From positions 1,550,001 to 1,614,000 of the forward strand of contig NZ_JAFBCR010000001.1 in assembly GCF_016907795.1 (NCBI RefSeq): DNA of 64,000 bases, read 5' to 3'. This document shows positions 1 to 64,000 of the stretch, one piece after another (within the stretch, counting starts at the first letter, position 1; the number at the start of each line of letters is the position of its first letter). Position numbers and translations under genes: made by a program. The notes beneath the pieces are model-generated. The model was not told the DNA's origin. It saw only the letters and a list, made by a program, of their open reading frames with translations, and did not search any database. The stretch is from Kocuria palustris. GTDB taxonomy: Bacteria; Actinomycetota; Actinomycetes; Actinomycetales; Micrococcaceae.

Positions 1-789
1 CACCAGCCAGCCTCGCTGCGAGCGCTCCGCGAGCTCGAGGTCGTAGACCCCGGCCATGGCGGTGGCCGAACGGGCGATGACGCGGCAGTCGTTCCCCGGA
101 GCGCCCTCGGGGAGCAGATCGCGCCCCAGCGCCCATGCCGCCAGGTGCCCGCCGGCGCTGTGGCCCAGCAGGTGGACCTGCTCCAGATCCGGGGTGAACT
201 CCCCGGGCTTCCCGAGCTCGGCCACGTAGTCCACGGCATCCGAGACGTCCTGGAAAGTCTCCGGCCAACCGCCAGGGCCGTCGCTGCCGTCGAGCCCGCG
301 GTAGGTGGGCACCCACACGGCCACGCCCCAGGCGGCCAGGTCCCATGCCAGATCCGCCATATACGAGGGATCCGAAGCGTCGTGCCAGGAGCCGCCGTGC
401 AGCATCACGACCACGGGATGCGTGGGGCGCGAGGAGCCGTCACCCCAGGCCTCCGGATCGGGCACGAGCAGCCAGCCGGTCTGGCGCTTCTCATCCGCGC
501 CCCAGGTGTGGCGGCCGCGGTCCACCGGGGTGCCGGCGGGCTCGCGATCCGCGGGGTCGCGCCACGTCTGCGCGCGCTGCTGACCCACCGGCGTGGTGAC
601 GGTTGCTCCCACCCCGACGGCGACGGCCAGACCGCCGAGCGCCTGCAGCAGGCGGCGACGTCGGATCGCCCCCGGCGCTGCGGCCCTCTCGGCGCGCTCC
701 TGGAGCCGACGGCGCTCCTGCTCTGCTGCCAGCTCGCGCGCCTCTCGCCTGGATCCCGGTTCGGGGCGCGGCTGCTGCGCGCCGTTCAC
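1..789 (-). CDS. Alpha/beta hydrolase (esterase-like), exported or membrane-anchored; C-terminus cut by window edge
   Basis: 263 residues are visible and the C-terminal end lies beyond the window. An Arg-rich N-terminus (IRRRRLLQ, residues 42-49) is followed by a hydrophobic stretch (about 48-66), which looks like a Tat-type signal or a single membrane anchor. The hydrolase fold then shows the oxyanion motif HGG (131-133) and the nucleophile elbow GHSAGG with Ser211. The catalytic Asp and His would lie past the edge. The GTG start at 789 overlaps the TGA of the upstream sulfurtransferase gene (GTGA), so the two are probably translationally coupled. The substrate is unknown; carboxylester hydrolysis is inferred from the family. 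Confidence 0.82.
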   Translation of the reverse strand, partial: MNGAQQPRPEPGSRREARELAAEQERRRLQERAERAAAPGAIRRRRLLQALGGLAVAVGVGATVTTPVGQQRAQTWRDPADREPAGTPVDRGRHTWGADEKRQTGWLLVPDPEAWGDGSSRPTHPVVVMLHGGSWHDASDPSYMADLAWDLAAWGVAVWVPTYRGLDGSDGPGGWPETFQDVSDAVDYVAELGKPGEFTPDLEQVHLLGHSAGGHLAAWALGRDLLPEGAPGNDCRVIARSATAMAGVYDLELAERSQRGWLV

Positions 790-1652
790 GACCCGCGGAC
801 CACGGGACGCAGGGCGGGGTCCTCGGTCTCGCGCCCCCACTCGGACCAGGAGCCGTCGTAGATCGTGAGGTCGCGGTCCTCCCACCCGGCCGCCACGGCC
901 GCGAGCGCCCCGACGCAGGCGGAGACGCCCGAGCCGCAGCTGAAGGCCACGGGGCCTCTCCCGCCCAGGCGCTGCTGAAGCAGGTCGTCCAGCTCGGCGG
1001 GCGGCAGCAGGTGACCGCCGGGGGCCAGCTCGCTGAAGGGCAGGCTCACGGCTCCGGGCATGTGACCGGCGCGCAGCCTCGGACGTGGCTCAGGTGCGGT
1101 GCCGGCGAAGCGCTCGGCGGAGCGGGCGTCGGCCACGGCGCCGTCGTGCTCGGCCAGGCGACGGGCGACGTCGTCGGCATCCGTGAAGGCGCGCGGATCC
1201 AGCTGCACGCGCGGAGCGGCGACGGGTTCGGGGCTGTCGTCGAGAGGACCCTCCGGGCGGCCCGAGGCGATCCAGGCGGGCAGGCCGCCGTCGAGCACGT
1301 AGGGCGTGCCGACCCCGGCGGCGCGCAGCATCCACCAGGCGCGAGCCGAGGAGAACAGGCCCTGGCGGTCGTAGGCGACCACCACGGTCTCGTTGCCGAT
1401 CCCCAGCTCGCCCAGGCACTGCGCGAAGTCGTCGGCGTCGAGCATGGTGTGCGGGATGTCGGCCTCCTGATCGGACAGCGGGCCGTCCAGATCGAAGCGA
1501 CGCGCACCCGGGATACCGGTGGCGGCACCGCGCTCGCCCATGATCGAGGCGTCGACGACCACGACGTCGTCCAGGTGATCGGCCAGCCAGTCGGCGTCGA
1601 CGACGGGGCCCTGCGGGAGTTGCTCGGAACGCGCGGTGTCCATGTCCGGCAT
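786..1652 (-). CDS. Two-domain rhodanese-type sulfurtransferase (SseA-like)
   Basis: 288 residues with two rhodanese domains. The N-terminal one (about 15-130) lacks a catalytic Cys; the C-terminal one (about 155-275) carries it in CGSGVSACV. The CGSG[VT] loop is typical of 3-mercaptopyruvate or thiosulfate sulfurtransferases, which move sulfane sulfur to cyanide or thiols in the cytoplasm. The ATG at 1652 is preferred because GGGAG lies 7 nt upstream; a second in-frame ATG lies 9 nt inside. The gene overlaps the downstream hydrolase by 4 nt. Which donor it uses cannot be read with confidence from the loop. Confidence 0.85.
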   Translation of the reverse strand: MPDMDTARSEQLPQGPVVDADWLADHLDDVVVVDASIMGERGAATGIPGARRFDLDGPLSDQEADIPHTMLDADDFAQCLGELGIGNETVVVAYDRQGLFSSARAWWMLRAAGVGTPYVLDGGLPAWIASGRPEGPLDDSPEPVAAPRVQLDPRAFTDADDVARRLAEHDGAVADARSAERFAGTAPEPRPRLRAGHMPGAVSLPFSELAPGGHLLPPAELDDLLQQRLGGRGPVAFSCGSGVSACVGALAAVAAGWEDRDLTIYDGSWSEWGRETEDPALRPVVRGS

Positions 1653-1719
1653 CTTCGCACTCCCGCCCGTCCGGCACAGCGGCGCAGGTCCCACCGGGGC
1701 CCGATCGACCCGAAAGGGA

Positions 1720-2592
1720 CTACAGCAGCGCCCGCGCGCCGCGGCGCACGGCGTCCTCCAGCTGAGCCAGGGCCGGAAGCGCCGTGGACCAGCGCTGCAG
1801 GTGCAGGCTCACCGCCTCCGGGTGGAGGCCGGGAACGGGCAGCAGCGGGGTGTCGGCGGCGGCAAAGGGCGCCCCCGGCAGCTGGAGCCGCGGCACCATG
1901 CCCCATCCGATGCCGTCGGCGATCGTTCGCACGAAGGCCTCCGCCGAGGGCACCCGGTGCTCGGGCGGGCGGCCCGTGATGCCGGCCCGGTGCAGCGCGG
2001 CGGACTGGAGGTCGTCCTTGTCGTCGTAGACCACCACGGGGAGACGGGCGAGGTCAGGCTGCGGTCCCGCGTGCTCCAGCAGCGAGGCCGCCGCGCGGGG
2101 TTCGTAGACCATGGCGCCCAGGGGGATCGTGCGGCAGCCGGTGACCGGAGCCGAGGACGTGGTGATCGCCGCCGCCACCTCACCGGCCAGCAGGAGCCGG
2201 CGGGAGTGGTCCTGATCCTCGGCGCGCAGGCGCACGCTGATCCCGGTGCCGGGTGCGGCCAACTCCGCCAGGACAGGGCGGAACCAGGTGGCCAGCGAGT
2301 CCGCGTTGACCGCTACGTCCAGCGGCGTGGACTCGGCCTGATCCATGCCGAGCTCGACCCGGGCGGCGTCGTGCAGGGACAACACCTGCCGGGCCATCCG
2401 CAGCACGGCCTCCCCGGGCTCGGTGGGGCGCACGGGCGCGCTGCGGCGCAGCAGCACGCGGCCCGTCTGAGACTCCAGGGCCTTGATCCGCTGGCTGACC
2501 GCCGGCGGGGAGATGCTCAGGCGCGCGGCGGCGCGATCGAAGGCGCCCTCGTCCACGGCCGCCACCAGGGTGCGCAGCTGCTCGATGTCCAC
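1720..2592 (-). CDS. lysG: LysR-type activator of lysine/arginine export
   Basis: 290 residues, the usual length for LysG/ArgP. The N-terminal winged helix (about 1-60) contains FDRAAARLSISPPAVSQRI, followed by the linker helix and a two-lobed effector domain. It is divergent from lysE with a 72-bp gap, the arrangement known from Corynebacterium glutamicum, where LysG activates lysE in response to basic amino acids. Function is assigned from family plus arrangement. Confidence 0.9.
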   Translation of the reverse strand: MDIEQLRTLVAAVDEGAFDRAAARLSISPPAVSQRIKALESQTGRVLLRRSAPVRPTEPGEAVLRMARQVLSLHDAARVELGMDQAESTPLDVAVNADSLATWFRPVLAELAAPGTGISVRLRAEDQDHSRRLLLAGEVAAAITTSSAPVTGCRTIPLGAMVYEPRAAASLLEHAGPQPDLARLPVVVYDDKDDLQSAALHRAGITGRPPEHRVPSAEAFVRTIADGIGWGMVPRLQLPGAPFAAADTPLLPVPGLHPEAVSLHLQRWSTALPALAQLEDAVRRGARALL

Positions 2593-2664
2593 TTTTGAAT
2601 CTCTTATCTGTGTTCAGGATCTTTCGCTGGCCTGAAGGGTAGCTGCACCGTAGGTTTCCTGGCC
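2593..2664. promoter_or_regulatory. Divergent lysG/lysE control region
   Basis: This 72-bp gap must hold both promoters and the LysG site. It is clearly more AT-rich near the lysG start than the flanking genes. I see no strong dyad that can be assigned as the binding site by eye. Confidence 0.5.
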
Positions 2665-3270
2665 ATGGACATCTACTTCACCGGCATGCTCACCGGCCTG
2701 GCCCTGATCGTGGCCATCGGCGCCCAGAACGCATTCGTGCTGCGGCAGGGCATCCGCCGGGAGCACGTGCTGGTGGTCGTGGCGATCTGCACGGCGGCCG
2801 ACGCCTTGCTGATCACGGTGGGCACGCTGGGCATCGGCTCGGTCGTGGAGCGGGCTCCGTGGCTGCTCACCGCGCTGCGCTGGGGCGGGGTGGCATACCT
2901 GGTCTGGTTCGCGATCGGGTCGTTCCGCTCGGCCCTGTCTTCCCATTCCCTCACAGCCGACGACGCGGTCGGCCCCGGCGGGTCGCTGCGCAGGGTCGCC
3001 CTGACCACCCTGGCGCTGACCTTCCTCAACCCGCACGTCTACCTGGACACCATGGTGATGCTCGGCAACCTGGCCAATCAGCACGGGGACCAGCGCTGGA
3101 CCTACACGCTGGGCGCGATCACCGGGTCGGTGCTGTGGTTCCCCGCGCTCGGGCTGGGGGCGCGGGCGCTGGCCAAGCCGCTGAACCGCCCCGGGACCTG
3201 GCGCGCCGTGGACATCGGGGTGGGCGTGGTCATGCTGCTGGTCGCGCTGCGGCTGGTCGTGGCGGGGTGA
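2665..3270 (+). CDS. lysE: L-lysine exporter, LysE family
   Basis: 201 residues, normal length. About six membrane segments are visible. The family signatures GAQNAFVLRQGI near the N-terminus and FLNPHVYLDT in the middle are both present. LysE exports lysine and arginine across the cytoplasmic membrane, preventing toxicity when the cell takes up peptides. The gene faces lysG, its likely activator. Confidence 0.93.
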   Translation: MDIYFTGMLTGLALIVAIGAQNAFVLRQGIRREHVLVVVAICTAADALLITVGTLGIGSVVERAPWLLTALRWGGVAYLVWFAIGSFRSALSSHSLTADDAVGPGGSLRRVALTTLALTFLNPHVYLDTMVMLGNLANQHGDQRWTYTLGAITGSVLWFPALGLGARALAKPLNRPGTWRAVDIGVGVVMLLVALRLVVAG

Positions 3271-3313
3271 GAAGCGGGCTTGTGCTGTCGGACCCTCGGC
3301 GCATCCTGCTGAC

Positions 3314-3916
3314 ATGGACACGCACGCACCGGCTCCCGGACCCGGCCGCGGCTGGAGCGGCACCGTCTTCTGCGGGGTGAGCCTGGACGGCTTCATCGCG
3401 CGGACCGACGGGGACATTGACTGGCTGGAGGCGCCGGTTCCTGCCGGGCAGGCAGCGCCCTCCGGCTCGGGCGCCGAGGCCGTCCCGGACTTCGAGGCCC
3501 TGCTGGCGCGCGTGGACCACCTGGTGATGGGCCGTGCCACGTTCCAGAAGGTCCTGGAGATCGGCTTCTGGCCCTACGACCCCGTCCAGGTCATCGTGCT
3601 CAGCTCCACCCTGACCGGCCCGCAGCCCCACGGCGCGCTCGTCGCACCGGACCTGTCCGCCGCCGTCGCACTGCTGGAGTCCAGCGGCGCCCGCGGCGTC
3701 TACTGGGACGGCGGCGCCACGATCCAGGCGGCTCTGCGCGCCGACCTGGTGGATGAGCTCGTGGTGACCACGCTGCCCCGGCTGATCGGCGGCGGCATCG
3801 CCCTGTTCGGGGCGCTCGAGCACGATCTCCCGCTGCGGCTGCGCGGCAGCAGGGTGCTGGACGGCGGGATGGTGAGCACACGGTACGACGTCGTGCGGGA
3901 GGTCTCGTCGGGCTGA
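3314..3916 (+). CDS. Dihydrofolate reductase-like (RibD C-terminal domain) oxidoreductase
   Basis: 200 residues. The N-terminal SLDGFIARTDGDIDWL, the central LLARVDHLVMGRATF and the later GVYWDGGATIQAALRADLVDELVVT are typical of the RibD_C/YyaP-YwjB group, which binds NADPH but usually has no proven substrate. It follows lysE by 43 bp on the same strand. True DHFR activity is unlikely because the family differs in its substrate pocket. Confidence 0.82.
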   Translation: MDTHAPAPGPGRGWSGTVFCGVSLDGFIARTDGDIDWLEAPVPAGQAAPSGSGAEAVPDFEALLARVDHLVMGRATFQKVLEIGFWPYDPVQVIVLSSTLTGPQPHGALVAPDLSAAVALLESSGARGVYWDGGATIQAALRADLVDELVVTTLPRLIGGGIALFGALEHDLPLRLRGSRVLDGGMVSTRYDVVREVSSG

Positions 3917-3984
3917 GCTGCTCGCCGTAACGTGGCCCCGGATCACCGCAGCGGTGCTCCGCATCCCTGTCGAGAGGACCCGCC

Positions 3985-4338
3985 GTGCCCCAGTTCTTCA
4001 TCTCCGTGAACCACTCCGATGACTTCCAGATGCCCGAGGGCGTCTCCATCGAGCAGCTGCACACGGACGTCATGGCCTTCAACGAGAAGATGGCCGCAGA
4101 GCAGCGCATTGTCTTCGTGGGAGCCCTCGAGCAGCCCGCCTCCGACGCCCGCCTGGTGGATGCCACCAGCGGCGAAGCCCTCGTGGCGCAGGAGACGGCC
4201 TCCGGTGCGGAGATCCAGCTGGGCGGCTTCTGGATCCTCGAGGCGGCCGACCTGGACGAGGCGCTGAACCTGGGGGCGCAGGCCTCCGCCGCCTGCCAGG
4301 GCGCCGTCGAGGTGCGCAAGATGCAGGGCGAGGGCTGA
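3985..4338 (+). CDS. YCII-related protein
   Basis: 117 residues, the usual size of YCII-domain proteins, with the typical final strand pattern GGFWILEAADLDEALNLGAQASAACQGAVEVRKM. These small ferredoxin-fold proteins often accompany ECF sigma factors or oxidoreductases and have no established reaction. A good spacing from GAGAGGACC precedes the GTG at 3985. The reading frame stays open after its TGA (4336-4338) into the next gene. Confidence 0.75.
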   Translation: MPQFFISVNHSDDFQMPEGVSIEQLHTDVMAFNEKMAAEQRIVFVGALEQPASDARLVDATSGEALVAQETASGAEIQLGGFWILEAADLDEALNLGAQASAACQGAVEVRKMQGEG

Positions 4339-4351
4339 GCCCTGCCCGCTG

Positions 4352-4427
4352 AGCCGGCGCGGGTCTGCGTCGTCGTCGATCGACCGCTCGCAGCGGTCGC
4401 CGCCGTGGCCGCAGACCCGCGCCGGCT
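4352..4427. terminator. 17-bp stem hairpin after the YCII gene
   Basis: Arms at about 4352-4368 (AGCCGGCGCGGGTCTGC) and 4411-4427 pair perfectly across a 42-nt loop that contains a smaller GACCGCTCGCAGCGGTC hairpin. No T-tract follows. The right arm lies inside the start of the next coding region, so it could act as a terminator or as a translational control element. Confidence 0.5.
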
Positions 4428-4746
4428 GCCCGAATGGGCCGCCGGCCTGGCCGGAGCAGAGGTTACACCGAGCGAGCAGCCCGGGGTGTGGGTCACCGAG
4501 TCCCCCATGGGCCGCGCCCTGGTGCGTTTCACCGGCGGAGACGACCCCGGCGTGCTCGATCACGAGGTCACTCTGCCGGACGGATCGACCACGCTGAACC
4601 GGTTCCGGGCTTCGTCCTGCGCCGGCGGAACCGAGCTCGTGTTCCTGGTGGAGCCCGCTGCCGGCGCCTCGGCGGACGACCACGCGCGGGACGTCGCCAT
4701 GGTGCGCGCGGATCTCGAGCGGCTGCGGGAGCTGCTGGAGGGCTGA
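4405..4746 (+). CDS. SRPBCC-fold (polyketide cyclase-like) small protein; start uncertain
   Basis: 113 residues from the GTG at 4405. Codons upstream of that GTG also read like the family N-terminus (VCVVVDRPLAAVAAV leads into ADPRRLPEWAAGL), so the true protein probably starts earlier. Between the TGA of the YCII gene (4336-4338) and 4405 there is no ATG, GTG or TTG in frame, only a CTG at 4342. A CTG start, coupled translation through the stop, or a lost start are all possible. SRPBCC proteins bind hydrophobic ligands; no substrate can be assigned. Confidence 0.65.
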   Translation: MAADPRRLPEWAAGLAGAEVTPSEQPGVWVTESPMGRALVRFTGGDDPGVLDHEVTLPDGSTTLNRFRASSCAGGTELVFLVEPAAGASADDHARDVAMVRADLERLRELLEG

Positions 4747-4779
4747 GATCCTGCCTGAGGGCTCGACCCCGCGTGGCCC

Positions 4780-5199
4780 TCAGGGCATCCGGCGGAACAT
4801 TCCGGTGGAGACGTCGTGCCGGTCCTGGAACCCGTGACGCGCGTACAGCCTCCGGCCCGGAGGATCGGCCATGAGGGAGACGTATGCGCCGGCTGGTGCG
4901 CGATCGGCGATCTCCTGGAGCAGCCGGGTCAGGATCGCATCACCCAGGCCCTGACGCTGATGCTGCGGATGCACGGCCATGTCCGTCACCTGGAACATCC
5001 AGCCGCCGTCGCCGATCAGACGGCCCATGCCCACGGCCGCTCCTTGGTGCGTGACATGGGCGGCGGCCCAGCCGCCTGCGACCGCGATCGCCGCCTGCTC
5101 GGGAGTGACCGGCGAGAGCCCCGCCTCCCGACGCAGCATCGCGAAGTCCTCCGCCGACGGCGCGGCCAAGTGCAGCTCATACCCGTCCGGAATCTCCAT
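4780..5199 (-). CDS. GNAT family N-acetyltransferase
   Basis: 139 residues. The acetyl-CoA loop appears as VHPQHQRQGLGDAIL (motif A, Q-x-x-G-x-G/A) and RRLYARHGFQD forms motif B. The ATG at 5199 follows a purine-rich GGGGAGGATGGGGG stretch; a GTG at 5220 is possible but has a poorer context. The substrate is unknown. Confidence 0.85.
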   Translation of the reverse strand: MEIPDGYELHLAAPSAEDFAMLRREAGLSPVTPEQAAIAVAGGWAAAHVTHQGAAVGMGRLIGDGGWMFQVTDMAVHPQHQRQGLGDAILTRLLQEIADRAPAGAYVSLMADPPGRRLYARHGFQDRHDVSTGMFRRMP

Positions 5200-5221
5200 T
5201 CCCCCATCCTCCCCTCCCACG

Positions 5222-5279
5222 CCGAGTGGATACTCAATTGCGCTATTCGGGCGGATAGCGCAACTGGGTATCCACTCGG
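5222..5279 (+). repeat. Hairpin repeat copy 1 (divergent gap)
   Basis: The arms CCGAGTGGATACTCAATTGC and its near-complement close on TATTCGGGCGGATA. It lies between divergently transcribed genes (GNAT and the winged-helix operon), a place where a terminator is not needed. Two arm positions differ. Loop orientation is the one called forward here (TRTTCG...GATA). Confidence 0.9.
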
Positions 5280-5369
5280 TGGTGGGGGTGGATGCAGGAG
5301 TGTTTCGGTTTGATCACGATCACATCGCGGGACTCGAAAGTGCAGTACTCATCTGGGCACGGTGGGGCT

Positions 5370-5675
5370 ATGGAGACACTTCCTGCGACTCCGACGGCAG
5401 ACCGGGTGACGAATGCGCTGCGCGCCGTGCAGCACATGGCGGCCCTGGGCGCCTCCCAGGAGGCCCGGGGCTGGGCCCTGCATGATGACCTCGGGATCAG
5501 CGCGGACGAGGCCCTCGAACGGCTCCGGGAGCTCGAGGACTTCGATCTGATCAAGGGGTATCGGCGATTCCTCGAGAGTCGCCGAGAGGAGAACCGGTGG
5601 TATCGGAGCACCCCTGTGGGCGAATCCGCGCTGGCCGGCCATCTGGCGGCCATGAGGCAGGACGCCCATGCGTGA
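5370..5675 (+). CDS. Small winged-helix (HTH_34-like) protein, first gene of a three-gene operon
   Basis: 101 residues. The sequence LHDDLGISADEALERLRELEDFDLI reads as the recognition-helix region. IKGYRRF..REENRWYRSTPVGESALAGHLAAM matches the wing and the C-terminal helix of the HTH_34 winged-helix family (cf. LTPxGRxAhxxHLxAL). It has no membrane segment. ATG at 5370 is chosen over an upstream ATG at 5292 because homology starts there. Its stop overlaps the next start (5668), so the operon is coupled. It probably regulates transcription; the target is unknown. Confidence 0.75.
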   Translation: METLPATPTADRVTNALRAVQHMAALGASQEARGWALHDDLGISADEALERLRELEDFDLIKGYRRFLESRREENRWYRSTPVGESALAGHLAAMRQDAHA

Positions 5676-6441
5676 GCACATGCCATCCGCCGCGGGAGAT
5701 GCGTTGACAGCACCGCGCGAGAGCTCGTGGGCTGACGTCGACGTCGCCCTGGAGCAGGCGCGACGGCGGTTGCATCCTCGCTGGTGGGCCGGCTTGCCCG
5801 AGGCCGCTCTGCTCCTGGTCGCACTCACCGCCATACTCAGCTCCGTTGCCTGGGGATGGCTGATCTTGGTCTGCATCAGCATCCTGATCATCTTCGGACG
5901 CATGCGCCCTGCTCTGGTGGGGGCCGAACACCGCTACCCCGCGTATGGCCCGGCCTCCGTCTCGCTCCTTGTGTCGAAGTCCCTCGCGCTGATCTGGATC
6001 ATCTGGGCCATCTGGAGCGTGCCGGAAGGCCGCCCGCTGGGCACATCCTTCGCGCTGGCACTCCTCACCGTGACTGTCGTCGGAATTCTCGAGCTGCTCA
6101 CCCAGCGGATGCTGGCCACCTCGATGCCCAGTGCCGGTCGGCGGTGGGCCTCCCTGGCCAGACGACCCGAACTGCATCCGGCACTTCGTGACCCGGTTGT
6201 CCTGCGGGCCATGGTGATCCTTCACCCCACACGGAAGATGCGAGTGACGCAGCTGGCCGCCGACCTGGAGCTGGACCGTGACCGCGCAGAGGCCGTTGTC
6301 GAGGACCTGGCTGGTCAGGGGCTGGTCACGCTCCGGAGGAAGATCGTCGACGGCCCCGACCGTCTCTGGGCGAGTTCCATGGGCCGCGGCCAGACAGTGC
6401 TGGAGGCGCACCTGGCAGCCATCCAGAGAGGAGCAGAATGA
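5668..6441 (+). CDS. Membrane-anchored winged-helix protein A
   Basis: 257 residues. Four hydrophobic segments lie at about 42-60, 62-80, 103-120 and 125-145. They are followed by a cytoplasmic domain (about 170-257) with LRAMVILHPTRKMRVTQLAADLELDRDRAEAVVEDL and GRGQTVLEAHLAAI, the same HTH_34-type winged helix as the preceding gene. The fusion suggests a membrane-tethered DNA-binding protein. It overlaps both neighbours (ATGCGTGA upstream, ATGA downstream). The stimulus and target are unknown. Confidence 0.75.
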   Translation: MREHMPSAAGDALTAPRESSWADVDVALEQARRRLHPRWWAGLPEAALLLVALTAILSSVAWGWLILVCISILIIFGRMRPALVGAEHRYPAYGPASVSLLVSKSLALIWIIWAIWSVPEGRPLGTSFALALLTVTVVGILELLTQRMLATSMPSAGRRWASLARRPELHPALRDPVVLRAMVILHPTRKMRVTQLAADLELDRDRAEAVVEDLAGQGLVTLRRKIVDGPDRLWASSMGRGQTVLEAHLAAIQRGAE

Positions 6442-7133
6442 CCACCGCTCAGCCCAACCCGTCTCCCGCGCAACGGCTCGGACAGCGGCTCATGCCGGGG
6501 CGGTTCGACTTCCTGGTCTTCACCCTGGCGGGGTTCTGGTATCTCCTGGCGAACTGGGCGGGTTCCCCATGGCTCATGGTGGCAGCATCCACCGTCGCCC
6601 TGATCGCAGGAGGCCTGGGCCAGTTCCTCCGTCATCGCCGCGACGGCGCGGTGGCGCACCAGCGCTTCGGCATGAATGGCCGGCTGGGCTGGGGGATCGC
6701 CGCGATCTGGCTGACAGCCGCTGTCGCCATTTTCGTCTTGGGGGTGGTCTTCGACCCGCAGGAGTGGCCGGCGTGGAGCCGGGGCGCGCTGGCCTTCGCG
6801 GTTGCCTTCGGACTTCTGATCACCGGCCGCCGATGGCTTGCCGCGCGATCTCAGCACATCGCCCAGTCCCCTGGGCCTGCATCCTCACTCCGTGCGGATC
6901 CCCGAGGGACCCCCGACGACGTTCTGTGCGATCTGCTGTCCCGTACCCAGATGATGCGCGTCGACGCCCTCTCGGTGGACCTCTCGATCCCATCCGAAGA
7001 GCTCGGCCCGCGCCTGGAGTCACTGATGGACGCTGGCGTCGTCGGCCGCAGGATGAAGGACGACGGCCCCGTAGACGACCACCATTGGGTGCACCTGAGC
7101 TTCCACGGGGAGCAGCAGCTCACCACCGCCTGA
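6438..7133 (+). CDS. Membrane-anchored winged-helix protein B
   Basis: 231 residues, built like the preceding gene. Four hydrophobic segments (about 25-43, 45-62, 83-103 and 110-128) precede a C-terminal domain (about 145-231) with DVLCDLLSRTQMMRVDALSVDLSIPSEELGPRLESL and a wing ending HHWVHLSFHGEQQL. The C-terminal helix is shorter than in the other two, so DNA binding may be weaker. It is the last gene of the operon. The two anchored paralogues suggest a heteromer, which is inference. Confidence 0.72.
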   Translation: MTTAQPNPSPAQRLGQRLMPGRFDFLVFTLAGFWYLLANWAGSPWLMVAASTVALIAGGLGQFLRHRRDGAVAHQRFGMNGRLGWGIAAIWLTAAVAIFVLGVVFDPQEWPAWSRGALAFAVAFGLLITGRRWLAARSQHIAQSPGPASSLRADPRGTPDDVLCDLLSRTQMMRVDALSVDLSIPSEELGPRLESLMDAGVVGRRMKDDGPVDDHHWVHLSFHGEQQLTTA

Positions 7134-7139
7134 CACCTC

Positions 7140-7201
7140 CGCCGAGTGGACACCCAGTTGCGCTGTTCGCCCCGATAGCGCAACTGAGCATTCACTCGGC
7201 G
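7140..7201 (+). repeat. Hairpin repeat copy 2 (tandem gap)
   Basis: Outer ends CGCCGAGTG and CACTCGGCG; inner arms AGTTGCGCTGT and ATAGCGCAACT; centre TGTTCGCCCCGATA (forward). It lies between two genes on the plus strand. Confidence 0.9.
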
Positions 7202-7228
7202 GGGTGTGGCGGGCGTAGCGTGGGAGGC

Positions 7229-8638
7229 ATGTCTGAGATGCAGCGAAGTGTCGACGTCGTCGTGGTCGGCGGCGGATCCGTGGGCGAGAACGTGGCCCAG
7301 TACGCGATCGAGGGCGGGCTGTCCGCGGCGATCGTGGAGCACGAGCTGATGGGCGGCGAGTGCTCCTACTACGCCTGCATGCCCTCGAAGGCGCTGCTGC
7401 GCCCGCTGGAAGTCGTGGCCGCCGCGCAGCACCTGCCCGGGGTGACCGGCGCGCACACGGACGCGGACGCGATGCTGGCTCGCCGCGACAGCTTCGTCTC
7501 CCACTACGACGACGCCGGCCAGGCCTCCTGGGCCGAAGGCGTCGGGGCGGCCGTCGTGCGCGGTCACGGCGAGCTGAGCGGCGAGCGTAGGGTGCGCGTG
7601 CGGGCCGGCGACGGCAGCGAGCAGACCCTGCACGCCGAGCGCGCCGTGGTGATCGCCACCGGCAGCACCGCGTCGATCCCGTCGATCTACGACGGGCTCG
7701 GTGCTTGGACCTCGCGCGATGCGACCGGCGTCCGCGAGATCCCGCAGCGCCTGGCGATCGTGGGCGGCGGTGTGGTCGCCTGCGAGGCCGCCGCCTGGAT
7801 GGCGGGGCTCGGCTCGCAAGTCACCATGCTGGTCCGCGGGGAGACGCTGCTGGGCGGCATGGAGCCGTTCGCCGGCGAGCACGTGGCGGACGGGCTGCGC
7901 CGGGCGGGGGTCGAGATCCGCTTCGGGGCCTCGGTGTCTGCGGCTTCCCGTCCCGACGTCCGCGACACCGGCCTGGGCAGGATCCACGGCGGCCCGGTCT
8001 CGCTGTCGCTGGGCGACCACGAGCTCGAGGTCGACGAGCTGCTCGTGGCCACCGGGCGCCGACCGGCGCTGGAAGCCGTGGGGCTCGAGGCCGTGGGCCT
8101 GAGCGCCGAGGACGTGCTCGAAGGGCGCCTGCCGTCGTGGCTCCACAGCGTGGGCGATGCCTCCGGCGCCGCCATGCTCACCCACACCGGCAAGCACGAC
8201 GCCCGTGTGCTCGGCTCCCGCCTGGCCGCTGAGGCCGGGATGGCGCCCGCCGAGACGCCCGAGCCCCAGGACGTCCCCGTGCCGCAGGTGGTCTTCACCG
8301 ACCCGCAGGTCGCCGCCGTGGGATGCACCGAGGCGCAGGCCCGCGAGAGCGGTCTCGATGTCGTGGTCGCGCAGGTGCCATACGGATCCGCGGCCGGATC
8401 GGCGCTGCTGCGCGACGACGTCGACGGCACCGCCCAGCTCGTGGTCGACCGCGGCGCGGGAGTCGTGGTGGGTGCGACTTTCGTGGGCCCGGAGGCCGCC
8501 GAGCTGCTGCACGCTGCCACGATCGCGATCGTGGGCCGGGTTCCGGTGTCCCTGCTGCGCCATGCCGTCCCGGCCTATCCCACGGTCTCGGAGCTGTGGC
8601 TGCGCCTGCTGGAGGAGCTCCCCCGCGACCTCCGCTGA
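7229..8638 (+). CDS. FAD-dependent pyridine nucleotide-disulfide oxidoreductase (Lpd/MerA-like)
   Basis: 469 residues, the usual length. The FAD motif VVVGGGSVGENVA is at the N-terminus. The redox-active pair is GGECSYYACMPSK (C-x4-C, about residues 46-51). The NAD(P) motif is AIVGGGVVACEAAAWM, and the second FAD contact is LHSVGDASG. The C-terminal interface reads PAYPTVSE where dihydrolipoamide dehydrogenases have the HPT/S-x-x-E His-Glu pair, so the His base is replaced by Tyr. Lipoamide dehydrogenase activity is therefore doubtful and a quinone- or disulfide-type reductase is more likely. GGGAGG precedes the ATG at 7229. Confidence 0.85.
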   Translation: MSEMQRSVDVVVVGGGSVGENVAQYAIEGGLSAAIVEHELMGGECSYYACMPSKALLRPLEVVAAAQHLPGVTGAHTDADAMLARRDSFVSHYDDAGQASWAEGVGAAVVRGHGELSGERRVRVRAGDGSEQTLHAERAVVIATGSTASIPSIYDGLGAWTSRDATGVREIPQRLAIVGGGVVACEAAAWMAGLGSQVTMLVRGETLLGGMEPFAGEHVADGLRRAGVEIRFGASVSAASRPDVRDTGLGRIHGGPVSLSLGDHELEVDELLVATGRRPALEAVGLEAVGLSAEDVLEGRLPSWLHSVGDASGAAMLTHTGKHDARVLGSRLAAEAGMAPAETPEPQDVPVPQVVFTDPQVAAVGCTEAQARESGLDVVVAQVPYGSAAGSALLRDDVDGTAQLVVDRGAGVVVGATFVGPEAAELLHAATIAIVGRVPVSLLRHAVPAYPTVSELWLRLLEELPRDLR

Positions 8639-8668
8639 CCCCAGCCCCGCCCACCCCGCCCCCTCCTC

Positions 8669-8728
8669 GCCGAGTAGATACCCAATTGCGCTGTTCAGGC
8701 TGATAGCGCAACGGGGTATCCACTCGGC
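8669..8728 (+). repeat. Hairpin repeat copy 3 (tandem gap)
   Basis: Arms begin GCCGAGTAGATACCCAATTG; centre TGTTCAGGCTGATA (forward). One outer and two inner positions mismatch. It lies between the oxidoreductase gene and ldh, both on the plus strand. Confidence 0.88.
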
Positions 8729-8860
8729 CGAGCGGGAGCGGGGCGCAGTGTGGGTTCATGCTTGAATGAGACGTGAACGGGACATAATCCCTCCGCACAG
8801 CTGACAGAAAACCACGACAACCCCACACGAAACGACATGCCCTCCTCGTAGCGTGAAGGC

Positions 8861-9811
8861 ATGAACAGGAACTCGAAACTCACCGTCGTCGGAGCCGGAG
8901 CCGTCGGATCGAGCGTGGCCTACGCCGCCATGATCCGCGGATCCGCCCGCCACATCGCCCTCTACGACATCGCCGCCGAGAAGACCGAGGCCGAGGTGCT
9001 CGACCTCGCCCACGGCAGCCAGTTCACCGGCGGAACCGACATCGTCGGCAGCAGCGATATCGAGGTCGCTCGCGACTCGGACATCGTCGTCATCACCGCC
9101 GGCGCCAAGCAGAAGCCGGGGCAGTCCCGCCGCGAGCTCGCCGACACCAACGCCCGGATCACCCGCACCCTGATGGAGCAGCTGCTGTCGGTGGCCCCGG
9201 AGGCCGTCTACGTCATCGTCACCAACCCGTGCGATCCCATGGCCATGGTCGCCCAGGAGTTCTCCGGTCTGCCGGCCAACCAGGTCTTCTCCTCCGGCAC
9301 CACGCTGGACACCTCCCGACTGCGGTGGCTGCTGGCGGACCGGGCCGATGTGTCGCGCACGAGCGTGCACGCGCACATCGTCGGCGAGCACGGCGACTCC
9401 GAGTTCGCCCTGTGGTCCACTGCCTCGATCGGCACCGTGCCGATCCTGGAGTGGACCCGCGACGGGCAGAAAGTCTTCACCCGCGAATCCCTCGACGCCC
9501 TGACCGACGAGGTCCGGGGCGCGGCCTACAAGGTCATCCAGGGCAAGGGCGCCACCAACTACGCGATCGGGCTGTCGAGCGCGCGCATCGTCGAGGCCGT
9601 GCTCGGGGCGCAGAACGCCGTGCTCAACGTGGCCCCGGTGCTCTCCGACTTCCAGGGGATCGACGGCGTCGCCTTGTCGGTGCCGTGCATCGTCGGCGAG
9701 GACGGCGCCTTCCCCATCCGCGAGACCCCGTTCTCCGACGACGAGCTGACCAAGCTGCGGGACTCCGCCGAGACGCTGCGCGAGGTCGTCGACGGCCTCA
9801 GTGCCGGCTGA
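8861..9811 (+). CDS. ldh: L-lactate dehydrogenase (NAD-dependent)
   Basis: 316 residues. The Rossmann motif VVGAGAVGSSVAYA, the substrate loop GQSRRELADTN with its Arg, the TNPCDPMAMVAQ segment and the catalytic IVGEHGDSE with His all fit L-lactate dehydrogenase rather than malate dehydrogenase. It interconverts pyruvate and L-lactate in the cytoplasm. A lactate permease gene follows after one hairpin repeat, so the pair forms a lactate module. A CATAAT at 8783-8788 may be the -10 element. Confidence 0.92.
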   Translation: MNRNSKLTVVGAGAVGSSVAYAAMIRGSARHIALYDIAAEKTEAEVLDLAHGSQFTGGTDIVGSSDIEVARDSDIVVITAGAKQKPGQSRRELADTNARITRTLMEQLLSVAPEAVYVIVTNPCDPMAMVAQEFSGLPANQVFSSGTTLDTSRLRWLLADRADVSRTSVHAHIVGEHGDSEFALWSTASIGTVPILEWTRDGQKVFTRESLDALTDEVRGAAYKVIQGKGATNYAIGLSSARIVEAVLGAQNAVLNVAPVLSDFQGIDGVALSVPCIVGEDGAFPIRETPFSDDELTKLRDSAETLREVVDGLSAG

Positions 9812-9824
9812 GCCGCACCCCCGT

Positions 9825-9886
9825 CGCCGAGTGGATACCCAGTTGCGCTATCCGAGCGAACAGCGCAACTGAGTATCCACTCGGCG
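9825..9886 (-). repeat. Hairpin repeat copy 4 (between ldh and lldP)
   Basis: Arms start CGCCGAGTGGATACCCAGTT; centre TATCCGAGCGAACA, the reverse orientation of copies 1-3. It sits in the 151-bp gap inside the lactate module. Confidence 0.92.
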
Positions 9887-9962
9887 GGGTGGGGGTGGGG
9901 GTTCGACGCCCACCGCCCCCGCACTCGATCGCGCCCTCCCTCCAACCCGGAAGACCTCTCCC

Positions 9963-11564
9963 ATGTGGACCCAGAACATCGACCCACTGGGCAGCCTCGC
10001 CCTGTCTGCGATCGTGGCCGCCCTGCCCATCCTCGTCTTCCTGCTGTGCATGATGGCGCTGAAGCTCTCCGGGCTGACATCCGGGATCATCGCGCTCGTC
10101 CTGCAGGTCATCGTCTCCGTGGCCGTGTTCGGAATGCCCGTCTCCGCCGCTGGCGGCGCGGGACTGCTGGGGCTGCTCACGGCCCTGTGGCCGATCGCGT
10201 ACATCGTGGTCATGGCCGTGTGGCTCTACCGGATCACCGTGCGCTCAGGACGGTTCGACGTCATCCGCTCCTCGATCGCCGGCGTCTCCGATGACCAGCG
10301 CGTCCAGGTCCTGCTGATCTCCTTCGCCTTCGGCTGCTTTCTCGAGGGCGTGGCCGGCTTCGGCGTGCCGATCGCGATCTGCGCAGCGCTGCTCGTGCAG
10401 CTGGGCTTCAAGCCGGTGCGCGCCGCCGTCCTGTCCCTGGTGGGCAACGTGGCCGCCGGCGCCTACGGGGCCATCGGCCTCCCCGTGCTCGTGGGTGCGC
10501 AGGTCACCGGGCTGGAGGTCCACGAGCTGTCCCGAGCCCTGGTGCTGCTGCTGCAGCCCCTGACCTTCCTGGTCCCCTTCCTCATGGTCCTCATGCTCGG
10601 CGGGCTGCGCAGCCTGCGCGAGACCTGGCCCGCAGCGCTCGTGGTGTCGCTGGCCTTCAATCTGGTTCAGGGCGGGCTGCTGTGGTTCGTGGGTCCCGAG
10701 CTCGCCGACCTGGCGGCCGGACTGGTCGGCATGGTGGCCCTCATGGGGCTGTCGCGGATCTGGAAGCCGTCGCGGATCTCCCGTCCGGAGGGCGCCCCGG
10801 AGCCCGACGGCACCCGGACGACGGCCCGCGACGTCCTGGTCGCCTGGAGCCCCTTCTACATCCTCTCGATCCTCATGCTGATCTGGTCCGTCCCGGCGGT
10901 GAAGGCGCTGTTCTCGACCGGCGCGCTCAGCGCCACCACCTTCCAGGTGCCCATGCCGGGGCTCACCGGCCAGGTCATCGCCGCCTCCGGTGCGGTCGTG
11001 GAGGCCACCTGGTCGTTCTCGATCCTGGGCGCCACCGGCACCGCGATCCTGATCGCCGTGATCCTGAGCTTCCTGAGCACCCCGCAGGTCGACGCCAAGG
11101 CGCTTTTCGAGGAGCTGCGCACCACGCTGACCTCGCTCGGCCCGGCGATCGCGCTGATCGCCGTCATCCTGGTGCTGGCCAACCTGGCCAACTACTCCGG
11201 CGGCTCCACGGCCATGGGGCAGGCGCTGGCCGCCGTCGGCCCGATCTTCCCGCTGATTGCCCCGATCATCGGCTGGATCGGCGTGTTCCTCACCGGCTCG
11301 GTGACCAACAACAACACCCTGTTCGGGCCGCTGCAGTTCGCCACGGCGGAGGGCATCGGAGCGGCTCCAGCAACCCTGGTCGGCGCCAACACCGCAAGCG
11401 GCACCACGGCAAAGGTCGTCTCGCCGCAGTCGATCGCCATCGCCGCCGGCGCCGTGGGGCTCTCCGGGCGCGAGGCCGAGATCCTGCGCGGCTCCATCGG
11501 CTACAGCTTGGGCATGCTGGGGTTCATGTGCCTGTGGAGCTTCGCGCTGGCAGCCCTGCTCTGA
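9963..11564 (+). CDS. lldP: L-lactate permease
   Basis: 533 residues with about 12-14 membrane segments. Family signatures include FAFGCFLEGVAGFGVPIAIC, GAIGLPVLVG, and the late GVFLTGSVTNNNTLFGPLQ with GANTASGTTAKVVSPQSIAI. LctP/LldP carriers bring in L-lactate, D-lactate or glycolate with protons. The gene directly follows ldh. Confidence 0.94.
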   Translation: MWTQNIDPLGSLALSAIVAALPILVFLLCMMALKLSGLTSGIIALVLQVIVSVAVFGMPVSAAGGAGLLGLLTALWPIAYIVVMAVWLYRITVRSGRFDVIRSSIAGVSDDQRVQVLLISFAFGCFLEGVAGFGVPIAICAALLVQLGFKPVRAAVLSLVGNVAAGAYGAIGLPVLVGAQVTGLEVHELSRALVLLLQPLTFLVPFLMVLMLGGLRSLRETWPAALVVSLAFNLVQGGLLWFVGPELADLAAGLVGMVALMGLSRIWKPSRISRPEGAPEPDGTRTTARDVLVAWSPFYILSILMLIWSVPAVKALFSTGALSATTFQVPMPGLTGQVIAASGAVVEATWSFSILGATGTAILIAVILSFLSTPQVDAKALFEELRTTLTSLGPAIALIAVILVLANLANYSGGSTAMGQALAAVGPIFPLIAPIIGWIGVFLTGSVTNNNTLFGPLQFATAEGIGAAPATLVGANTASGTTAKVVSPQSIAIAAGAVGLSGREAEILRGSIGYSLGMLGFMCLWSFALAALL

Positions 11565-11577
11565 CCCCTTCCCCTCC

Positions 11578-11639
11578 CGCCGAGTGGATGCTCAGTTGCG
11601 CTATCGGGGCGAACAGCGCAACTGGGGATCCGCTCGGCG
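11578..11639 (-). repeat. Hairpin repeat copy 5 (convergent gap)
   Basis: Outer ends CGCCGAG and CTCGGCG; centre TATCGGGGCGAACA, whose reverse complement equals the centre of copy 2. It lies between lldP and a convergent membrane-protein gene. Confidence 0.9.
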
Positions 11640-11653
11640 AGGTGGGGCGCGGA

Positions 11654-12247
11654 TCAGGGGGCTCCTGGTCCGGGAGGCGTCTCGGAGAGCACCAGCTCCG
11701 ACCCGATCACGCCGTCGAGCATCCCCGGCCCGATCGGGTCGCCCGTGCGGATCACGCTGAGGCCGCCGGTGGACTCCAGGATCACGCACTGGACCTGGTC
11801 CTGGTGCGAGATCCCGCGATGGCGCAGCACGCCGTACACCTCGCGCGGGGTGAGGTGGGTGCGCCGCAGGGCGGAGTCCACGAACCGGCCGTGGGCCATG
11901 ATCACCCGGGGCCGCGTGCGCAACCCGGGTACGCCGGCGGCCTGCTGAACCGCGCCGAAGGCCGCCTCCAGCAGCAGGAGAGTGAGCAGCCCGATCGCCC
12001 CTGCCGCCAGCGTGGGCGGGTGGCCGATGATCACGCGTCCCGCCACCGATCCGAGCATGATCAGCACGACGGCGTCGAACCCCGTCCAGCCCGAGAGCAC
12101 CCGCACGCCGAACACGCGGACCAGCAGCAGGAAGATCAGGTAGATTCCGATCGCCGAGGCCACGACCACGGGGATGCGCCACAGCTCGATCCCCAGGTGG
12201 TCGATGAATGCCTGCGTCCAGCCGCCCGGTGGTGTCATGCCCTCCAT
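11654..12247 (-). CDS. YetF/YcaP-type (DUF421) membrane protein
   Basis: 197 residues from the ATG at 12247 (MEGMTPPGG); an ATG at 12238 is an alternative with GGAGGG almost touching it. Three membrane segments (about 27-95) precede a small cytoplasmic domain with RTRPRVIMAHGRFVDSALRR and SHQDQVQCVILESTGGLSVI, the hallmarks of DUF421 proteins. Function in the family is poorly known, with links to envelope and spore properties in Bacillus. Confidence 0.82.
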   Translation of the reverse strand: MEGMTPPGGWTQAFIDHLGIELWRIPVVVASAIGIYLIFLLLVRVFGVRVLSGWTGFDAVVLIMLGSVAGRVIIGHPPTLAAGAIGLLTLLLLEAAFGAVQQAAGVPGLRTRPRVIMAHGRFVDSALRRTHLTPREVYGVLRHRGISHQDQVQCVILESTGGLSVIRTGDPIGPGMLDGVIGSELVLSETPPGPGAP

Positions 12248-12303
12248 CTTGGCCGATGGCGTGCGACCGTCATCGCTCCTCCGTCGCCATCCCCTCCTCA
12301 CCC

Positions 12304-12365
12304 CGCCGAGTGGATCCCCAGTTGCGCTGTTCGGGCGGACAGCGCAACTGGGGATCCGCTCGGCG
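12304..12365 (+). repeat. Hairpin repeat copy 6 (divergent gap)
   Basis: The best-paired copy: the inner arms GGATCCCCAGTTGCGCTGT and their complement match perfectly, with one T/C difference near the outer end. Centre TGTTCGGGCGGACA (forward). It lies between divergent genes, less than 25 bp from the ATG of the MazG-like gene. Confidence 0.92.
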
Positions 12366-12386
12366 GGGGTTTGCTACGTTGACCGC

Positions 12387-12707
12387 ATGCCTGCCGATGA
12401 CGTGATGCCGCAGCTGCGGGAATTCGTCCGCGAGCGCGACTGGGCGCAGTTCCACTCCCCCGAGAACCTGGCCAAGTCCATCAGCATCGAGGCCGCCGAG
12501 CTGCTCGAGTGCTTCCAGTGGTCCGGCCAGGCGGACCAGGCCGAGGTGGAGGCCGAGCTCGCCGACGTCCTGACGTACGCGTATCTGCTAGCCGATCGCC
12601 TGGGGGTCGATCCGCACGAGATCATGCGGCAGAAGCTGGCCGTGACCGAGCAGAAGTACCCGGTCGAGAAGGCCCGCGGCAGGAGCACCAAGCATGACCG
12701 GCTCTGA
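12387..12707 (+). CDS. MazG-like nucleotide pyrophosphohydrolase
   Basis: 106 residues, the size of single-domain MazG-like enzymes. The metal-binding EAAE (35-38) with E41 and ELAD (57-60) reproduce the E-x-x-E ... E-x-x-D pattern. Enzymes of this type hydrolyse NTPs or dNTPs to monophosphates, cleaning non-canonical or excess nucleotides. The stop overlaps the next start by 14 nt, so it is coupled to the helicase gene. Only 21 bp separate it from hairpin repeat copy 6, leaving little room for a separate promoter. Confidence 0.88.
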   Translation: MPADDVMPQLREFVRERDWAQFHSPENLAKSISIEAAELLECFQWSGQADQAEVEAELADVLTYAYLLADRLGVDPHEIMRQKLAVTEQKYPVEKARGRSTKHDRL

Positions 12708-14460
12708 GGGCTCCGTCGTTCCGTTCACGATCGAGCGGATGCCGTTCACCGCCCAGGCCATCGATCGCGGCGGCCTGGAGATGGAGATGTTCCGGGACTG
12801 GCCGATCGTCTATCTGCTGGACGACGCCCGCCGGGTCTACGTCGGCGAATCCCTGCACGGCGTCTCCAGGATGCGCCAGCACCAGGCCTCCGAGGCCAAG
12901 CAGGGCATGCGCACCCTGCGACTGGTGCTCAGCGAGATGTTCAACAAGTCCGTGTGCCTGGATCTCGAGTCCACGCTGATCCGCCTCTTCCAGGGCGACG
13001 GCAGCTTCCACGTCGTCAATCGCAATATCGGGATCGTCGACGCCGGCTATTACCAGCGCGAGCGCTACCGAGAGGCCTTCCGCGAGATCTTCGAGGAGCT
13101 GCGCGCCGGCGGCATGTTCCAGCGGACGATCCCGCAGATCGAGAACAGCGAGCTCTACAAGTTCTCGCCGTTCAAGACGCTCACCGCGGATCAGGCGGTC
13201 GCCGTCGGGGAGATCGTGGAATCCCTGCTGCAGGACTTCGAGTCCGACGACGGCGGCATCAGCATCATCCAGGGCGATCCCGGGACCGGGAAGACCATCG
13301 TCGCGGTTTATCTGCTCAAGCTCCTGTCGGATATCGCCGCATATCAGGACGGCGATGAGGCCGACCCTGAGGAGATGTTCTCCGAGCATTTCGACGAGAG
13401 CACCCGGGATCTCATGGCTGATCGGAGGATGGCGTTCGTCGTCCCGCAGGAATCGCTGCGTCACGCCATTCAGAGCGTGTTCTCCCGGCTTCCGTCGATG
13501 TCCGAGGTGAAGGTCCTGACGGCCTTCGAGGTCGGCGAGAGCGAGGAGGACTTCGATCTCGTGATCGTGGACGAGGCGCACCGGTTGAACCAGTACGCCA
13601 TGCAGGCCCACGGCACGCAGCTGAAGCGATTCCGGGATATCACCACGAAGCTCTTCGGGCATCTCGATGAGGACAAGAACCAGCTCGACTGGGTCCGCGC
13701 CAAGTCCAGGCACGTGGTGCTGATGCTGGACCTGCACCAGAGCGTCCGGCCTGCGGACATCCCCCGCGCCGAGCTGGAGGCCGTCGTCGGGCAGGCGCGC
13801 GAGCGCGGCCGGGTCCACCCCCTGCACACCCAGATGCGGGCCGCAGGCGGCAACGACTACATCGCCTACGTGCGGGATCTGATGGCCGGGCGGTCCCCTG
13901 AGCGTCGGCTCAGCTTCGGCGAGTACGAGTTCACCATGTTCGACGACGCCGGGGCCCTCAAGAATCGCATCGAAGCGCTGGAGCCCGAATACGGGCTGTG
14001 CCGGATGACTGCGGGATTCGCCTGGCCGTGGCGCTCGAATCCTCGCGGCAAGATCCGGGCAGATCACGACTTCGAACTGGACGGCACAGCGTTCCGCTGG
14101 AACTCCGTGACCACGGACTGGGTCAACTCCCCCAAGGCCCCGTCGGAGGTCGGCTCGATCCACACCCTGCAGGGCTACGACCTCAACTACGCCGGGGTGA
14201 TCATCGGCCCGGAGCTGCGCTTCGATCCCGACGAGCAGCGGCTGTGGGTCGATCGGGCGCACTACGCGGACCGCAACGGCAAGATCGACAACAGGCTGCG
14301 CGGCCAGACGACGACCGACGACGATCTCCTGCACTACGTGACCAACGCCTATGCCGTGCTGCTGACCCGCGGCATGCGAGGAACGATCGTCTACGTCTGC
14401 GATCCGCAGCTGCGCCGCCACCTGGAGCGCTTCATCCCCAAGGCCGCCCCGCTTCCCTGA
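12694..14460 (+). CDS. GIY-YIG nuclease domain fused to DUF2075 (Schlafen-type) helicase
   Basis: 588 residues. The GIY-YIG domain (about 36-125) shows VYLLDD, VYVGES, the Arg in SRMRQH and the catalytic Glu in DLESTLI. The superfamily-1-like ATPase follows: Walker A GDPGTGKT (about 194-201), Walker B DLVIVDEAH (about 288-296), sensor LDLHQS, and C-terminal motifs SIHTLQGYDLNYAGVIIG and YAVLLTRGMRGTIVYV typical of DUF2075. All key residues are present, so it should be an active nuclease-ATPase. Coupling to a MazG-like gene suggests a nucleic-acid or phage-stress function, which is inference. Confidence 0.88.
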   Translation: MTGSEGSVVPFTIERMPFTAQAIDRGGLEMEMFRDWPIVYLLDDARRVYVGESLHGVSRMRQHQASEAKQGMRTLRLVLSEMFNKSVCLDLESTLIRLFQGDGSFHVVNRNIGIVDAGYYQRERYREAFREIFEELRAGGMFQRTIPQIENSELYKFSPFKTLTADQAVAVGEIVESLLQDFESDDGGISIIQGDPGTGKTIVAVYLLKLLSDIAAYQDGDEADPEEMFSEHFDESTRDLMADRRMAFVVPQESLRHAIQSVFSRLPSMSEVKVLTAFEVGESEEDFDLVIVDEAHRLNQYAMQAHGTQLKRFRDITTKLFGHLDEDKNQLDWVRAKSRHVVLMLDLHQSVRPADIPRAELEAVVGQARERGRVHPLHTQMRAAGGNDYIAYVRDLMAGRSPERRLSFGEYEFTMFDDAGALKNRIEALEPEYGLCRMTAGFAWPWRSNPRGKIRADHDFELDGTAFRWNSVTTDWVNSPKAPSEVGSIHTLQGYDLNYAGVIIGPELRFDPDEQRLWVDRAHYADRNGKIDNRLRGQTTTDDDLLHYVTNAYAVLLTRGMRGTIVYVCDPQLRRHLERFIPKAAPLP

Positions 14461-14478
14461 GACCTTCCCACCCCACCC

Positions 14479-14539
14479 CGCCGAGTGGGTACCCAGTTGC
14501 GCTATAGCAGCGAACAGCGCAACTCAGTGTCCACTCGGC
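14479..14539 (-). repeat. Hairpin repeat copy 7 (convergent gap, overlaps a stop codon)
   Basis: Centre TATAGCAGCGAACA (reverse). The left arm is CGCCGAGTGGGTACCCAGTT. The right arm supplies the last codons and the TGA of the convergent minus-strand gene (protein end PSGH). Confidence 0.9.
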
Positions 14540-15240
14540 AGGAGGAGGGGGAAGAGGGCGACGACGGCGAAGGCGAGGCCCGCCAGCACCAGCCCCCACC
14601 CCAGCAGCGGGCGCAGATCGCGGTGCGTCACCCAGTCGTAGACCGCGGTGACCCTCCGTGCGGCCGTCGGGACGCGCGGCCACGCCCAGGCCGCGAGCAG
14701 ATACGGGCCCACGAGCGTCAGCAGGAACGGCAGGTACGCCACGGCCTGCCACGCGATGTCATGGCTGAGCCCCGTGAGCATGCGTCCCACGACATACATC
14801 GTCGCGAAGCCGCTGAAGCCCAGGAACGTGTTCACGAACCCGACCCCGGCCATGCGCAGCCGGTCCTCATGCGGAACCGTGCTCGGCGCGGGCTTGGAGG
14901 CACGCGGCCGTCGGGCCCATCGCAGCACCACTGCCCCGGCCACCAGGAACACGGCGGCGGCCACGAGGTCCACGGCGCGGCGGATGAGCACGGCCTCGAC
15001 ATCGCTGCGGGCGTCGTCGATCCAGGTGCTCGGATCCACGGTGCGGAAGGCGAGCAGCATGACCGTGGAGCCGACCGCGAGCCCCGCGGCCATGGCGGCG
15101 ATCGGCGGCTCGGGCCGGTTCGTGCGCGTGAGCGCCCTCAAGGTGGCCCCGTAGAGCGTGGGGCTGAACCCCACGACGAGGCCCAGCCCCAGCAGCATCG
15201 GCGTCGCCGCGACGACGGCTGCGATCTCAGTCCACCCCAT
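14524..15240 (-). CDS. Six-segment membrane protein, possibly GAP/LysE-like superfamily
   Basis: 238 residues with about six hydrophobic segments (near 10-28, 45-63, 85-107, 125-145, 155-178 and 205-228). The opening MLLGLGLVVGFSPTLYGATL and the overall layout resemble the GAP (Sap) addressing proteins of the LysE superfamily, but I cannot confirm the family. The last five codons and the stop lie inside hairpin repeat copy 7, so the repeat has probably set the present C-terminus. Confidence 0.65.
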   Translation of the reverse strand: MGWTEIAAVVAATPMLLGLGLVVGFSPTLYGATLRALTRTNRPEPPIAAMAAGLAVGSTVMLLAFRTVDPSTWIDDARSDVEAVLIRRAVDLVAAAVFLVAGAVVLRWARRPRASKPAPSTVPHEDRLRMAGVGFVNTFLGFSGFATMYVVGRMLTGLSHDIAWQAVAYLPFLLTLVGPYLLAAWAWPRVPTAARRVTAVYDWVTHRDLRPLLGWGLVLAGLAFAVVALFPLLLPSGH

Positions 15241-15254
15241 GCGCCCAGTGTCCC

Positions 15255-15316
15255 CGCCGAGTGGATCCCCAGTTGCGCTATCGAGCCGAATAACGCAACT
15301 GGGTATCCACTCGGCG
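15255..15316 (-). repeat. Hairpin repeat copy 8 (tandem gap)
   Basis: Outer ends CGCCGAGTGG and CCACTCGGCG pair perfectly; centre TATCGAGCCGAATA (reverse). It lies between selO and the membrane-protein gene, both on the minus strand. Confidence 0.92.
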
Positions 15317-15330
15317 GGAGAGGGGGAGGG

Positions 15331-16818
15331 TCAGGTGCCGCAGTAGGTGGTGAACGGGCGGGCGCCAGGGGCCGTGCCCGAGGACTCCAGGCCCGCGAAG
15401 TCCACGTGCTCCTGGAACGGAGAGCGCACCGCGGCCAGCAGCCGCTCGTACGCAGTGAGATCCCCCGCCTCCGCGCGATCCAAAGCGTGCTGCAGGTGGT
15501 GGTTGCGCGGGATGTAGACCGGGTTCACCGAGGCCATGAGGTCGCGCTGCTGCTCCGCCGACGGATCGCCGAACCGGGTCAGCAGGTCGCGGCGCTCGGA
15601 GTCCCAGGCCCGGAAGGCCGCGGCGTCGTCGAACAGCGACTCCGCGGCCCCGAAGGCGAGCGCGCGGAAGAACGCCGTGAAATCCTGCCGGTTCTCCTGC
15701 AGCAGCCCGAAGGTCCGCTCCACGAACGCGTCCAGCGCCGAGAGCGCGGCATCGCGCTCCTCATCCGGCAGCCCGTCGACGTCGAGCCCGATCTTGCGCC
15801 CCATCCCCCGCGAGAGCGCCTCCCGGAAGGCCGGCGCGTACTCGTGGAGCACCTCGGTCACGGCCTCCACGCCGGCGTCGGGATCATCCGGCGCCACAAG
15901 GTCCACGAGCGACTCCGCGAACCGCGACAGGTTCCACAGCCCGATCTCCGCCTGGCGCCCGTAGGCGTAGCGCGCCCCGCGATCGATCGAGCTGAACACT
16001 GCCCCCAGGGAGAACTCGTCCACGAATGCGCAGGGCCCGTAGTCGATGGTCTCCCCGGAGATCGTCATGTTGTCCGTGTTCATGACCCCGTGCACGAACC
16101 CCACGAGCATCCACTGCGCGATCAGCCGCGCCTGCGCGTGCACCACGCTGCGCAGCAGCTCGAGCGGCGGATTCTCCGACGACGCCGCCTCGGGCCAGTG
16201 CCGCTGGATCGCATAGTCCGCCAGCTCCCGCCGGGTCTCGACCGAGCGCTGCGTGGCCGCGAACTCGAAGGTCCCCACCCGCAGGTGGCTGGCGGCCACG
16301 CGGGTGAGGATCGCTCCGGGCTCCGGGTCGGGCCCGTTGCGCTGGATCCGCTCGCCGGTGCTCACGACGGCCAGCCCGCGCGTGGTGGGGATGCCGAGGG
16401 CGTGCATGGCCTCGCCCATCAGGTGCTCGCGCAGCATGGGTCCCAGGGGAGCCTTGCCGTCGCCGCCGCGGGAGAACGGGGTGCGCCCGGAGCCCTTCAG
16501 ATGCAGGTCGCGACGGCGGCCGTCGGAGTCCACGAGCTCGCCGAGCAGCAGCGCGCGGCCATCGCCGAGCACCGGATTGAACTGCCCGAACTGATGCCCC
16601 GAGTAGGCCTGCGCGTACATGGTCTCGGCGGTGTCGCCACTGAGCAGCGCGAGACCCTCCGGCGAGCGCAGCCAGTCCGGGTCCAGTCCGAGCTCCCGGG
16701 CCAGCTCGTCGTTCACGACGACAGCGCGCGGGTCCCGCACCGGAGCCGCCGACCACTCCCGGGAGAGATCGGGCAGGGCTGCGGCGTAGGTGTGCTCGAA
16801 GGATGGGGAAGCGACCAT
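15331..16818 (-). CDS. selO: Protein adenylyltransferase SelO (YdiU)
   Basis: 495 residues, standard for the family. Visible are YSGHQFGQFNPVLGDGRALLLGE, the kinase-like Lys in DLHLKGSGRTPFSRGGDGKA, the HGVMNTDNMTISGETIDYGPCAFVD catalytic and metal loop, and the C-terminal YCGT with the conserved Cys that is selenocysteine in animals. SelO AMPylates proteins using a pseudokinase fold and is linked to redox stress. ATG at 16818 is chosen as the start of homology (VASPSFEHTYAAAL). Confidence 0.93.
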   Translation of the reverse strand: MVASPSFEHTYAAALPDLSREWSAAPVRDPRAVVVNDELARELGLDPDWLRSPEGLALLSGDTAETMYAQAYSGHQFGQFNPVLGDGRALLLGELVDSDGRRRDLHLKGSGRTPFSRGGDGKAPLGPMLREHLMGEAMHALGIPTTRGLAVVSTGERIQRNGPDPEPGAILTRVAASHLRVGTFEFAATQRSVETRRELADYAIQRHWPEAASSENPPLELLRSVVHAQARLIAQWMLVGFVHGVMNTDNMTISGETIDYGPCAFVDEFSLGAVFSSIDRGARYAYGRQAEIGLWNLSRFAESLVDLVAPDDPDAGVEAVTEVLHEYAPAFREALSRGMGRKIGLDVDGLPDEERDAALSALDAFVERTFGLLQENRQDFTAFFRALAFGAAESLFDDAAAFRAWDSERRDLLTRFGDPSAEQQRDLMASVNPVYIPRNHHLQHALDRAEAGDLTAYERLLAAVRSPFQEHVDFAGLESSGTAPGARPFTTYCGT

Positions 16819-16859
16819 GTCACCCAGGCTATCGACGACGACAACCGCCCCCTGCCGCT

Positions 16860-16984
16860 GAGGCCGCATACCTGAGCCCCATCACCGCCCTTGGGCTGCG
16901 CTGGTGCGGCGTCACCATCGCCCCTGCTGTGAGGCCGCACCTGCGCAGGCAATCAGCCCCGATCAGCTGCGCTAGTGCGGCCTC
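16860..16984. repeat. Two adjacent hairpins of a second type (GAGGCCGCA...GTGCGGC)
   Basis: The right unit is at 16931-16984: GAGGCCGCAC and CTGCGCAG pair with CTGCGC and GTGCGGCCTC. A weaker related unit is at 16860-16910 (GAGGCCGCATAC ... GGGCTGCGCTGGTGCGGC). Both lie in the 270-bp divergent gap between selO and the winged-helix gene. No other copy was seen in the window. Confidence 0.6.
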
Positions 16985-17088
16985 GCGGCGAAGGGCCGGT
17001 GACTGGGGCTGGGAGCAGGCGGGAGGTGGCGGGCAGCTGGGGGCAGCGGGCAGGACGCAGCCGATGCACGCGCCAGTATCTTGGTCCC

Positions 17089-18033
17089 ATGCACCTGCGC
17101 AGCTTCCGCGATGTCCTGGCCCACCGGCTGATCGCCCAGGCCCTCGTGACCCCGCGCGCGGATGCCGCCGCGCACATGCTCGCCACGCAGGATCAGATCT
17201 ACGCCGCAGGCGTCACCGCTCTGCAGATCCGTTCCGGCTCAGACGTCCTGCAGGAGATCCGCGAGCACCGCATCGTGCGCGCCTGGACGCAGCGCGGCAC
17301 GGTGCACCTGGTCGCCGCGCCGGATGTCAGCTGGCTGACGCGGCTGTGCTCACCGCGCGTGGAGGCCGCCGCGGCCAAGCGGCGCCCTGGCCTGGGCCTC
17401 ACCCCGCAGGACTACGACCGCGCCCACGCCGCCTTCCGCGAGCGCCTGGCCGACGGCCCCTTGACCCGCCCGCAGGCCTACGACCTCTTCCGCACCATCG
17501 GAATCACCCCCGAGAAGGGACCCGGTCAGCACCTGCTGCGCAGCTTCGGCGGCCGGGGCGACATCGCCCAGGGCCCGCGGGAGGGCAGCGACGACACCTT
17601 CCTGCTCGTCGAGCACCTGCCCACGCCTCAGCGGGAGCTCGACGGCGACGACGCCCTGTGCGAGCTGGCCGTCCGCTATCTCGCCTCGCACGGGCCCGCG
17701 ACGGTCCAGGACCTCTCCTGGTGGTCGGGGCTGACGGTGCGCGACGCCAAACGAGCCGTCGAGCTGGCGGGGGACCACGCCGAGAAGGTGACGATCGAGG
17801 GCCGGACCGAGACCCTGTACGCGCCCCCGGAGGCCGAGCAGATCAGCGACGAGCAGCTCGCTTCGGCCCTGCAGACGGAGTTCGAGCTGCCGGCCTTCGA
17901 CGAGTACCTCCTCGGCTACAAGGACCGCTCCGAGTTCCTGCCCGCCGAGCTCGTGCAGGTGGTCGGGCCGACCAAGAACGGCATGTGCCGGCCGTTCCGC
18001 GTACGCCAGGGGATCATCGCCGCCGCGGAGTGA
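17089..18033 (+). CDS. Winged helix DNA-binding domain protein (HTH_42 / YcaQ-like), C-terminus short
   Basis: 314 residues. RLIAQALVTPRADAAAHMLATQDQIYAA, RAWTQRGTVHLVAAPDVSWL and PAFDEYLLGYKDRSEFL are typical of the HTH_42 family, which includes interstrand crosslink glycosylases (YcaQ, AlkX). Members normally continue past the NG-[VI]-FRP strand into a GRVVGTW segment. Here the protein stops soon after NGMCRPFRV, so the end is missing by comparison with the family. It may still fold. Activity is uncertain. Confidence 0.75.
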   Translation: MHLRSFRDVLAHRLIAQALVTPRADAAAHMLATQDQIYAAGVTALQIRSGSDVLQEIREHRIVRAWTQRGTVHLVAAPDVSWLTRLCSPRVEAAAAKRRPGLGLTPQDYDRAHAAFRERLADGPLTRPQAYDLFRTIGITPEKGPGQHLLRSFGGRGDIAQGPREGSDDTFLLVEHLPTPQRELDGDDALCELAVRYLASHGPATVQDLSWWSGLTVRDAKRAVELAGDHAEKVTIEGRTETLYAPPEAEQISDEQLASALQTEFELPAFDEYLLGYKDRSEFLPAELVQVVGPTKNGMCRPFRVRQGIIAAAE

Positions 18034-18058
18034 CCCGAAGGCACCGCATGACGCCTGA

Positions 18059-18071
18059 ATTGTTGAACAAT
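18059..18071. promoter_or_regulatory. 13-bp perfect inverted repeat upstream of an amino acid carrier
   Basis: ATTGTTGAACAAT is symmetrical about its central G and sits 83 bp before the GTG of the carrier gene, in the only AT-rich patch of the gap. It looks like an operator for a GntR- or similar dimeric regulator; no regulator gene is adjacent. Confidence 0.45.
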
Positions 18072-18153
18072 CACGGTCGTGCCTGATATACCGTGAGCCG
18101 TATCACTGAAGTCGCGCGCCACAGCGCCCGCACCCCACAGGACGGAGACCACG

Positions 18154-19461
18154 GTGCCCCACGGATCCACCGCGGCCGACAGCGCGGACACCCGCACCGC
18201 GAAACCCGAGGACCCCCAGAGCCCCCAGACGCAGGAATCGAGCCCCCGCTTCGAGCTGAGCTGGACCATCTCGCTGTTCGGCACCGCCGTCGGCGCCGGC
18301 GTCCTGTTCCTGCCCATCAACGCAGGCCTCGGCGGCATCTGGCCCCTGCTGATCGTCACGATCCTCATCGGCCCCATGACCTACCTGTCGCACCGGGCGC
18401 TCTCGCGCTTCGTGTGCGCCTCCCCGGATCCGGGTGCGGACATCACGGTCGTGGCGCGCAAGGCCTTCGGCGAGGGCGTCGGGCGCGTCATCACCGTCCT
18501 GTACTTCCTGGCGATCTTCCCGATCGTGCTGATCTACGGCATCGGCATCACTAACACGGTGGACTCGCTGATGGTCAACCAGCTGGGCATGGGCTCGCTG
18601 CCGCGCTGGCTGCTCTCCGGCGTGCTGATCGCGCTGATGATGCTCGTGATGGTCTCGAGCCAGCGGATCATGCTGATCGTGACCCAGTGGCTGGTCTACC
18701 CGCTGATCGCGATCCTGCTCTTCGTCACCCTCTACCTCATCCCCAGCTGGAAGCTCGACGGCCTCACCGCCGCCCCGAGCGCCGGCGATCTGCTGATGTC
18801 GATCTGGCTCGTGATCCCCGTGCTGGTCTTCGCGTTCAACCACTCCCCGGCGATCTCGCAGTTCTCCCTGGCCATGCAGCGCCAGTACGGCCCCCGCGCC
18901 AGCGAGCGCGCCTCCGTCGTGCTGCGCCGCACCGCCGCCCTGCTGGTCATCTTCACCATGGGCTTCGTGTGGTCCTGCGTACTGTCCCTGGGGATCGACG
19001 GGCTCCAGGACGCCAAGGACGCCAACCTCCCGGTGCTGTCGCACCTGGCCAACGTGCACGGCAGCCCGTTCATCGCCTACCTGGGCCCGGTCGTGGCGCT
19101 GGCGGCGATCGCCTCCTCCTTCTTCGGGCACTACCTGGGCGCGGCGGAGGGCGCGGCGGGCATCGTCCGCTCGATGGTCGACTCCGACGGCTCCCGGATC
19201 AGCGATCGCGCCCTGCACATCGGCATCGCCGCGTTCATCTTCCTGACCACCTGGGCCGCCGCGATCATCAACCCCTCGATCCTGTCCATGATCGAGTCGA
19301 TCGCAGGCCCGGTCATCGCGATGATCCTCTACCTCATGCCCATGTACGCGATCCGGAAGATGCCCGCGCTGGAGCCGTACCGCGGCCGTCTCTCCAACGT
19401 GTTCGTCACGATCGCCGGCCTGGTGGCCGTCAGCGGCATCATCTACGGGCTGGTGTCCTGA
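18154..19461 (+). CDS. HAAAP-family amino acid (serine/threonine-type) permease
   Basis: 435 residues with about 11 membrane segments. FGTAVGAGVLFLPINAGLGG near the N-terminus and PVLVFAFNHSPAISQFSLAMQRQYG in the middle are typical of the SdaC/TdcC/YhaO hydroxy and aromatic amino acid permease family, which uses proton symport. GTG at 18154 follows AGGACGGAGACC. Serine is the likeliest substrate by similarity. Confidence 0.85.
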   Translation: MPHGSTAADSADTRTAKPEDPQSPQTQESSPRFELSWTISLFGTAVGAGVLFLPINAGLGGIWPLLIVTILIGPMTYLSHRALSRFVCASPDPGADITVVARKAFGEGVGRVITVLYFLAIFPIVLIYGIGITNTVDSLMVNQLGMGSLPRWLLSGVLIALMMLVMVSSQRIMLIVTQWLVYPLIAILLFVTLYLIPSWKLDGLTAAPSAGDLLMSIWLVIPVLVFAFNHSPAISQFSLAMQRQYGPRASERASVVLRRTAALLVIFTMGFVWSCVLSLGIDGLQDAKDANLPVLSHLANVHGSPFIAYLGPVVALAAIASSFFGHYLGAAEGAAGIVRSMVDSDGSRISDRALHIGIAAFIFLTTWAAAIINPSILSMIESIAGPVIAMILYLMPMYAIRKMPALEPYRGRLSNVFVTIAGLVAVSGIIYGLVS

Positions 19462-19536
19462 CCCTGATCGCAGCCAGCTCGGCCCGCTGAGCGTCACGAC
19501 GACGCACCCCCTGCGCCTCCGCCCTCCGGTTAGTGA

Positions 19537-20059
19537 CAGATCGGCACCGCCGCCGCGAACGCCGCCGAGACCCCGGCCAAGCCCAAGCAGGACCTGACCG
19601 TCAGCTACTCCAGCTCCGCCATGAAGGCCCCGGGCTACGCCGGCCTGACGGCGATCTACGCCGAGAACGTCGGCAGCGACCGCTACTACGGCGAGTTCCC
19701 CGCTGGTGACCTTCCGTGTGGACGTCAAGACCGCTGAGGGCCCCGAGGGCGTCGATCGCCTGATCACCCCGGGCTACTTCAACGGCGCGTACACCCGCGA
19801 TCTGGGCTTCGACCCGGAGACCTCAACGCGCTCGTTCGAGGTCACCCTGTCCAACCCGGTCGAGAAGGACGAGAAGCAGCTGATCGCCAACCTGAACTTC
19901 GGCGACGGCCTGACCAAGGAGGGCCGCCTGAAGAACTACATCACGGTGACCCAGACCGGTCGTCTGCCGGGCGACACCTCCACGGGCAATGACCAGAACG
20001 TGGACTCGCGCCAGCACACCGTCACCGACGGCGGCAGGGCCAACAGGGGCATCTTCTGA
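19537..20059 (+). pseudogene. Frameshifted remnant of an exported protein
   Basis: An open frame from just after a TGA at 19534 encodes GTAAANAAETPAKPKQDLTV and continues to about 19699. The clear continuation (VTFRVDVKTAEGPEGVDRL ... to NRGIF) is in the +1 frame and ends at 20059. The shift is at the CCCCG run near 19699-19702. No start codon or signal peptide precedes the first part, so the 5' end is also lost. The Ala-rich opening resembles the region after a signal-peptide cleavage site. I do not recognise the family. Confidence 0.7.
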
Positions 20060-20086
20060 GCCGACGGCAGCGCTGAACGCCCCTCC

Positions 20087-20123
20087 GCAGGAGGCGGGTC
20101 TCACATCGAGACCCGCCTCCTGC
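20087..20123. terminator. 16-bp stem terminator
   Basis: GCAGGAGGCGGGTCTC (20087-20102), loop ACATC, then the perfect complement (20108-20123). It ends the remnant gene upstream. Confidence 0.85.
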
Positions 20124-20209
20124 GCCGTTGCGGGCCCCTGCCCCGCGGATACGCTGGATGCCCGCATCGCAGCCCGTCCTTCGCGATGCCACCAGGAGGA
20201 ACCCCCACC

Positions 20210-20989
20210 GTGACCGGCCCCGCCGCTCCGAGACCCGGCATCAGCGTGGTCCTGCCTGTGCGCGACGACGCCCCCGCCCTGCGCAGCTGCCTGGCGGCCC
20301 TGGCCCGCCAGGACCGCCCCGCCGACGAGATCGTGGTCGTCGACAACGGGTCGAGCGACGACCTCCTCGCCGTCATCGCCGCCGCCGAACGGGACCAGGA
20401 CCTGCCACTGCGCCTCCTGCAGGAGCCGCGTCCAGGGGTCTCATTCGCCGCCCACGCCGGCTACGACGCGGCCTCCCACGAGATCATCGCCCGCTGCGAT
20501 GCCGACAGCATCCCGCCGTCGTCGTGGCTGGCACGCATCGAGCGGCAGCTGGCGGCGGAGGACGACAAGCTGGTCGCCATCACCGGGGGCGGTCGCTTCG
20601 CCCCTGGGCCGCGCGCGCTGGGCCGATCGCTGTGCGGCCTCTACCTGGGGCTCTACCGCCTCGCCTCCGGACTGGCCTTGGCCCACCCGCCGCTGTGGGG
20701 CTCCAACATGGCCATGCGCACCTCATGGTGGAACCGGGTCAGCCCACGACTCGCTCCGCGCCCGGGCATCCATGACGACTTCGAGCTGAGCTTCGAGCTG
20801 CAGCCCCACGAGGCCATCGCGCTGGACCGCGGGAGCGTCATGCCGGTGTCGTGGCGGGCGGCCGTCTCCCCCCGTCGACTGCTGGCCCAGCAGCGCATGG
20901 CCCGTCGGCTGCTGCTGCGGCGCTGGGAGCAGGAGCCGCCTTGGGAGCGGCATCGACGCCGATGGGCGAGACGCAGGTCGCCCCTGTGA
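20210..20989 (+). CDS. Family 2 glycosyltransferase
   Basis: 259 residues. GT-A fold motifs: SVVLPVRDDAPALRSCL, EIVVVDNGSSDD, and the metal-binding ARCDADS, with a later ED-like HDDFELSF. No membrane segments. GTG at 20210 is chosen because AGGAGG lies 10 nt upstream; the ATG at 20186 has no site. The stop overlaps the next start (GTGA). It transfers a sugar from a nucleotide donor to an unknown acceptor, perhaps a lipid or cell-wall precursor. Confidence 0.85.
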   Translation: MTGPAAPRPGISVVLPVRDDAPALRSCLAALARQDRPADEIVVVDNGSSDDLLAVIAAAERDQDLPLRLLQEPRPGVSFAAHAGYDAASHEIIARCDADSIPPSSWLARIERQLAAEDDKLVAITGGGRFAPGPRALGRSLCGLYLGLYRLASGLALAHPPLWGSNMAMRTSWWNRVSPRLAPRPGIHDDFELSFELQPHEAIALDRGSVMPVSWRAAVSPRRLLAQQRMARRLLLRRWEQEPPWERHRRRWARRRSPL

Positions 20990-21522
20990 GCGCCCTCGCC
21001 CGCCTCACGGCCTCCCCGCTGTGCTTCACGGGCATCGCCGTCGCCGCGGTCTACGCGCTCCAGGCACGCTGGGTGGACGTCGCGGTGCTGCTGCTCGTGG
21101 GGCTGGGGCAGGTCCTGTGCTTACTGGCCTTCCGCACCGCAGGAGCCAGGGCCACGGGCAGCCTGATCCTGCTCGTCGCCGGGGTGAGCGCCGCCGAGCT
21201 GCTCTACGAGCGCATCCTCCTGTGGGACCTCGTGATCCATCTGCTGGCCACGGGTGTGCTGACGGCGCTGTGGCGCAGCTTGCGCGGTCATGGCGACCCG
21301 ACCGACCGGCCGCGAGGCAGGGAGGGAGGGGCGACGGCGAGCAGGGTCCGGGTCTGCGCCGCGGTGGGCCTGGGCCTGGCGGTGATCTGGGAGCTCATGG
21401 AGGCCGCGGGATCCGTGCTGGTCACCCCCGAGATCCACAACCCGCCCCTGGACACCGTGCTGGACATCGGTGCCGGGATGATCGGCGCGGCCATGGTGGG
21501 GCTGCGCCGCCGCCCGCTGTGA
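20986..21522 (+). CDS. Small membrane protein with a DUF2238/YjdF-like C-terminus
   Basis: 178 residues with five hydrophobic segments. The end WELMEAAGSVL...PPLDTVLDIGAGMIGAAMVG resembles the WE-x(2)-E and DT-x(2)-D pattern of DUF2238 proteins. GTG at 20986 overlaps the glycosyltransferase stop, and its own stop overlaps the GTG of the efeU remnant, so four genes were once coupled. Role unknown. Confidence 0.7.
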   Translation: MSALARLTASPLCFTGIAVAAVYALQARWVDVAVLLLVGLGQVLCLLAFRTAGARATGSLILLVAGVSAAELLYERILLWDLVIHLLATGVLTALWRSLRGHGDPTDRPRGREGGATASRVRVCAAVGLGLAVIWELMEAAGSVLVTPEIHNPPLDTVLDIGAGMIGAAMVGLRRRPL

Positions 21523-21923
21523 AGAGCATCGCCCGAGTTCCCGATGACGCATCGATCCCCCGAAGGATCCCCATCCTCACCGCCAACCTGCTGATCGCGC
21601 TGCGCGAGGGCTTCGAAACCTCGCTCATCATCGGCATCCTGGTCGCCTACGGCAACGTCCAGGACCTGGTCCGCGCTCAGGACCCGGACCTGGCTGATGA
21701 GATCGAGGGCGGTTTCGGCGACGTCAACGTGCTGATCGATGCCCAGGCCACGGGCGAGGACGCCGACGGCAACCCGATCTACCCGTCGTACGCGGACATC
21801 GCCGCCGTGCAGGAGGATGCGACCGGGGAGGCTCCCACCGGGGAGGACTACACCGAGACCCAGCGCGACTTCTCGGATGCCGTCAACGGGCTGTCCGAGG
21901 TCGCCGGGACGGTCCTGCACTGA
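21519..21923 (+). pseudogene. efeU start fused by deletion to the efeO end
   Basis: 134 codons from a GTG at 21519. Residues about 22-42 (NLLIALREGFETSLIIGILVAY when read through) match the first membrane segment of the EfeU/FTR1 iron permease. Without any break the sequence becomes DLVRAQDPDLADEIEGGFGDVN ... SEVAGTVLH, the C-terminus of the EfeO cupredoxin/imelysin-like lipoprotein. About 230 residues of EfeU and most of EfeO are gone, in frame. Iron transport is impossible from this product. Confidence 0.8.
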
Positions 21924-23018
21924 TGAGCGACCAGCAGCCGACCGGCCCGGACCCGCAGCGGGCACACCGAGCTGACCTATCCATTCCGCGGCGATCGCCA
22001 GGCCGGGATCCTCACGCTGGCGCAGGACAACATGTACTTCGCCGCCTTCGACCTGGACACCGACGACGTCGAGGACGTGAAGGAGCTGCTCGGCGAGTGG
22101 ACCGTGGCCGCCGAGCAGATGTGCGCCGGCGAGCTCGTGGGCGGGGAGCCGGATGCCAATCCGAACCGCCCGCCCAAGGACACGGGCGAGGCCTGGGGCT
22201 ACCCGCCCGCCGGGCTCACCATCACCTTCGGCTTCGGGGCCTCGTTCTGCGAGGACGAGGACGGCGGGGACCTGATGATCCAGGCCTGCTCCAACGACCC
22301 GCAGGTCTGCGTCCACGCGATCCGCAATCTCACGCGCATCGGCTTCGGCACTGCCGTGCTGAAGTGGGGCCAGATCGGCTACGGGCGCACGTCGTCCACC
22401 TCGACCGAGCAGGAGACGCCGCGCAACCTGTTCGGCTTCAAGGACGGCACCGCGAACCTCAAGGCCGAGGACGGCGAGGATACCCTGGACGAGCACGTGT
22501 GGGTCCAGGACGGCGACGACGACGCAGCCGCGTGGATGACCGGCGGCAGCTACCTCATGGCGCGCAAGATCCGCATGACCCTGGAGATCTGGGATCGGGT
22601 CCAGCTCTCGGAGCAGGAGCAGATCATCGGCCGGGACAAGCGCTATGGGGCGCCGCTGTCGGTGACGGAGGCCGAGTTCGAGCCTCTGGACCTCAGCGCC
22701 CAGGGCGAGGACGGCCAGGCGATCCCCGCGGACTCGGACGTGGCGATCGTGGCGCCCGAGAACAACGACGGCCGCCGGATGCTGCGCCGCGGCTACAACT
22801 ACACGGACGGCAACGACTCCCTGGGCCGCCTGGACGCGGGACTGTTCTTCCTCGCCTTCACCCGCGATCCGCGCACCGGCTTCTATCCGGTCCTGGAGCG
22901 GATGACCCTGAAGGACGCCCTCACGGAGTACCTGCAGCACGTGGGCTCGGCGCTGTTCGCCGTGCCCCCGGGACTGCGCGAGGGCGACACCATGGTGGGC
23001 CAGCGGCTCTTCGAGTGA
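21923..23018 (+). pseudogene. efeB: efeB (DyP-type heme peroxidase) lacking its N-terminus
   Basis: The ATG at 21923 (ATGA overlap with the efeU/efeO fusion) encodes only MSDQQPTGPDPQR before the frame diverges. From 21960 another frame reads YPFRGDRQAGILTLAQDNMYFAAFDL, the normal beginning of the mature DyP domain, and runs to the stop at 23018. The domain carries GFKDGT with the distal Asp, the HVWVQ-type segment and RRGYNYTDG...GLFFLAF. The Tat signal is therefore deleted and the frame shifted. An internal ATG at 22032 could start a cytosolic fragment missing the first strand. Confidence 0.8.
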
Positions 23019-23064
23019 GGCGCTGATCCGCGGTCGTCGACTCTGCGGTCGTCGGCCAGCGCGC

Positions 23065-23241
23065 TCAGGCGCGCGGCGGGGCGTCGACCGAGCGGTCGTC
23101 GCGGTGCTTGCCGACGTCGCTCTGCGACGGCTGCGCGTCATCGTCCGCCGACTGCGGACCCGCCATTGTCCGCGCGTCCGTCCCAGAGGCGTCGGCAGGG
23201 TGAGGATCAGCGTCGTCGCTGTCGACGTCGAAGTACTCCAT
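23065..23241 (-). CDS. Possible small acidic protein (58 aa)
   Basis: Starts MEYFDVDSDDADPHPADAS and ends DDRSVDAPPRA, very rich in Asp, with GC-biased third positions. No recognisable family and only a weak ribosome site (CAGGG). It occupies most of the 363-bp gap between efeB and the YrhK gene. It could be noise or a fragment. Confidence 0.35.
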   Translation of the reverse strand: MEYFDVDSDDADPHPADASGTDARTMAGPQSADDDAQPSQSDVGKHRDDRSVDAPPRA

Positions 23242-23381
23242 CGCCCAGCCCTGAGCCGGCCGCGAAGGCCAGGGTCCGGGGCGCGTACAGCCTGCTCAGC
23301 GGTGGAAGTGCCATGCACTCCACGGTACGGCGGCACCGTCAGGGCGACCAGGGCAGCAGCCGACCCATCTCCCGCCCGAGC

Positions 23382-23666
23382 TCAGAAGTCCATGGAGGTC
23401 TCGTGCGGTTGGACGGGGCGGATGCGCTGCAGATGCGTGCGGCGCACGAAGCGGATCGTGGGGCGCAGCATCATCTGCACCGAGCCGAGTACGAACAGCC
23501 AGGTGCCGAGGTAGACGGTGTCGTCCCCGAAGAACAGGATGCTGCCCACCAGGAAGACCAGTCCCAGCACGAAGTCGTTGGCGATCGACAGCACCTCGTA
23601 GCGCTGCCGGATCACCAGCTCGTGGTGCCCCATGCGGATGTCCAGATCCCGATCCTGCTTCGTCAT
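23382..23666 (-). CDS. YrhK-domain small membrane protein
   Basis: 94 residues. HHELVIRQRYEVLSIANDFV, GLVFLVGSILFF and GTWLFVLGSVQMMLRPTIR with RRTHL near the end match the YrhK family: two membrane hairpin segments with charged flanks. AGGAGGG precedes the ATG at 23666. No biochemical role is known. Confidence 0.85.
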   Translation of the reverse strand: MTKQDRDLDIRMGHHELVIRQRYEVLSIANDFVLGLVFLVGSILFFGDDTVYLGTWLFVLGSVQMMLRPTIRFVRRTHLQRIRPVQPHETSMDF

Positions 23667-23748
23667 GCGCTGACCCTCCTGTGCTCCACGGGACCTGCGG
23701 CGGCAGGTCCACTCGTCGTCGCGGACCAGTGGCCCACACGGGAGCAGC

Positions 23749-24693
23749 TCACAGGTGCGGGACGACCTCCTGGCCGAGCTGCTCGATGACCTCGGCGGTG
23801 GGGCGGTCATCGCTCGCCTTGGCCAGGATGCAGTGCTCCAGCCCGATCCCCCGGTACCGGCGCAGGGTCTCCACCAGGGCCTTAGACCCGGTGCGCAGGC
23901 CCAGGCTCATCTCCTGCGCGGGGGCGTCGGGATCCTCGAGCAGGTCCAGGCTCATGGACTGGATCAGCGCGGGGTCGTTGCCCTGACCGCGCTGCTCCAC
24001 GGCCTGGCGCCACAGCCCGAAACGGCCCCTCTGCTCCTCGAACGGGCGGTAGTAGGTGGCCCAGGCATCGGCGTGGGCGGCGTTCCACTGCAGGGTCTGC
24101 TTGGCCGAGCCCACGATGACCTGCGGGATGCGGTGAGCGGGCGGGACCATGAGCTCGTACCCGTCGGTGGCCTGCAGAAGGTGCTCGCGCTCCTGCTCGT
24201 CGGGGCTCAGCGCGGAGCGCAGAAGGGCCCAGCGATCGCGGAACGCGTCGCGGCGATCGTCCAGGGAGGTGCCGAAGATCCCGAACTCCTCCGGGCGATC
24301 TCCCGTGGCCACGCCCAGCAGGAGCCTGCCGCCGCTGATCCGGTCCAGGGACAGCGCGGTCTTGGCCAGGTGCAGCGGGTGGCGCAGCGGCAGCACGGCG
24401 GCGGCCGTTCCCAGCGCGATCGTCGACGTGGCGCCGGCGAGCATCGACAGCCACTGGAAGGGGTCGTCCAGCGACGACGCCAGCCGGTCCTGTCCCTGCG
24501 GGATCACCAAGGGGACGTCGCGCGTCCACAGTGCGGCGATCCCCTGCGCCTCGGCGAGCTGCGCCAGCTCCCGAGCCTGGGCGGGATCGGCCATGGAGCC
24601 CTGGGGCTGCGGCGGCGGGGTCATCAGCCCGAGAGTGAGGCGGCCGTCGGGAGAGCGGACGGCCGCCATGGCCGGCGAGAGGTCCTGGTGCAC
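23749..24693 (-). CDS. LLM-class (luciferase-like) flavin-dependent oxidoreductase
   Basis: 314 residues. Bacterial-luciferase fold signs: LTLGLMTPP, LAQLAEAQGIAALWTRD, STIALGTAAAVLPLRHP, LAKTALSLDRISGGRLLLGVATGD and a C-terminal TVETLRRYRGIGLEHCI-type repeat. These enzymes use FMNH2 or F420 with an unknown small substrate. GTG at 24693 is chosen because AGGAGG lies 8 nt upstream; an ATG at 24669 is the alternative. Confidence 0.85.
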   Translation of the reverse strand: MHQDLSPAMAAVRSPDGRLTLGLMTPPPQPQGSMADPAQARELAQLAEAQGIAALWTRDVPLVIPQGQDRLASSLDDPFQWLSMLAGATSTIALGTAAAVLPLRHPLHLAKTALSLDRISGGRLLLGVATGDRPEEFGIFGTSLDDRRDAFRDRWALLRSALSPDEQEREHLLQATDGYELMVPPAHRIPQVIVGSAKQTLQWNAAHADAWATYYRPFEEQRGRFGLWRQAVEQRGQGNDPALIQSMSLDLLEDPDAPAQEMSLGLRTGSKALVETLRRYRGIGLEHCILAKASDDRPTAEVIEQLGQEVVPHL

Positions 24694-24780
24694 AGGTGGG
24701 GCCTCCTGTCCGTGAGCGGCATCGCGAGACTCCACACTATCCAGACGTCCCGCTCCTGTATCGCGAGTACGGTGCCTCCC

Positions 24781-25413
24781 ATGTCCTCCCCACAGCTGCA
24801 CCGCTTCACCGGGCACATCGCAGGAGCTGGCACCGCCGAGGGGACTCGCCTGGTCCTGGGGTGCTGGACCCGCACGCCGCACGGGCCGTTCGCCGACGTC
24901 ATGGTCGAGGACCGTAACGGTTATCGAATCCTGCTGGCACCCGATCGCTGGGTGGCCGATTTCGTCTCCGCGACCTACACCTTCGACGAGGTGCGCCTCG
25001 TCCCCGTCTCGGTGTCCCGCACGGGCCTGGGCCGGACGGGGCAGTGGGCGGTCCAGGCAGGACCTCTGGAGTGGCGCTTCCGGATCGGGGCGCGGGCGCC
25101 GCTGGGACATCTGCTGCGCCTGATCCCCCGACCGATCAGCCGCAGCCTCGCCTTCGCGCAGCTCAGCGATCCGATCGCCCGGGCCACGATGCCGGGGGTC
25201 CGCACTCTGGGTCAGGCCGCCCCGGGCCGCACCGAGTGGTACGCCGCCGACGATCTCCACCGGCTGAGGGGCAGCACCGCGATCTGGGAGGGGCAGAACC
25301 TGGGCGGCATGCGCGAGATGCTGCCCCCGCCGCGCTTCGGATTCAGCTCCACCCCTCGGCAGCCGTCGCTCACCGCGGTGACCAGCACGGTCCGGGTCGA
25401 CTCCGCGGCGTGA
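24781..25413 (+). CDS. Conserved actinobacterial protein of unknown function
   Basis: 210 residues, soluble. Begins HRFTGHIAGAGTAEGTRLVLG and contains WTRTPHGPFADVMVEDRNGYRILLAP and the C-terminal WYAADDLHRL. It appears well formed with GC-rich third positions, but I do not recognise a catalytic motif. It is divergent from the luciferase-like gene with an 87-bp gap holding two ATCGCGAG direct repeats. Confidence 0.7.
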   Translation: MSSPQLHRFTGHIAGAGTAEGTRLVLGCWTRTPHGPFADVMVEDRNGYRILLAPDRWVADFVSATYTFDEVRLVPVSVSRTGLGRTGQWAVQAGPLEWRFRIGARAPLGHLLRLIPRPISRSLAFAQLSDPIARATMPGVRTLGQAAPGRTEWYAADDLHRLRGSTAIWEGQNLGGMREMLPPPRFGFSSTPRQPSLTAVTSTVRVDSAA

Positions 25414-25486
25414 GGCCTGCCCGCCTACGATGGCGAGGGGAACGCCACAACATCCCGTCCTCGCACCACCACCCCAGGAGCTCCCC

Positions 25487-26011
25487 ATGTCCTTCTCCTC
25501 GCAGAACCCCCACGGTCCGCAGCACAACCCGCAGGGCGGCCAGCCGAACCCGCAGGGCCAGCAGCCCAGCTACGGCGGGCCGACGTACGGCGGGGCGAAC
25601 CAGCCGATTCAGCAGCCGGGTCAGCACCAGCAGCCCTCGTACTCCGCACCCCAGGGCGGCTACACCCAGCCCGGCGGCCAGCCCCAGGGTCGTCCCGGCC
25701 GTCAGCCGGGGCAGGAGAAGGGGTTCTTCGCCGCCCTGTTCGACTTCTCCTTCAAGAACTACATCACCATCAAGTTCGCCTCGATCCTCTACATCGCGGG
25801 CATCGTGCTGCTGACGCTGGGCTGGTTCATCATGACGGTCGCCGCTTTCGCCACGGACAGCATGCTGGCCGGCATGGCGACGCTGATCTTCGGTCTGATC
25901 GTCCTGTTCATCTACATCGTGCTGTTCCGCCTGATGCTCGAGTTCTACGTGGCCATGGTCCGCACGGCCCAGAACACGTCGATCCTGGTGGACCGCGGCA
26001 ACCGCCTCTGA
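25487..26011 (+). CDS. DUF4282 membrane protein with Gln/Pro/Gly-rich N-terminus
   Basis: 174 residues. The first 75 are low-complexity (PQGGQPNPQGQQPSYGG-like). GFFAALFDFSFKNYITIKFASILYIAGIV with a second segment and the ending LEFYVAMVRTAQNTSILV define DUF4282. Two to three membrane spans. Function unknown; disordered N-termini of this kind are common in actinobacterial envelope proteins. Confidence 0.85.
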   Translation: MSFSSQNPHGPQHNPQGGQPNPQGQQPSYGGPTYGGANQPIQQPGQHQQPSYSAPQGGYTQPGGQPQGRPGRQPGQEKGFFAALFDFSFKNYITIKFASILYIAGIVLLTLGWFIMTVAAFATDSMLAGMATLIFGLIVLFIYIVLFRLMLEFYVAMVRTAQNTSILVDRGNRL

Positions 26012-26036
26012 CGCGGGTCCGCCCGACGCCTCCACC

Positions 26037-26069
26037 GCCCGCCCGGTCGCCTCCTGCGACCGGGCGGGC
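26037..26069. terminator. 14-bp stem terminator
   Basis: GCCCGCCCGGTCGC, loop CTCCT, and the perfect complement, 26 bp after the DUF4282 gene stop. Confidence 0.85.
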
Positions 26070-26169
26070 GTCGCCTTCCCCAGGAATCCGGGCCTCCGCG
26101 CCGATAGGATCGGAACCACTCACCGATGAGGGAGCGATTCGTCACCGGCTCCCGTCCGAGAGGACCGAC

Positions 26170-27537
26170 ATGCCCGCCGCAGAGACCTCCGAACCGCGCA
26201 CGGTCCGCCTGTCGGGGCGGGCGAGCGCGCAGATCCAGCGCCTTCCGCTGCCGTCGCCGGCATCCGGAGAGGAGATGGCCGGTGCCGTCTTCCACGACAC
26301 CGACGACCGCGCACTGCGCCGCCGCGGCATCACCCTGAGCCGCAGCGCGGACCCCGAGCGCGGCTGGCTGCTGAGCGTCCCCGAGGGCGACGACCACTGG
26401 GCCGTGGAGGTCCCGCGGCTGCGCAGCGCACCGGAGCGCCTGCCTGCCGCAGTGGCGCAGCTGCTCAGCGGGATCGTCGGGCAGGACGAGCTGATCGAGA
26501 TCGACGACGACGGCCAGACCGCGGAGTCCGAGACCGGCGCCAAGGAATCGGCGAGGCCTGCCAAGAAGGCCCCGAGCAAGAAGGGCAAGGCGAAGAACCG
26601 CAAGGCCGTGGCGACGGGCGGTGAGCCCTCGGGCGTCGACGTCCTGCAGGCGGTGCTGGCTCAGCAGGCCGCGGCCCTGGAGCTGTGGGACCTGAAGGCG
26701 CGGCTGGACCTGCCGGACGCCCTGCATCAGCTGAGGGTCGCCGCGCGGTCCCTGCGCGGGCTGCTCAAGTCCGCGCGACCGTTCCTGGACCGCGAAGCCG
26801 CCGACGAGCTCGGCGATCGTCTCCAGCAGCTGGGCCGGTCCCTGTCCGCGGCCCGCGATGCCGAGGTCATGGCCGAACAGCTTCCGGCACGTGCCGAGGC
26901 TCTCCAGGGGCGCGTGGGCGAGAAGACGGTGCAGGCGCTGGCGCAGACGGCTCTCAAGGACGCCGAGGCCTCGGCCGCCAAGGCGCGCGGCGGCGCGCAG
27001 CCGGAGCGGGCTGCCACTCTGGAGCTCGCCCGCTGCGCAGCACAGAACCCGCCCTTCACGGACAAGGGCCGGAAGAAGGCCGAGGAGCTGAGCCCGCGGC
27101 AGATGAGCGATCGGCTGGTGCGCCGCGCACTGCGCAACGCAGCCAAGGAGACCGACCGCGCCCTGGCGGCCGACCGCGACGAGCAGCTGGATGCCGAGCA
27201 GCGCCTCGAGCACCTGCACACCGTCCGCAAGGCCACCAAGCGGGTCCGCTACGTCACCAAGGTCCTCAAGGCCTCCGGCTTCCGCCCCGCCAAACCCGTG
27301 CGCAAGATCGGCAAGGCCGCCAAGAAGGCCCAGGACGCGCTCGGCGAGACCATGGACGCCTCCGTGACCGCCGCCTGGCTGCAGGACTCGACCGCGGGGC
27401 TCCGTCGCGCCGGTGCCGACCCGTACGAACTCGGCCTGCTGACCGGCGCCGAGCTGCAGCGCCTGGCCCACGGGGTCGACGACGACTACGAGGTCATGGC
27501 GCGGCTGGCCCGGCGGTTCGAGGACCACAGCAGCTGA
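26170..27537 (+). CDS. CHAD-domain protein with degenerate CYTH N-terminus
   Basis: 455 residues. A CYTH-like section (about 1-115, with FHDTDDRALRRRGITLSRS) lacks most metal-binding Glu residues and stops short. A Lys-rich linker (about 128-155) follows, then CHAD helices with LHQLRVAARSLRGLLKSARPFL and HTVRKATKRVRYVTKVL, the conserved His-Arg-Lys pattern that binds polyphosphate. It probably associates with polyphosphate rather than hydrolysing triphosphates, inferred from the family. Confidence 0.82.
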   Translation: MPAAETSEPRTVRLSGRASAQIQRLPLPSPASGEEMAGAVFHDTDDRALRRRGITLSRSADPERGWLLSVPEGDDHWAVEVPRLRSAPERLPAAVAQLLSGIVGQDELIEIDDDGQTAESETGAKESARPAKKAPSKKGKAKNRKAVATGGEPSGVDVLQAVLAQQAAALELWDLKARLDLPDALHQLRVAARSLRGLLKSARPFLDREAADELGDRLQQLGRSLSAARDAEVMAEQLPARAEALQGRVGEKTVQALAQTALKDAEASAAKARGGAQPERAATLELARCAAQNPPFTDKGRKKAEELSPRQMSDRLVRRALRNAAKETDRALAADRDEQLDAEQRLEHLHTVRKATKRVRYVTKVLKASGFRPAKPVRKIGKAAKKAQDALGETMDASVTAAWLQDSTAGLRRAGADPYELGLLTGAELQRLAHGVDDDYEVMARLARRFEDHSS

Positions 27538-27580
27538 GCCGACGGAGCTCCGGCGTTCGTCGTCGCCCGTGATCCGTGAG

Positions 27581-27634
27581 GAGGGGTGCTGATGCCGTCC
27601 TTCCCAGCGGGATGAACGGCGTCAGCGTGCCCTC
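27581..27634. repeat. Imperfect hairpin between convergent genes (family with 54376-54432)
   Basis: GAGGGGTGCTGATGCCGT (27581-27598) pairs imperfectly with ACGGCGTCAGCGTGCCCTC. The same arm sequence recurs at 54376 (GAGGGGTCGCTGACGCCGTC). It probably serves as a two-way terminator here. Confidence 0.6.
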
Positions 27635-27654
27635 ACAGGCCGTATCGAAGGGTT

Positions 27655-29538
27655 TCAGTCCTTCTTCGGCTCGCCGTCGATGTCCGTCTCGGGCTCCTCG
27701 GCCACCGGGTTGTACCACTCCGTGAGCGCGGGGTCGGTGCTCTCGAAGTCGGCTCCGGCGCCGTCGTCGTCCACGTGCGTGGCGCCGAAGACGAAGTCGT
27801 CGCCGTGCTCGTCGATGCCTCGGTGGACGCCCTTGTAGATCGCCTCGCGCGCGTAGCGGCGCCGGATCATGTACGGGTCGTTCCGGAGGTCCCTGGCCCA
27901 GGAGATCATGATCCCCAGGATGATCAGGCCGAACGGCAGGGCGCAGGTGACCATGACCGACTGCAGGCCCGACAGGGCGAACTGGCCGCCGGCCAGCAGC
28001 AGGAACATCGAGACCAGGCCCAGGGCCAGGCCCCACATGATCGTGACCGGGGTCGACGGATTCGACCGCCCGGACTGCGACATGGAGCCCATCACGTTGG
28101 TCGCCGAGTCGGCTGCCGTGGTGAAGAAGATCAGGATCGCGACCAGGACCAGGAACGACGTCAGCCCGGTCAGCGGCAGGTTGCCCAGCATGTCGAACAT
28201 GACGTTCTCGCCGCTGCCCTCCACGCCGATCGGATGGCCGTTGAGCTCCATCCACATGGTCGTGCCGCCGAAGACCACGAACCACAGCACGGAGATCGCC
28301 GACGGGGCGAACATCACGACCGTGACGAATTCCCGCAGAGTGCGGCCCTTGGAGATCTTGGCGATGAACATGCCCACGAACGGCGACCACGAGGTCCACC
28401 AGGCCCAGTACATCATCGTCCAGCTTGCGGAGAACTCGGACTCGACCTCACCCTGGCTCGGCGCCACGGACAGCATGGCGAAGGCGTTCTGGACGGTCGC
28501 GTAGAACGTGGTGGGGATCAGATCGAGCAGGAACAGCAGAGGTCCGGTCACCGCCACGAAGATCGTCAGGCCGATCACCAGGACCATGTTCGTGTTGGAC
28601 AGGAGGCGGATGCCGCGCTTCACGCCGGAGACCGCGGAGATGATGAAGACGACGGTGAGCACGCTGATGATGACGACCAGGATGCCGTCGCCCTCCAGCG
28701 GCTGCCCCGTGATGATCGAGGTGCCGGTGCGGATCTGCAGCGCGCCGATGCCCAGCGAGGTCGCGGTGCCGAACAGCGTGACCATGAGGGCGAAGACATC
28801 GATGATCTTGCCCGGGATGCGGTTCGTGGCGTTCGGGAAGATCGGGTCGAACAGCGCGGAGATCAGCGGGAGACGGCCGCGGCGGTAGGCCGCATATGCC
28901 AGGGCGCCGCCGATGAACGAGTACACGCCCCAGGGGACGATCGTGTAGTGCAGGCTGGTCTGGGCCATGGCGGCGGGGACCGCGTCCATGGAACCGGCCT
29001 CGACGTCGAAGGCCGGGGGCGGGGTCATGAAGTGGCTCAGCGGCTCGAGCGGTCCGTAGAAGACCAGGCCGATGCCCAGGCCCGCCGCGAAGAGCATGGA
29101 GATCCAGGAGCCCGTGGAGAACTCCGGCTCGCTGTCATCCGCACCGAGCTTGATCTTGCCGGTGGGGCCGAATCCGATCACCAGCATGAACAGCACGACG
29201 AGTGCGACGAGAGAGCCCAGCAGCCAGCCGAAGTGCGTGACCACCCAGGTCTGCATCTGCGGACCGATCGCGCCCAGGTTCTCCGGGGCGATGATCGCCC
29301 AGCCCAGCACGCCGATGACCAGCACGGCGGCGGCGGCGAAGACGACCTTGTCGGTGGGGAAGTGGTCCCTGGCATCCTCGACGTCCAGCCCGGGGATCAG
29401 CGCCGGATGGATCGTGCGGTGCCCGCCGGCTGCCAAGCGCATGGTGGTCTGGACGCTCTCGGGCGCCTTCTGGTCATGGATCCTGTTCTCGATCTGGATC
29501 TCCGAATCGGACTCGCTGTCCGAGGCTCGGTGTCTCAT
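27655..29538 (-). CDS. BCCT-family betaine/choline/carnitine transporter
   Basis: 627 residues, about 12 membrane segments. The Trp-rich signature MYWAWWTSWSPFVGMFIAK and GLGIGLVFYGPLEPLSHF are diagnostic. The charged N-terminal (about 50) and C-terminal (about 70, acidic with a basic RRRYAREAI segment) tails resemble the osmosensing tails of BetP. It imports a compatible solute with sodium or protons. GGGAG lies 7 nt before the ATG. Substrate not determined. Confidence 0.92.
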   Translation of the reverse strand: MRHRASDSESDSEIQIENRIHDQKAPESVQTTMRLAAGGHRTIHPALIPGLDVEDARDHFPTDKVVFAAAAVLVIGVLGWAIIAPENLGAIGPQMQTWVVTHFGWLLGSLVALVVLFMLVIGFGPTGKIKLGADDSEPEFSTGSWISMLFAAGLGIGLVFYGPLEPLSHFMTPPPAFDVEAGSMDAVPAAMAQTSLHYTIVPWGVYSFIGGALAYAAYRRGRLPLISALFDPIFPNATNRIPGKIIDVFALMVTLFGTATSLGIGALQIRTGTSIITGQPLEGDGILVVIISVLTVVFIISAVSGVKRGIRLLSNTNMVLVIGLTIFVAVTGPLLFLLDLIPTTFYATVQNAFAMLSVAPSQGEVESEFSASWTMMYWAWWTSWSPFVGMFIAKISKGRTLREFVTVVMFAPSAISVLWFVVFGGTTMWMELNGHPIGVEGSGENVMFDMLGNLPLTGLTSFLVLVAILIFFTTAADSATNVMGSMSQSGRSNPSTPVTIMWGLALGLVSMFLLLAGGQFALSGLQSVMVTCALPFGLIILGIMISWARDLRNDPYMIRRRYAREAIYKGVHRGIDEHGDDFVFGATHVDDDGAGADFESTDPALTEWYNPVAEEPETDIDGEPKKD

Positions 29539-29649
29539 CTGAAGCTCCCTGATCTATCGGCGGCGTCCGAGGCTAACGGGATGCTGGGCAGAACCCCAGA
29601 AGAGCCTGTCTGCGCGAGGCGATGTTCGTCCGGGATTCGCCGTCGGCGC

Positions 29650-29680
29650 TTGACCCTCTCATCGCGTGAGGTCCCACGCT
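29650..29680 (+). promoter_or_regulatory. TipA-like MerR operator/promoter
   Basis: TTGACC (29650-29655), a 19-bp spacer containing the dyad CTCATCGCGTGAG, then CACGCT (29675-29680). This matches the layout of the Streptomyces tipA promoter, in which a long 19-bp spacer holds CTCACG...CGTGAG bound by the MerR-type TipAL. The ATG of the VOC gene is 8 bp downstream, so the transcript would be nearly leaderless. The MerR gene is second in the operon. Confidence 0.65.
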
Positions 29681-29687
29681 GATCTCC

Positions 29688-30197
29688 ATGGATGACAACC
29701 GCACTTCCGCACCGGCGAGCCCCGTTCCCACCCCCGACAGCAGTGCCCAGCCACCGGCGCTGTGCCGCGAGATCTACGGGATGCCGATGTTCGTCTCGAT
29801 CCCCTGCCGGGACCTGACCGCCTCGTCCGCGCTCTGGACCGAGGGGCTCGGGTTCTTCGAGCTGTTCGCGATCCCGGGCCAGCTGATCCACCTGCGGCGC
29901 TGGGCGTTCCAGGATGTCCTGCTGATCCCCGCCGAGGCGCAGCCGCTCGAGGCTTCCTCCCAGCCTCCGACGGTGAGCTTCGCGTGCGTCCTGGACCAGC
30001 TCGACGTGATCGCCGAGGCCTGCCGCTCAGCCGGCGGGGCGGTCGACGGCCCGCATGATCGCCCGTGGAACGCCCGCGAGCTCGCCGTCATCACACCCGA
30101 GAGGACTCGCGTGGTCATGACAGCAGCGAAGCCCTTGGTGCACGATTCGCCGGAGGACCACGCGCTGCGGGCCATGGGCATCTCCGAGTCCGCATGA
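29688..30197 (+). CDS. VOC-fold (glyoxalase/bleomycin-resistance-like) protein
   Basis: 169 residues. A disordered N-terminus (about 30 residues) is followed by MFVSIPCRDLTASSALWTEGLGFFEL and the strand pattern of a vicinal-oxygen-chelate fold. It precedes, and overlaps by ATGA, a MerR-TipAS gene. TipAS regulators respond to thiopeptides and other drugs, so the VOC protein may bind or sequester a drug. This is inference from context. Confidence 0.8.
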   Translation: MDDNRTSAPASPVPTPDSSAQPPALCREIYGMPMFVSIPCRDLTASSALWTEGLGFFELFAIPGQLIHLRRWAFQDVLLIPAEAQPLEASSQPPTVSFACVLDQLDVIAEACRSAGGAVDGPHDRPWNARELAVITPERTRVVMTAAKPLVHDSPEDHALRAMGISESA

Positions 30198-30890
30198 GCA
30201 CGTCGATCTGTTCCGAGGACGGCATGAGCACCACCGAGCAGGACCTGACCATCGGCCCCGCCGCAGCGGCATTGGGCGTCTCCGTGCGCACGCTGCGCCA
30301 CTGGGATGACCTCGGCATCCTGCGTCCCGCCGGGCGGGCAGCGAGCGGATACCGGCTCTACTCGGCAGATGATGTGGTTCGCGGCCGACGGATCCTGGCA
30401 TATCGGGAGCTGGGCTTCTCCCTGGACGAGGTGACGGCCCTGCTCCACGAGCCCGCACAGCAGACGGTTCGACGACTGCGCGAGCGCCGCAGCGCCGCGG
30501 AGGCGGAGGCCCGACGGCTGCAGGCCGCGCAGGACGACCTCGACCGCCTGGCCGATGCCCTCGAGCAGGGCATCCTGCTCTCCGAGACCGAGCAGGCGGA
30601 GGCTTTCGGTCCCGACTGGGATCCGCAGTGGACCCGAGAGGCCCGTGACCGCTGGGGCGGCACCGACGCCTGGACGGAGCAGGCGGAGCGCGGCGCACGG
30701 CGCGGCCCTGAGCAATGGGCTCGTCTCGCCGCAGCGCCATGTCCTGCTGGGCCGGATGTACCCGACGGATCCATCCTTCCGGGTCCGCTGCGACCGCCTG
30801 GCCAAGGGTCTGGTTGACTGGCTCGCGCTGGTGATCGATGCCCGGGCCCGATCGCTGGGCATCGACCCGGAGACCGCGGCCTGGGAGTGA
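30194..30890 (+). pseudogene. MerR regulator with broken TipAS domain
   Basis: Starts at the ATGA overlap (30194). The winged helix TIGPAAAALGVSVRTLRHWDDLGI and the coiled coil (about 95-130) are intact, and the TipAS domain begins (ARDRWGGTDAWTEQAERGARRGPEQWARLAA). Near 30715 the match jumps to another frame (LLGRMYPTDPSFRVRCDRLAKGLVDWLALVIDARA, ending at 30890). About 45 residues of TipAS are missing and the frame is lost; the actual ORF stops at 30817 after an unrelated tail. DNA binding may persist while ligand sensing should not. Confidence 0.75.
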
Positions 30891-30937
30891 CGGTGACCGG
30901 GCCCAACGTCGTCGGGCGGCGGTGCTAGCTTCGGGCC

Positions 30938-31429
30938 ATGACCGAGACCACCATCCGCGCCGCAGTTCCCGATGACGTCCACGAGATCGTCGAGCTCGTG
31001 CACGATCTGGCCGTGTACGAGAAGGAGCCCGACGCCGTGAAGCTGACCCCCGACGTGTTACGGGAGCAGCTGTTCGGCGAGCGTGCGGCGATCTTCGCCC
31101 ACGTGGCGGCCGCCCCGGAGGGGTCCGGGCGGCGGATCGACGGCTTCGCACTGTGGTTCCTGAACTACTCCACCTGGGAGGGCACGCACGGCATCTACCT
31201 GGAGGATCTCTACGTGCGTCCGGAGGCCCGCGGTGCGGGGCACGGCAAGGCGCTGCTGCGCACCCTGGCCCGCACCGCCCGCGAGCGCGGCTATCAGCGC
31301 GTGGAGTGGTCCGTGCTGCAGTGGAATCGGCCGTCGATCGAGTTCTACCGCTCCCTCGGCGCGGTCCCCATGGACGGCTGGGACGTCTACCGGCTGACCG
31401 GCGACGCCCTCGTCTCCTTCGGCAGCTGA
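30938..31429 (+). CDS. GNAT acetyltransferase, SSAT (diamine acetyltransferase)-like
   Basis: 163 residues. IRAAVPDDVHEIVELVHDLAVYEKEPDAV, the YSTWEGTHGIYLEDLYVRPEARGAGHGKALL acetyl-CoA segment and VLQWNRPSIEFYRSLGA match the spermidine/spermine-type GNAT group. It acetylates a polyamine or a related amine with acetyl-CoA. The next gene starts 6 bp downstream, so the two are co-transcribed. Confidence 0.87.
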   Translation: MTETTIRAAVPDDVHEIVELVHDLAVYEKEPDAVKLTPDVLREQLFGERAAIFAHVAAAPEGSGRRIDGFALWFLNYSTWEGTHGIYLEDLYVRPEARGAGHGKALLRTLARTARERGYQRVEWSVLQWNRPSIEFYRSLGAVPMDGWDVYRLTGDALVSFGS

Positions 31430-31435
31430 ATCCCC

Positions 31436-31813
31436 GTGGACGAGCAGGAGCTGCTGTCCTGGGCGGAGGAGGTCGCCCTGCAGTGCCCCGGCGCTGAGCT
31501 GGAGCACCCCTTCGGCCCGGAGACGGACGTGTTCAAGGTCCGCGGGCGGATGTTCCTCATGCGCCTGGAGCTGCGCGGCCAGTGGATGGTGAACCTCAAG
31601 GTCGAGCCGCAGGACGGACAGGCCCTGCGCGATGAGTACGCCGAGATCACCCCCGGCTACCACATGAACAAGAGGCACTGGGTCTCGGTGCGCGCCGGCG
31701 AGGCCCTGAGCAGGAGGTTCGTCCGCGAGCTCGTCGTGGACTCCTACCGCCTGGTGCTCGAGAAGCTGCCGCGCAGCGTCCGCCCCGTGGATCCGGAGAC
31801 GTACGGGGGCTGA
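31436..31813 (+). CDS. MmcQ/YjbR-family protein
   Basis: 125 residues. PGAELEHPFGPETDVFKVRGRMFLM, VNLKVEPQDGQALRDEY and GYHMNKRHWVSV are the usual landmarks (CyaY-like fold, HPFG and K-x-HW). Predicted DNA-binding or unknown function. GTG start at 31436. Confidence 0.85.
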   Translation: MDEQELLSWAEEVALQCPGAELEHPFGPETDVFKVRGRMFLMRLELRGQWMVNLKVEPQDGQALRDEYAEITPGYHMNKRHWVSVRAGEALSRRFVRELVVDSYRLVLEKLPRSVRPVDPETYGG

Positions 31814-31822
31814 GCTCCCGGC

Positions 31823-33010
31823 TCAGCGCGTGGGCCCGGGGAGGGCGGTCTTCTCGAAGAGCGCCGCCGTGCCGATGCCGCCGGCCGAGCTGATCATGGC
31901 CAGCAGCAGGCTGCCCTCCGGCAGATCGCACGCTCGGGCCAGCAGCCGGACCACCGAGACTGCCCCGGAGGCGCCGTAGGCGTGGCCGAGGGCCAGGGCT
32001 CCGCCGTCGGCGTTGAGCACGCGCTCGTCGATGCCCAGCAGGTCGGTGCAGGCGAGCACCTGCCCGGCGAAGGCCTCGTTGAACTCGACCGCCGCGAGCT
32101 GCCGCGCGGCCACCCCCTGCTCCGCCAGCAGCCGAGCCGCCGCGGCAGCCGCTCCCAGGCCCAGTCGCGTGGGGTCCACCCCCAGGGTCGACGCGCCGCG
32201 GAAGGCCAGGGCCGTCGTCGCTCGCAGGCCGTGCGCCGCCGCCGGGGTCGCGATCAGGACTGCAGCGGCCCCATCCGCGTCGGCGCAGGAGTTCCCGGCG
32301 GTCACGGTCCCTCCGTCGACGAATGCCGCCGGGAAGCGGGCCAGCAGGTCGGCGTTCAAGCGCGGACGCGGGCCGTTGTCGGCCGTGACCTCGCCGCGGG
32401 CACCGGTCACCGGCACGAGCTCGTCACGGAACCGGCCGGCGGCGGCCGCCTCGAGCGCCCTGCGATGGCTGCGGAGCGCGAACGCGTCCTGGCGCTGACG
32501 GTCGATCCCGTGCTCCCGGGCCACGGTCTCCGCGGCTTCACCCATGCCCGGATCCCCCAGGTGCTCGGGGCTGAAGCGGGCGCGCCGGTAGAACTCGACC
32601 TCCCCGTCCGCGCCGCGACGGCCTCGCAGCGGAGCCGTGCTGATGCTCTCGGCGCCGCCGGCCAGGAAGGCGCTTCCCGCTCCGGCCTGCGCCAGTCGGC
32701 AGGCCAGCACGACGGCGTCGAGCCCCGAGCCGCACTGCCGATCGACCGTGACCCCCGGGACCGACAGCGGCAGCCCGGCCTCCAGGGCCGACAGCCGTGC
32801 CAGGTTGCCTCCGGCGCCCACCGCGTTGCCCATCACGACGTCCGCGACGGACTCCGGCGCCAGGCCCGTCTCCGTCACGAGCCGCTGCAGGATCGGCGCC
32901 AGCAGACGGTGCACGGGCACGTCGGCCAGCGCGGTCCCTGCTCGTGTCAGCGGGGTCCGGCGCCCGAGCAGGAGCAGAGGCGCTGAGGGATCAGCCGAGC
33001 GGTCGGGCAC
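31823..33010 (-). CDS. Thiolase (acetyl-CoA acetyltransferase family) with a Cys-to-Ser change
   Basis: 395 residues. The nucleophile Cys is present (TVDRQCGSGLDAV), as are NEAFAG and the His in GGALALGHAYGASGAV. The last active-site loop, normally C-x-G-G-G-x-G, reads SSAGGIG, so the general-base Cys is replaced by Ser. Such an enzyme may be slow or may favour thiolysis or another Claisen-type reaction. GTG at 33010 follows GAGGAGGGAG and overlaps the end of the acyl-CoA ligase gene. The pair resembles the vraA/vraB arrangement of staphylococci. Confidence 0.85.
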   Translation of the reverse strand: MPDRSADPSAPLLLLGRRTPLTRAGTALADVPVHRLLAPILQRLVTETGLAPESVADVVMGNAVGAGGNLARLSALEAGLPLSVPGVTVDRQCGSGLDAVVLACRLAQAGAGSAFLAGGAESISTAPLRGRRGADGEVEFYRRARFSPEHLGDPGMGEAAETVAREHGIDRQRQDAFALRSHRRALEAAAAGRFRDELVPVTGARGEVTADNGPRPRLNADLLARFPAAFVDGGTVTAGNSCADADGAAAVLIATPAAAHGLRATTALAFRGASTLGVDPTRLGLGAAAAAARLLAEQGVAARQLAAVEFNEAFAGQVLACTDLLGIDERVLNADGGALALGHAYGASGAVSVVRLLARACDLPEGSLLLAMISSAGGIGTAALFEKTALPGPTR

Positions 33011-34388
33011 GGGGATCTCCCTCCTCGATCCAGGATCGCAGCACGGCTCGACTGATCTTCCCTCCGCCGGTGACGGGCAGTTCACCCAGACGCCAGTACT
33101 GCTGGGGCCGCTTGGTCGAGGCCAGCATGGTCTCCAGCGCGGCCCGCAGACTCTGCCGATCCGCCCCTTCGTCCTCGAGAAGGACGCCGGCGACCAGGCG
33201 CTGTCCGCGAGAAGGATCCGGCAGGCCCACCACGACGGCCTCGGCCACCCCCGGCACAGAGCCGATCGCGGCCTCCACCTCCTGCGGGTAGATGTTCAGC
33301 CCGCCCGTGTTGATCATCTCGGAGGCCCTGCCCAGCACGTGCAGCCGCCCATCGCGCAGGAAGCCCTGATCCCGCACCGTCGCCAGGTCTGCGATCCGCG
33401 CGAATGCCCGGCCGTCATCGCCCCACAGGTAGCCGTCGCACACCAGATCGGAGCGCACGGCGATGCTGCCGGTGCTGCCCTCCGGAAGGACACGGCCGTC
33501 GTGGTCCACGATGACCGCCTCCACGCCGGGGAACGGCAGCCCCACCGCCGTCGGGTCGAGCGTCCGGATCTCCCCCGGCGGATGCTCCTGAGCGGCCACG
33601 AAGCCGAGCTCCGCGGCGCCGAAGTACTCCCAGATCACGGCATTCGGCGCCCATCGGCGGGCCGCGGCCAGCGTCTGCGGATCCAGCTTCTGCCCCGCGC
33701 AGACGATTGCACGCAGTCCATGCGCAGACTCTCCGGCAGCCAGGGCGCGCTCGGCGATCAGGCGCAGCATCGTCGGCACGGCCACCACCCGGGTGACGCC
33801 CTCGGCGGTGATCGCCGCACGGGCCGCCGCGCTGTCGAAGCGCGGCAGGACGACGGCGGCGGCGCCGGCGTGCAGGCACTCGGAGAGAGCGTAGAGATTC
33901 ATGCTCGACGACAGCGGGCCGGGCACCAGCACCCGGTCCTCACTGCGCAGGTCGAAATGCCGGGTCGAGGCCTCGAAGGAGCGTCGCCAGGAGCCGCGGC
34001 TGCGCAGGAACCCCTTGGGCACCGAGGTGGTGCCGGAGGTCAGGCCCACCAGGAAGGCGGAGTCGTCGGGCCCGTCGCGCAGGTGTGCCGGTGCTGCGCT
34101 TTCCGGGAGCACGTCGCGGCAGCGCTGGCTCACCGCGCCGCCGATGCTCTCGGGCAGAGCCGGATCCAGGACCGCGCACACGCGCCGCTCGGCCACCCCC
34201 GCGGCCCATCGCACGACGAACTCCGTGCCGGTGCCCTGCTGCAGGATCCCGACAACCTCCCCTGAAGCCGCCAGCTCGGCAGCCCGCGAGCGCAGCCCGC
34301 TCCAGCTCAGCCGGTCGTCGGCGCAGACGACGGCCGTGTCCTGCGGACGCTGCTCGGCCCAGCGGGAGAGACGGTCCAGGAAGGGCAC
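32991..34388 (-). CDS. AMP-forming acyl-CoA synthetase/ligase
   Basis: 465 residues, somewhat short for the class. Motifs: the P-loop LTSGTTSVPKGFLRS, WEYFGAAELGF, the hinge with DLATVRDQGFL and GRLHVLGRASEMINTGGLNIYPQEVE, and the C-terminal Lys in TGGGKISRAVL. It activates a carboxylic acid to the acyl-AMP and then the thioester. Overlap with the thiolase gene suggests successive steps in acid breakdown or chain condensation. Second-last gene of a four-gene minus-strand operon. Confidence 0.87.
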   Translation of the reverse strand: MPFLDRLSRWAEQRPQDTAVVCADDRLSWSGLRSRAAELAASGEVVGILQQGTGTEFVVRWAAGVAERRVCAVLDPALPESIGGAVSQRCRDVLPESAAPAHLRDGPDDSAFLVGLTSGTTSVPKGFLRSRGSWRRSFEASTRHFDLRSEDRVLVPGPLSSSMNLYALSECLHAGAAAVVLPRFDSAAARAAITAEGVTRVVAVPTMLRLIAERALAAGESAHGLRAIVCAGQKLDPQTLAAARRWAPNAVIWEYFGAAELGFVAAQEHPPGEIRTLDPTAVGLPFPGVEAVIVDHDGRVLPEGSTGSIAVRSDLVCDGYLWGDDGRAFARIADLATVRDQGFLRDGRLHVLGRASEMINTGGLNIYPQEVEAAIGSVPGVAEAVVVGLPDPSRGQRLVAGVLLEDEGADRQSLRAALETMLASTKRPQQYWRLGELPVTGGGKISRAVLRSWIEEGDPRARPLG

Positions 34389-34390
34389 GG

Positions 34391-34612
34391 CTAGGCCGTT
34401 CCCAACATGAGCTTGAACCCCTCGTGGTTGCGCTCGAAGCCCAGCCGCTCGTAGAAGCGGTGGGCGTCCTTGCGCTGCCTGTCCTCCGAGCGGATCCCAT
34501 CGCGGGAGGCGCCCAGCATGTCGTCGGACATCAGCTCGATCAGCGCCGGCAGGTCCTCGGCCGTCGCCTCCTCCAGCACGACGTCAGTTCCCGGAAGCTC
34601 GATCCTGTCCAT
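34391..34612 (-). pseudogene. GNAT acetyltransferase with large in-frame internal deletion
   Basis: 73 codons. The start VVLEEATAEDLPALIELMSDD and the end RKDAHRFYERLGFERNHEGFKLML are the first and last parts of a typical 150-residue GNAT protein. The central acetyl-CoA-binding motif A is absent, joined at about residue 45. The frame, start (GAGGAC upstream) and stop are intact, so a short inactive peptide may still be made. It sits 3 bp from the ligase gene. Confidence 0.75.
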
Positions 34613-34618
34613 TCGTCC

Positions 34619-35023
34619 TCACCATCCCGGCTGGTTGCTGCTGGTCCACGGGTCGCTGCGATCGCGCCACGGATGCGGGCTGCCGTGGTCGATCTCACGG
34701 CGCATCTCGACCAGGCGGTGATCCGCCTCGGCCCATCCGAGAACGCTCTCACGGTGGGCCACGTGCCCGCGCTCCGTCACGACCAGCGGCACGGCGGCCA
34801 TCCCGGACGCACGGGCGAGCAGGACGAACGGCATCGCGATCCACTGCGCCAGGGACTCGAGCAGCCACAGCACCAGCAGCGGAAGCAGCAGGATCATGGC
34901 GATCGCGCCCACGACGACGGAGATCGGATCGTCCACGGCCGAGCCCGGCATGATCTCCAGGACGCCGGCCATCCAGCGCCGCGAGCGGCTTCGCCACGGA
35001 AGGAGGCGTCGGCGCGCCTTCAT
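34619..35023 (-). CDS. Small membrane protein, unknown
   Basis: 134 residues. A basic N-terminus (MKARRRLLPWRSRSRRW) leads into hydrophobic segments about 32-55 and 57-75, then a hydrophilic tail ending DPWTSSNQPGW. GAGGAGG lies 7 nt before the ATG. It heads the minus-strand operon with the GNAT remnant, ligase and thiolase. No family recognised. Confidence 0.65.
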   Translation of the reverse strand: MKARRRLLPWRSRSRRWMAGVLEIMPGSAVDDPISVVVGAIAMILLLPLLVLWLLESLAQWIAMPFVLLARASGMAAVPLVVTERGHVAHRESVLGWAEADHRLVEMRREIDHGSPHPWRDRSDPWTSSNQPGW

Positions 35024-35173
35024 GGCTGCCTCCTCAGTCTCATGGCGGCCAACCGGCCGCGGATCGGTTCGTGAGCAGTCTGCCAGAGGTGTCCCGACAG
35101 GGCCTCTGTGTCGTCGGAGCCCCGTTCTACGCTTTCCAGAGGAAGGCACGACACGACTCATCAGGAGGCACCC

Positions 35174-36193
35174 ATGCGCGGCGTCATCATGCACAGCCCC
35201 GGCGAGGTCCGGGTCCAGGATCGCGACGACCCCCAGATCGTCGAGCCCACGGACGCGATCATCAAGGTCACGGCCGCCTGCGTCTGCGGCTCGGACCTGT
35301 GGCCCTACCGCGGGGCCCAGGACGTGGAAGATCAGCCCATGGGCCACGAGTACGTGGGCGTCGTGGAGCAGGTCGGCGACAGCGTCACCACGGTGAAGCC
35401 CGGGGACTTCGTGGTGGGGTCGTTCATGACCTCGGACGGCACCTGTGAGATCTGCCAGGCCGGCTACCAGTCGCGCTGCGTGGACACCACGCCCATGGGC
35501 GGGATCGGCACGCAGGCGCAGCTCGCTCGCATCCCCCAGGCAGACGGCACGCTCGTGGCCACGCCGGAGCACCCGGACGATGACCTCATCCCGTCGCTGC
35601 TCGCAGCCTCGGACGTGCTGGGCACCGGCTGGTTCGCCGCCGACGCCGCAGCCGCCGGCCCGGGCAAGACCGTGGCCGTGGTCGGCGACGGCGCCGTGGG
35701 CCTCATGGGCATCCTGGCCGCCCAGCAGATGGGCGCAGAGCGCATCATCGCCATGTCCCGCCACGAGTCCCGGCAGAAGCTTGCCCGCGAGTTCGGCGCC
35801 ACGGATATCGTCACCGAGCGCGGAGACGACGGCGTGGCCAAGATCAAGGAGCTCACCGGCGGCCTCGGCGCGCACAGCGTCATCGAGGCCGTGGGCACCC
35901 AGGAGGCCATGCTCCAGGCCATCAAGTCCACCCGCCCCGGCGGTCACGTGGGCTTCGTCGGCGTCTCCCACGGCGTGGAGCTGCCCGGCGACCTCCTCTT
36001 CGGCAGCACGGTCCACCTGCACGGCGGCCCCGCCCCGGTGCGCCGCTACCTCCCGGAGCTGATCCAGCTGATCCTGGATCGGAAGATCGAGCCCGGCAAG
36101 GTCTTCGACAAGCGCCTGCCGCTCGAGGAGGCCGCGGAGGCCTACCGCCTCATGGACCAGCGCGAGGCCATCAAGGTGCTGCTGGAGGTCTGA
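35174..36193 (+). CDS. Zinc-dependent alcohol dehydrogenase family protein (MDR)
   Basis: 339 residues. The catalytic zinc ligands are Cys in AACVCGSDLW and the His-Glu of MGHEYVG. The structural-zinc loop is reduced to CEICQAGYQSRC, three Cys instead of four. NAD(P) binding is shown by VAVVGDGAVGLMGILAAQQMGA. The substrate is unknown. A perfect 44-bp palindrome terminates the gene. Confidence 0.9.
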   Translation: MRGVIMHSPGEVRVQDRDDPQIVEPTDAIIKVTAACVCGSDLWPYRGAQDVEDQPMGHEYVGVVEQVGDSVTTVKPGDFVVGSFMTSDGTCEICQAGYQSRCVDTTPMGGIGTQAQLARIPQADGTLVATPEHPDDDLIPSLLAASDVLGTGWFAADAAAAGPGKTVAVVGDGAVGLMGILAAQQMGAERIIAMSRHESRQKLAREFGATDIVTERGDDGVAKIKELTGGLGAHSVIEAVGTQEAMLQAIKSTRPGGHVGFVGVSHGVELPGDLLFGSTVHLHGGPAPVRRYLPELIQLILDRKIEPGKVFDKRLPLEEAAEAYRLMDQREAIKVLLEV

Positions 36194-36220
36194 GCGGGGC
36201 GTCCGAACAACACCGACGTC

Positions 36221-36264
36221 GAAGGCGGTTCCGGTGAACCTGCAGGTTCACCGGAACCGCCTTC
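36221..36264. terminator. Perfect 44-bp palindrome, terminator
   Basis: Each arm is 22 nt with no spacer (GAAGGCGGTTCCGGTGAACC, TG at the centre, and the complement). As RNA it would form an 18-20 bp stem with a 4-nt loop. It starts 28 bp after the dehydrogenase stop and has no T-tract. Confidence 0.88.
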
Positions 36265-36291
36265 CGCTTGGCGAGCAGCCGCAGAGCCGCA

Positions 36292-36312
36292 TATCAATCT
36301 GGTCTATTGATA
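36292..36312. promoter_or_regulatory. Operator-like inverted repeat upstream of the transporter gene
   Basis: TATCAAT, spacer CTGGTCT, ATTGATA, perfect 7-bp arms in an AT-rich patch 50 bp before the ATG. TTGATA (36307-36312) could be a -35 element, so a regulator bound here would block the promoter. Confidence 0.5.
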
Positions 36313-36361
36313 GATCTGGACTACATTGTGCTGAGCATCACTTCAGTGTTGGAGCGCATCC

Positions 36362-37703
36362 ATGAACACCGCCTCACCCTCCACCGGGCCTCGGATGACC
36401 TTTCAGCAGGTCATGGACGACCGGCCGATGAACAGCCGGCGCTGGCTGATCGTGCTCCTGTGCTTCGTGGTGGCCCTGCTGGACGGATTCGACACCCAGT
36501 CGATCGCCTTCATCGGCTCCTCGATCGCCGCGGACTTCGGCATGGCCGCGACGGACATGACGTGGGTGATCACCGCGAGCACGATCGGCATGGCCCTGGG
36601 CGCCATGACGCTCGGCTCTGCGGGGGATCGCTTCGGACGCAAGCGGACGATCATCGTCGCCCTGACGATCTTCGGGGTGTTCTCGATCCTCGGAGCCTTC
36701 GCCCAGACCACATGGCAGATCATCGCGCTGCGATTCCTCATCGGCCTCGGCATGGGCGGAGCCACGCCCGCCCTGCTCGCACTGGTGGCGGGAGTACAGC
36801 CACCAGAAACGCCGCGGCCTGTCCCTGAGCCTCGTGCTGCCCGGCCTCCCCGGAGGGGCACTGCTCGGCGGCGTGGTCGCAGCAGAGTGGCTGCCGATCC
36901 TGGGGTGGCGCGGCATGTTCCTGCTGGGCGGCGTCCTGCCCGTGATCATGATCGCGGTGATGTTCTTCTGCCCTGAGTCCCCCGGATATCTCGTGGCTCG
37001 CGGCCGCCCCGGCGACCAGACGAAGGCTCGAATGCTCATCCACCAAGCGACGAAGGTCCCTGTCGATCAGAGCACCGCGCTCGTGCCGGAGCTCGGCGGG
37101 CGGTCCCGAGGCTCCATCGCCGCCCTGTTCGACCAGAAGTACCGCGCCACCACGATCGCCGTGGGCGCTGTCTATCTCGCAAACTGGATCGCCTGGTTCC
37201 TGCTCCTGCAGTGGATGCCGACCGCCCTCCACATGCTCGGGCTCTCGACGTCGGACGCAGCCTTCGGAACGATCGTCGTCAATGGGGCCTTCATCCTCTT
37301 CTCGTTCCCGATCTCCTTCCTCCTGCCCCGAGTCCAGCTGCGGAAACTGCTGCTCGGAATGTTCACGGTGGGCATCCTCGTCAGCCTGGGGCTCGGGCTG
37401 GCAGGCAGCCAGTGGACGGTGATCTTCGTGCTCATCGCACTGGCGGGGTTGGGCATCGGCGGCCAGCAGCTCGTGCTGAACTACCTCGTCGCTGGGACGT
37501 ACTCCACGGAGCTGCGAGGTGTGGCCACCGGGTTCTCGATCGGTGTCGGGAGGCTCGGATCGATCGTGGGCTCCGCGCTGGGAGGAACTCTGCTGGCGGC
37601 CTTCGGCCCGAACGGCTACTTCGCCGTCCTCGCTGTCCCCTTGGCCGTCGCGGCCATCGCAACGGTGCTGGTCCGGGCACCGAAGACGCCCTCCTCCCAC
37701 TGA
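36362..37703 (+). pseudogene. MFS transporter, aromatic acid:H+ symporter type, frameshifted
   Basis: The first part reads CFVVALLDGFDTQSIAF (the family motif), GDRFGRKRT and ALRFLIGLGMGGATPALLALV. At the GCGGGAG run (about 36789-36794) the correct continuation EYSHQKRRGLSLSLVLPGLPGG moves to the +1 frame and runs to 37703, completing 12 segments. Removing one G restores a single protein of about 446 residues. It is either a recent null mutation or a base-call error. The intact family imports benzoate-like acids. Confidence 0.8.
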
Positions 37704-37718
37704 GTGGATCCGCCAGCT

Positions 37719-37762
37719 CCCAGTCTTCTCCAAGTCCTGATTGGGACTTGGAGAAGACTGGG
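37719..37762. terminator. 19-bp stem bidirectional terminator
   Basis: CCCAGTCTTCTCCAAGTCC (37719-37737), loop TGATTG, and the perfect complement (37744-37762), between convergent genes. Confidence 0.88.
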
Positions 37763-37769
37763 CGATTCG

Positions 37770-38258
37770 TCACCTCCTCTGTGCCGCAACGAGGACGGCA
37801 CCACAGGAAGTGCGCAAGGGCGCGAATCCAAGTCGGGCTGGTAGCGACGACGGAATGAGCACAGGGTCATCAGGATCGAGCAGAGGCGTTGACCCTTGCC
37901 CCTGGACATGCTTGACCGACTCCTTCAACAGGTACCTGGCGATGCCCTGATCGTGCTTTGAAGGCTTCACGAACAGCCGACCGATCATCATGAGCGCAGC
38001 GTGATCCTCACCTAGCTGCGCGGCCGCTTCCCGAGCCCAATCGGTGTCCGGAGACGGCCGGAACTGCACGTGGCCGACGATGTTCCGGGTCGGCGTCACG
38101 ACCACGGGCGCCTGATCGAAGACCCAGGAGCACTCCGCGTCCGTGGACTCCAACCACGCTCGCTGCCGATGCTGCGGCAGCACTTCGGCACGCTCCGCCA
38201 ACTCGGCGAGCACCTCGCTCAGCCGGTCGAGGTCCTCAGGTCTGCGATCTCGGATCAT
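37770..38258 (-). CDS. GNAT-family acetyltransferase
   Basis: 162 residues. RDRRPEDLDRLSEVLAELAER begins a GNAT domain; MMIGRLFVKPSKHDQGIARYLL is the acetyl-CoA segment (Q-G-x-A in place of the usual Q-x-x-G-x-G/A). It is followed 8 bp downstream of the next gene, so it lies in the same minus-strand transcript as the sugar acetyltransferase. Confidence 0.78.
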   Translation of the reverse strand: MIRDRRPEDLDRLSEVLAELAERAEVLPQHRQRAWLESTDAECSWVFDQAPVVVTPTRNIVGHVQFRPSPDTDWAREAAAQLGEDHAALMMIGRLFVKPSKHDQGIARYLLKESVKHVQGQGSTPLLDPDDPVLIPSSLPARLGFAPLRTSCGAVLVAAQRR

Positions 38259-38266
38259 GAAGCTCC

Positions 38267-38845
38267 TCAGCGCTCGTACCCGGGCACTGAGCTGATCTGC
38301 TTCGCGGGAGTGCCCACCACCACGGCGCCCGCGGGCACATCCTTGGTCACGGTCGAGGAGGCGCCCACCACCGCCCCATCGCCGATGGTGACGCCGGGCA
38401 GGATCGTGACGTTGGCGCCGAGCCAGACGTCGTCGCCCAGGACCACCGGAGCGGGGTGCATGTCGCCGCGCTTGGTCGGATCCATGTCGTGGTTCAGCGT
38501 GGTGATCACCGCGTTGTGCCCGATCAGGCAGCGGTCGCCGATCGTGATCCCGCCCTGATCCTGGAACGCGCAGCCGGAGTTGATAAAGACGTCGCAGCCG
38601 ATGCGCAGGGCTTTGCCGAAGTCCGAGCGCAGCGGCGGGAAGACGGTCACGGAGGCGTCGATCTCCTGACCGGTCAGCGCACCCAGAAGACGTCGGACCT
38701 CGCCGGGGTCCTGGTAACCGGTGTTGAGCGCGGCGGTGATGCGCAGCGCCTCCTGGCTGATCTCGTGCATGGCCGCATGCAGGTCCGATCCGCCGCGGAT
38801 GACCTCCCCTCGGCTTATCCGCTCCAGCAGCTCGTCGCGCTCCAC
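38267..38845 (-). CDS. Left-handed beta-helix O-acetyltransferase (maltose/galactoside type)
   Basis: 192 residues. The hexapeptide repeats run through [27 protein letters not shown], with the catalytic His in TTLNHDMDP, and close with [32 protein letters not shown]. It transfers acetyl from acetyl-CoA to a sugar hydroxyl in the cytoplasm. The acceptor sugar is unknown. Confidence 0.9.
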
Positions 38846-38885
38846 GGTGTGCTCCTTCGGCGTCTTTCGCTGTGTCCTGCCCGGT

Positions 38886-39575
38886 TCAGGCCGCGAGCAT
38901 GGCCCTGACGGGGTCCCCCACTGCCAGCTCGCCCTCCGTCACGACCATGCAGCCGTAGGCCAGCAGCGCCCCGGGACGGATGCACCGCAGCAGAGAATGG
39001 TCCTTTGCCCCGGTGACGGGGTCATGGTCGATGATCACGCAGCGCTCCAACTCCCCCACGACCCCCAGCGTCACCGCACCGACCTCAAGGCGCGATCCGG
39101 CCGCGAGCGCCAGCGGGGCGTCGCGGTCGTCGATCACCAGATTGGGACGGTAGCGGTGCGTGTCCGACGGCAGCCCCGCCAGCTCGGAGCGCAGCAGCAC
39201 GCTCACAGGCGCGCCCCAGACGATCGCGTCCGAGAACAGGGTGCGGGCCAGCAGGACCTGTCTCCCGGCCTCGTCCGAGAGTCGCCGTGCGAGAGGTCCG
39301 TCGTGCACGCGCGCAGGGATCCGGCGGTCGTAGTAGCGGATCCGTGCCTCCTGATGGACCACGTGCTGGTCATCACCGGGCAGATCCCCCGGCTCGACCA
39401 CCAGTCGGACCATGGCCGGGAACTGCGGGGCCCGCAGGCAGATCAGGTCATCGGCCCAGACCGGCGTCCAGCGACGGTCCCGGTCCAGCCCGCCGACCGC
39501 CACCCCGATCCGCTCATGCTGACTCCACCCCAGTCCCTTGACCAGGGTGGAGCCGATCCGCTCGAGGTGCGCCAT
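38886..39575 (-). CDS. MOSC-domain protein
   Basis: 229 residues. The C-terminal half with [29 protein letters not shown] and [20 protein letters not shown] is the MOSC beta-strand domain with its conserved Cys, implicated in molybdenum cofactor sulfuration or N-oxide and mARC-type reactions. Function beyond the fold is inferred. Confidence 0.85.
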
Positions 39576-39593
39576 GGTGGCCCGGCCGGCGGC

Positions 39594-40499
39594 TCAGGCC
39601 TCCGGGATCTCCTTGCCGAAGTCCTCGAGCGTCACCTGGTGCGGCTCCGGTCCGCCGCGCTTGCCGGTGTTCAGGGCATCGAGCTGCCCCAGCTCGTCGC
39701 CGGTCAGCTCGAAGCCGAAGACGTCCAGGTTCTCGCGGATGCGCTCGGGATTCACCGACTTGGGGATCACCTGACGGCCGCGCTGCAGCTGCCAGCGCAG
39801 CATGACCTGCGCCGGGGTGGCCTGGTGAGCCTGGGCGATCTGCGTGATCGTCGGGTCGTCGAAGGTCGTGTGCTCCTGGCCGTCGAGACCGCGGTAGCTG
39901 GTGATGCCGCCGATCGGGGACCAGGACTGGGTCAGGATGCCGTGCTCGCGCCCGAACTCCTCGACCTCGGTCTGAGCGAAGTACGGGTGGTACTCGATCT
40001 GGTTCACGGCAGGCACCACGGTGGTGCGCTGCATGAGCTCCTCCAGGTGGCGGACCTCGAAGTTGCTGACACCGATCGCACGGACCTTGCCGTCTGCGAG
40101 CAGCTGCTCGAGGGCCATGTACGCCTGGATCGTGCGCTCGAACTCGCCTTCGAGGGCCTGGTGCAGGATCAGCAGGTCGAGCTGCTCCACACCGAGCTTG
40201 CCGGCGGCCTTGTCGAAGGCGTGCAGCGTCTCCTGGTAGCCGTAGTCGTTGATCCAGACCTTGGTCTCCAGGAAGACCTCGTCGCGCGGGACGCCGGAAT
40301 CGCGCAGGCCCTGCCCGACCTCGCGCTCGTTGCCGTAGGCCGCGGCGGTGTCGATCAGGCGGTATCCGGCGCGCAGCGCGGCCTCGACGGCCTGGGCCGT
40401 CTCCTCCGGCTCGGACTGGTAGACGCCGAGCCCGATCACGGGCATCTCGACGCCGTTGTTCAGGATGAACGTGCTGGCGGGATTCTGCAGATCGGTCAT
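39594..40499 (-). CDS. Aldo/keto reductase
   Basis: 301 residues. The catalytic tetrad is Asp and Tyr in LIDTAAAYGNE, Lys in ETKVW and His in LLILHQ. IPKSVNPERIRENLDVFGF is the NADPH-binding signature. It belongs to the AKR5-like 2,5-diketogluconate/methylglyoxal-type group. ATG at 40499 is the start of homology. Confidence 0.92.
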   Translation of the reverse strand: MTDLQNPASTFILNNGVEMPVIGLGVYQSEPEETAQAVEAALRAGYRLIDTAAAYGNEREVGQGLRDSGVPRDEVFLETKVWINDYGYQETLHAFDKAAGKLGVEQLDLLILHQALEGEFERTIQAYMALEQLLADGKVRAIGVSNFEVRHLEELMQRTTVVPAVNQIEYHPYFAQTEVEEFGREHGILTQSWSPIGGITSYRGLDGQEHTTFDDPTITQIAQAHQATPAQVMLRWQLQRGRQVIPKSVNPERIRENLDVFGFELTGDELGQLDALNTGKRGGPEPHQVTLEDFGKEIPEA

Positions 40500-40615
40500 C
40501 TGTCCATCATGCTCTGCGGCAGGGCATCTGCGGGAGGCCTTCTCCTCGACGCGAACACCCGCTCGCCACTCGCGTCCATGTTGTGACGTGCGCGACATCG
40601 ACGCAGACTGGCCTC

Positions 40616-41014
40616 ATGGACACCGCACCCCGCCCCGCCCTGCACACCACGGTCCTGGACACCCAGAACGTGGCCTCGCTGGCTGACTTCTACCGTTCGC
40701 TGTTGGGCTGGGACTACGCGCCCGGGACCGAGAAGGACTCCGGCGAGTGGCGCACGCTGCTCGGACCCGGCGGCGTCAGGCTCTCCTTCCAGCGGGTGGA
40801 GGCGCTCCCGCCTTCGACCTGGCCGAGTCCCGACGTGCCGCAGCAGATCCACCTCGATCTGACTCTCGAGACCGTCGACGAGCTGCGGGCCCTGAAGCCT
40901 CGCCTGCTCGAGCTCGGTGCCGTCATGCTGCAGGACTCCCTGGATGATCCGGAGGAGCGGCTGCTGATCGTGGCAGACCCGGCCGGTCACCCTCTGTGCG
41001 TCTTCGTACCCTGA
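40616..41014 (+). CDS. VOC-family protein (glyoxalase-like)
   Basis: 132 residues. HTTVLDTQNVASLADFYRSLLGW and IHLDLTLETVDELRALKPRLLELGA with LLIVADPAGHPLCVF are landmarks of the glyoxalase_6 type. The metal ligands are only partly recognisable. Function unknown. Confidence 0.85.
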   Translation: MDTAPRPALHTTVLDTQNVASLADFYRSLLGWDYAPGTEKDSGEWRTLLGPGGVRLSFQRVEALPPSTWPSPDVPQQIHLDLTLETVDELRALKPRLLELGAVMLQDSLDDPEERLLIVADPAGHPLCVFVP

Positions 41015-41066
41015 TCCCTCACTCCCCCTGACGACTCCCCCGCTCCCTCGCCGACCCAGGAGACCC

Positions 41067-41849
41067 ATGACCGCCGAGCAGGCCTTCTTCCATCGCACCG
41101 GCCCCACCACGTTCGAGCCCACCGAGCACGCCTCGGGCGCCTGGTCGGAGGAGGATCACCACTTCGCCTCCATCGCCGGCCTCGTGGTGCACGAGCTCGA
41201 GCGCTTCCGCTCCGACCAGGGCGACTCGCAGCTGCAGCTCGGCCGGATCAGCTACGACATCCTGGGGCGTCTGCCCATGTCCGAGCTGACCGTCGACGTC
41301 GAAGTCCTGCGACCCGGGCGGACCATCGAGCTGCTGCAGGCCACCGTGACCATCGCCGGACGCGCCGTCGTCATCGCCCGGGCCTGGTACCTCTCGCACG
41401 CGGACACCGCCGATGTCGTCGGCGGCCAGGCCGAGCCGATGCCCTCTCCGGAGGAGGTCGAGCCCTGGGAGATGAGCAACGGGTGGCCGGGCGGCTACAT
41501 CGCCCAGATCCAGGCCAGGGTCGTGCAGCAGCGTCCGGGGCGGGCAACCGTGTGGCTGCACAGCCCGTCGGAGATCGTGGCCGAGGAGACCGCCGGCGAC
41601 CTCGCCCGGTTCTTCTCCAGCATCGACGCCGCCAACGGGATCGCCGTCCGCCAGCAGACGGACCGGTGGACCTTCCCCAACGTCGATCTCACCGCCCATC
41701 TGCACCGGGTCCCGGAGGGCACCTGGACCGGCCTGGACACCGAGGTCATCTGGGGCCCGGACGGCGTGGGACTCACCAGCTCCACGCTGCACGACGCCCG
41801 CGGACCCGTCGGCACGGCCGAGCAGATCCTGACACTGCGTCGGATCTGA
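41067..41849 (+). CDS. Double hot-dog acyl-CoA thioesterase family protein
   Basis: 260 residues. AFFHRTGPTTFEPTEHASGAWSEEDHHFASIAGLVVHELE starts the first hot-dog fold; LGRISYDILGRLPMSELTVDVEVLRPGRTIELLQATV is its central sheet. The second half repeats the pattern with NVDLTAHLHRVPEGTWTGLDTEVIWGPDGVGLTSSTLHD. This is the TesB-like/4HBT_3 type that hydrolyses acyl-CoA thioesters. Confidence 0.85.
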   Translation: MTAEQAFFHRTGPTTFEPTEHASGAWSEEDHHFASIAGLVVHELERFRSDQGDSQLQLGRISYDILGRLPMSELTVDVEVLRPGRTIELLQATVTIAGRAVVIARAWYLSHADTADVVGGQAEPMPSPEEVEPWEMSNGWPGGYIAQIQARVVQQRPGRATVWLHSPSEIVAEETAGDLARFFSSIDAANGIAVRQQTDRWTFPNVDLTAHLHRVPEGTWTGLDTEVIWGPDGVGLTSSTLHDARGPVGTAEQILTLRRI

Positions 41850-41887
41850 GGGCCTCTGCGACTGGCCGAAACGACACCTCAACCTCA

Positions 41888-41945
41888 TCGAGTGGCCGAT
41901 TGCTCACCGTTTCGTCGCTGAAACGGTGAGCAATCGGCCACTCGA
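41888..41945. terminator. Perfect 26-bp stem palindrome between convergent genes
   Basis: The arm begins TCGAGTGGCCGATTGCTCAC and ends CGTTTC; the loop is GTCGCT; the second arm is the exact complement. Sequence resembling half of the arm recurs just outside (GAGTGGCC near 41965-41972 on the minus strand, CTGGCCGAAACG near 41862). The outer CGAGTGG is shared with the 5-15 kb repeats. Confidence 0.9.
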
Positions 41946-42000
41946 GGGAGGGGCGGTGGCGATTTGGCCACTCGTGACGACGACGGGTGACGCGACTGCC

Positions 42001-43002
42001 TCAGCGGTGCGTGGGCTCCGCGTGATCGTCCGGACGACGACGGCCCCAGATCGAGGCCAGGATCCCGCCGGAGATGTTGTGCCACACCGAGAAGATGGCC
42101 CCGGGCAGGGCCGCCTCGGGCGTGAAGTACTGCGCGGCCAGGCCTGAGGCCAGCCCCGAGTTCTGCATGCCGACCTCGACGGAGACCGCGCGTCGGGAAG
42201 CCACCGGGAAGCGCACGAGCGCTGCAACTGCATACCCCAGGCCGTAGCCCAGCAGGTTGTGGAGGATGACGCCCACGATCAGACCCAGGCCGGCAGCGGC
42301 CAGCACCTCGCCGGAGCCGGAGACCACGGCGATCACCACGTAGGTGATGCCCAGCACCGAGACCCACGGCAGGATCGACTCGACCCTCCGCACGAATCCG
42401 GGCAGCAGAGAGTGGATGATCAGCCCCAGGATGATCGGGACCAGGACAATCTGCACGAGCGACAGGGCCAGGCTCCCGGTGGGCACCTCCAGGAACTGAC
42501 CGGCCAGCGCCAGGGTGATCAGCGGCGTCAGCAGCGGCGAGAGCAGCGTGGACAGCGACGTCATGGTCACCGAAAGCGCCACGTCACCCTTGGCCAGGTA
42601 GGTCACGACGTTCGACGACGTGCCGCCCGGCACCGAGCCCACCAGGATCATGCCCGCAGCCAGCTGCGGCGGCAGATCGAGGGCGGTCGCGATGCCCAGA
42701 GCAAGCAGCGGCATGATCGTGAACTGCAGGATGACTCCGGCGATCACGGGCAGCGGCCGCTTCAGCACGAGCGCGAAGTCCGGCAGGGACAGCGTCAGCC
42801 CCATGCCGAACATGATGATCATCAGCGCCGGCGTCACCCCCGCGCCCCAGCCGGCGAAGGCCTGCGGGAACAGCAGGGCGACGGCGGCTCCGGCCAGGAT
42901 CAGCAGCGGGAACACCGTCACGGCGCGTCGACTGCTGCGCTGCTCCTTGCTCGATCCGCCGGTCGATCCTCCGCCGGGTGCGGTCTGCGAGTGCTGGGCC
43001 AT
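42001..43002 (-). CDS. Bile acid:sodium symporter (BASS)-family transporter
   Basis: 333 residues, about ten segments. ALMIIMFGMGLTLSLPDF, the GSVPGGTSSNVVTYLAKGDVALS crossover signature and SVEVGMQNSGLASGLAAQYF are diagnostic. BASS proteins import organic anions such as pantoate or keto-acids with sodium. Substrate unknown. AGGGGAGGG precedes the ATG. Confidence 0.92.
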   Translation of the reverse strand: MAQHSQTAPGGGSTGGSSKEQRSSRRAVTVFPLLILAGAAVALLFPQAFAGWGAGVTPALMIIMFGMGLTLSLPDFALVLKRPLPVIAGVILQFTIMPLLALGIATALDLPPQLAAGMILVGSVPGGTSSNVVTYLAKGDVALSVTMTSLSTLLSPLLTPLITLALAGQFLEVPTGSLALSLVQIVLVPIILGLIIHSLLPGFVRRVESILPWVSVLGITYVVIAVVSGSGEVLAAAGLGLIVGVILHNLLGYGLGYAVAALVRFPVASRRAVSVEVGMQNSGLASGLAAQYFTPEAALPGAIFSVWHNISGGILASIWGRRRPDDHAEPTHR

Positions 43003-43066
43003 GCTCGCCCTCCCCTTCCGTGTGCGATCCGTCGAGCCTATCGGCGGAGCACGGAGGAGCGTGGGC

Positions 43067-43433
43067 TCAGCCCAGGTGCGCGATCGCCGAGATCTCCACC
43101 AGGAACTGCGGGCGGGCCAGGGCGGCCACCCCGATCACGGTATGCGTGGACAGGACGTCGCCGGTGAAATGCCGGGCGCGGGCCGCGCTGATCGACGGGG
43201 CCTGGGTGACGTCGGTGAGGTAGGTGGTCGTGGAGACGATGTCGTCCATGGACCCGCCGGCTTCCTCCACCGCCGCGCGCATGTTCGTGAAGACCTGCTC
43301 CACCTGGACGTCGCTGTCGCCCTCGCCCACGATCGTGCCGAGGCGAAGGACACCAGTCCGGAGATGTGCAGATCGTCGCCGGCGCGCACGCCGTAGGAGC
43401 ACACGGTGCGAGCGGCGGGCTCGGCCGGCAGGG
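43067..43433 (-). pseudogene. ridA: RidA-family protein, start lost and frameshifted
   Basis: The N-terminal part RTVCSYGVRAGDDLHISGLVSFA is in one frame. The remainder (GTIVGEGDSDVQVEQVFTNM to QFLVEISAIAHLG) is in another, with the shift near 43345. No start codon remains because the 5' end is joined to the monooxygenase gene. The catalytic Arg seen in active RidA enamine/imine deaminases is not in place: the sequence near the end reads LARPQFLVEI. Confidence 0.75.
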
Positions 43434-44510
43434 CGGGCCGTCGGGCAGGTGGAGCATCTCGCCCACCGCGACCGAGGCGTCCACGACGCGACGGGTCCGG
43501 AAGCGCCGTCGTCGTTCGTATTCGAGGCGAGCGGCATCCCAGTCGTCGGAGCCGGCCAGCAGGTCCGAGAGCAAGATCGCGTCCTCGATGGACTGGTTCG
43601 CGCCCTGCCCGTGGTGCGGGACGGTCGCGTGGGCGGCGTCGCCGAGCAGAGTGATCCGGCCGTCGGACCAGTGCGTGAGCGGCGGTCGGAAGAACAGCGC
43701 CCACCGCTCGGTCACGGGCACCGCGGTGACCATCTCGACGACGGGTGCGGCCCAGTCCTCGAAGCCCTCGAGCTGATGGCCCTCCTCCACCGGCACGACC
43801 CAGCCCTTCTCGGACCACGGGAGCCGCTCGCGGCGGACCAGGAAGAAGTTCTGGTCCCCGCTGCCGATCGGATAGTGCAGCAGGTGCCCGCCGGGGCCCA
43901 TCCAGAACTGGATCGCCTCCGGATCTGGCAGCGACGGCATCAGCTCGGGCGCCACGATCCCGCGGGAGGCGGAGCAGCCGGACCAGCGGGCGTCGTCGTA
44001 GCCCAGCAGCGTGCGCCGGGTCAGCGAGCGAGCGCCGTCCGCGCCGATGACCAGGTCGGCCTCGGCTGCGTCCCCGTCGGCGAAGCGCAGGACGGCGGCG
44101 GAGCCCGAGCCGTCGATCTGCACCACGCGCTTGGCCAGGTGCAGCGAGTCGGGGTCCAGTGCGCTGAACAGGATCGACTGCAGATCGGCGCGGTGGATGC
44201 CCAGGAACGAGGCGCCGAAGCGGCGCCGGTACTCGTCGTGCGACGACAGCCGTGCGATCCGCTCGCCGGTGCGGCCCTCCCGGAAGATCAGTCCGTCCAC
44301 CTCCGCGGAGACGGCCCCCAGGGGCTCGGCCAAGCCGAAGCGCTGGTCGTAGAAGCGGGTGGCGTTGGCCGACAGCGACACCGCCGCCCCGACCTCCCGC
44401 AGCACCGGGGTCTGCTCGTAGAGCTGGACGTCCAGGCCGCGGCGCTGCAGCTCGATGCCCAGGGTCAGGCCGCCGATCCCTGCTCCGATGATGGCGATCC
44501 GCTTGCTCAT
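43434..44510 (-). pseudogene. FAD-dependent aromatic-ring monooxygenase, C-terminus deleted into ridA
   Basis: AIIGAGIGGLTLGIELQRRGLDV binds FAD at the N-terminus. The DG motif is DLVIGADGARSLTR, and GDAAHATVPHHGQGANQSIEDA is the second FAD contact. After GEMLHLPDGP the sequence passes straight into ridA codons, so the last 30-40 residues are missing. The FAD core is complete and some activity is conceivable. Salicylate- or 3-hydroxybenzoate-hydroxylase-like. GGAGGAGG lies 7 nt before the ATG at 44510. Confidence 0.78.
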
Positions 44511-44559
44511 GAGGCCTCCTCCGCAGGCCTGCGGCGAGCCTACGGCCTCGTGCTGCGCA

Positions 44560-44982
44560 TCACATCCCCCGGGCCGCCAGCGCCCCGTGGCACGCCGCGA
44601 GCACTTCCGTCGCCGGCTCCCCCGCCCGGCAGGTGGACATGGGGACCTGGCCGAAGGCGCCGCGCGGCAGAGGATCCCGGCACAGCTGCGCGGTGCGCGG
44701 CCCATCCCAGTCGATGTGCACGAACCACGCACCGTCCTCCTGGACGATCTCGGCCACCGTCCCCACGGCGCACAGCTCCTGCCGCCGGGAGAGGTAGGCC
44801 CAGACCAGATCCCCGGGCCGCATGATCCGGAAGCCCGTGCGCAGGCACCAGCGGCGGATCGGCTGCGAGCGCCCGATCGCGTCCCAGACGGCCGTGGCAT
44901 CTGCGCGGGTGCGCCAGTCGCCGGGCAGGTGCTCGGCGTGGGCGGCGGGGTCGATGGGCAGCAGCCAGTGCGCAGATCTCAT
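44560..44982 (-). CDS. PUA/EVE-like domain protein
   Basis: 140 residues. HWLLPIDPAAHAEHLPGDWR, RIMRPGDLVWAYLSRRQELCAVGTVAEIV and GAWFVHIDWD follow the EVE/PUA-like pattern (a small beta-barrel that reads modified bases). It overlaps the Lrp gene by ATGA (44979-44982) and is therefore made with the regulator. The fold assignment is by eye. Confidence 0.6.
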   Translation of the reverse strand: MRSAHWLLPIDPAAHAEHLPGDWRTRADATAVWDAIGRSQPIRRWCLRTGFRIMRPGDLVWAYLSRRQELCAVGTVAEIVQEDGAWFVHIDWDGPRTAQLCRDPLPRGAFGQVPMSTCRAGEPATEVLAACHGALAARGM

Positions 44983-45446
44983 CGCGGCGAGTGGTCGAAG
45001 ATCAGGCTCGTGTTGGTGGACGCGACCTCCTCGCGCATGCTGATCCGGTCCGAGACCAGAGCGCGCAGGGCCTCGGTGTCGCGCACCGCCGCGTGGACCA
45101 GGAAGTCGCGGTCCCCGGCGAGGAAGTAAACCTGCCGCGACTCGGGCAGATCCGTCAGGTAGGCCTGGAATCGCGTCAGGGAACGACGGGCGTGCGGGTG
45201 GACGCGGATGCTGATGAGCACCTCGATCGACAGCCCGAGCGCAGCAGGATCCACCTCGGCGCGGAAGCCGGTTATCACCCCGGACTCGACCAGCGCACCC
45301 ACCCGCTTGTGACAGGTCGACTCCGCCGCCCCCACTCGACGAGCCAGCTCGCTGATCGCCATTCGCCCGTTGCCGCGCAGCTCGCGCAGCAGGGCCTGAT
45401 CCAGCTCATCCAGGGCACGAGGCGAGGCGGATTCTGCGGTGACCAT
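44979..45446 (-). CDS. Lrp/AsnC-family regulator
   Basis: 155 residues. The helix-turn-helix is AISELARRVGAAESTCHKRVGALVESGVITGF; the RAM ligand domain follows (IEVLISIRVHPHARRSLTRFQAYL...VYFLAGDRDFLVHAAV). It is divergent from an amino acid oxidase-dehydratase pair with a 27-bp palindrome between them, its likely operator. It probably activates those genes on binding an amino acid. Confidence 0.9.
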   Translation of the reverse strand: MVTAESASPRALDELDQALLRELRGNGRMAISELARRVGAAESTCHKRVGALVESGVITGFRAEVDPAALGLSIEVLISIRVHPHARRSLTRFQAYLTDLPESRQVYFLAGDRDFLVHAAVRDTEALRALVSDRISMREEVASTNTSLIFDHSPR

Positions 45447-45501
45447 GGGCTCTCCTGAGGGTCGGTCAGCGGATTCCGTCGATTATCGCTGAATGCGCAC
45501 G

Positions 45502-45528
45502 GATTCCTCCATGGACCATGGAGGAATC
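45502..45528. promoter_or_regulatory. 27-bp perfect palindrome, probable Lrp-family operator
   Basis: GATTCCTCCATGG, A, CCATGGAGGAATC: 13-bp arms around one base, in the 166-bp gap between the lrp-type gene and the oxidoreductase gene. A partial GGATTCCG copy lies 30 bp away at about 45472-45479. Confidence 0.75.
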
Positions 45529-45612
45529 GGCAGAGTCCTTCTAGTGTTCCGGATCACATCATCAGCAGCGCCCGCGGCCATCCGCACCGCACGGTCCCCC
45601 AGGAGGAGAGGC

Positions 45613-46836
45613 ATGAGCCACGCCATCGTCATCGGAGCAGGAATGGTCGGTCTGGCCACCGCCTGGCACCTCCAGGAGCGCGGTCTCGAGGTCACCGTGA
45701 TCGACAAGGAGGGCGTGGCCGCGGGGTCGTCGTGGGGCAATGCCGGCTGGCTCTCCCCGGGCAAGACCATCCCGCTGTCGCACCCGAGCCTGTGGGGCTA
45801 CGGGCCCAAGGCGCTGCTGGACCCCGACGCCGCCCTGCACGTCCCCGCCCGCGTGGACCCCACGCTGTGGAGCTTCTTCGCCCGGTTCATGGCGCACGCG
45901 ACCACCAAGTCGTGGGATCGCACCATGGCCGCGCTGACGCCGATCGACAAGCTCGCGCTGGAGGGCTTCGACGAGCTGACCGACGGCGGCATCGAGTCCT
46001 GGACGCGCAAGAGCCCGTTCGTCGTCGGGTTCGAGAACGAGAAGCAGTCCCAGGGGTTCCTGGGCGAGGTGGCCGGAGCGGTCCGCCACGGCCAGGACGT
46101 GCCGTTCGAGCCGCTCGAGAACCCCCGCGAGCTCGCGCCGATGCTCTCCGAGAACGTGAAGGTGGCCTACCGGCTGGAGGGCCAGCGCTACTTCGAGCCC
46201 GGCCCGTTCATGGAGGCGCTGGGGCAGGCCTTCGTCCAGCGCGGCGGCACCCTGCGCACGGGTGTCGAAGTCACCGACGTGAACTCCACGCGGACCCCGT
46301 CGGTGACTCTGTCCACGGGCGAGCACCTCACCGCGGACACCGTCGTGATCGCCACCGGCGCCTGGCTGCCCCGGCTGGCGGCGCCGCTGGGCGTGAAGGT
46401 GAAGGTCCAAGCCGGGCGCGGGTACTCGTTCTCAGTGGCCACCGACCAGCCCGCCGAGCACCCCGTGTACCTGCCGCACGCGCGCATGGCCTGCACCCCC
46501 TACCAGGGGCGGTTCCGCATCGCCGGCACCATGGAGTTCAAGCACGCCGATGAGCCCTTCGACCCGGGGCGCATCACCGCGATCGTCAACGAGGCGCGGA
46601 AGCTCATGACCGGCGTGGACCTCGACGCGCGCCAGGACGAGTGGGTCGGCTCGCGCCCCGTCACCCCGGACGGCCTCCCGCTGATCGGCGCCACGCAGGT
46701 CCCCAATGTCTACGTGGCCGGCGGGCACGGCATGTGGGGCATGGTCCTGGGACCCATCACCGGGCGCCTTCTGGCCGATCAGATCACCACCGGAGCGATC
46801 CACCCGGCGATCAAGGCCTTCGATCCACTGCGCTGA
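45613..46836 (+). CDS. FAD-dependent amino acid dehydrogenase (DadA-like)
   Basis: 407 residues. AIVIGAGMVGLATAWHLQERGLEVTVIDKEGVAAGSSWGNAGWLSPG is the standard DadA opening. GRFRIAGTMEFKH and WVGSRPVTPDGLPLIGATQVPNVYVAGGHGMWGMVLGP are the substrate-site and closing FAD motifs. It oxidises a D-amino acid or hydroxyproline-like substrate to a keto or imino acid. AGGAGGAGAG precedes the ATG at 45613. Co-transcribed with the dehydratase. Confidence 0.9.
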   Translation: MSHAIVIGAGMVGLATAWHLQERGLEVTVIDKEGVAAGSSWGNAGWLSPGKTIPLSHPSLWGYGPKALLDPDAALHVPARVDPTLWSFFARFMAHATTKSWDRTMAALTPIDKLALEGFDELTDGGIESWTRKSPFVVGFENEKQSQGFLGEVAGAVRHGQDVPFEPLENPRELAPMLSENVKVAYRLEGQRYFEPGPFMEALGQAFVQRGGTLRTGVEVTDVNSTRTPSVTLSTGEHLTADTVVIATGAWLPRLAAPLGVKVKVQAGRGYSFSVATDQPAEHPVYLPHARMACTPYQGRFRIAGTMEFKHADEPFDPGRITAIVNEARKLMTGVDLDARQDEWVGSRPVTPDGLPLIGATQVPNVYVAGGHGMWGMVLGPITGRLLADQITTGAIHPAIKAFDPLR

Positions 46837-46852
46837 GACGGATACTGGGGCC

Positions 46853-47803
46853 ATGAGCCCCACCTCCGACGACGTCCTGGCCGCCGCCCGCATCCTCGAG
46901 GGCGTCGCGCACCGCACCCCGGTGCTGAGTTCGAGCACGCTCGACGAGCAGCTCGGGTGCTCCGCGCACCTCAAGGCCGAGAACCTGCAGCGAGCGGGGG
47001 CCTTCAAGTTCCGCGGGGCGTTCACCGCGCTGTCGCGGCTGCCGCACGACGACGCCGTCGTCGCCTTCTCCTCGGGCAACCACGCCCAGGCGGTGGCCCT
47101 GGCCGCTGCGCTGCAGGGGCGTGCGGCCACGATCGTGATGCCGTCCGATGCCCCGGCGATGAAGTCGGCGGCCACGCGCGGCTACGGCGCCGAGGTGGTG
47201 GCCTACGACCGCCGCGCCGAGGATCGCGCGGCGCTGGCGGCCCGTCTGGCCGAGGAGCGCGGGGCGCATGTGATCCCGCCGTTCGACCACCCGGACATCA
47301 TCGCCGGGCAGGGCACGGCCGCCCTCGAGCTGCTCCAGGAGACCGGGCCGCTCGATCTGCTCTTCGTGCCGCTGGGCGGCGGGGGCCTGCTCTCAGGGTC
47401 ACTGCTGGCCGCCGGCCTGCTGGCTCCGGACTGCCGCGTGATCGGCGTGGAGCCCGCCGCTGGGGACGACGTCCAGCGCTCCCTGGCTCTGGGGCGCCCC
47501 GTCACGATCGACGTCCCCGAGACGCTGGCCGACGGGGCCCAGACCACCCGGGTGGGCGACACGACGTTCGCGATCATCCGCGAGCGCGTGGAGTCGGTCA
47601 TCACCGTCCCCGACGACGCCCTGGTGGCCGAGATGCGCTTCCTGGCCGAGCGCATGAAGACGGTCGTGGAGCCCACCGGCTGCCTGGGGCTGGCAGGACT
47701 GCGCGCCTGGGCTCAGGAGCACGACGTCCACGGGCTGCGGGCGGGGGCGATCCTCAGCGGCGGGAACGTGGACCTGCAGAGGTTCGCGACGCTGGTGGGG
47801 TGA
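46853..47803 (+). CDS. PLP-dependent threonine/serine dehydratase
   Basis: 316 residues. The PLP Lys is in GAFKFRGA; AFSSGNHAQAVALAA and the phosphate loop VPLGGGGLLSG follow. This is a fold-type II biodegradative threonine dehydratase or serine racemase without an ACT domain, deaminating Thr/Ser to keto acids. It lies 16 bp after the DadA-like gene under the same Lrp-type control. Confidence 0.9.
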   Translation: MSPTSDDVLAAARILEGVAHRTPVLSSSTLDEQLGCSAHLKAENLQRAGAFKFRGAFTALSRLPHDDAVVAFSSGNHAQAVALAAALQGRAATIVMPSDAPAMKSAATRGYGAEVVAYDRRAEDRAALAARLAEERGAHVIPPFDHPDIIAGQGTAALELLQETGPLDLLFVPLGGGGLLSGSLLAAGLLAPDCRVIGVEPAAGDDVQRSLALGRPVTIDVPETLADGAQTTRVGDTTFAIIRERVESVITVPDDALVAEMRFLAERMKTVVEPTGCLGLAGLRAWAQEHDVHGLRAGAILSGGNVDLQRFATLVG

Positions 47804-47817
47804 GCCCGGTGGGCTCG

Positions 47818-47865
47818 GACTGTCACATCTGCTGCAACAGCAACGTTGCAGCAGATGTGACAGTC
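47818..47865. terminator. Perfect 21-bp stem bidirectional terminator
   Basis: GACTGTCACATCTGCTGCAA plus C, loop AGCAAC, and the exact complement; between convergent dehydratase and exonuclease genes. Confidence 0.9.
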
Positions 47866-47908
47866 GATGCCGAGTCACCTTTCAGGATGCCCTGACCTCT
47901 CCAGAGCG

Positions 47909-49465
47909 TCAGGTGCTCTGAGGACGGCGACGGCCCCGAAGCCAGATGAGATAGACCCCTAGGAAGGCCATCCCTAGGGCCGTCAGCGCCATCAGAAGTG
48001 TCACCATCACGGCTGCGATTGTGACCCCGACGGACTCCGATGGCGTGAACACGCCCACGAGAGCCACGGTGAGGAGAAAGAGGGCCGCGAGCGCGCCGAG
48101 GACCAGAAGCACCCACCCCAGGATTTTCCGCCACATCGCAGGACGCGGCCCCGGTCCGCCCAGCGAGGCTCCCTCGCCTCTGATCGAGGACCCGCGGGTC
48201 CCTCGACGACCTGGCGTCTGAACGTGCGCATCCGGTGCGACAGGGGCCCATCGCGGAGTGCTCGGAGCTGCTTGCTCAGCAGATGCCTGCGATGGCGCCT
48301 GCCAGATGGGGGCCTGTGAACTCTCGGAGGCCGCTGCAGCAGCACCATCCGACCTGTGGTCTACACCGAACACAGGCGCTTCGGGAGGAAGCGTCGCCGG
48401 GGCTGGATGCTCCTGTACTGGAGGTTCCGAGGGGGCAGAGGCCGCCATTGGCACAGTCGGCTTCACGACCGGCGGGGTCTCCGCAGGCGCTTCGCGACAA
48501 GCAGGTGAGGGAGCCTCGATGAAGTCGGCCTCAGTCGGCTTCCATTCCATGAGGTCGAAGAAGTCCCACCGACCCACGAAGATGATCGCGTTGCCACGGT
48601 CTCGATACTCCGAGGCCTTCCGCTCTTTGCTACTGCCGAGTTCGGGGCGGTACGCATCCGGAAGCCGCCGATGGGAGGCCGCCACAAGCATGGTGGTCTT
48701 GAGCGTCACATTCTTCTGGGGAGTCCCTCCGGCCGCTGCAATGCGCTCGAAGGCTCTCCACCGGTCCATGGAACCCAGGTCCCCGGTGAGCACGACTGAC
48801 TGCCCGAAGAGCGGGTGCCGTTCGTCTGCCTCTGGATCCGGCTTCGGGAGATCGGCGACCTTCGCCTTGGAGACACGGTCCGAGCTCCACTTCGAAGATC
48901 CCGTCCGCGTCTGCTGCAACGGCCACAGACCATTGATGGTCTCAGCACCGATCTGCTTGCCGATGCTGATGGCGATCTGCGCGCACGCTGCCGCATCTGC
49001 GGCCGCATCGTGGTGCTTGAATCCCTTGACCCGCAGATGTTTCGCCACGGTCGGGAGCTTGTAGTCCGGAAGCCTCAGGTGCTGGCGTGCAAGCTTCAGC
49101 GTGTCCTCCCACCGCGCCGACGGCGGTGTGATCCCCACCCGTCGACAGGACTCGGCATAGACAGACTGATCGAAGCTCGAGTTGTGCGCGATCAGCGGTG
49201 AGCCGCCGCGGAAGGACTCGATGCGCGCCAGGCTCTCCTCCCAGCTGATGCCACGACGCCGAACATCCTGTGGGCGAATCCCATGGATGCGGATGTTGCC
49301 TAAATCGAAAGCGTCAGCACCTGTCGGCGGAACGACCAGCCACGAGTCCTTGGCGATGATCTGCCCGCCGAGAACCCTCACGACCCCGACCGCGCAGACG
49401 GAGGCCCTTTCGCGATTCGCCGTCTCGAAGTCAATGGCAGTGAAGTCAAGCGCGCTGGGTGCCAT
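47909..49465 (-). CDS. Membrane-anchored DEDDh exonuclease with BRCT domain
   Basis: 518 residues. The exonuclease (about 8-170) has AIDFETAN (D12, E14), LIAHNSSFDQS and HHDAAADA (Exo III His and Asp), so it is complete. A BRCT domain follows (about 218-305: LFGQSVVLTGDLGSMDRWRAFERIAAAGG). Then comes a Pro/Ala-rich linker of about 110 residues and two C-terminal membrane segments (about 438-460 and 475-500). DnaQ-BRCT proteins are known; the linker and membrane anchor are unusual. It lies 88 bp downstream of the Abi gene and probably in the same transcript. Codon use is less GC-extreme than that of the neighbours. Confidence 0.85.
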   Translation of the reverse strand: MAPSALDFTAIDFETANRERASVCAVGVVRVLGGQIIAKDSWLVVPPTGADAFDLGNIRIHGIRPQDVRRRGISWEESLARIESFRGGSPLIAHNSSFDQSVYAESCRRVGITPPSARWEDTLKLARQHLRLPDYKLPTVAKHLRVKGFKHHDAAADAAACAQIAISIGKQIGAETINGLWPLQQTRTGSSKWSSDRVSKAKVADLPKPDPEADERHPLFGQSVVLTGDLGSMDRWRAFERIAAAGGTPQKNVTLKTTMLVAASHRRLPDAYRPELGSSKERKASEYRDRGNAIIFVGRWDFFDLMEWKPTEADFIEAPSPACREAPAETPPVVKPTVPMAASAPSEPPVQEHPAPATLPPEAPVFGVDHRSDGAAAAASESSQAPIWQAPSQASAEQAAPSTPRWAPVAPDAHVQTPGRRGTRGSSIRGEGASLGGPGPRPAMWRKILGWVLLVLGALAALFLLTVALVGVFTPSESVGVTIAAVMVTLLMALTALGMAFLGVYLIWLRGRRRPQST

Positions 49466-49553
49466 CCGTCGGCCCTTCCGGAGTCTGATGATTACGGATC
49501 CACTCTAAGCGCCTGTGATGCGGACGCATGCGCTGACTGGATCGACTCAAGTG

Positions 49554-50957
49554 TTATGAGACGGGATGAGGCCCCGGAAGATGCTCGTCCCCCACGGATT
49601 CGAGCAGATCACCTGCGCCGATCAGGTCCTTCGGTGCGCCACCAAGCTCCGGGATCGGCGTGATCCACCATTCCAGGACGTCCCAGCTGACCTCAGCGCG
49701 TTCCGTATCGCCGGCAAGACGGCGGAAGAGCTTCTCATTCAGGTCGGCCACCGCTGGGATGACGTCACCGTCCCGGAACTGGAAGCGCGGGTAGAGCTTC
49801 GTCCCTCCGTATGACACGGCCACGAGCGCGGAGTTCTTCGTCAGATATCTCAGCCAGCTCTGTCTTTCCCGCGCCGGCTTCACACTCAGCAGCTGCCGTG
49901 TCACATCGTTCGTGCCGACAGGTGCGCTCGCGAGCAGCTGAGCACGCCGGGCCAATTCAGGATCCCGTCGGTAGTCGGCCCGCCAGATTGCTCGGCCCGC
50001 CCACCCGTCCGGAAATCCCATCGCTTCCGGCGAAATTCCGAGGCGGCTCTGTCCACCCGCGATGAGCTCCATCGCCCGGTCCTTCCAGGCATCCCCCGGA
50101 TCGATGCGCTCGAGCAGGTAGGAGAGAACGGCGATGCTTCCATACAGGTGCCGCCGACCACGTCCATCGACGTGCTCCAGTTCCGGCACAGTCCTGCTGC
50201 GAGCAAGCTCCGCGGTGAACGATCGGTTCCAAACGCGCGCATGGTGTGCACACAGATTTCGGAGGTGCCTCATGTGCTCCAGCCAATTGCTGAGCAGTGC
50301 TGAGTCCCCTTGACCAGTGGAGGTGAACAAGTCGAAGGCTGCCGCGATGAGCCGCCGGTCCTGCTCTGCTGCTCCGAGAAACAGTCGGCGAAGAGTGCCG
50401 AAGGACATCACCTCGGTGGCGACCCACACCGGCAGGTGCGGTCCGTACTCCTGGCGGAAATGGCGCACGAACGTCTCCTGTGAGCGGGCCTCCTGGCGGT
50501 CGTACTCTTCGAGCCACTCTGCATGCGGGCTGCGCGATGAAGAGCCTGCTGCTGGAGAGCTGGTGAACGCCGGATCCAGGGATGCCGACTCACGGTGAGC
50601 GAAGCGATCGCGAAACCCGAGCGTGTGCCCGACGCGGAATCTCAGCGCGATCTCGACGGCTTCGATCGCCTCCAGCAGCAGCGAGCGCACCTGTCCATCG
50701 AAGTCGTGGATCCGCACAACCATCCGCAACGAGGTGTTCGCCTCGAACTCCGAGGTCACCTCGACCTCGCCAGAATCCAAAGTGCGTCTGACCCGGTGCG
50801 GATACCAATAGCCGGAGAGCCGGTAATACCCGATGCGCCGCAGGACCGCCCCGGCTTCGTCAGCGGCACCCGTCGTCATGCCGCGGTCCCGCAGGAGCTG
50901 CACCTGCTCGCCGATGGACAGGAAGGGCTTCGCGTACGAACTCTCCACCTGGACCAT
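49554..50957 (-). CDS. Abi_2 (AbiD/F) HEPN abortive-infection protein with extra C-terminal domain
   Basis: 467 residues; family members are usually near 300. The Abi_2 domain (about 10-300) carries the opening LSIGEQVQLLRDRGM, GYYRLSGYWYP, and the HEPN RNase motif HLRNLCAHHARVWN (R-N-x4-H, 233-239). The C-terminal segment (about 345-455) has GTKLYPRFQFRDGDVIPAV and VLEWWITPIPELGGAPKDLI, which resembles MbcA/ParS/Xre toxin-binding domains. A fused antitoxin-like module could restrain the RNase; this is inference. ATG at 50957 lies just after a strong hairpin. Confidence 0.8.
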   Translation of the reverse strand: MVQVESSYAKPFLSIGEQVQLLRDRGMTTGAADEAGAVLRRIGYYRLSGYWYPHRVRRTLDSGEVEVTSEFEANTSLRMVVRIHDFDGQVRSLLLEAIEAVEIALRFRVGHTLGFRDRFAHRESASLDPAFTSSPAAGSSSRSPHAEWLEEYDRQEARSQETFVRHFRQEYGPHLPVWVATEVMSFGTLRRLFLGAAEQDRRLIAAAFDLFTSTGQGDSALLSNWLEHMRHLRNLCAHHARVWNRSFTAELARSRTVPELEHVDGRGRRHLYGSIAVLSYLLERIDPGDAWKDRAMELIAGGQSRLGISPEAMGFPDGWAGRAIWRADYRRDPELARRAQLLASAPVGTNDVTRQLLSVKPARERQSWLRYLTKNSALVAVSYGGTKLYPRFQFRDGDVIPAVADLNEKLFRRLAGDTERAEVSWDVLEWWITPIPELGGAPKDLIGAGDLLESVGDEHLPGPHPVS

Positions 50958-50966
50958 GGCAGAAAA

Positions 50967-51000
50967 CTAGCCGCCCCTCAGCAAACGAGGAAGCGGCTAG
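50967..51000 (-). promoter_or_regulatory. Hairpin with T-run just upstream of the Abi start codon
   Basis: On the minus strand CTAGCCGC..CCTC, loop, GAGG.GCGGCTAG is followed by TTTTC, and the ATG lies 10 nt beyond the stem. The GAGGGG ribosome site is inside the stem. It can be read either as an intrinsic terminator in the leader or as a structure that hides the ribosome site, in both cases limiting the toxin. Confidence 0.6.
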
Positions 51001-51057
51001 CCGTGATGCTGTGAATCTAGCACGGCCACGACCGCCGGAGGAAGCCCCCTGCACCCC

Positions 51058-51114
51058 TTGACCGCCATACCCCAAGGGGGTATACATGGAGTCATCACCT
51101 ACCCCCTAGGGGTA
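51058..51114 (+). promoter_or_regulatory. copZ promoter with two CsoR-type boxes
   Basis: TTGACC (51058-51063), 17-bp spacer, TATACA (51081-51086). Box 1, ATACCCCAAGGGGGTAT (51067-51083), covers the spacer and the edge of the -10. Box 2, TACCCCCTAGGGGTA (51100-51114), lies at or after the start point. Centres are 32 bp apart, about three turns. Both match the pseudo-palindromic G-tract sites of CsoR repressors, and csoR is the last gene of this operon. Confidence 0.88.
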
Positions 51115-51138
51115 TCACCACCAGCGAAGGAGCGCACC

Positions 51139-51351
51139 ATGGCGACCACCGAGTTCAACGTCACCGGCATGACCTGCGGCCACTGCGAGATGTCCGTGCG
51201 CGAAGAGGTCGAGGAGATCCCCGGAGCCTCCGTGAGCCAGGTCAGCCACAAGACCGGCCGCCTCGTCGTCGAGAGCGACCAGCCCGTCGACGACGCCGCA
51301 GTGAAGGCCGCCGTCGAGGAGGCCGGCTACTCGGCCGAGCGCGCAGCGTGA
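51139..51351 (+). CDS. copZ: Copper chaperone
   Basis: 70 residues, a single heavy-metal-associated domain with MTCGHC near the N-terminus. It binds Cu(I) in the cytosol and hands it to CopA. AGGAG lies 8 nt before the ATG at 51139. First gene of the CsoR-controlled operon. Confidence 0.93.
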   Translation: MATTEFNVTGMTCGHCEMSVREEVEEIPGASVSQVSHKTGRLVVESDQPVDDAAVKAAVEEAGYSAERAA

Positions 51352-51533
51352 GCGCCGCCGCCCGCCTCGGGGCCTACCTCGCGGCGCTGGCGGCGGTCTT
51401 CGTCGCCGCCTTCTTCATCGGCCGCGCCGTCGTGCCTCAGAGCACCGTGGACTCCTGGACCCAGCAGGCCGAGGAGTCCTCGCACTCGCAGACCCCGGAC
51501 GAGCCTGAGAACCCCGCCGATTCCGATCACTGA
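51348..51533 (+). CDS. 61-aa single-span membrane protein of the copper operon
   Basis: GTG start overlapping the copZ stop (GTGA). One membrane span (about 8-26, [20 protein letters not shown]), then an acidic, His-containing tail ([20 protein letters not shown]). No Cys or Met metal motif. Position between copZ and copA suggests a role in copper handling or CopA assembly; none is established. Confidence 0.75.
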
Positions 51534-51591
51534 CCCCCCCGATCCGCCGCACCGGGCCGGGGAGAGCACCGACTTCCAGGAAGAAGCACCC

Positions 51592-53919
51592 ATGACCACC
51601 TCCGCGCCCACGGACTCCAGCGCCCAGCCGCAGTCGTCGGGTCCCGACGTCGAGCTGCTGCTCGGCGGCATGACCTGCGCGTCGTGCGCCAACCGCATCG
51701 AGCGCAAGCTGAACAAGCTCGACGGCGTGAGCGCCTCGGTCAACTACGCGACCGAGAAGGCGCGCGTCTCCGTGCCGGAGGGCTATGACAGCCAGCAGCT
51801 GATCAGCACGGTCGAGCAGGCGGGCTACACCGCCGAGCTGCCCAGGCCCAAGGGCGCGCAGCCGCAGAAGGATGACGACGAGGGCGAGGACCCCGAGCTG
51901 ACCTCCCTGCGCCATCGCCTCATCGGGGCGGGTGTGCTGGGCGTTCCGGTCATCATCCTGGCGATGATCCCCGCACTGCAGTTCACCTACTGGCAGTGGC
52001 TCTCGCTCACCCTGGCCGCCCCCGTGATCGTGTGGGCCGGCTGGCCCTTCCACAAGGCCGCCTGGACCAACCTGCGCCACGGCTCGGCCACCATGGACAC
52101 GCTGATCTCCATGGGCACGATCGCCGCGTTCCTGTGGTCGCTCTACGCCCTGTTCTTCGGCACCGCCGGGATGCCGGGAATGACGCACGCCTTCGAGCTG
52201 TCGGTCGAGCCCACGGACGGCGCCAGCTCGATCTACCTGGAGGTCGCCGCAGGCGTCATCTTCTTCATCCTGGGCGGGCGCTACTTCGAGAAGCGCTCCA
52301 AGCGCCAGGCCGGCGCTGCGCTGCGCTCGCTCATGGAGCTGGGCTCCAAGGAGGTCGCCGTCCTGCGCGACGGCGCCGAGACCCTCATCTCGATCGATGA
52401 TCTCGCCGAGGGCGACGAGTTCGTCGTCCGTCCCGGCGAGAAGATCGCCACCGACGGCACCGTGGTCTCCGGCTCCTCCGCCGTTGACGCCTCCATGCTG
52501 ACCGGCGAGTCCGTCCCGGTCGAGGTCTCCGAGGGTGACGACGTCACCGGCGCGACCGTCAACACCGGCGGGCGCCTGGTCGTGCGCGCCACTCGCGTCG
52601 GCTCCGACACGCAGCTGGCGCAGATGGCCCAGATGGTCGAGGACGCGCAGTCCGGCAAGGCCGAGGTGCAGCGCCTGGCCGATCGGATCTCCGGCGTCTT
52701 CGTCCCGATCGTCATCGCGATCGCCGTGGCGACCCTGGGCGTGTGGCTGGGCGCGGGCTTCCCGATCACCGCCGCCTTCACCGCCTCGGTGGCCGTGCTG
52801 ATCATCGCCTGCCCCTGCGCCCTGGGACTGGCGACTCCCACCGCGCTGCTGGTCGGCACCGGCCGCGGCGCGCAGCTGGGCATCCTCATCAAGGGCCCCG
52901 AGGTCCTGGAGTCCACCCGCAAGGTCGACACCGTGGTGCTGGACAAGACCGGCACCGTGACCACCGGCCGCATGACGCTGAAGAGTGCATATGCCGCCGA
53001 TGGAACGGATGAGCAGAAGCTGCTGCGCATCGCCGGCGCCCTGGAGGACTCCTCGGAGCACCCCATCGCGCGTGCCATCACCCGCGGCGCCCGCGAGCGC
53101 GTGGGCGCCCTGCCGACTGTGGAGAGCTTCCAGAACCTCGAGGGCCGCGGCGTGCAGGGCGTCGTCGACGGACGCCTGGCGGTCATCGGCCGCGAGACCA
53201 TGCTCCAGGAGTGGTCCCTGCAGTTGCCCGAGGCCCTCGCCCGCGCCAAGGAGCAGGCGGAGTCCGATGGCGAGACTGCCATCGTCGTGGCCTGGGACGG
53301 TGCCGTGGGCGGCGTCCTGACGGTCGCCGATGCGGTCAAGGAGACCAGCGCCGAGGCCATCCGCCAGTTCCGCGACCTGGGTCTGACGCCCGTGCTGCTG
53401 ACCGGCGACAACCAGGCCGTGGCCGAGACGGTGGCCGCGGAGGTCGGGATCGAGAAGGTCATCGCCGGCGTCCTGCCGCAGGACAAGGTCACGACCATCC
53501 AGCAGCTGCAGGACGAGGGCCGCGTGGTCGCCATGGTCGGCGACGGCGTCAACGACTCCGCCGCCCTCGCCCAGGCCGATCTGGGCATGGCCATGGGCAC
53601 CGGCACGGATGCCGCCATCCAGGCCGCCGACATCACACTGGTGCGCGGGGATCTGCGCGCGGCCTCGGATGCGGTGCGCCTGTCGCGCAAGACCCTGGGC
53701 GTGATCAAGTCCAACCTGTTCTGGGCCTTCGCCTACAACATGGCCGCGATCCCGCTGGCCGCCTTCGGACTGCTGAACCCCATGCTCGCCGGCGCGGCCA
53801 TGGCATTCTCTTCCGTGTCCGTGGTGGCCAACAGCCTGCGGCTGCGCGGGTTCCGCAGCCGCTCCGGCGCCGCACCTGCCGCCGCGACGGCCGACGAGCG
53901 CGAGCCCGCCGCCGCATGA
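51592..53919 (+). CDS. copA: Cu(I)-exporting P1B-type ATPase
   Basis: 775 residues. An N-terminal metal domain with [11 protein letters not shown] (C29, C32); eight segments; TGES in the actuator domain; [13 protein letters not shown] (about 407-409 for CPC); phosphorylation site DKTGTVT (about D451); SSEHPIA; and [10 protein letters not shown]. It pumps Cu(I) out of the cell using ATP. The csoR frame begins as an ATGA overlap at its stop. Confidence 0.95.
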
Positions 53920-53948
53920 GCATCCCGAACGACCAGGAGATCAGCACC

Positions 53949-54335
53949 ATGAGCACCGATCAGGACGCCGCCGACGAGGCCCTCGTGGAGCAGACGGCGG
54001 AAGCCACCGCGGACATGGCCCCGGACAGCGAGCTCGATCAGGACGGCCACGCCCACCACGGGTACATGTCGGACAAGCAGCGCTACCTGGCCCGCCTCAA
54101 GCGCATCGAGGGCCAGGCCCGCGGCATCCACCGCATGATCGACGAGGAGAAGTACTGCATCGACATCCTCACGCAGATCTCCGCACTGAACTCGGCCCTG
54201 CGCAATGTGGGCCTGGGCCTGCTCGACGACCATATGCGCCACTGCGTGGTCGACGCCGCCCAGGCAGGCGGCGAGGAGGCCGACGCCAAGATGCAGGAGG
54301 CCTCCCAGGCCATCGCTCGGCTGATGAAGGGCTGA
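53949..54335 (+). CDS. csoR: Copper-sensing repressor
   Basis: 128 residues from the ATG at 53949, which has AGGAGA 10 nt upstream; an ATG at 53916 overlapping the copA stop is the alternative. An acidic N-terminal extension (about 30) ends in DGHAHHGYM, then the CsoR helices: RLKRIEGQARGIHRMI, EKYCIDILTQ and DDHMRHCV, giving the Cys-His-Cys copper site. Copper binding releases it from the boxes at 51067-51114. Confidence 0.92.
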   Translation: MSTDQDAADEALVEQTAEATADMAPDSELDQDGHAHHGYMSDKQRYLARLKRIEGQARGIHRMIDEEKYCIDILTQISALNSALRNVGLGLLDDHMRHCVVDAAQAGGEEADAKMQEASQAIARLMKG

Positions 54336-54375
54336 GACCGGGCTCAGGAGCCCGCGAGAGATCGCACCCTGCCCG

Positions 54376-54432
54376 CGAGGGGTCGCTGACGCCGTCTTTC
54401 AGCCACTGGAAGACGGCATCAGCGACCCCTCG
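54376..54432. repeat. Terminator-like hairpin (family with 27581-27634)
   Basis: CGAGGGGTCGCTGACGCCGT (54376-54395) with CTT pairs with AAGACGGCATCAGCGACCCC and TCG. One C/T difference. It closes the copper operon. Confidence 0.75.
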
Positions 54433-54506
54433 GCGCGTGCCGAGGTCGCAAGGCCGTCCGACCCGCTAGATTCTCGATCGTTCGCTATCGAGAAGAGGCC
54501 CCCTCC

Positions 54507-55238
54507 ATGCGCAAGCGCCCTGTCCTGCTCTGCACCGCTGCCCTCCTGAGCCTGACCCTGACCGGCTGCTCGGGCGGTGACGACGCCGAATCCGCTTCGG
54601 ATTCGTCGACGTCCTCGGCCCCCGAGACCACGTCGAGCCCCTCAGCCACCAGCTCGACGACTCCCTCCGCAGAGGCCTCCGAGGAAGCCACCGCCCCGGC
54701 TGAGCCCGCCCCCGCCGCTCCGACTGCCGCAGAGGCGCCCGTGGATGCCCCCGCAGAGGCGGACGCAGCCTCGAGCTCAGGCATGTCCGCTGAGGCGCAG
54801 GCGTTCTTCGACGCCGGAGGCGCCTGCAACTCGGATACCTTCCCCACGGGCGCCCCGAGCCCCGAGCTCATGGCCGAGCGACAGACCATCTGCGCGGCCC
54901 AGGCCGGGGATCAGCCGGGCTACGCCGGCCCGGGCTCCATCGACAACTACCCGATGTACCCCGACACCACGGATCAGACGGACTACGCCACCGACGACGG
55001 CAGCGGCTACCAGCGCCCGGAAGCAGACGCGGACGGCTACGTGGGCCCCTCGGAGGAGTACTACGGCTACAACGGCTATGTAGAGCCCGGCTTCGAGTAC
55101 CAGGTGGGCTCCGAGTGCTTCGATGCCGATCTGGGCCGCTGCAAGACCAGCGGTGAGCTCCAGCTCGAGTACATGGAGGGCGCCGAGGTAGAGGAGCTCA
55201 TGCAGGAGCAGGGCATCCCCCTGCCCTCGGAGCAGTGA
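54507..55238 (+). CDS. Putative lipoprotein with Ser/Thr/Ala-rich linker
   Basis: 243 residues. Signal peptide with lipobox LTGC (Cys20). A low-complexity segment (about 25-95) follows, then a domain with three Cys (ACNSDTF, QTICAAQ, GRCKTS) and Tyr/Gly-rich stretches (EEYYGYNGYVEPGFEYQ). It is exported and lipid-anchored. I do not recognise the domain. Confidence 0.8.
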   Translation: MRKRPVLLCTAALLSLTLTGCSGGDDAESASDSSTSSAPETTSSPSATSSTTPSAEASEEATAPAEPAPAAPTAAEAPVDAPAEADAASSSGMSAEAQAFFDAGGACNSDTFPTGAPSPELMAERQTICAAQAGDQPGYAGPGSIDNYPMYPDTTDQTDYATDDGSGYQRPEADADGYVGPSEEYYGYNGYVEPGFEYQVGSECFDADLGRCKTSGELQLEYMEGAEVEELMQEQGIPLPSEQ

Positions 55239-55264
55239 CCGGGCACTCGAGTAGGCTCCGCCGC

Positions 55265-55705
55265 ATGTCGCACATCGATCTCTCCGAGCACCCCGCCTAC
55301 AAGGCCATGCTGCGCATGGACGGCGAGGCCGCCAAGGCCGTCGCCGCGGCGGGCCTCGACCCGCTGCTGGCCGAGCTGGTGAAGATCCGCGTCTCCCAGC
55401 TCAACGGGTGCGCCTTCTGCCTGCGCATGCACACGCGCGATGCCCTGCAGATGGGCGAGACCACGGATCGGCTGTCCGTGGTGGCCGCCTGGTGGGAGTC
55501 GCAGTACTTCACCGGGCAGGAGCAGGCCGCGCTGGGGCTGGCCGAGGAGATCACCCGCCTCTCGGTCCCCGAGCGCACCGACTGGGACGACGGCTCCCTG
55601 AACGACGAGCAGGTCGCCGCGATCAGCTGGCTGGCCATCGTCATGAACTCGTGGAACCGGATCGCGATCCGCAGCCACTACCCCGTCGGCCCGGACTCCG
55701 AGTGA
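55265..55705 (+). CDS. AhpD-like carboxymuconolactone decarboxylase-family protein
   Basis: 146 residues. ELVKIRVSQLNGCAFCLRMHTRDAL contains the CxxC and His of alkylhydroperoxidase AhpD cores. It probably reduces peroxides or acts as a thiol redox partner. Close to full length for the family. Confidence 0.9.
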   Translation: MSHIDLSEHPAYKAMLRMDGEAAKAVAAAGLDPLLAELVKIRVSQLNGCAFCLRMHTRDALQMGETTDRLSVVAAWWESQYFTGQEQAALGLAEEITRLSVPERTDWDDGSLNDEQVAAISWLAIVMNSWNRIAIRSHYPVGPDSE

Positions 55706-55727
55706 GCGCCGACTGATCCGCGCAGAC

Positions 55728-55765
55728 ACGACGACGGCCCCGGCAGATGCCGGGGCCGTCGTCGT
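55728..55765. terminator. 18-bp stem terminator
   Basis: ACGACGACGGCCCCGGCA, GA, and the exact complement (55748-55765), between convergent genes. Confidence 0.9.
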
Positions 55766-55779
55766 CGGTGCTCTCGCGC

Positions 55780-55926
55780 TCAGTAGTTGGCGGGCGGGTC
55801 GGAAGCCGGGAAGGACTCCCGCTCCTCCTCTTCCACCAGCTGCTCCTCGCGCTCGGACTCCGTCTGGGCGGGATGCTCCTGATCGGCGGGCTCCTGCGGG
55901 TTCTGCGATGCACTGGTCTCGCTCAT
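55780..55926 (-). CDS. Small acidic protein ending ESFPASDPP
   Basis: 48 residues. The C-terminal ESFPASDPPANY is a short motif seen in many actinobacterial proteins of unknown function. The rest is Glu/Gln-rich and probably disordered. AAGGAG lies 7 nt before the ATG. The ISL3 target duplication begins 32 bp upstream of the start, close to its promoter. Confidence 0.8.
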   Translation of the reverse strand: MSETSASQNPQEPADQEHPAQTESEREEQLVEEEERESFPASDPPANY

Positions 55927-55957
55927 GACCTGCTCCTTCCGTTCGACGATCACCCCT

Positions 55958-55977
55958 CCATTATCAGGCCTCCGCGC
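55958..55977. repeat. Left copy of a 20-bp direct repeat flanking the mobile region
   Basis: CCATTATC-R-GGCCTCCGCGC, identical except for A here and G in the right copy (62389-62408). The first 8 bases are the ISL3 target duplication; the following 12 lie at the element tip on this side and in flanking DNA on the other. Confidence 0.8.
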
Positions 55978-56064
55978 TTGAGCGGGGTGCCCGGTAGTTG
56001 ATGGGGCTCGTGGCCCCGACATGCTGTTGGTCTCTCACAACGCGACAACAGCGAGGCCACGAGC

Positions 56065-56498
56065 ATGAACGAGGGTACGTCAGTGTTGCTCGGGCTGGAG
56101 GACGAGTTCACCGTCCTGCAGCTCGAACGAATCGATGCCGACACGGTGCGTGTCGTCATCGAGGTCATCGACCCGGAGGGCGCCTGCCCCGAGTGCGGGG
56201 TGCTCACCTCAAGGATCAAGGAGCGGCCACTGGTTCGAGTCAAGGACTTGCCTGCCTCCGGCCAAAGAACCGATCTGTGGTGGCTCAAACGGCGCTTGGT
56301 GTGCCGCGAACCGGCCTGTGGGACAGCGACATTCACGCAGCAGTCCCGCGCTGTGCCGGCACGGTCGCGGCTCAAGACCCGGCTACGAGAGAAGATCGGT
56401 TCGGCGATCGCGTCGGGCAACCGCGCCGTCAGCGAGTACCAGGTGGCGTGGTCGACCGCGCACCGGGCGCTCATCGCACTGGCCAACCAGTGGCTGCC
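56065..56498 (+). pseudogene. ISL3 transposase, N-terminal fragment
   Basis: 144 residues of the zinc-ribbon and helix-turn-helix part: CPECGVLTSRIKERPLVRVKDLPASG, CREPACGTATFTQQSRAVPARSR. It is cut at ANQWLP by the left end of an IS3 element. The catalytic domain is absent here. Confidence 0.88.
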
Positions 56499-56604
56499 TG
56501 AAGCGCCCTGGGTTTCGTTCCGACCTACTTCCTCAAAGAGGATCGGATCATGCCCCAGAAGTACACCCCCGAGTTCAAGGCGCGAGCTCTGAAGCTCATC
56601 GAAG
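56499..56604 (+). mobile_element. Truncated left end of an IS3-family element
   Basis: 106 bp identical, with one mismatch, to the left end of the complete element at 57570 (inverted repeat TGAAGCGCCCTGGGTTTCGT and the start of orfA, MPQKYTPEFKARALKLIE). It then diverges. Bases 56605-56777 hold only a GCCGAGCAG match to orfA and otherwise nothing I can identify. Confidence 0.88.
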
Positions 56605-56777
56605 GCCGAGCAGGCTCCCGGTTGGTGGTGACAGGCACGCCGACGTCCCTGCTTCCCGGCGAGATCCGCTCCTGGATCCGTTCCAGCGGTGAGTGTCGGG
56701 GGAGCGCAGAGGGCCACGGCCCTCAGCACTTACTCGGGCGTGGGCCAGCACCCGGTCCGGGCCCGGGCCTTTGGCGG

Positions 56778-57263
56778 TCAAGTCGTGGGACGGCTGGCGT
56801 CGAGCTTGGCCGTGGCCGCCTCGACGTACTCGGCCTCCACGAGAATCTCGTAGGAGGACGCCTCCAGGCCCTGGACGCTACTGAAGTCCCGGCGCCCGCC
56901 GGTGGCCGCGTGGCCCAGCAACCCGAAGATCAGCCCCCACACCGCGCCCAGGAGTACCGCCCACAGGATTACCCACAGCCACCCCACGACCGTGAAAAGA
57001 CCCAACAGCAAGCCAATGAGCAATCCCAGCCAGGCCCCGGAGGCGGCCCCGTACAGGGCGGCCTTGCCGTAGGTCATCCGCCCGGTGACCTGCTCAACCA
57101 GGCGCAGATCGGTGCCGACCAGGCGCACGTGCTCAACCGGGAACCCGGCGTCGGAGAGTCGATCGACAAGGCGCTGAGCCTGGTCATAGGAGGGCACTGT
57201 GCGCAGGACCTGGTAATGAGCCGAAGCAGTGGGTGGAAGAGGGGAGGGATGGGACATGCTCAT
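56778..57263 (-). CDS. General stress protein 17M-like membrane protein (cargo)
   Basis: 161 residues. YQVLRTVPSYDQAQRLVDRLSDAGFPVEHVRLVGTDLRLVEQV is the GSP17M/YflT-type alpha-beta domain. A Gly/Leu-rich membrane hairpin (about 65-115) follows, and SYEILVEAEYVEAATAKL closes the fold. AGGAAA lies 5 nt before the ATG. Homologues are general-stress proteins of unknown mechanism. It lies between a truncated and a complete IS3 element, so it is probably imported. Confidence 0.8.
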   Translation of the reverse strand: MSMSHPSPLPPTASAHYQVLRTVPSYDQAQRLVDRLSDAGFPVEHVRLVGTDLRLVEQVTGRMTYGKAALYGAASGAWLGLLIGLLLGLFTVVGWLWVILWAVLLGAVWGLIFGLLGHAATGGRRDFSSVQGLEASSYEILVEAEYVEAATAKLDASRPTT

Positions 57264-57569
57264 CGTTTCCTGTTCGTGGTGACGATCCGACCCGGACGGT
57301 GGCCTGCACCCGGGGTTGCCGGGCACCTGGGTCGGGAGTGGACGGAAAGTTAGGAAGAGAAATCGCGGAACAGTCCGGGCACATCAGCTCGGCCACGGCC
57401 GTGGCTCCTCCCCGGGTCCTCAGCCCCGTCCCCGAGCCCGTCGGTCCGTGGTGGACCAGCGACGGGCCCGCTCTCAGGGCCTTACAAAATGTCGCGGACC
57501 TTACCAGGATAAGCATATTTATCTCTGCAGTAAACGCCCGGCCCGTCTTCGGCGCCTCGTGCCACACAT
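57264..57569. other. 306-bp non-coding gap with AT-rich pocket
   Basis: Upstream of the stress-protein gene. Mostly GC-rich without a coding pattern. 57480-57530 is unusually AT-rich for this window (TTACAAAATGTCGCGG ... GATAAGCATATTTATCTC), perhaps a promoter or the edge of an older element. Confidence 0.5.
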
Positions 57570-57620
57570 TGAAGCGCCCTGGGTTTCGTTCCGACCTACT
57601 TCCTCAAAGAGGATCGGATC

Positions 57621-57883
57621 ATGCCCCAGAAGTACACCCCCGAGTTCAAGGCGCGAGCCCTGAAGCTCATCGAAGAACGCGTCCGTGCCGAGCAGTGCTC
57701 TGGCTGGGTCGCCTGCACCGCCGTCGGTGAAGCCCTCGGCGGGATCTCACCGCACACGCTGAGGAACTGGTGGAAGCAGGACCGCATCGATCAGGGCGAG
57801 GCTCCAGGGCTGAGCACCGCTGAAGCCGAGGAGATCACCAAGCTGCGCAGAGAGAACCTTGAGCTGCGCCGCGCGAACGAGAT
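57621..57883 (+). pseudogene. IS3 orfA, 5' part, disrupted by IS30
   Basis: KYTPEFKARALKLIEERVRAE, ALGGISPHTLRNWWKQ and the leucine-zipper helix ITKLRRENLELRRANE are intact, then IS30 enters. The 3' end resumes at 59118 (ILKAASAFFAAELDRPTTR, stop about 59174). The T6 run at 59139-59144 is the likely -1 frameshift site that fuses OrfA to OrfB in the intact element. Confidence 0.9.
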
Positions 57884-59117
57884 GGCGGATTCAAGCGGTG
57901 AGCGCAAGGAACTCTGCGAGCTTCTCTGATGGTGTCAGATAGCCCAATGTCTTCCGAGGGCGTCCGTTGAGACTGTCCTGGATCATGTCGAGTTCCCTGC
58001 GGCTGAGGCCGCTGAGGTCGGTGCCTTTGGGGAGGTACTGGCGCAGCAGGCCGTTGGTGTTCTCGTTGCTGCCGCGCTGCCAGGGCGAGTGAGGATCGCA
58101 GAAGTAGATCGGAATGCCCGTGGCGGTAGTGAACGCAGCATGCTTGGCCATCTCCGCGCCCTGGTCCCAGGTGATCGTTCGGGCCAAGGAGGACGGCAGC
58201 TTGCTGACCGCCTCGCGCATTGCTGCCTCGACCTGCTCGGCGCTCTTGCCGTCGGGCAGGTGCAGCAGCAATGTCATCCGTGTCGAGCGCTCGACGAGCG
58301 TCCCGACAGCGCTGCGGCTGCCCTGACCAAGGATGAGGTCACCCTCCCAATGCCCGGGCACTGCACGGTCGTCGGCTTCGGCAGGGCGCTGGCTGAGCAT
58401 CACCATGCCGGGGATGCGGCCACGACCCTCGATGGCCCCGCGAGGCTTGCGAGCCGTCCTTCCGGACCGCAGGCACCGGGCCAGTTCACGGCGCAACTCG
58501 CCTCTGCCCTGCACGAACAGCGACTGGTAGATCGTCTCGTGGCTCACACGCATCTGCGGATCATCGGCATGATCCAACCGTAGGCGCACCGCGATCTCGT
58601 CGGGCGACCACAGTTGCTCCAGCCGGCTGGCGACCTCCTCGAGCAGCCGGCCCGACGCAAGCTTGAACGGCTTCGGTCGACGCGCCTTATCGCGGGCACG
58701 TTCATGACCACGCCACGCCGAGTAGCCGTAGCGACCCCCACCGCGCTTCACCTCACGGCTGACGGTCGACACCGCACGCCCCAGCTGCTCTGCGATCGCG
58801 GTGAAGGTATCGCCGCGATTGATCCCGAGCAGGATCTGCTCGCGCTCGTCGATCGTCAGGCAGCCCTGACGTGGCTCCCACCCAAACGGCCTGGCGTCAA
58901 GGTGCCTGCCGGTGCGGGCCATGATGCCGACCATCGGCGCGCTGCAGCTGATCTCCTTCGCGATGTCGACCAGCCGCCAGCCCTTCCCGTGCAGCCTGAG
59001 CGCGAGCTGCTTCTGCTCCCGGCTGAGATGACCGTGCTTGCCCTGCATCCGGATCCTCCTGTGGTCAGTGACTGTCCCATCTCACAGGAGATGTTGCGCT
59101 GACCGCTTGAATCCGCC
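57884..59117 (-). mobile_element. IS30-family element inside IS3 orfA
   Basis: 1234 bp. 24-bp inverted repeats GGCGGATTCAAGCGGT-S-AGCGCAA with one mismatch. Three-base duplication GAT (57881-57883 and 59118-59120). Complete ends and transposase suggest a recent, possibly active copy. Confidence 0.93.
57891..59048 (-). CDS. IS30-family transposase
   Basis: 385 residues. A helix-turn-helix region with TAIAEQLGRAVSTVSREVKR; DDE residues in HWEGDLILGQGSRSAVGTLV (Asp), ITWDQGAEMAKH (Asp) and WQRGSNENTNGLLRQYLPKG (Glu). Full length and apparently functional. Its C-terminal codons run almost into the left inverted repeat. Confidence 0.95.
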   Translation of the reverse strand: MQGKHGHLSREQKQLALRLHGKGWRLVDIAKEISCSAPMVGIMARTGRHLDARPFGWEPRQGCLTIDEREQILLGINRGDTFTAIAEQLGRAVSTVSREVKRGGGRYGYSAWRGHERARDKARRPKPFKLASGRLLEEVASRLEQLWSPDEIAVRLRLDHADDPQMRVSHETIYQSLFVQGRGELRRELARCLRSGRTARKPRGAIEGRGRIPGMVMLSQRPAEADDRAVPGHWEGDLILGQGSRSAVGTLVERSTRMTLLLHLPDGKSAEQVEAAMREAVSKLPSSLARTITWDQGAEMAKHAAFTTATGIPIYFCDPHSPWQRGSNENTNGLLRQYLPKGTDLSGLSRRELDMIQDSLNGRPRKTLGYLTPSEKLAEFLALTA

Positions 59118-59174
59118 GATCCTCAAAGCCGCCTCAGCTTTTTTCGCCGCGGAACTCGACCGCCCCACGACGAG

Positions 59175-60089
59175 ATGATCGCGTTCATCGATATGCATCG
59201 TGATCAGTTCGGGGTCGAGGCCATCTGCCGCACGCTGGCTGCGACAGACTGTGGGTTCATCACCTCGCGCGGCTACCGCCCCGCGAAGACCAGGCCCGCC
59301 TCTGAGCGGTCTGTGCGAGACGCGATGCTCGGGCAGGAGATCAGGCGGGTCCATGTCGAGAACTACAGCGTCTACGGCGTCAGGAAGATGCACCAGGCCA
59401 TGCGTCGGGCCAGCTGGGAGATCGGCCGGGACCAAGTAGCCCGCCTCATGCGTGCCGCCGGGCTGCAGGGCGTGAGGCGAGGGCGCAAGCCGATCACGAC
59501 GAAGCCTGCCCGCGAGCCGGATGCCCGCCCTGACATGGTCGAGCGCCGCTTCACGGCGGATCGGCCGCATCGGCTCTGGGTCGCTGACATCACCTACGTG
59601 AGGATCCTGGGCGGGTTCTGCTACGTCGCGTTCATCACCGACGTCTACTCCCGGCGCATCGTCGGGTGGGCCGTCTCGGGCAGCCTTCACACTGCGGGGC
59701 TGCCGTTGCTGGCCCTGGAGCACGCGCTGTTGAGCACGGGAGCCAGCCGGGGCCGGGAAGGTCTGGTCCATCACTCAGACCGCGGCTCCCAGTACGTCTC
59801 TCTGGCGTATTCGGACGCGCTCATCACCGCCGGGGTGAGCGCCTCGGTGGGCACCGTGGGCGACTCCTACGACAACGCCCTGGCCGAGACCGTGAACGGG
59901 CTCTACACGGCCGAACTCATTCACGCCAAGCGGATCTGGGAGTCCGTCGAGGCGGTCGAGCTGGCCACGATGGGGTGGGTGCACTGGTGGAACACGGCCC
60001 GCCTCCATGAAGCCCTCGGCTACTGCACTCCCGCGGAGGTCGAGGCGGCCTACACTCACGACCAGGATTCAGCGCCCGTTGCGTCCTGA
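59175..60089 (+). CDS. IS3-family transposase OrfB
   Basis: 304 residues from an ATG after the orfA frame. HTH_21-like YGVRKMHQAMRRASWEIGRDQVARLMRAAGL; rve domain with WVADITYV (Asp), HHSDRGSQYVS (Asp) and NALAETVNGLYTAELI (Glu). Intact catalytic core. Normally made as an OrfAB fusion, which is now impossible because orfA is split. Confidence 0.93.
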   Translation: MIAFIDMHRDQFGVEAICRTLAATDCGFITSRGYRPAKTRPASERSVRDAMLGQEIRRVHVENYSVYGVRKMHQAMRRASWEIGRDQVARLMRAAGLQGVRRGRKPITTKPAREPDARPDMVERRFTADRPHRLWVADITYVRILGGFCYVAFITDVYSRRIVGWAVSGSLHTAGLPLLALEHALLSTGASRGREGLVHHSDRGSQYVSLAYSDALITAGVSASVGTVGDSYDNALAETVNGLYTAELIHAKRIWESVEAVELATMGWVHWWNTARLHEALGYCTPAEVEAAYTHDQDSAPVAS

Positions 60090-60119
60090 CCTCGGAACGA
60101 AACCCAGGGCGCTTCACAT

Positions 60120-60561
60120 GCCTTCCCGCTCGGGTTGCGGCGGGCCATAATTCGCCTTTCACATGCCCGGCTTGCCGTCTTCGGAGCTGGGCCTTGACAC
60201 CCCTGCACCGGGTACCCCCGCATCAGTACCGCACCTGCCGCTGGGCAGTCGATGCATCACCTGTCCGAACGGAATCGACCGGCCCCACGCTGATCACTGC
60301 TCCCACACCGCCGAAGCACTTCAACCGATCCGTCACTGCAGCATCATCGAGAAGCCGTCCTCGACACCGGCAGGTCCCGGGCCCGCTGGCTGTGATGTCT
60401 TCGCGCTGGCGGCGTCGGCGGGGAGAGGATTTCGCAGTGAGCAGCACCGCTCTTTCCGGGATCGAGGCGACCACCGAATCCGGCCCGCGGTGCTGCACGA
60501 AACCTTGGGGGCTCCATCGAGCCAGTGGCAATCCGACCCGTGGTTGCCTCATCATGGAGCG
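60120..60561. other. 442-bp non-coding gap between IS3 and the membrane-protein gene
   Basis: Open frames cross it, but none shows a protein family or a good start. A TTGACA (60193-60198) is present without a convincing -10. Otherwise I see nothing. Confidence 0.45.
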
Positions 60562-61653
60562 GTGAATGCTGAGCGTTGCCGATCCACCGCCGATCCTGCC
60601 GAACCCCTTTCCGATGCCGAGCTGCTCATCGGCCTGGTGGTCTCACCATCCCTGAGTGCGGTGCTCGGCCCCGAGGTCACCACCTCGGTGCGCAAGATTT
60701 TGGTGCAGCGGTATCCGGGAGTGCGCTGGCAACTGAAGATGGCCGAAGACCGGCTGGTCGATCCACCCACCGAGACCTTGGACCTGCTGGAGGCGGCCCG
60801 AAACCGCATGCTGGAGGAGAACTGGGATTTGGCCGTGGTGCTCACCGAGATCCCCCTGAAGACCGGCCGACGTCAGGTGCTCACCCAGCTCAGCCCCGTG
60901 CACGGGGTAGGACTGGTCTCCGTCCCAACCCTGGGACCCGTGCACGTGCGGCAGAAGGTGCAAGAGACCACCGTGCACGTGGTCGGGCAGCTCCTGGGCT
61001 ACGACGCCGAAGACCTCAATGCCCAGCGGGATCTTGCTCGAAGAGCCCACCAGCTGTCCACCGATCTCGACGAACGCCCGGACGACAACGTCGTGCAGTT
61101 CACGGCCCGAGTGCTGAGCGGCAACGTGCGGTTGCTGCTGGGCATGATCCGCGCCAACCAGCCTTGGGCCTTCGTGGCCCGGCTCTCCCGGGCGCTGGTC
61201 GTGGCAGCGGCCACCGGCATGCTGACATTGGTGGCCTCGGACCTATGGGTACTGGCCATGGCCTACGGGCCGGTGCGCCTGGTCCTGCTGGCGGTGATGG
61301 CGATCGGGGCGGTGAGTGCCACCCTGATCCTGGGAGCCGACTTGTGGGAGCGCCCACGGCGGCGAGCCCAACGTGAGCAGGTGATCCTGTTCAATTTGGC
61401 CACCACCGCGACCGTGGCCATCGGGGTTGTGGTGTTCTACCTCGTCTTATTCATCCTGTCCTGGGTCGGCGCGCTGCTGCTCATCGACGAGCAGGTACTG
61501 GCCGGTGTCGCCGGTCACCCAGTGAACGCTTTGGACTACGCGAAGATCAGCTGGCTCACCGCCAGCCTGGCCACCGTGGGCGGAGCACTAGGAGCTGGAC
61601 TGGAGGACGAAGATGTGGTGCGCGCCGCTGCCTACACCCGGTCCAGCACCTGA
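60562..61653 (+). CDS. Actinobacterial membrane protein of unknown function (cargo)
   Basis: 363 residues from GTG 60562 (GGAGCG just upstream). A soluble N-terminal half (about 1-180, with LLIGLVVSPSLSAVLGPEVTTSVRKIL and NWDLAVVLTEIPLKTGRRQV, VHVVGQLLGY) is followed by four or five membrane segments in the second half. Third positions are less GC-rich than in the core genes, consistent with transfer. It may work with the stress-protein gene on the other side of the IS3 element; this is inference from shared location only. Confidence 0.7.
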   Translation: MNAERCRSTADPAEPLSDAELLIGLVVSPSLSAVLGPEVTTSVRKILVQRYPGVRWQLKMAEDRLVDPPTETLDLLEAARNRMLEENWDLAVVLTEIPLKTGRRQVLTQLSPVHGVGLVSVPTLGPVHVRQKVQETTVHVVGQLLGYDAEDLNAQRDLARRAHQLSTDLDERPDDNVVQFTARVLSGNVRLLLGMIRANQPWAFVARLSRALVVAAATGMLTLVASDLWVLAMAYGPVRLVLLAVMAIGAVSATLILGADLWERPRRRAQREQVILFNLATTATVAIGVVVFYLVLFILSWVGALLLIDEQVLAGVAGHPVNALDYAKISWLTASLATVGGALGAGLEDEDVVRAAAYTRSST

Positions 61654-61703
61654 CACAGCCCCAGCACAGAAGAAACTGAAACATCTACGCGTTGATGCCA
61701 CGT

Positions 61704-61835
61704 CTATGCAGGTGTCATTGCCGGTCGCGATGACTTGGTGGGCTCAGCGCAGTGCACTGCCTCGTACTCGGCGGGTGGGGCGTTGCCGAGGCGGGTGTGC
61801 GGGCGGGCGCTGTTGTACCTGTCGATCCGGGATCC
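61704..61835 (-). pseudogene. C-terminal remnant of another IS3-type transposase
   Basis: Minus-strand codons RIDRYNSARPHTRLGNAPPAEYEAV, the usual end of IS3-family OrfB proteins, with a TAG at 61704-61706. The rest of that element is missing. It joins the ISL3 C-terminal part at about 61835. Confidence 0.75.
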
Positions 61836-62354
61836 GCACCGCCCTGCCGGACGCGCGGATCGCAGTCGACAAGTGGCATCTCGTCGCCCTCGCCAACCTC
61901 ATGGTCACCCAGGTCCGTCAACGGATCACCCGGCAACTGCACGGCCGCCGCGGCACCGCCACCGACAAAGTCTGGGCCAGCCGGCAACTGCTGCTCACCG
62001 GCTACGAGCACCTCACCGTCAAGCAAAAGGCCCGGTTCAACGCCGCCCTCGCCGCCGAGGATCCGACCAACGAGATCGCCGCCGCGCATGCCGTCAAGGA
62101 ACGCCTGCGCCTGCTGCTGGCCGAACACCAGCCGCACCAGATCCGGCGGCCGCCTGGCGACCACGATCGACACCTGGTGGCCAGCGGTGCTCGTCGCGCT
62201 CACCGAGGACGTGACCAACGCCCGCACCGAGGGCTTCAACCGGATCATCAAGCAAACCAAGCGTGTCGGATGCGGCTTCACCAACATGGACAACTACCGA
62301 AGGCGCATCATGGTCCACATCGCCCTCACCCGAGGGCAGAGACCAGCAGCATGA
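61836..62354 (+). pseudogene. ISL3 transposase, C-terminal fragment with internal deletion
   Basis: IRTALPDARIAVDKWHLVALAN (DDE Asp region), KARFNAALAAEDPTNEIAAAHAVKERLRLLLAEHQP, then a break near 62140 where about 25 residues are missing and the frame changes. It ends TEGFNRIIKQTKRVGCGFTN and NYRRRIMVHIALTRG with TGA at 62352-62354. It may belong to the same original element as 56065-56498. Confidence 0.85.
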
Positions 62355-62388
62355 AATCAGCACACGCCCCGCTCAAATGCGGAGAGCC

Positions 62389-62408
62389 CCATTATCGGGC
62401 CTCCGCGC
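62389..62408. repeat. Right copy of the 20-bp direct repeat
   Basis: CCATTATC-R-GGCCTCCGCGC with G at the variable base; see the left copy at 55958-55977. Confidence 0.8.
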
Positions 62409-62547
62409 AAACGCGCGATCCGCCAGTGACCCGGCAGATCGGCACCGACCTTCTCCGCCTTCTTCAAGTGCTGGCCTGGGATAGCCTCAGCGCATTCGGC
62501 CCCCTGTGCCTGCGCCGGACCAACCGCACGACGAAAGCGACCCCGCC

Positions 62548-64000
62548 TTGTCCCGCACCACCCTCTTCCACGGCGCCACGGTCTTCACCGGAGAGGCCGC
62601 CTCCCCCACCGCCGAGGCCTTCGCCGTGCAGGACGGACGCTTCCTGGCGGCAGGGACGCAGGACGAGGTGCGCGCAGTCGTCGGGCCCGACGCCGTGGAG
62701 GAGGGCCTGCACGGGGCCTTCGTGCTGCCGGGGTTCTGGGAGTCCCACGTGCACATGACCATGCTGGGCGAGGCGCTGGACAAGGTCTCGCTGCGCGAGT
62801 GCGCCACCCTGGACGAGATCCAGCAGCGTATCGCCGAGGCGCGGACCGCCGATCCGCAGGCCACCCAGATCCTCGGAGCCAGCTGGTACCCGCATGCCTT
62901 TGCGCCGGGTCAACAGCCCACGGCCGCCATGCTGGACGCGGTCGTCGCCGACATCCCCGTGATCCTGGACGCCAACAGCCTCCACGCCGCGTGGGTGAAC
63001 ACCGCCGGGCTGGCGGCCCTGGGGATCACCCGAGACACCCCGGATCCACTGGGCGGTCAGATCGTGCGCGACGCCGAGGGCGAGCCCACCGGCCTGCTGC
63101 TCGAGAACGCCGCGATCGAGTACGCCTGGGGGTACCAGGCCGCGCACTCCACGGAAGCGGATCAGGACCGCTTCCTGGACAACGCCTTCCGCTCCTACCT
63201 GGCCAGCGGCACCACGGGCGCCACGGACATGGGCTTCAGCGACTCGGACCTGGCAGTCTTCCGTCGTCGGCTGGAGCGCGACGGCCGCCTGCCCTTCCCC
63301 GTCGACGCCCACTGGCTGCTGCGCCCCACCGGCGACCCGGAGGCGGATCTCGCGGAGGTCGAGCGGGTGGCCGCGATCCGCGACGAGATGGCCGCCGAGT
63401 TCGGCACCCAGTGGCTGCGGATCGTGGGCGTCAAGCTGATCCTGGACGGAGTGATCGACGCCTGCACCGCCGCCATGCGCGCCCCGTACGTGGGCGGCGA
63501 GCTCCCCGATCCCCTCTGGGAGCGAGAGGCGGCCCTTCGGGTGGCCACCGCCGCCGACGCCCGCGGCCTGCAGCTGGCGCTGCACGCGATCGGGGACCAG
63601 GCGAGCACGCTGGCACTGGATCTGGTCGAGGAGTGCGTGCGCGTCAACGGGCCCCGGGAGGGACGGCGCCCCCGCGTGGAGCACCTGGAGTCGGTCGCTC
63701 AGGACACCATCGAGCGGATGGCGCAGCTGGGCGTGACTGCCTCGATGCAGCCGGTGCACTGCGACCCCGCCGTGCTGGACAACTGGAGGGCCATGCTCGG
63801 CGACGACCGCGCCGTGCAGGGCTTCCCTTGGCACCGCTTCCGCGAGGCCGGCGTGCCGATCGCCCTGGGCACCGACGCCCCCACCGCTCCGCATCAGGCC
63901 GCGCGCAATCTGTTCATCGCGCTCACGGCCCGCTCCGCGTTCGACGCCGGCCGGGATCCGTATCAGCCGGAGAGGGTCTTCGATCCGGCCGATGCCCTGG
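62548..64000 (+). CDS. Amidohydrolase family protein (YtcJ-like), runs off the window
   Basis: 484 residues visible. The metal motif is GFWESHVHM (H-x-H); Lys in VGVKLILDG; His in LALHAIGDQA and VEHLESV; Asp in ALGTDAPTAP, so all amidohydrolase_3 ligands are present. It hydrolyses an amide or similar bond; substrate unknown. No ATG lies in frame near the start; TTG at 62548 fits the beginning of homology (SRTTLFHGATVFTGE). The C-terminus is beyond the edge. Confidence 0.85.
   Translation, partial: MSRTTLFHGATVFTGEAASPTAEAFAVQDGRFLAAGTQDEVRAVVGPDAVEEGLHGAFVLPGFWESHVHMTMLGEALDKVSLRECATLDEIQQRIAEARTADPQATQILGASWYPHAFAPGQQPTAAMLDAVVADIPVILDANSLHAAWVNTAGLAALGITRDTPDPLGGQIVRDAEGEPTGLLLENAAIEYAWGYQAAHSTEADQDRFLDNAFRSYLASGTTGATDMGFSDSDLAVFRRRLERDGRLPFPVDAHWLLRPTGDPEADLAEVERVAAIRDEMAAEFGTQWLRIVGVKLILDGVIDACTAAMRAPYVGGELPDPLWEREAALRVATAADARGLQLALHAIGDQASTLALDLVEECVRVNGPREGRRPRVEHLESVAQDTIERMAQLGVTASMQPVHCDPAVLDNWRAMLGDDRAVQGFPWHRFREAGVPIALGTDAPTAPHQAARNLFIALTARSAFDAGRDPYQPERVFDPADAL

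Follow-up and report, generated by a model that had tools for sequence, protein, structure and literature searches.

Intergenic palindromes of Kocuria palustris match the flanks of an AbiEi-Vsr nuclease gene and may belong to an undescribed kind of selfish element

The 64,000-nucleotide stretch of Kocuria palustris DNA analyzed here (the window) carries eight near-perfect palindromes of 62 bp, each in a gap between genes, spanning positions 5220 to 15316. Copies 1, 2, 3 and 6 lie on the plus strand, at 5220 to 5281 (divergent gap), 7140 to 7201 and 8668 to 8729 (both tandem gaps) and 12304 to 12365 (divergent gap). Copies 4, 5, 7 and 8 lie on the minus strand, at 9825 to 9886 (the tandem gap between the L-lactate dehydrogenase and lactate permease genes), 11578 to 11639 and 14479 to 14540 (both convergent gaps) and 15255 to 15316 (tandem gap). 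An earlier note on this DNA had described all eight, and all are present, its starts of 5222 and 8669 falling two and one bases inside the true ones; its statement that divergent, convergent and tandem gaps are used was confirmed copy by copy (two, two and four, respectively). The genes between the copies are ordinary and encode a flavin-dependent disulfide-reductase-like protein, L-lactate dehydrogenase, lactate permease, a DUF421 protein, a Schlafen-group helicase-like protein, SelO and some products without a family.

Every copy was recovered by a covariance model and, apart from copy 7, whose right arm has more than three mismatches to it, by matches of both arms to a 20-base outer arm. 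This arm is shared, as had been claimed, with three or fewer mismatches in 15 of the 16 arms compared with 0.02 matches expected in shuffles, and orienting the copies by their asymmetric center, as had also been proposed, yielded a gap-free alignment of all eight. We refer to this family as F1. An Rfam scan of the window returned nothing at the eight hairpins. The earlier note had seen no copy between 15.3 and 64 kb, which is true of the F1 arm; a 58-bp palindrome at 41888 to 41945 (no strand assigned) belongs to a different family. Other long hairpins in the window, with stem scores of 17 to 22 and without the F1 sequence, are found at 20086 to 20124, 36221 to 36264, 37719 to 37762, 47818 to 47865, 54376 to 54432 and 55728 to 55765, and an Rfam ALIL pseudoknot lies at 59136 to 59243 (57.5 bits).

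A covariance model built from the eight copies gave 66 matches over both strands of the 2.9-Mb chromosome, equivalent to 34 places, and a script applied to fetched stretches found 36 copies. The family is therefore not confined to a 10-kb block, as had been thought from the window. The idea of local spread holds in that F1 is strongly clumped rather than evenly distributed, but not in that the family is genome-wide. Among 31 collapsed places, eight fall within 10.1 kb, compared with a maximum of five in 20,000 random trials, and 17 gaps between neighbors are 5 kb or shorter where 1.6 were expected. A second clump holds six copies at 2.818 to 2.831 Mb, and each of the three rRNA operons is followed, downstream of 5S, by a tandem array of two to four copies. 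When arrays were counted once, 16 of 30 F1 loci were convergent (three of these being rRNA ends), 8 were tandem and 6 were divergent, a count that rests on a home-made gene caller. An IS110-family transposase gene (L079, 4429 to 5652) directly adjoins the array behind one rRNA operon. Elsewhere, at L075 (4772 to 7245), two tandem neighbor genes are about 76% identical in DNA.

The anatomy of the F1 palindrome is constant, with two 24-base arms and 12 bases between them in 36 of 36 copies. Within the stem, the positions of CGAGTGG show zero to three mismatches each and those of TTGC none, compared with 5 to 20 at the eight positions between these motifs and 9 to 10 at the outermost two. This pattern fits a pair of protein contacts on double-stranded DNA better than it fits a selected RNA strand. 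In the center-oriented copies, G-T mismatches (44) and A-C mismatches (35) are about equal, and with no clear asymmetry a selected RNA strand is not supported, nor is the structured RNA suggested in the earlier note. Other readings of the hairpins were tried and rejected. An intrinsic terminator is not supported, since a stem with a T-run occurs at none of the eight copies; a terminator scan of 5000 to 16000 gave two terminator-like sites, neither at a copy, and shuffles give 1.9. Lone half-sites are not supported either, since all 57 arms found fall within the 36 copies. Finally, if the stem were extended into the flanks, which are C-rich on the left and G-rich on the right, 6.39 of 14 positions would pair, against 6.01 when flanks are swapped; this is inside the range of 2000 swaps, so that composition accounts for the flank pairing.

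Palindromes of the same build occur in other genomes. The F1 covariance model matched in 11 of 59 genomes, and a loose pattern comprising the outer eight bases only, CGCCGAGT...ACTCGGCG, was found in 13 of 27 genomes of the genus and, across the order, in 87 of 396 (own genome included in each case). The reversed pattern, used as a control, gave zero to two matches per genome, and many single matches of the pattern itself resemble chance or coding sequence. The richest genomes carry 11 to 21 pattern matches, mostly of 62, 63 or 74 bp, with stem sequences private to each. Relatives, probably Kocuria, thus carry palindromes of F1 build with other stems. A class of 73 to 74 bp in G101, G181, G195, G257 and G309 has the unit CGAGT... 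twice per arm, about 18 to 19 bases apart. In four species, the same gap, downstream of a short-chain dehydrogenase gene, is occupied by a palindrome whose outer bases are GAACCCTC and whose inner bases are ATCA (L243, 3370 to 3430; L239, 9281 to 9345; L240, 1721 to 1779; L241, 1896 to 1958), in which the mid-stem differs by species and pairing is kept. One small gene, a PF14013 member that is 92% identical between the two genomes, has an F1 copy upstream of it in our genome (G000, at 426266) and also in G024, where this is the sole F1-like copy found (L107, 6988 to 7053).

The K. palustris genome G026 provided a close comparison. It has no F1 copy by the covariance model or the outer-base pattern, and none in the stretch syntenic with 2.815 to 2.833 Mb or behind sdaA; it has its own palindrome family of similar length, with three in 21.6 kb. 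Its contig ends 92 bases past 5S, and F1 copies in G000 begin about 115 bases past 5S, so this rRNA end is uninformative on the presence of F1. The reductase, ldh and permease genes stand in the same order in G026 without these palindromes between them, which led us to reject integron-like gene cassettes. The earlier note had proposed a search for empty sites in sister strains; no exact empty junction was found, the intergenic junctions being too diverged to align.

Within the second clump, outside the window, one gene (G000:C1:2830077-2831024) has F1 palindromes on both sides. This partner gene is absent from the same interval in G026, which has a homologue elsewhere, and homologues occur in 23 of 27 genomes of the genus; those of G001 and G024 adjoin the palindrome families of their own genomes. 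The product is predicted to join a two-domain AbiEi-type half, as in the DNA-binding antitoxins of AbiE systems, to a half with the Vsr/EDxHD nuclease fold, as in Vsr-type homing endonucleases. The nuclease half resembles structures 3r3p_A and 1cw0_A in Foldseek searches, whose E-values are weak. The MTES_1575 profile matched 17 of 17 members at E values up to 1 (best, 1.9e-6), and DUF559 matched 10 of 17. The usual catalytic residue of the nuclease motif is Glu. At this position 15 of the 17 aligned members have Gln, and nuclease activity is therefore putative; we predict a protein that binds DNA and probably cuts it. Protein look-ups gave 8 and 37 proteins, one close protein being from Kocuria sp., and no homologue of P0001 was found in phages. 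P0001 has a DUF488 gene on one side and a short-chain dehydrogenase gene on the other, and the G007 element stands between aquaporin-type and glutathione peroxidase genes; an adjacent AbiEii nucleotidyltransferase toxin gene was absent at these two loci tested.

We analyzed nuclease genes across the genus for flanking palindromes, using one genome per species. From 56 matches, 50 loci were fetched (two matches being one locus and five places being left out), and 8 without a tblastn match at 1e-2 were omitted, leaving 42. For each gene, the 270 bases upstream were compared with the region spanning and following its stop, and the best local match was scored in both orientations because a palindrome must match in both. 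At a score of 20, 21 of 42 nuclease genes passed; among other genes, 12 of 347 did so (Fisher P = 3.5e-15). The thresholds of this test (20 here and 18 below) were picked after the scores were seen, and the controls came from palindrome-rich loci, with some genes counted twice, rather than from a random gene sample. Of the twelve passing controls, ten come from the two palindrome-dense blocks of G000, the nuclease gene itself among them, and two from G024. At the 21 bracketed loci, the 5' copy lies 48 to 214 bases upstream of the gene, and the position of the 3' copy ranges from 50 bases within the gene end to 57 past the stop; in the G007 element the two are identical over 60 bases. No target-site duplication is visible beside these loci. 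A stricter count with a hairpin finder (home-made, as were the gene calls) placed palindromes on both sides of 10 of 40 full-length nuclease genes and 2 of 79 neighbors, these controls too being drawn from palindrome-rich loci with some double counting. The motif TCCACAG recurs near the gene-side end of the 5' palindrome at L283, L284, L289 and L306.

Bracketing was also observed in a wider set of 30 loci, taken from 103 matches in 17 genomes of the order selected for palindrome richness, to which three Arthrobacter plasmid loci selected by protein only were added. At a score of 18, 15 of 33 nuclease genes were bracketed compared with 0 of 41 other genes (P = 5.7e-7), or 12 of 30 without the plasmids, where all 3 of 3 were bracketed. 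The hairpin finder, which read 28 of the 30 loci, gave both sides in 5 of 28 against 0 of 34 controls. One plasmid palindrome family, sought in 72,556 records, was found in the two plasmids of its own strain and nowhere else. Homologues that fail the flank test number 21 of 42 in the genus and 18 of 33 in the wider set, and G000 itself has two full-length homologues (L307 and L316) without palindrome flanks. The nuclease genes at L324 and L341 have long flanking repeats that match in one orientation only (scores of 80 and 100), those of L324 being about 145 bases long.

Palindrome and nuclease vary together. When the interior 22 bases of seven families, with the shared ends excluded, were matched against the sequence flanking the nuclease gene at the 42 readable loci, F1 to F6 each had their best 5' flank in the same genome. 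The 3' flank won for F2 to F6; F1, with its diverged 3' copy, did not win on this side, and family F8 of G007 had no partner by this test among the 42 loci. At 25 bracketed loci, nuclease identity was correlated with palindrome similarity (rank correlation 0.41, reached by 0 of 5000 permutations), and the nearest nuclease was also the nearest palindrome at 7 of 25 loci where about 1 was expected. G007 and G018 carry palindrome, nuclease and palindrome at one syntenic place, between the aquaporin-type and glutathione peroxidase genes. Here the nucleases are 58% identical and the neighbor genes 70 to 96%, and most of the palindrome stem differs between the species while agreeing within each. At the same place, G024 has a nuclease with one palindrome found and the left gene missing, and no nuclease was found there in G000, G026, G001 or G004.

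The analysis directly supports the palindrome families, the partner gene, the matching palindromes on both of its sides in many genomes, and the finding that gene and palindrome vary together. We consider it probable that the eight hairpins of the window are stand-alone copies of an element whose full form is palindrome, AbiEi-Vsr gene and palindrome. With slightly less assurance, though still on balance, we favor an undescribed class of selfish DNA in Micrococcales, in which the AbiEi-Vsr fusion recognizes its own 58- to 74-bp palindrome, cuts DNA, and spreads and homogenizes the palindrome, each lineage changing palindrome and nuclease together; this would be a convergent counterpart of RAYT/REP without a transposase. 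The protein-binding array raised in the earlier note comes close to this view of a dispersed, clumped palindrome tied to a gene for an AbiEi-type DNA-binding nuclease. Two protein molecules would bind the two arms of about 24 bp in the duplex palindrome through their AbiEi halves. For comparison, PMC7319586 describes AbiEi as binding two 23-bp inverted repeats with 3 bp between them and Rv2827c as binding pairs of 23-bp repeats with a spacing of 13 bp, and the 24-12-24 layout of F1 is close to the 23-13-23 of Rv2827c. The nuclease half may then cut at or near a site, and a repair or transposition-like step may copy the palindrome, either by itself or together with the gene, to a new gap or onto a diverged copy. 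Copies would survive where they are least harmful, mainly behind genes. Such a cycle would explain why the palindromes are dispersed and clumped, why they are alike within a species and change from one species to the next, and why they bracket the gene. On this reading, the palindrome at 41888 to 41945 outlasted its nuclease: its family also flanks a nuclease gene that is intact in K. palustris (L288) and, in this genome, a nuclease remnant of 164 residues (L319).

Other explanations were weighed against the same observations. An unlikely one is that the palindromes are operators: the AbiEi-type half would repress its own gene and others, the dispersed copies would form a regulon or serve as titration sites, and the nuclease half would act elsewhere, for example on foreign DNA. 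The reported repression by AbiEi antitoxins of their own promoter through paired inverted repeats (PMC7319586; PMC3985639) and the palindrome 48 to 214 bases upstream of the nuclease gene at 21 loci are consistent with this. However, a matching palindrome also stands at the gene's 3' end, 16 of 30 F1 loci are convergent, where promoters are unexpected, and tandem arrays lie behind rRNA operons.

Those convergent loci, three of them behind rRNA operons, would instead suit host 3'-end elements, that is, bidirectional terminators or mRNA-end protectors repeated by chance, which the nuclease gene has like other genes. Hairpins at gene 3' ends do reappear at orthologous positions in other species, where their stems differ. 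Yet the eight copies have no T-run, 6 of 30 loci are divergent, and mismatches show no strand asymmetry; nor would sequence sameness within a genome or family-specific pairing with a nuclease be expected, and we rate this explanation a little lower still. The earlier view that simple termination is insufficient is upheld by the missing T-run and the divergent loci, while the convergent majority would be compatible with a 3'-end role. It is very improbable that the palindromes are non-autonomous repeats of a known transposase, either as RAYT/REP or as a MITE derived from a DDE insertion sequence. Two flanking palindromes, dispersed copies and co-varying families are RAYT/REP anatomy (PMC2817692), but Y1_Tnp (PF01797) was found in 0 of 7 Kocuria genomes (controls positive in 5 of 14), no target duplication was seen beside the 21 bracketed loci, and the bracketed gene is of another superfamily. 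The label REP/MITE-like given earlier comes close to the dispersed, clumped palindrome tied to a nuclease gene; this is no REP in the strict sense, as no Y1 transposase was found, and no target duplication was seen that would mark a MITE.

The proposed element, a nuclease gene between palindromes, appears to differ in kind from known systems, each of which either falls short on a tested feature or lacked confirmation, while its way of working would be close to that of RAYT/REP. As described in PMC2817692, RAYT/REP (REPIN) likewise has one gene with a palindrome on either side, many stand-alone copies in gene gaps and clusters, co-varying palindrome and enzyme families, and palindromicity kept while sequence shifts at orthologous places. 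Unlike RAYT/REP, the enzyme here is an AbiEi-type plus Vsr-type nuclease and not a Y1 tyrosine transposase, and the palindromes are 58 to 74 bp long with no GTAG or CGTC tag seen (tag names as in the title of PMC3733652). The predicted two-domain half and an arm length and spacing near the 23-bp paired inverted repeats of AbiEi relatives (PMC7319586) recall the AbiE type IV toxin-antitoxin systems, but here the AbiEi-type half is fused to a nuclease, the sites are dispersed, and no AbiEii toxin lies beside P0001. Similarly, the predicted nuclease half is like those of Vsr-type homing endonucleases (I-Bth0305I) and of MTES_1575/DUF559 nucleases, but no intron or intein surrounds the gene at the loci read, and palindromes bracket it. 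In searches of open-licence literature, no paper among the matches listed linked such nucleases to dispersed palindromes.

If this explanation is true, dispersed palindromes of high-GC Gram-positive bacteria would gain an enzyme, and many "hypothetical" AbiEi, DUF559 and MTES_1575 proteins would gain a role. The many natural pairs of palindrome and binder would be available for reading co-evolution, and concerted evolution of short repeats driven by a nuclease alone would be opened to test. REP-like repeat families would then have arisen at least twice, with unrelated proteins.
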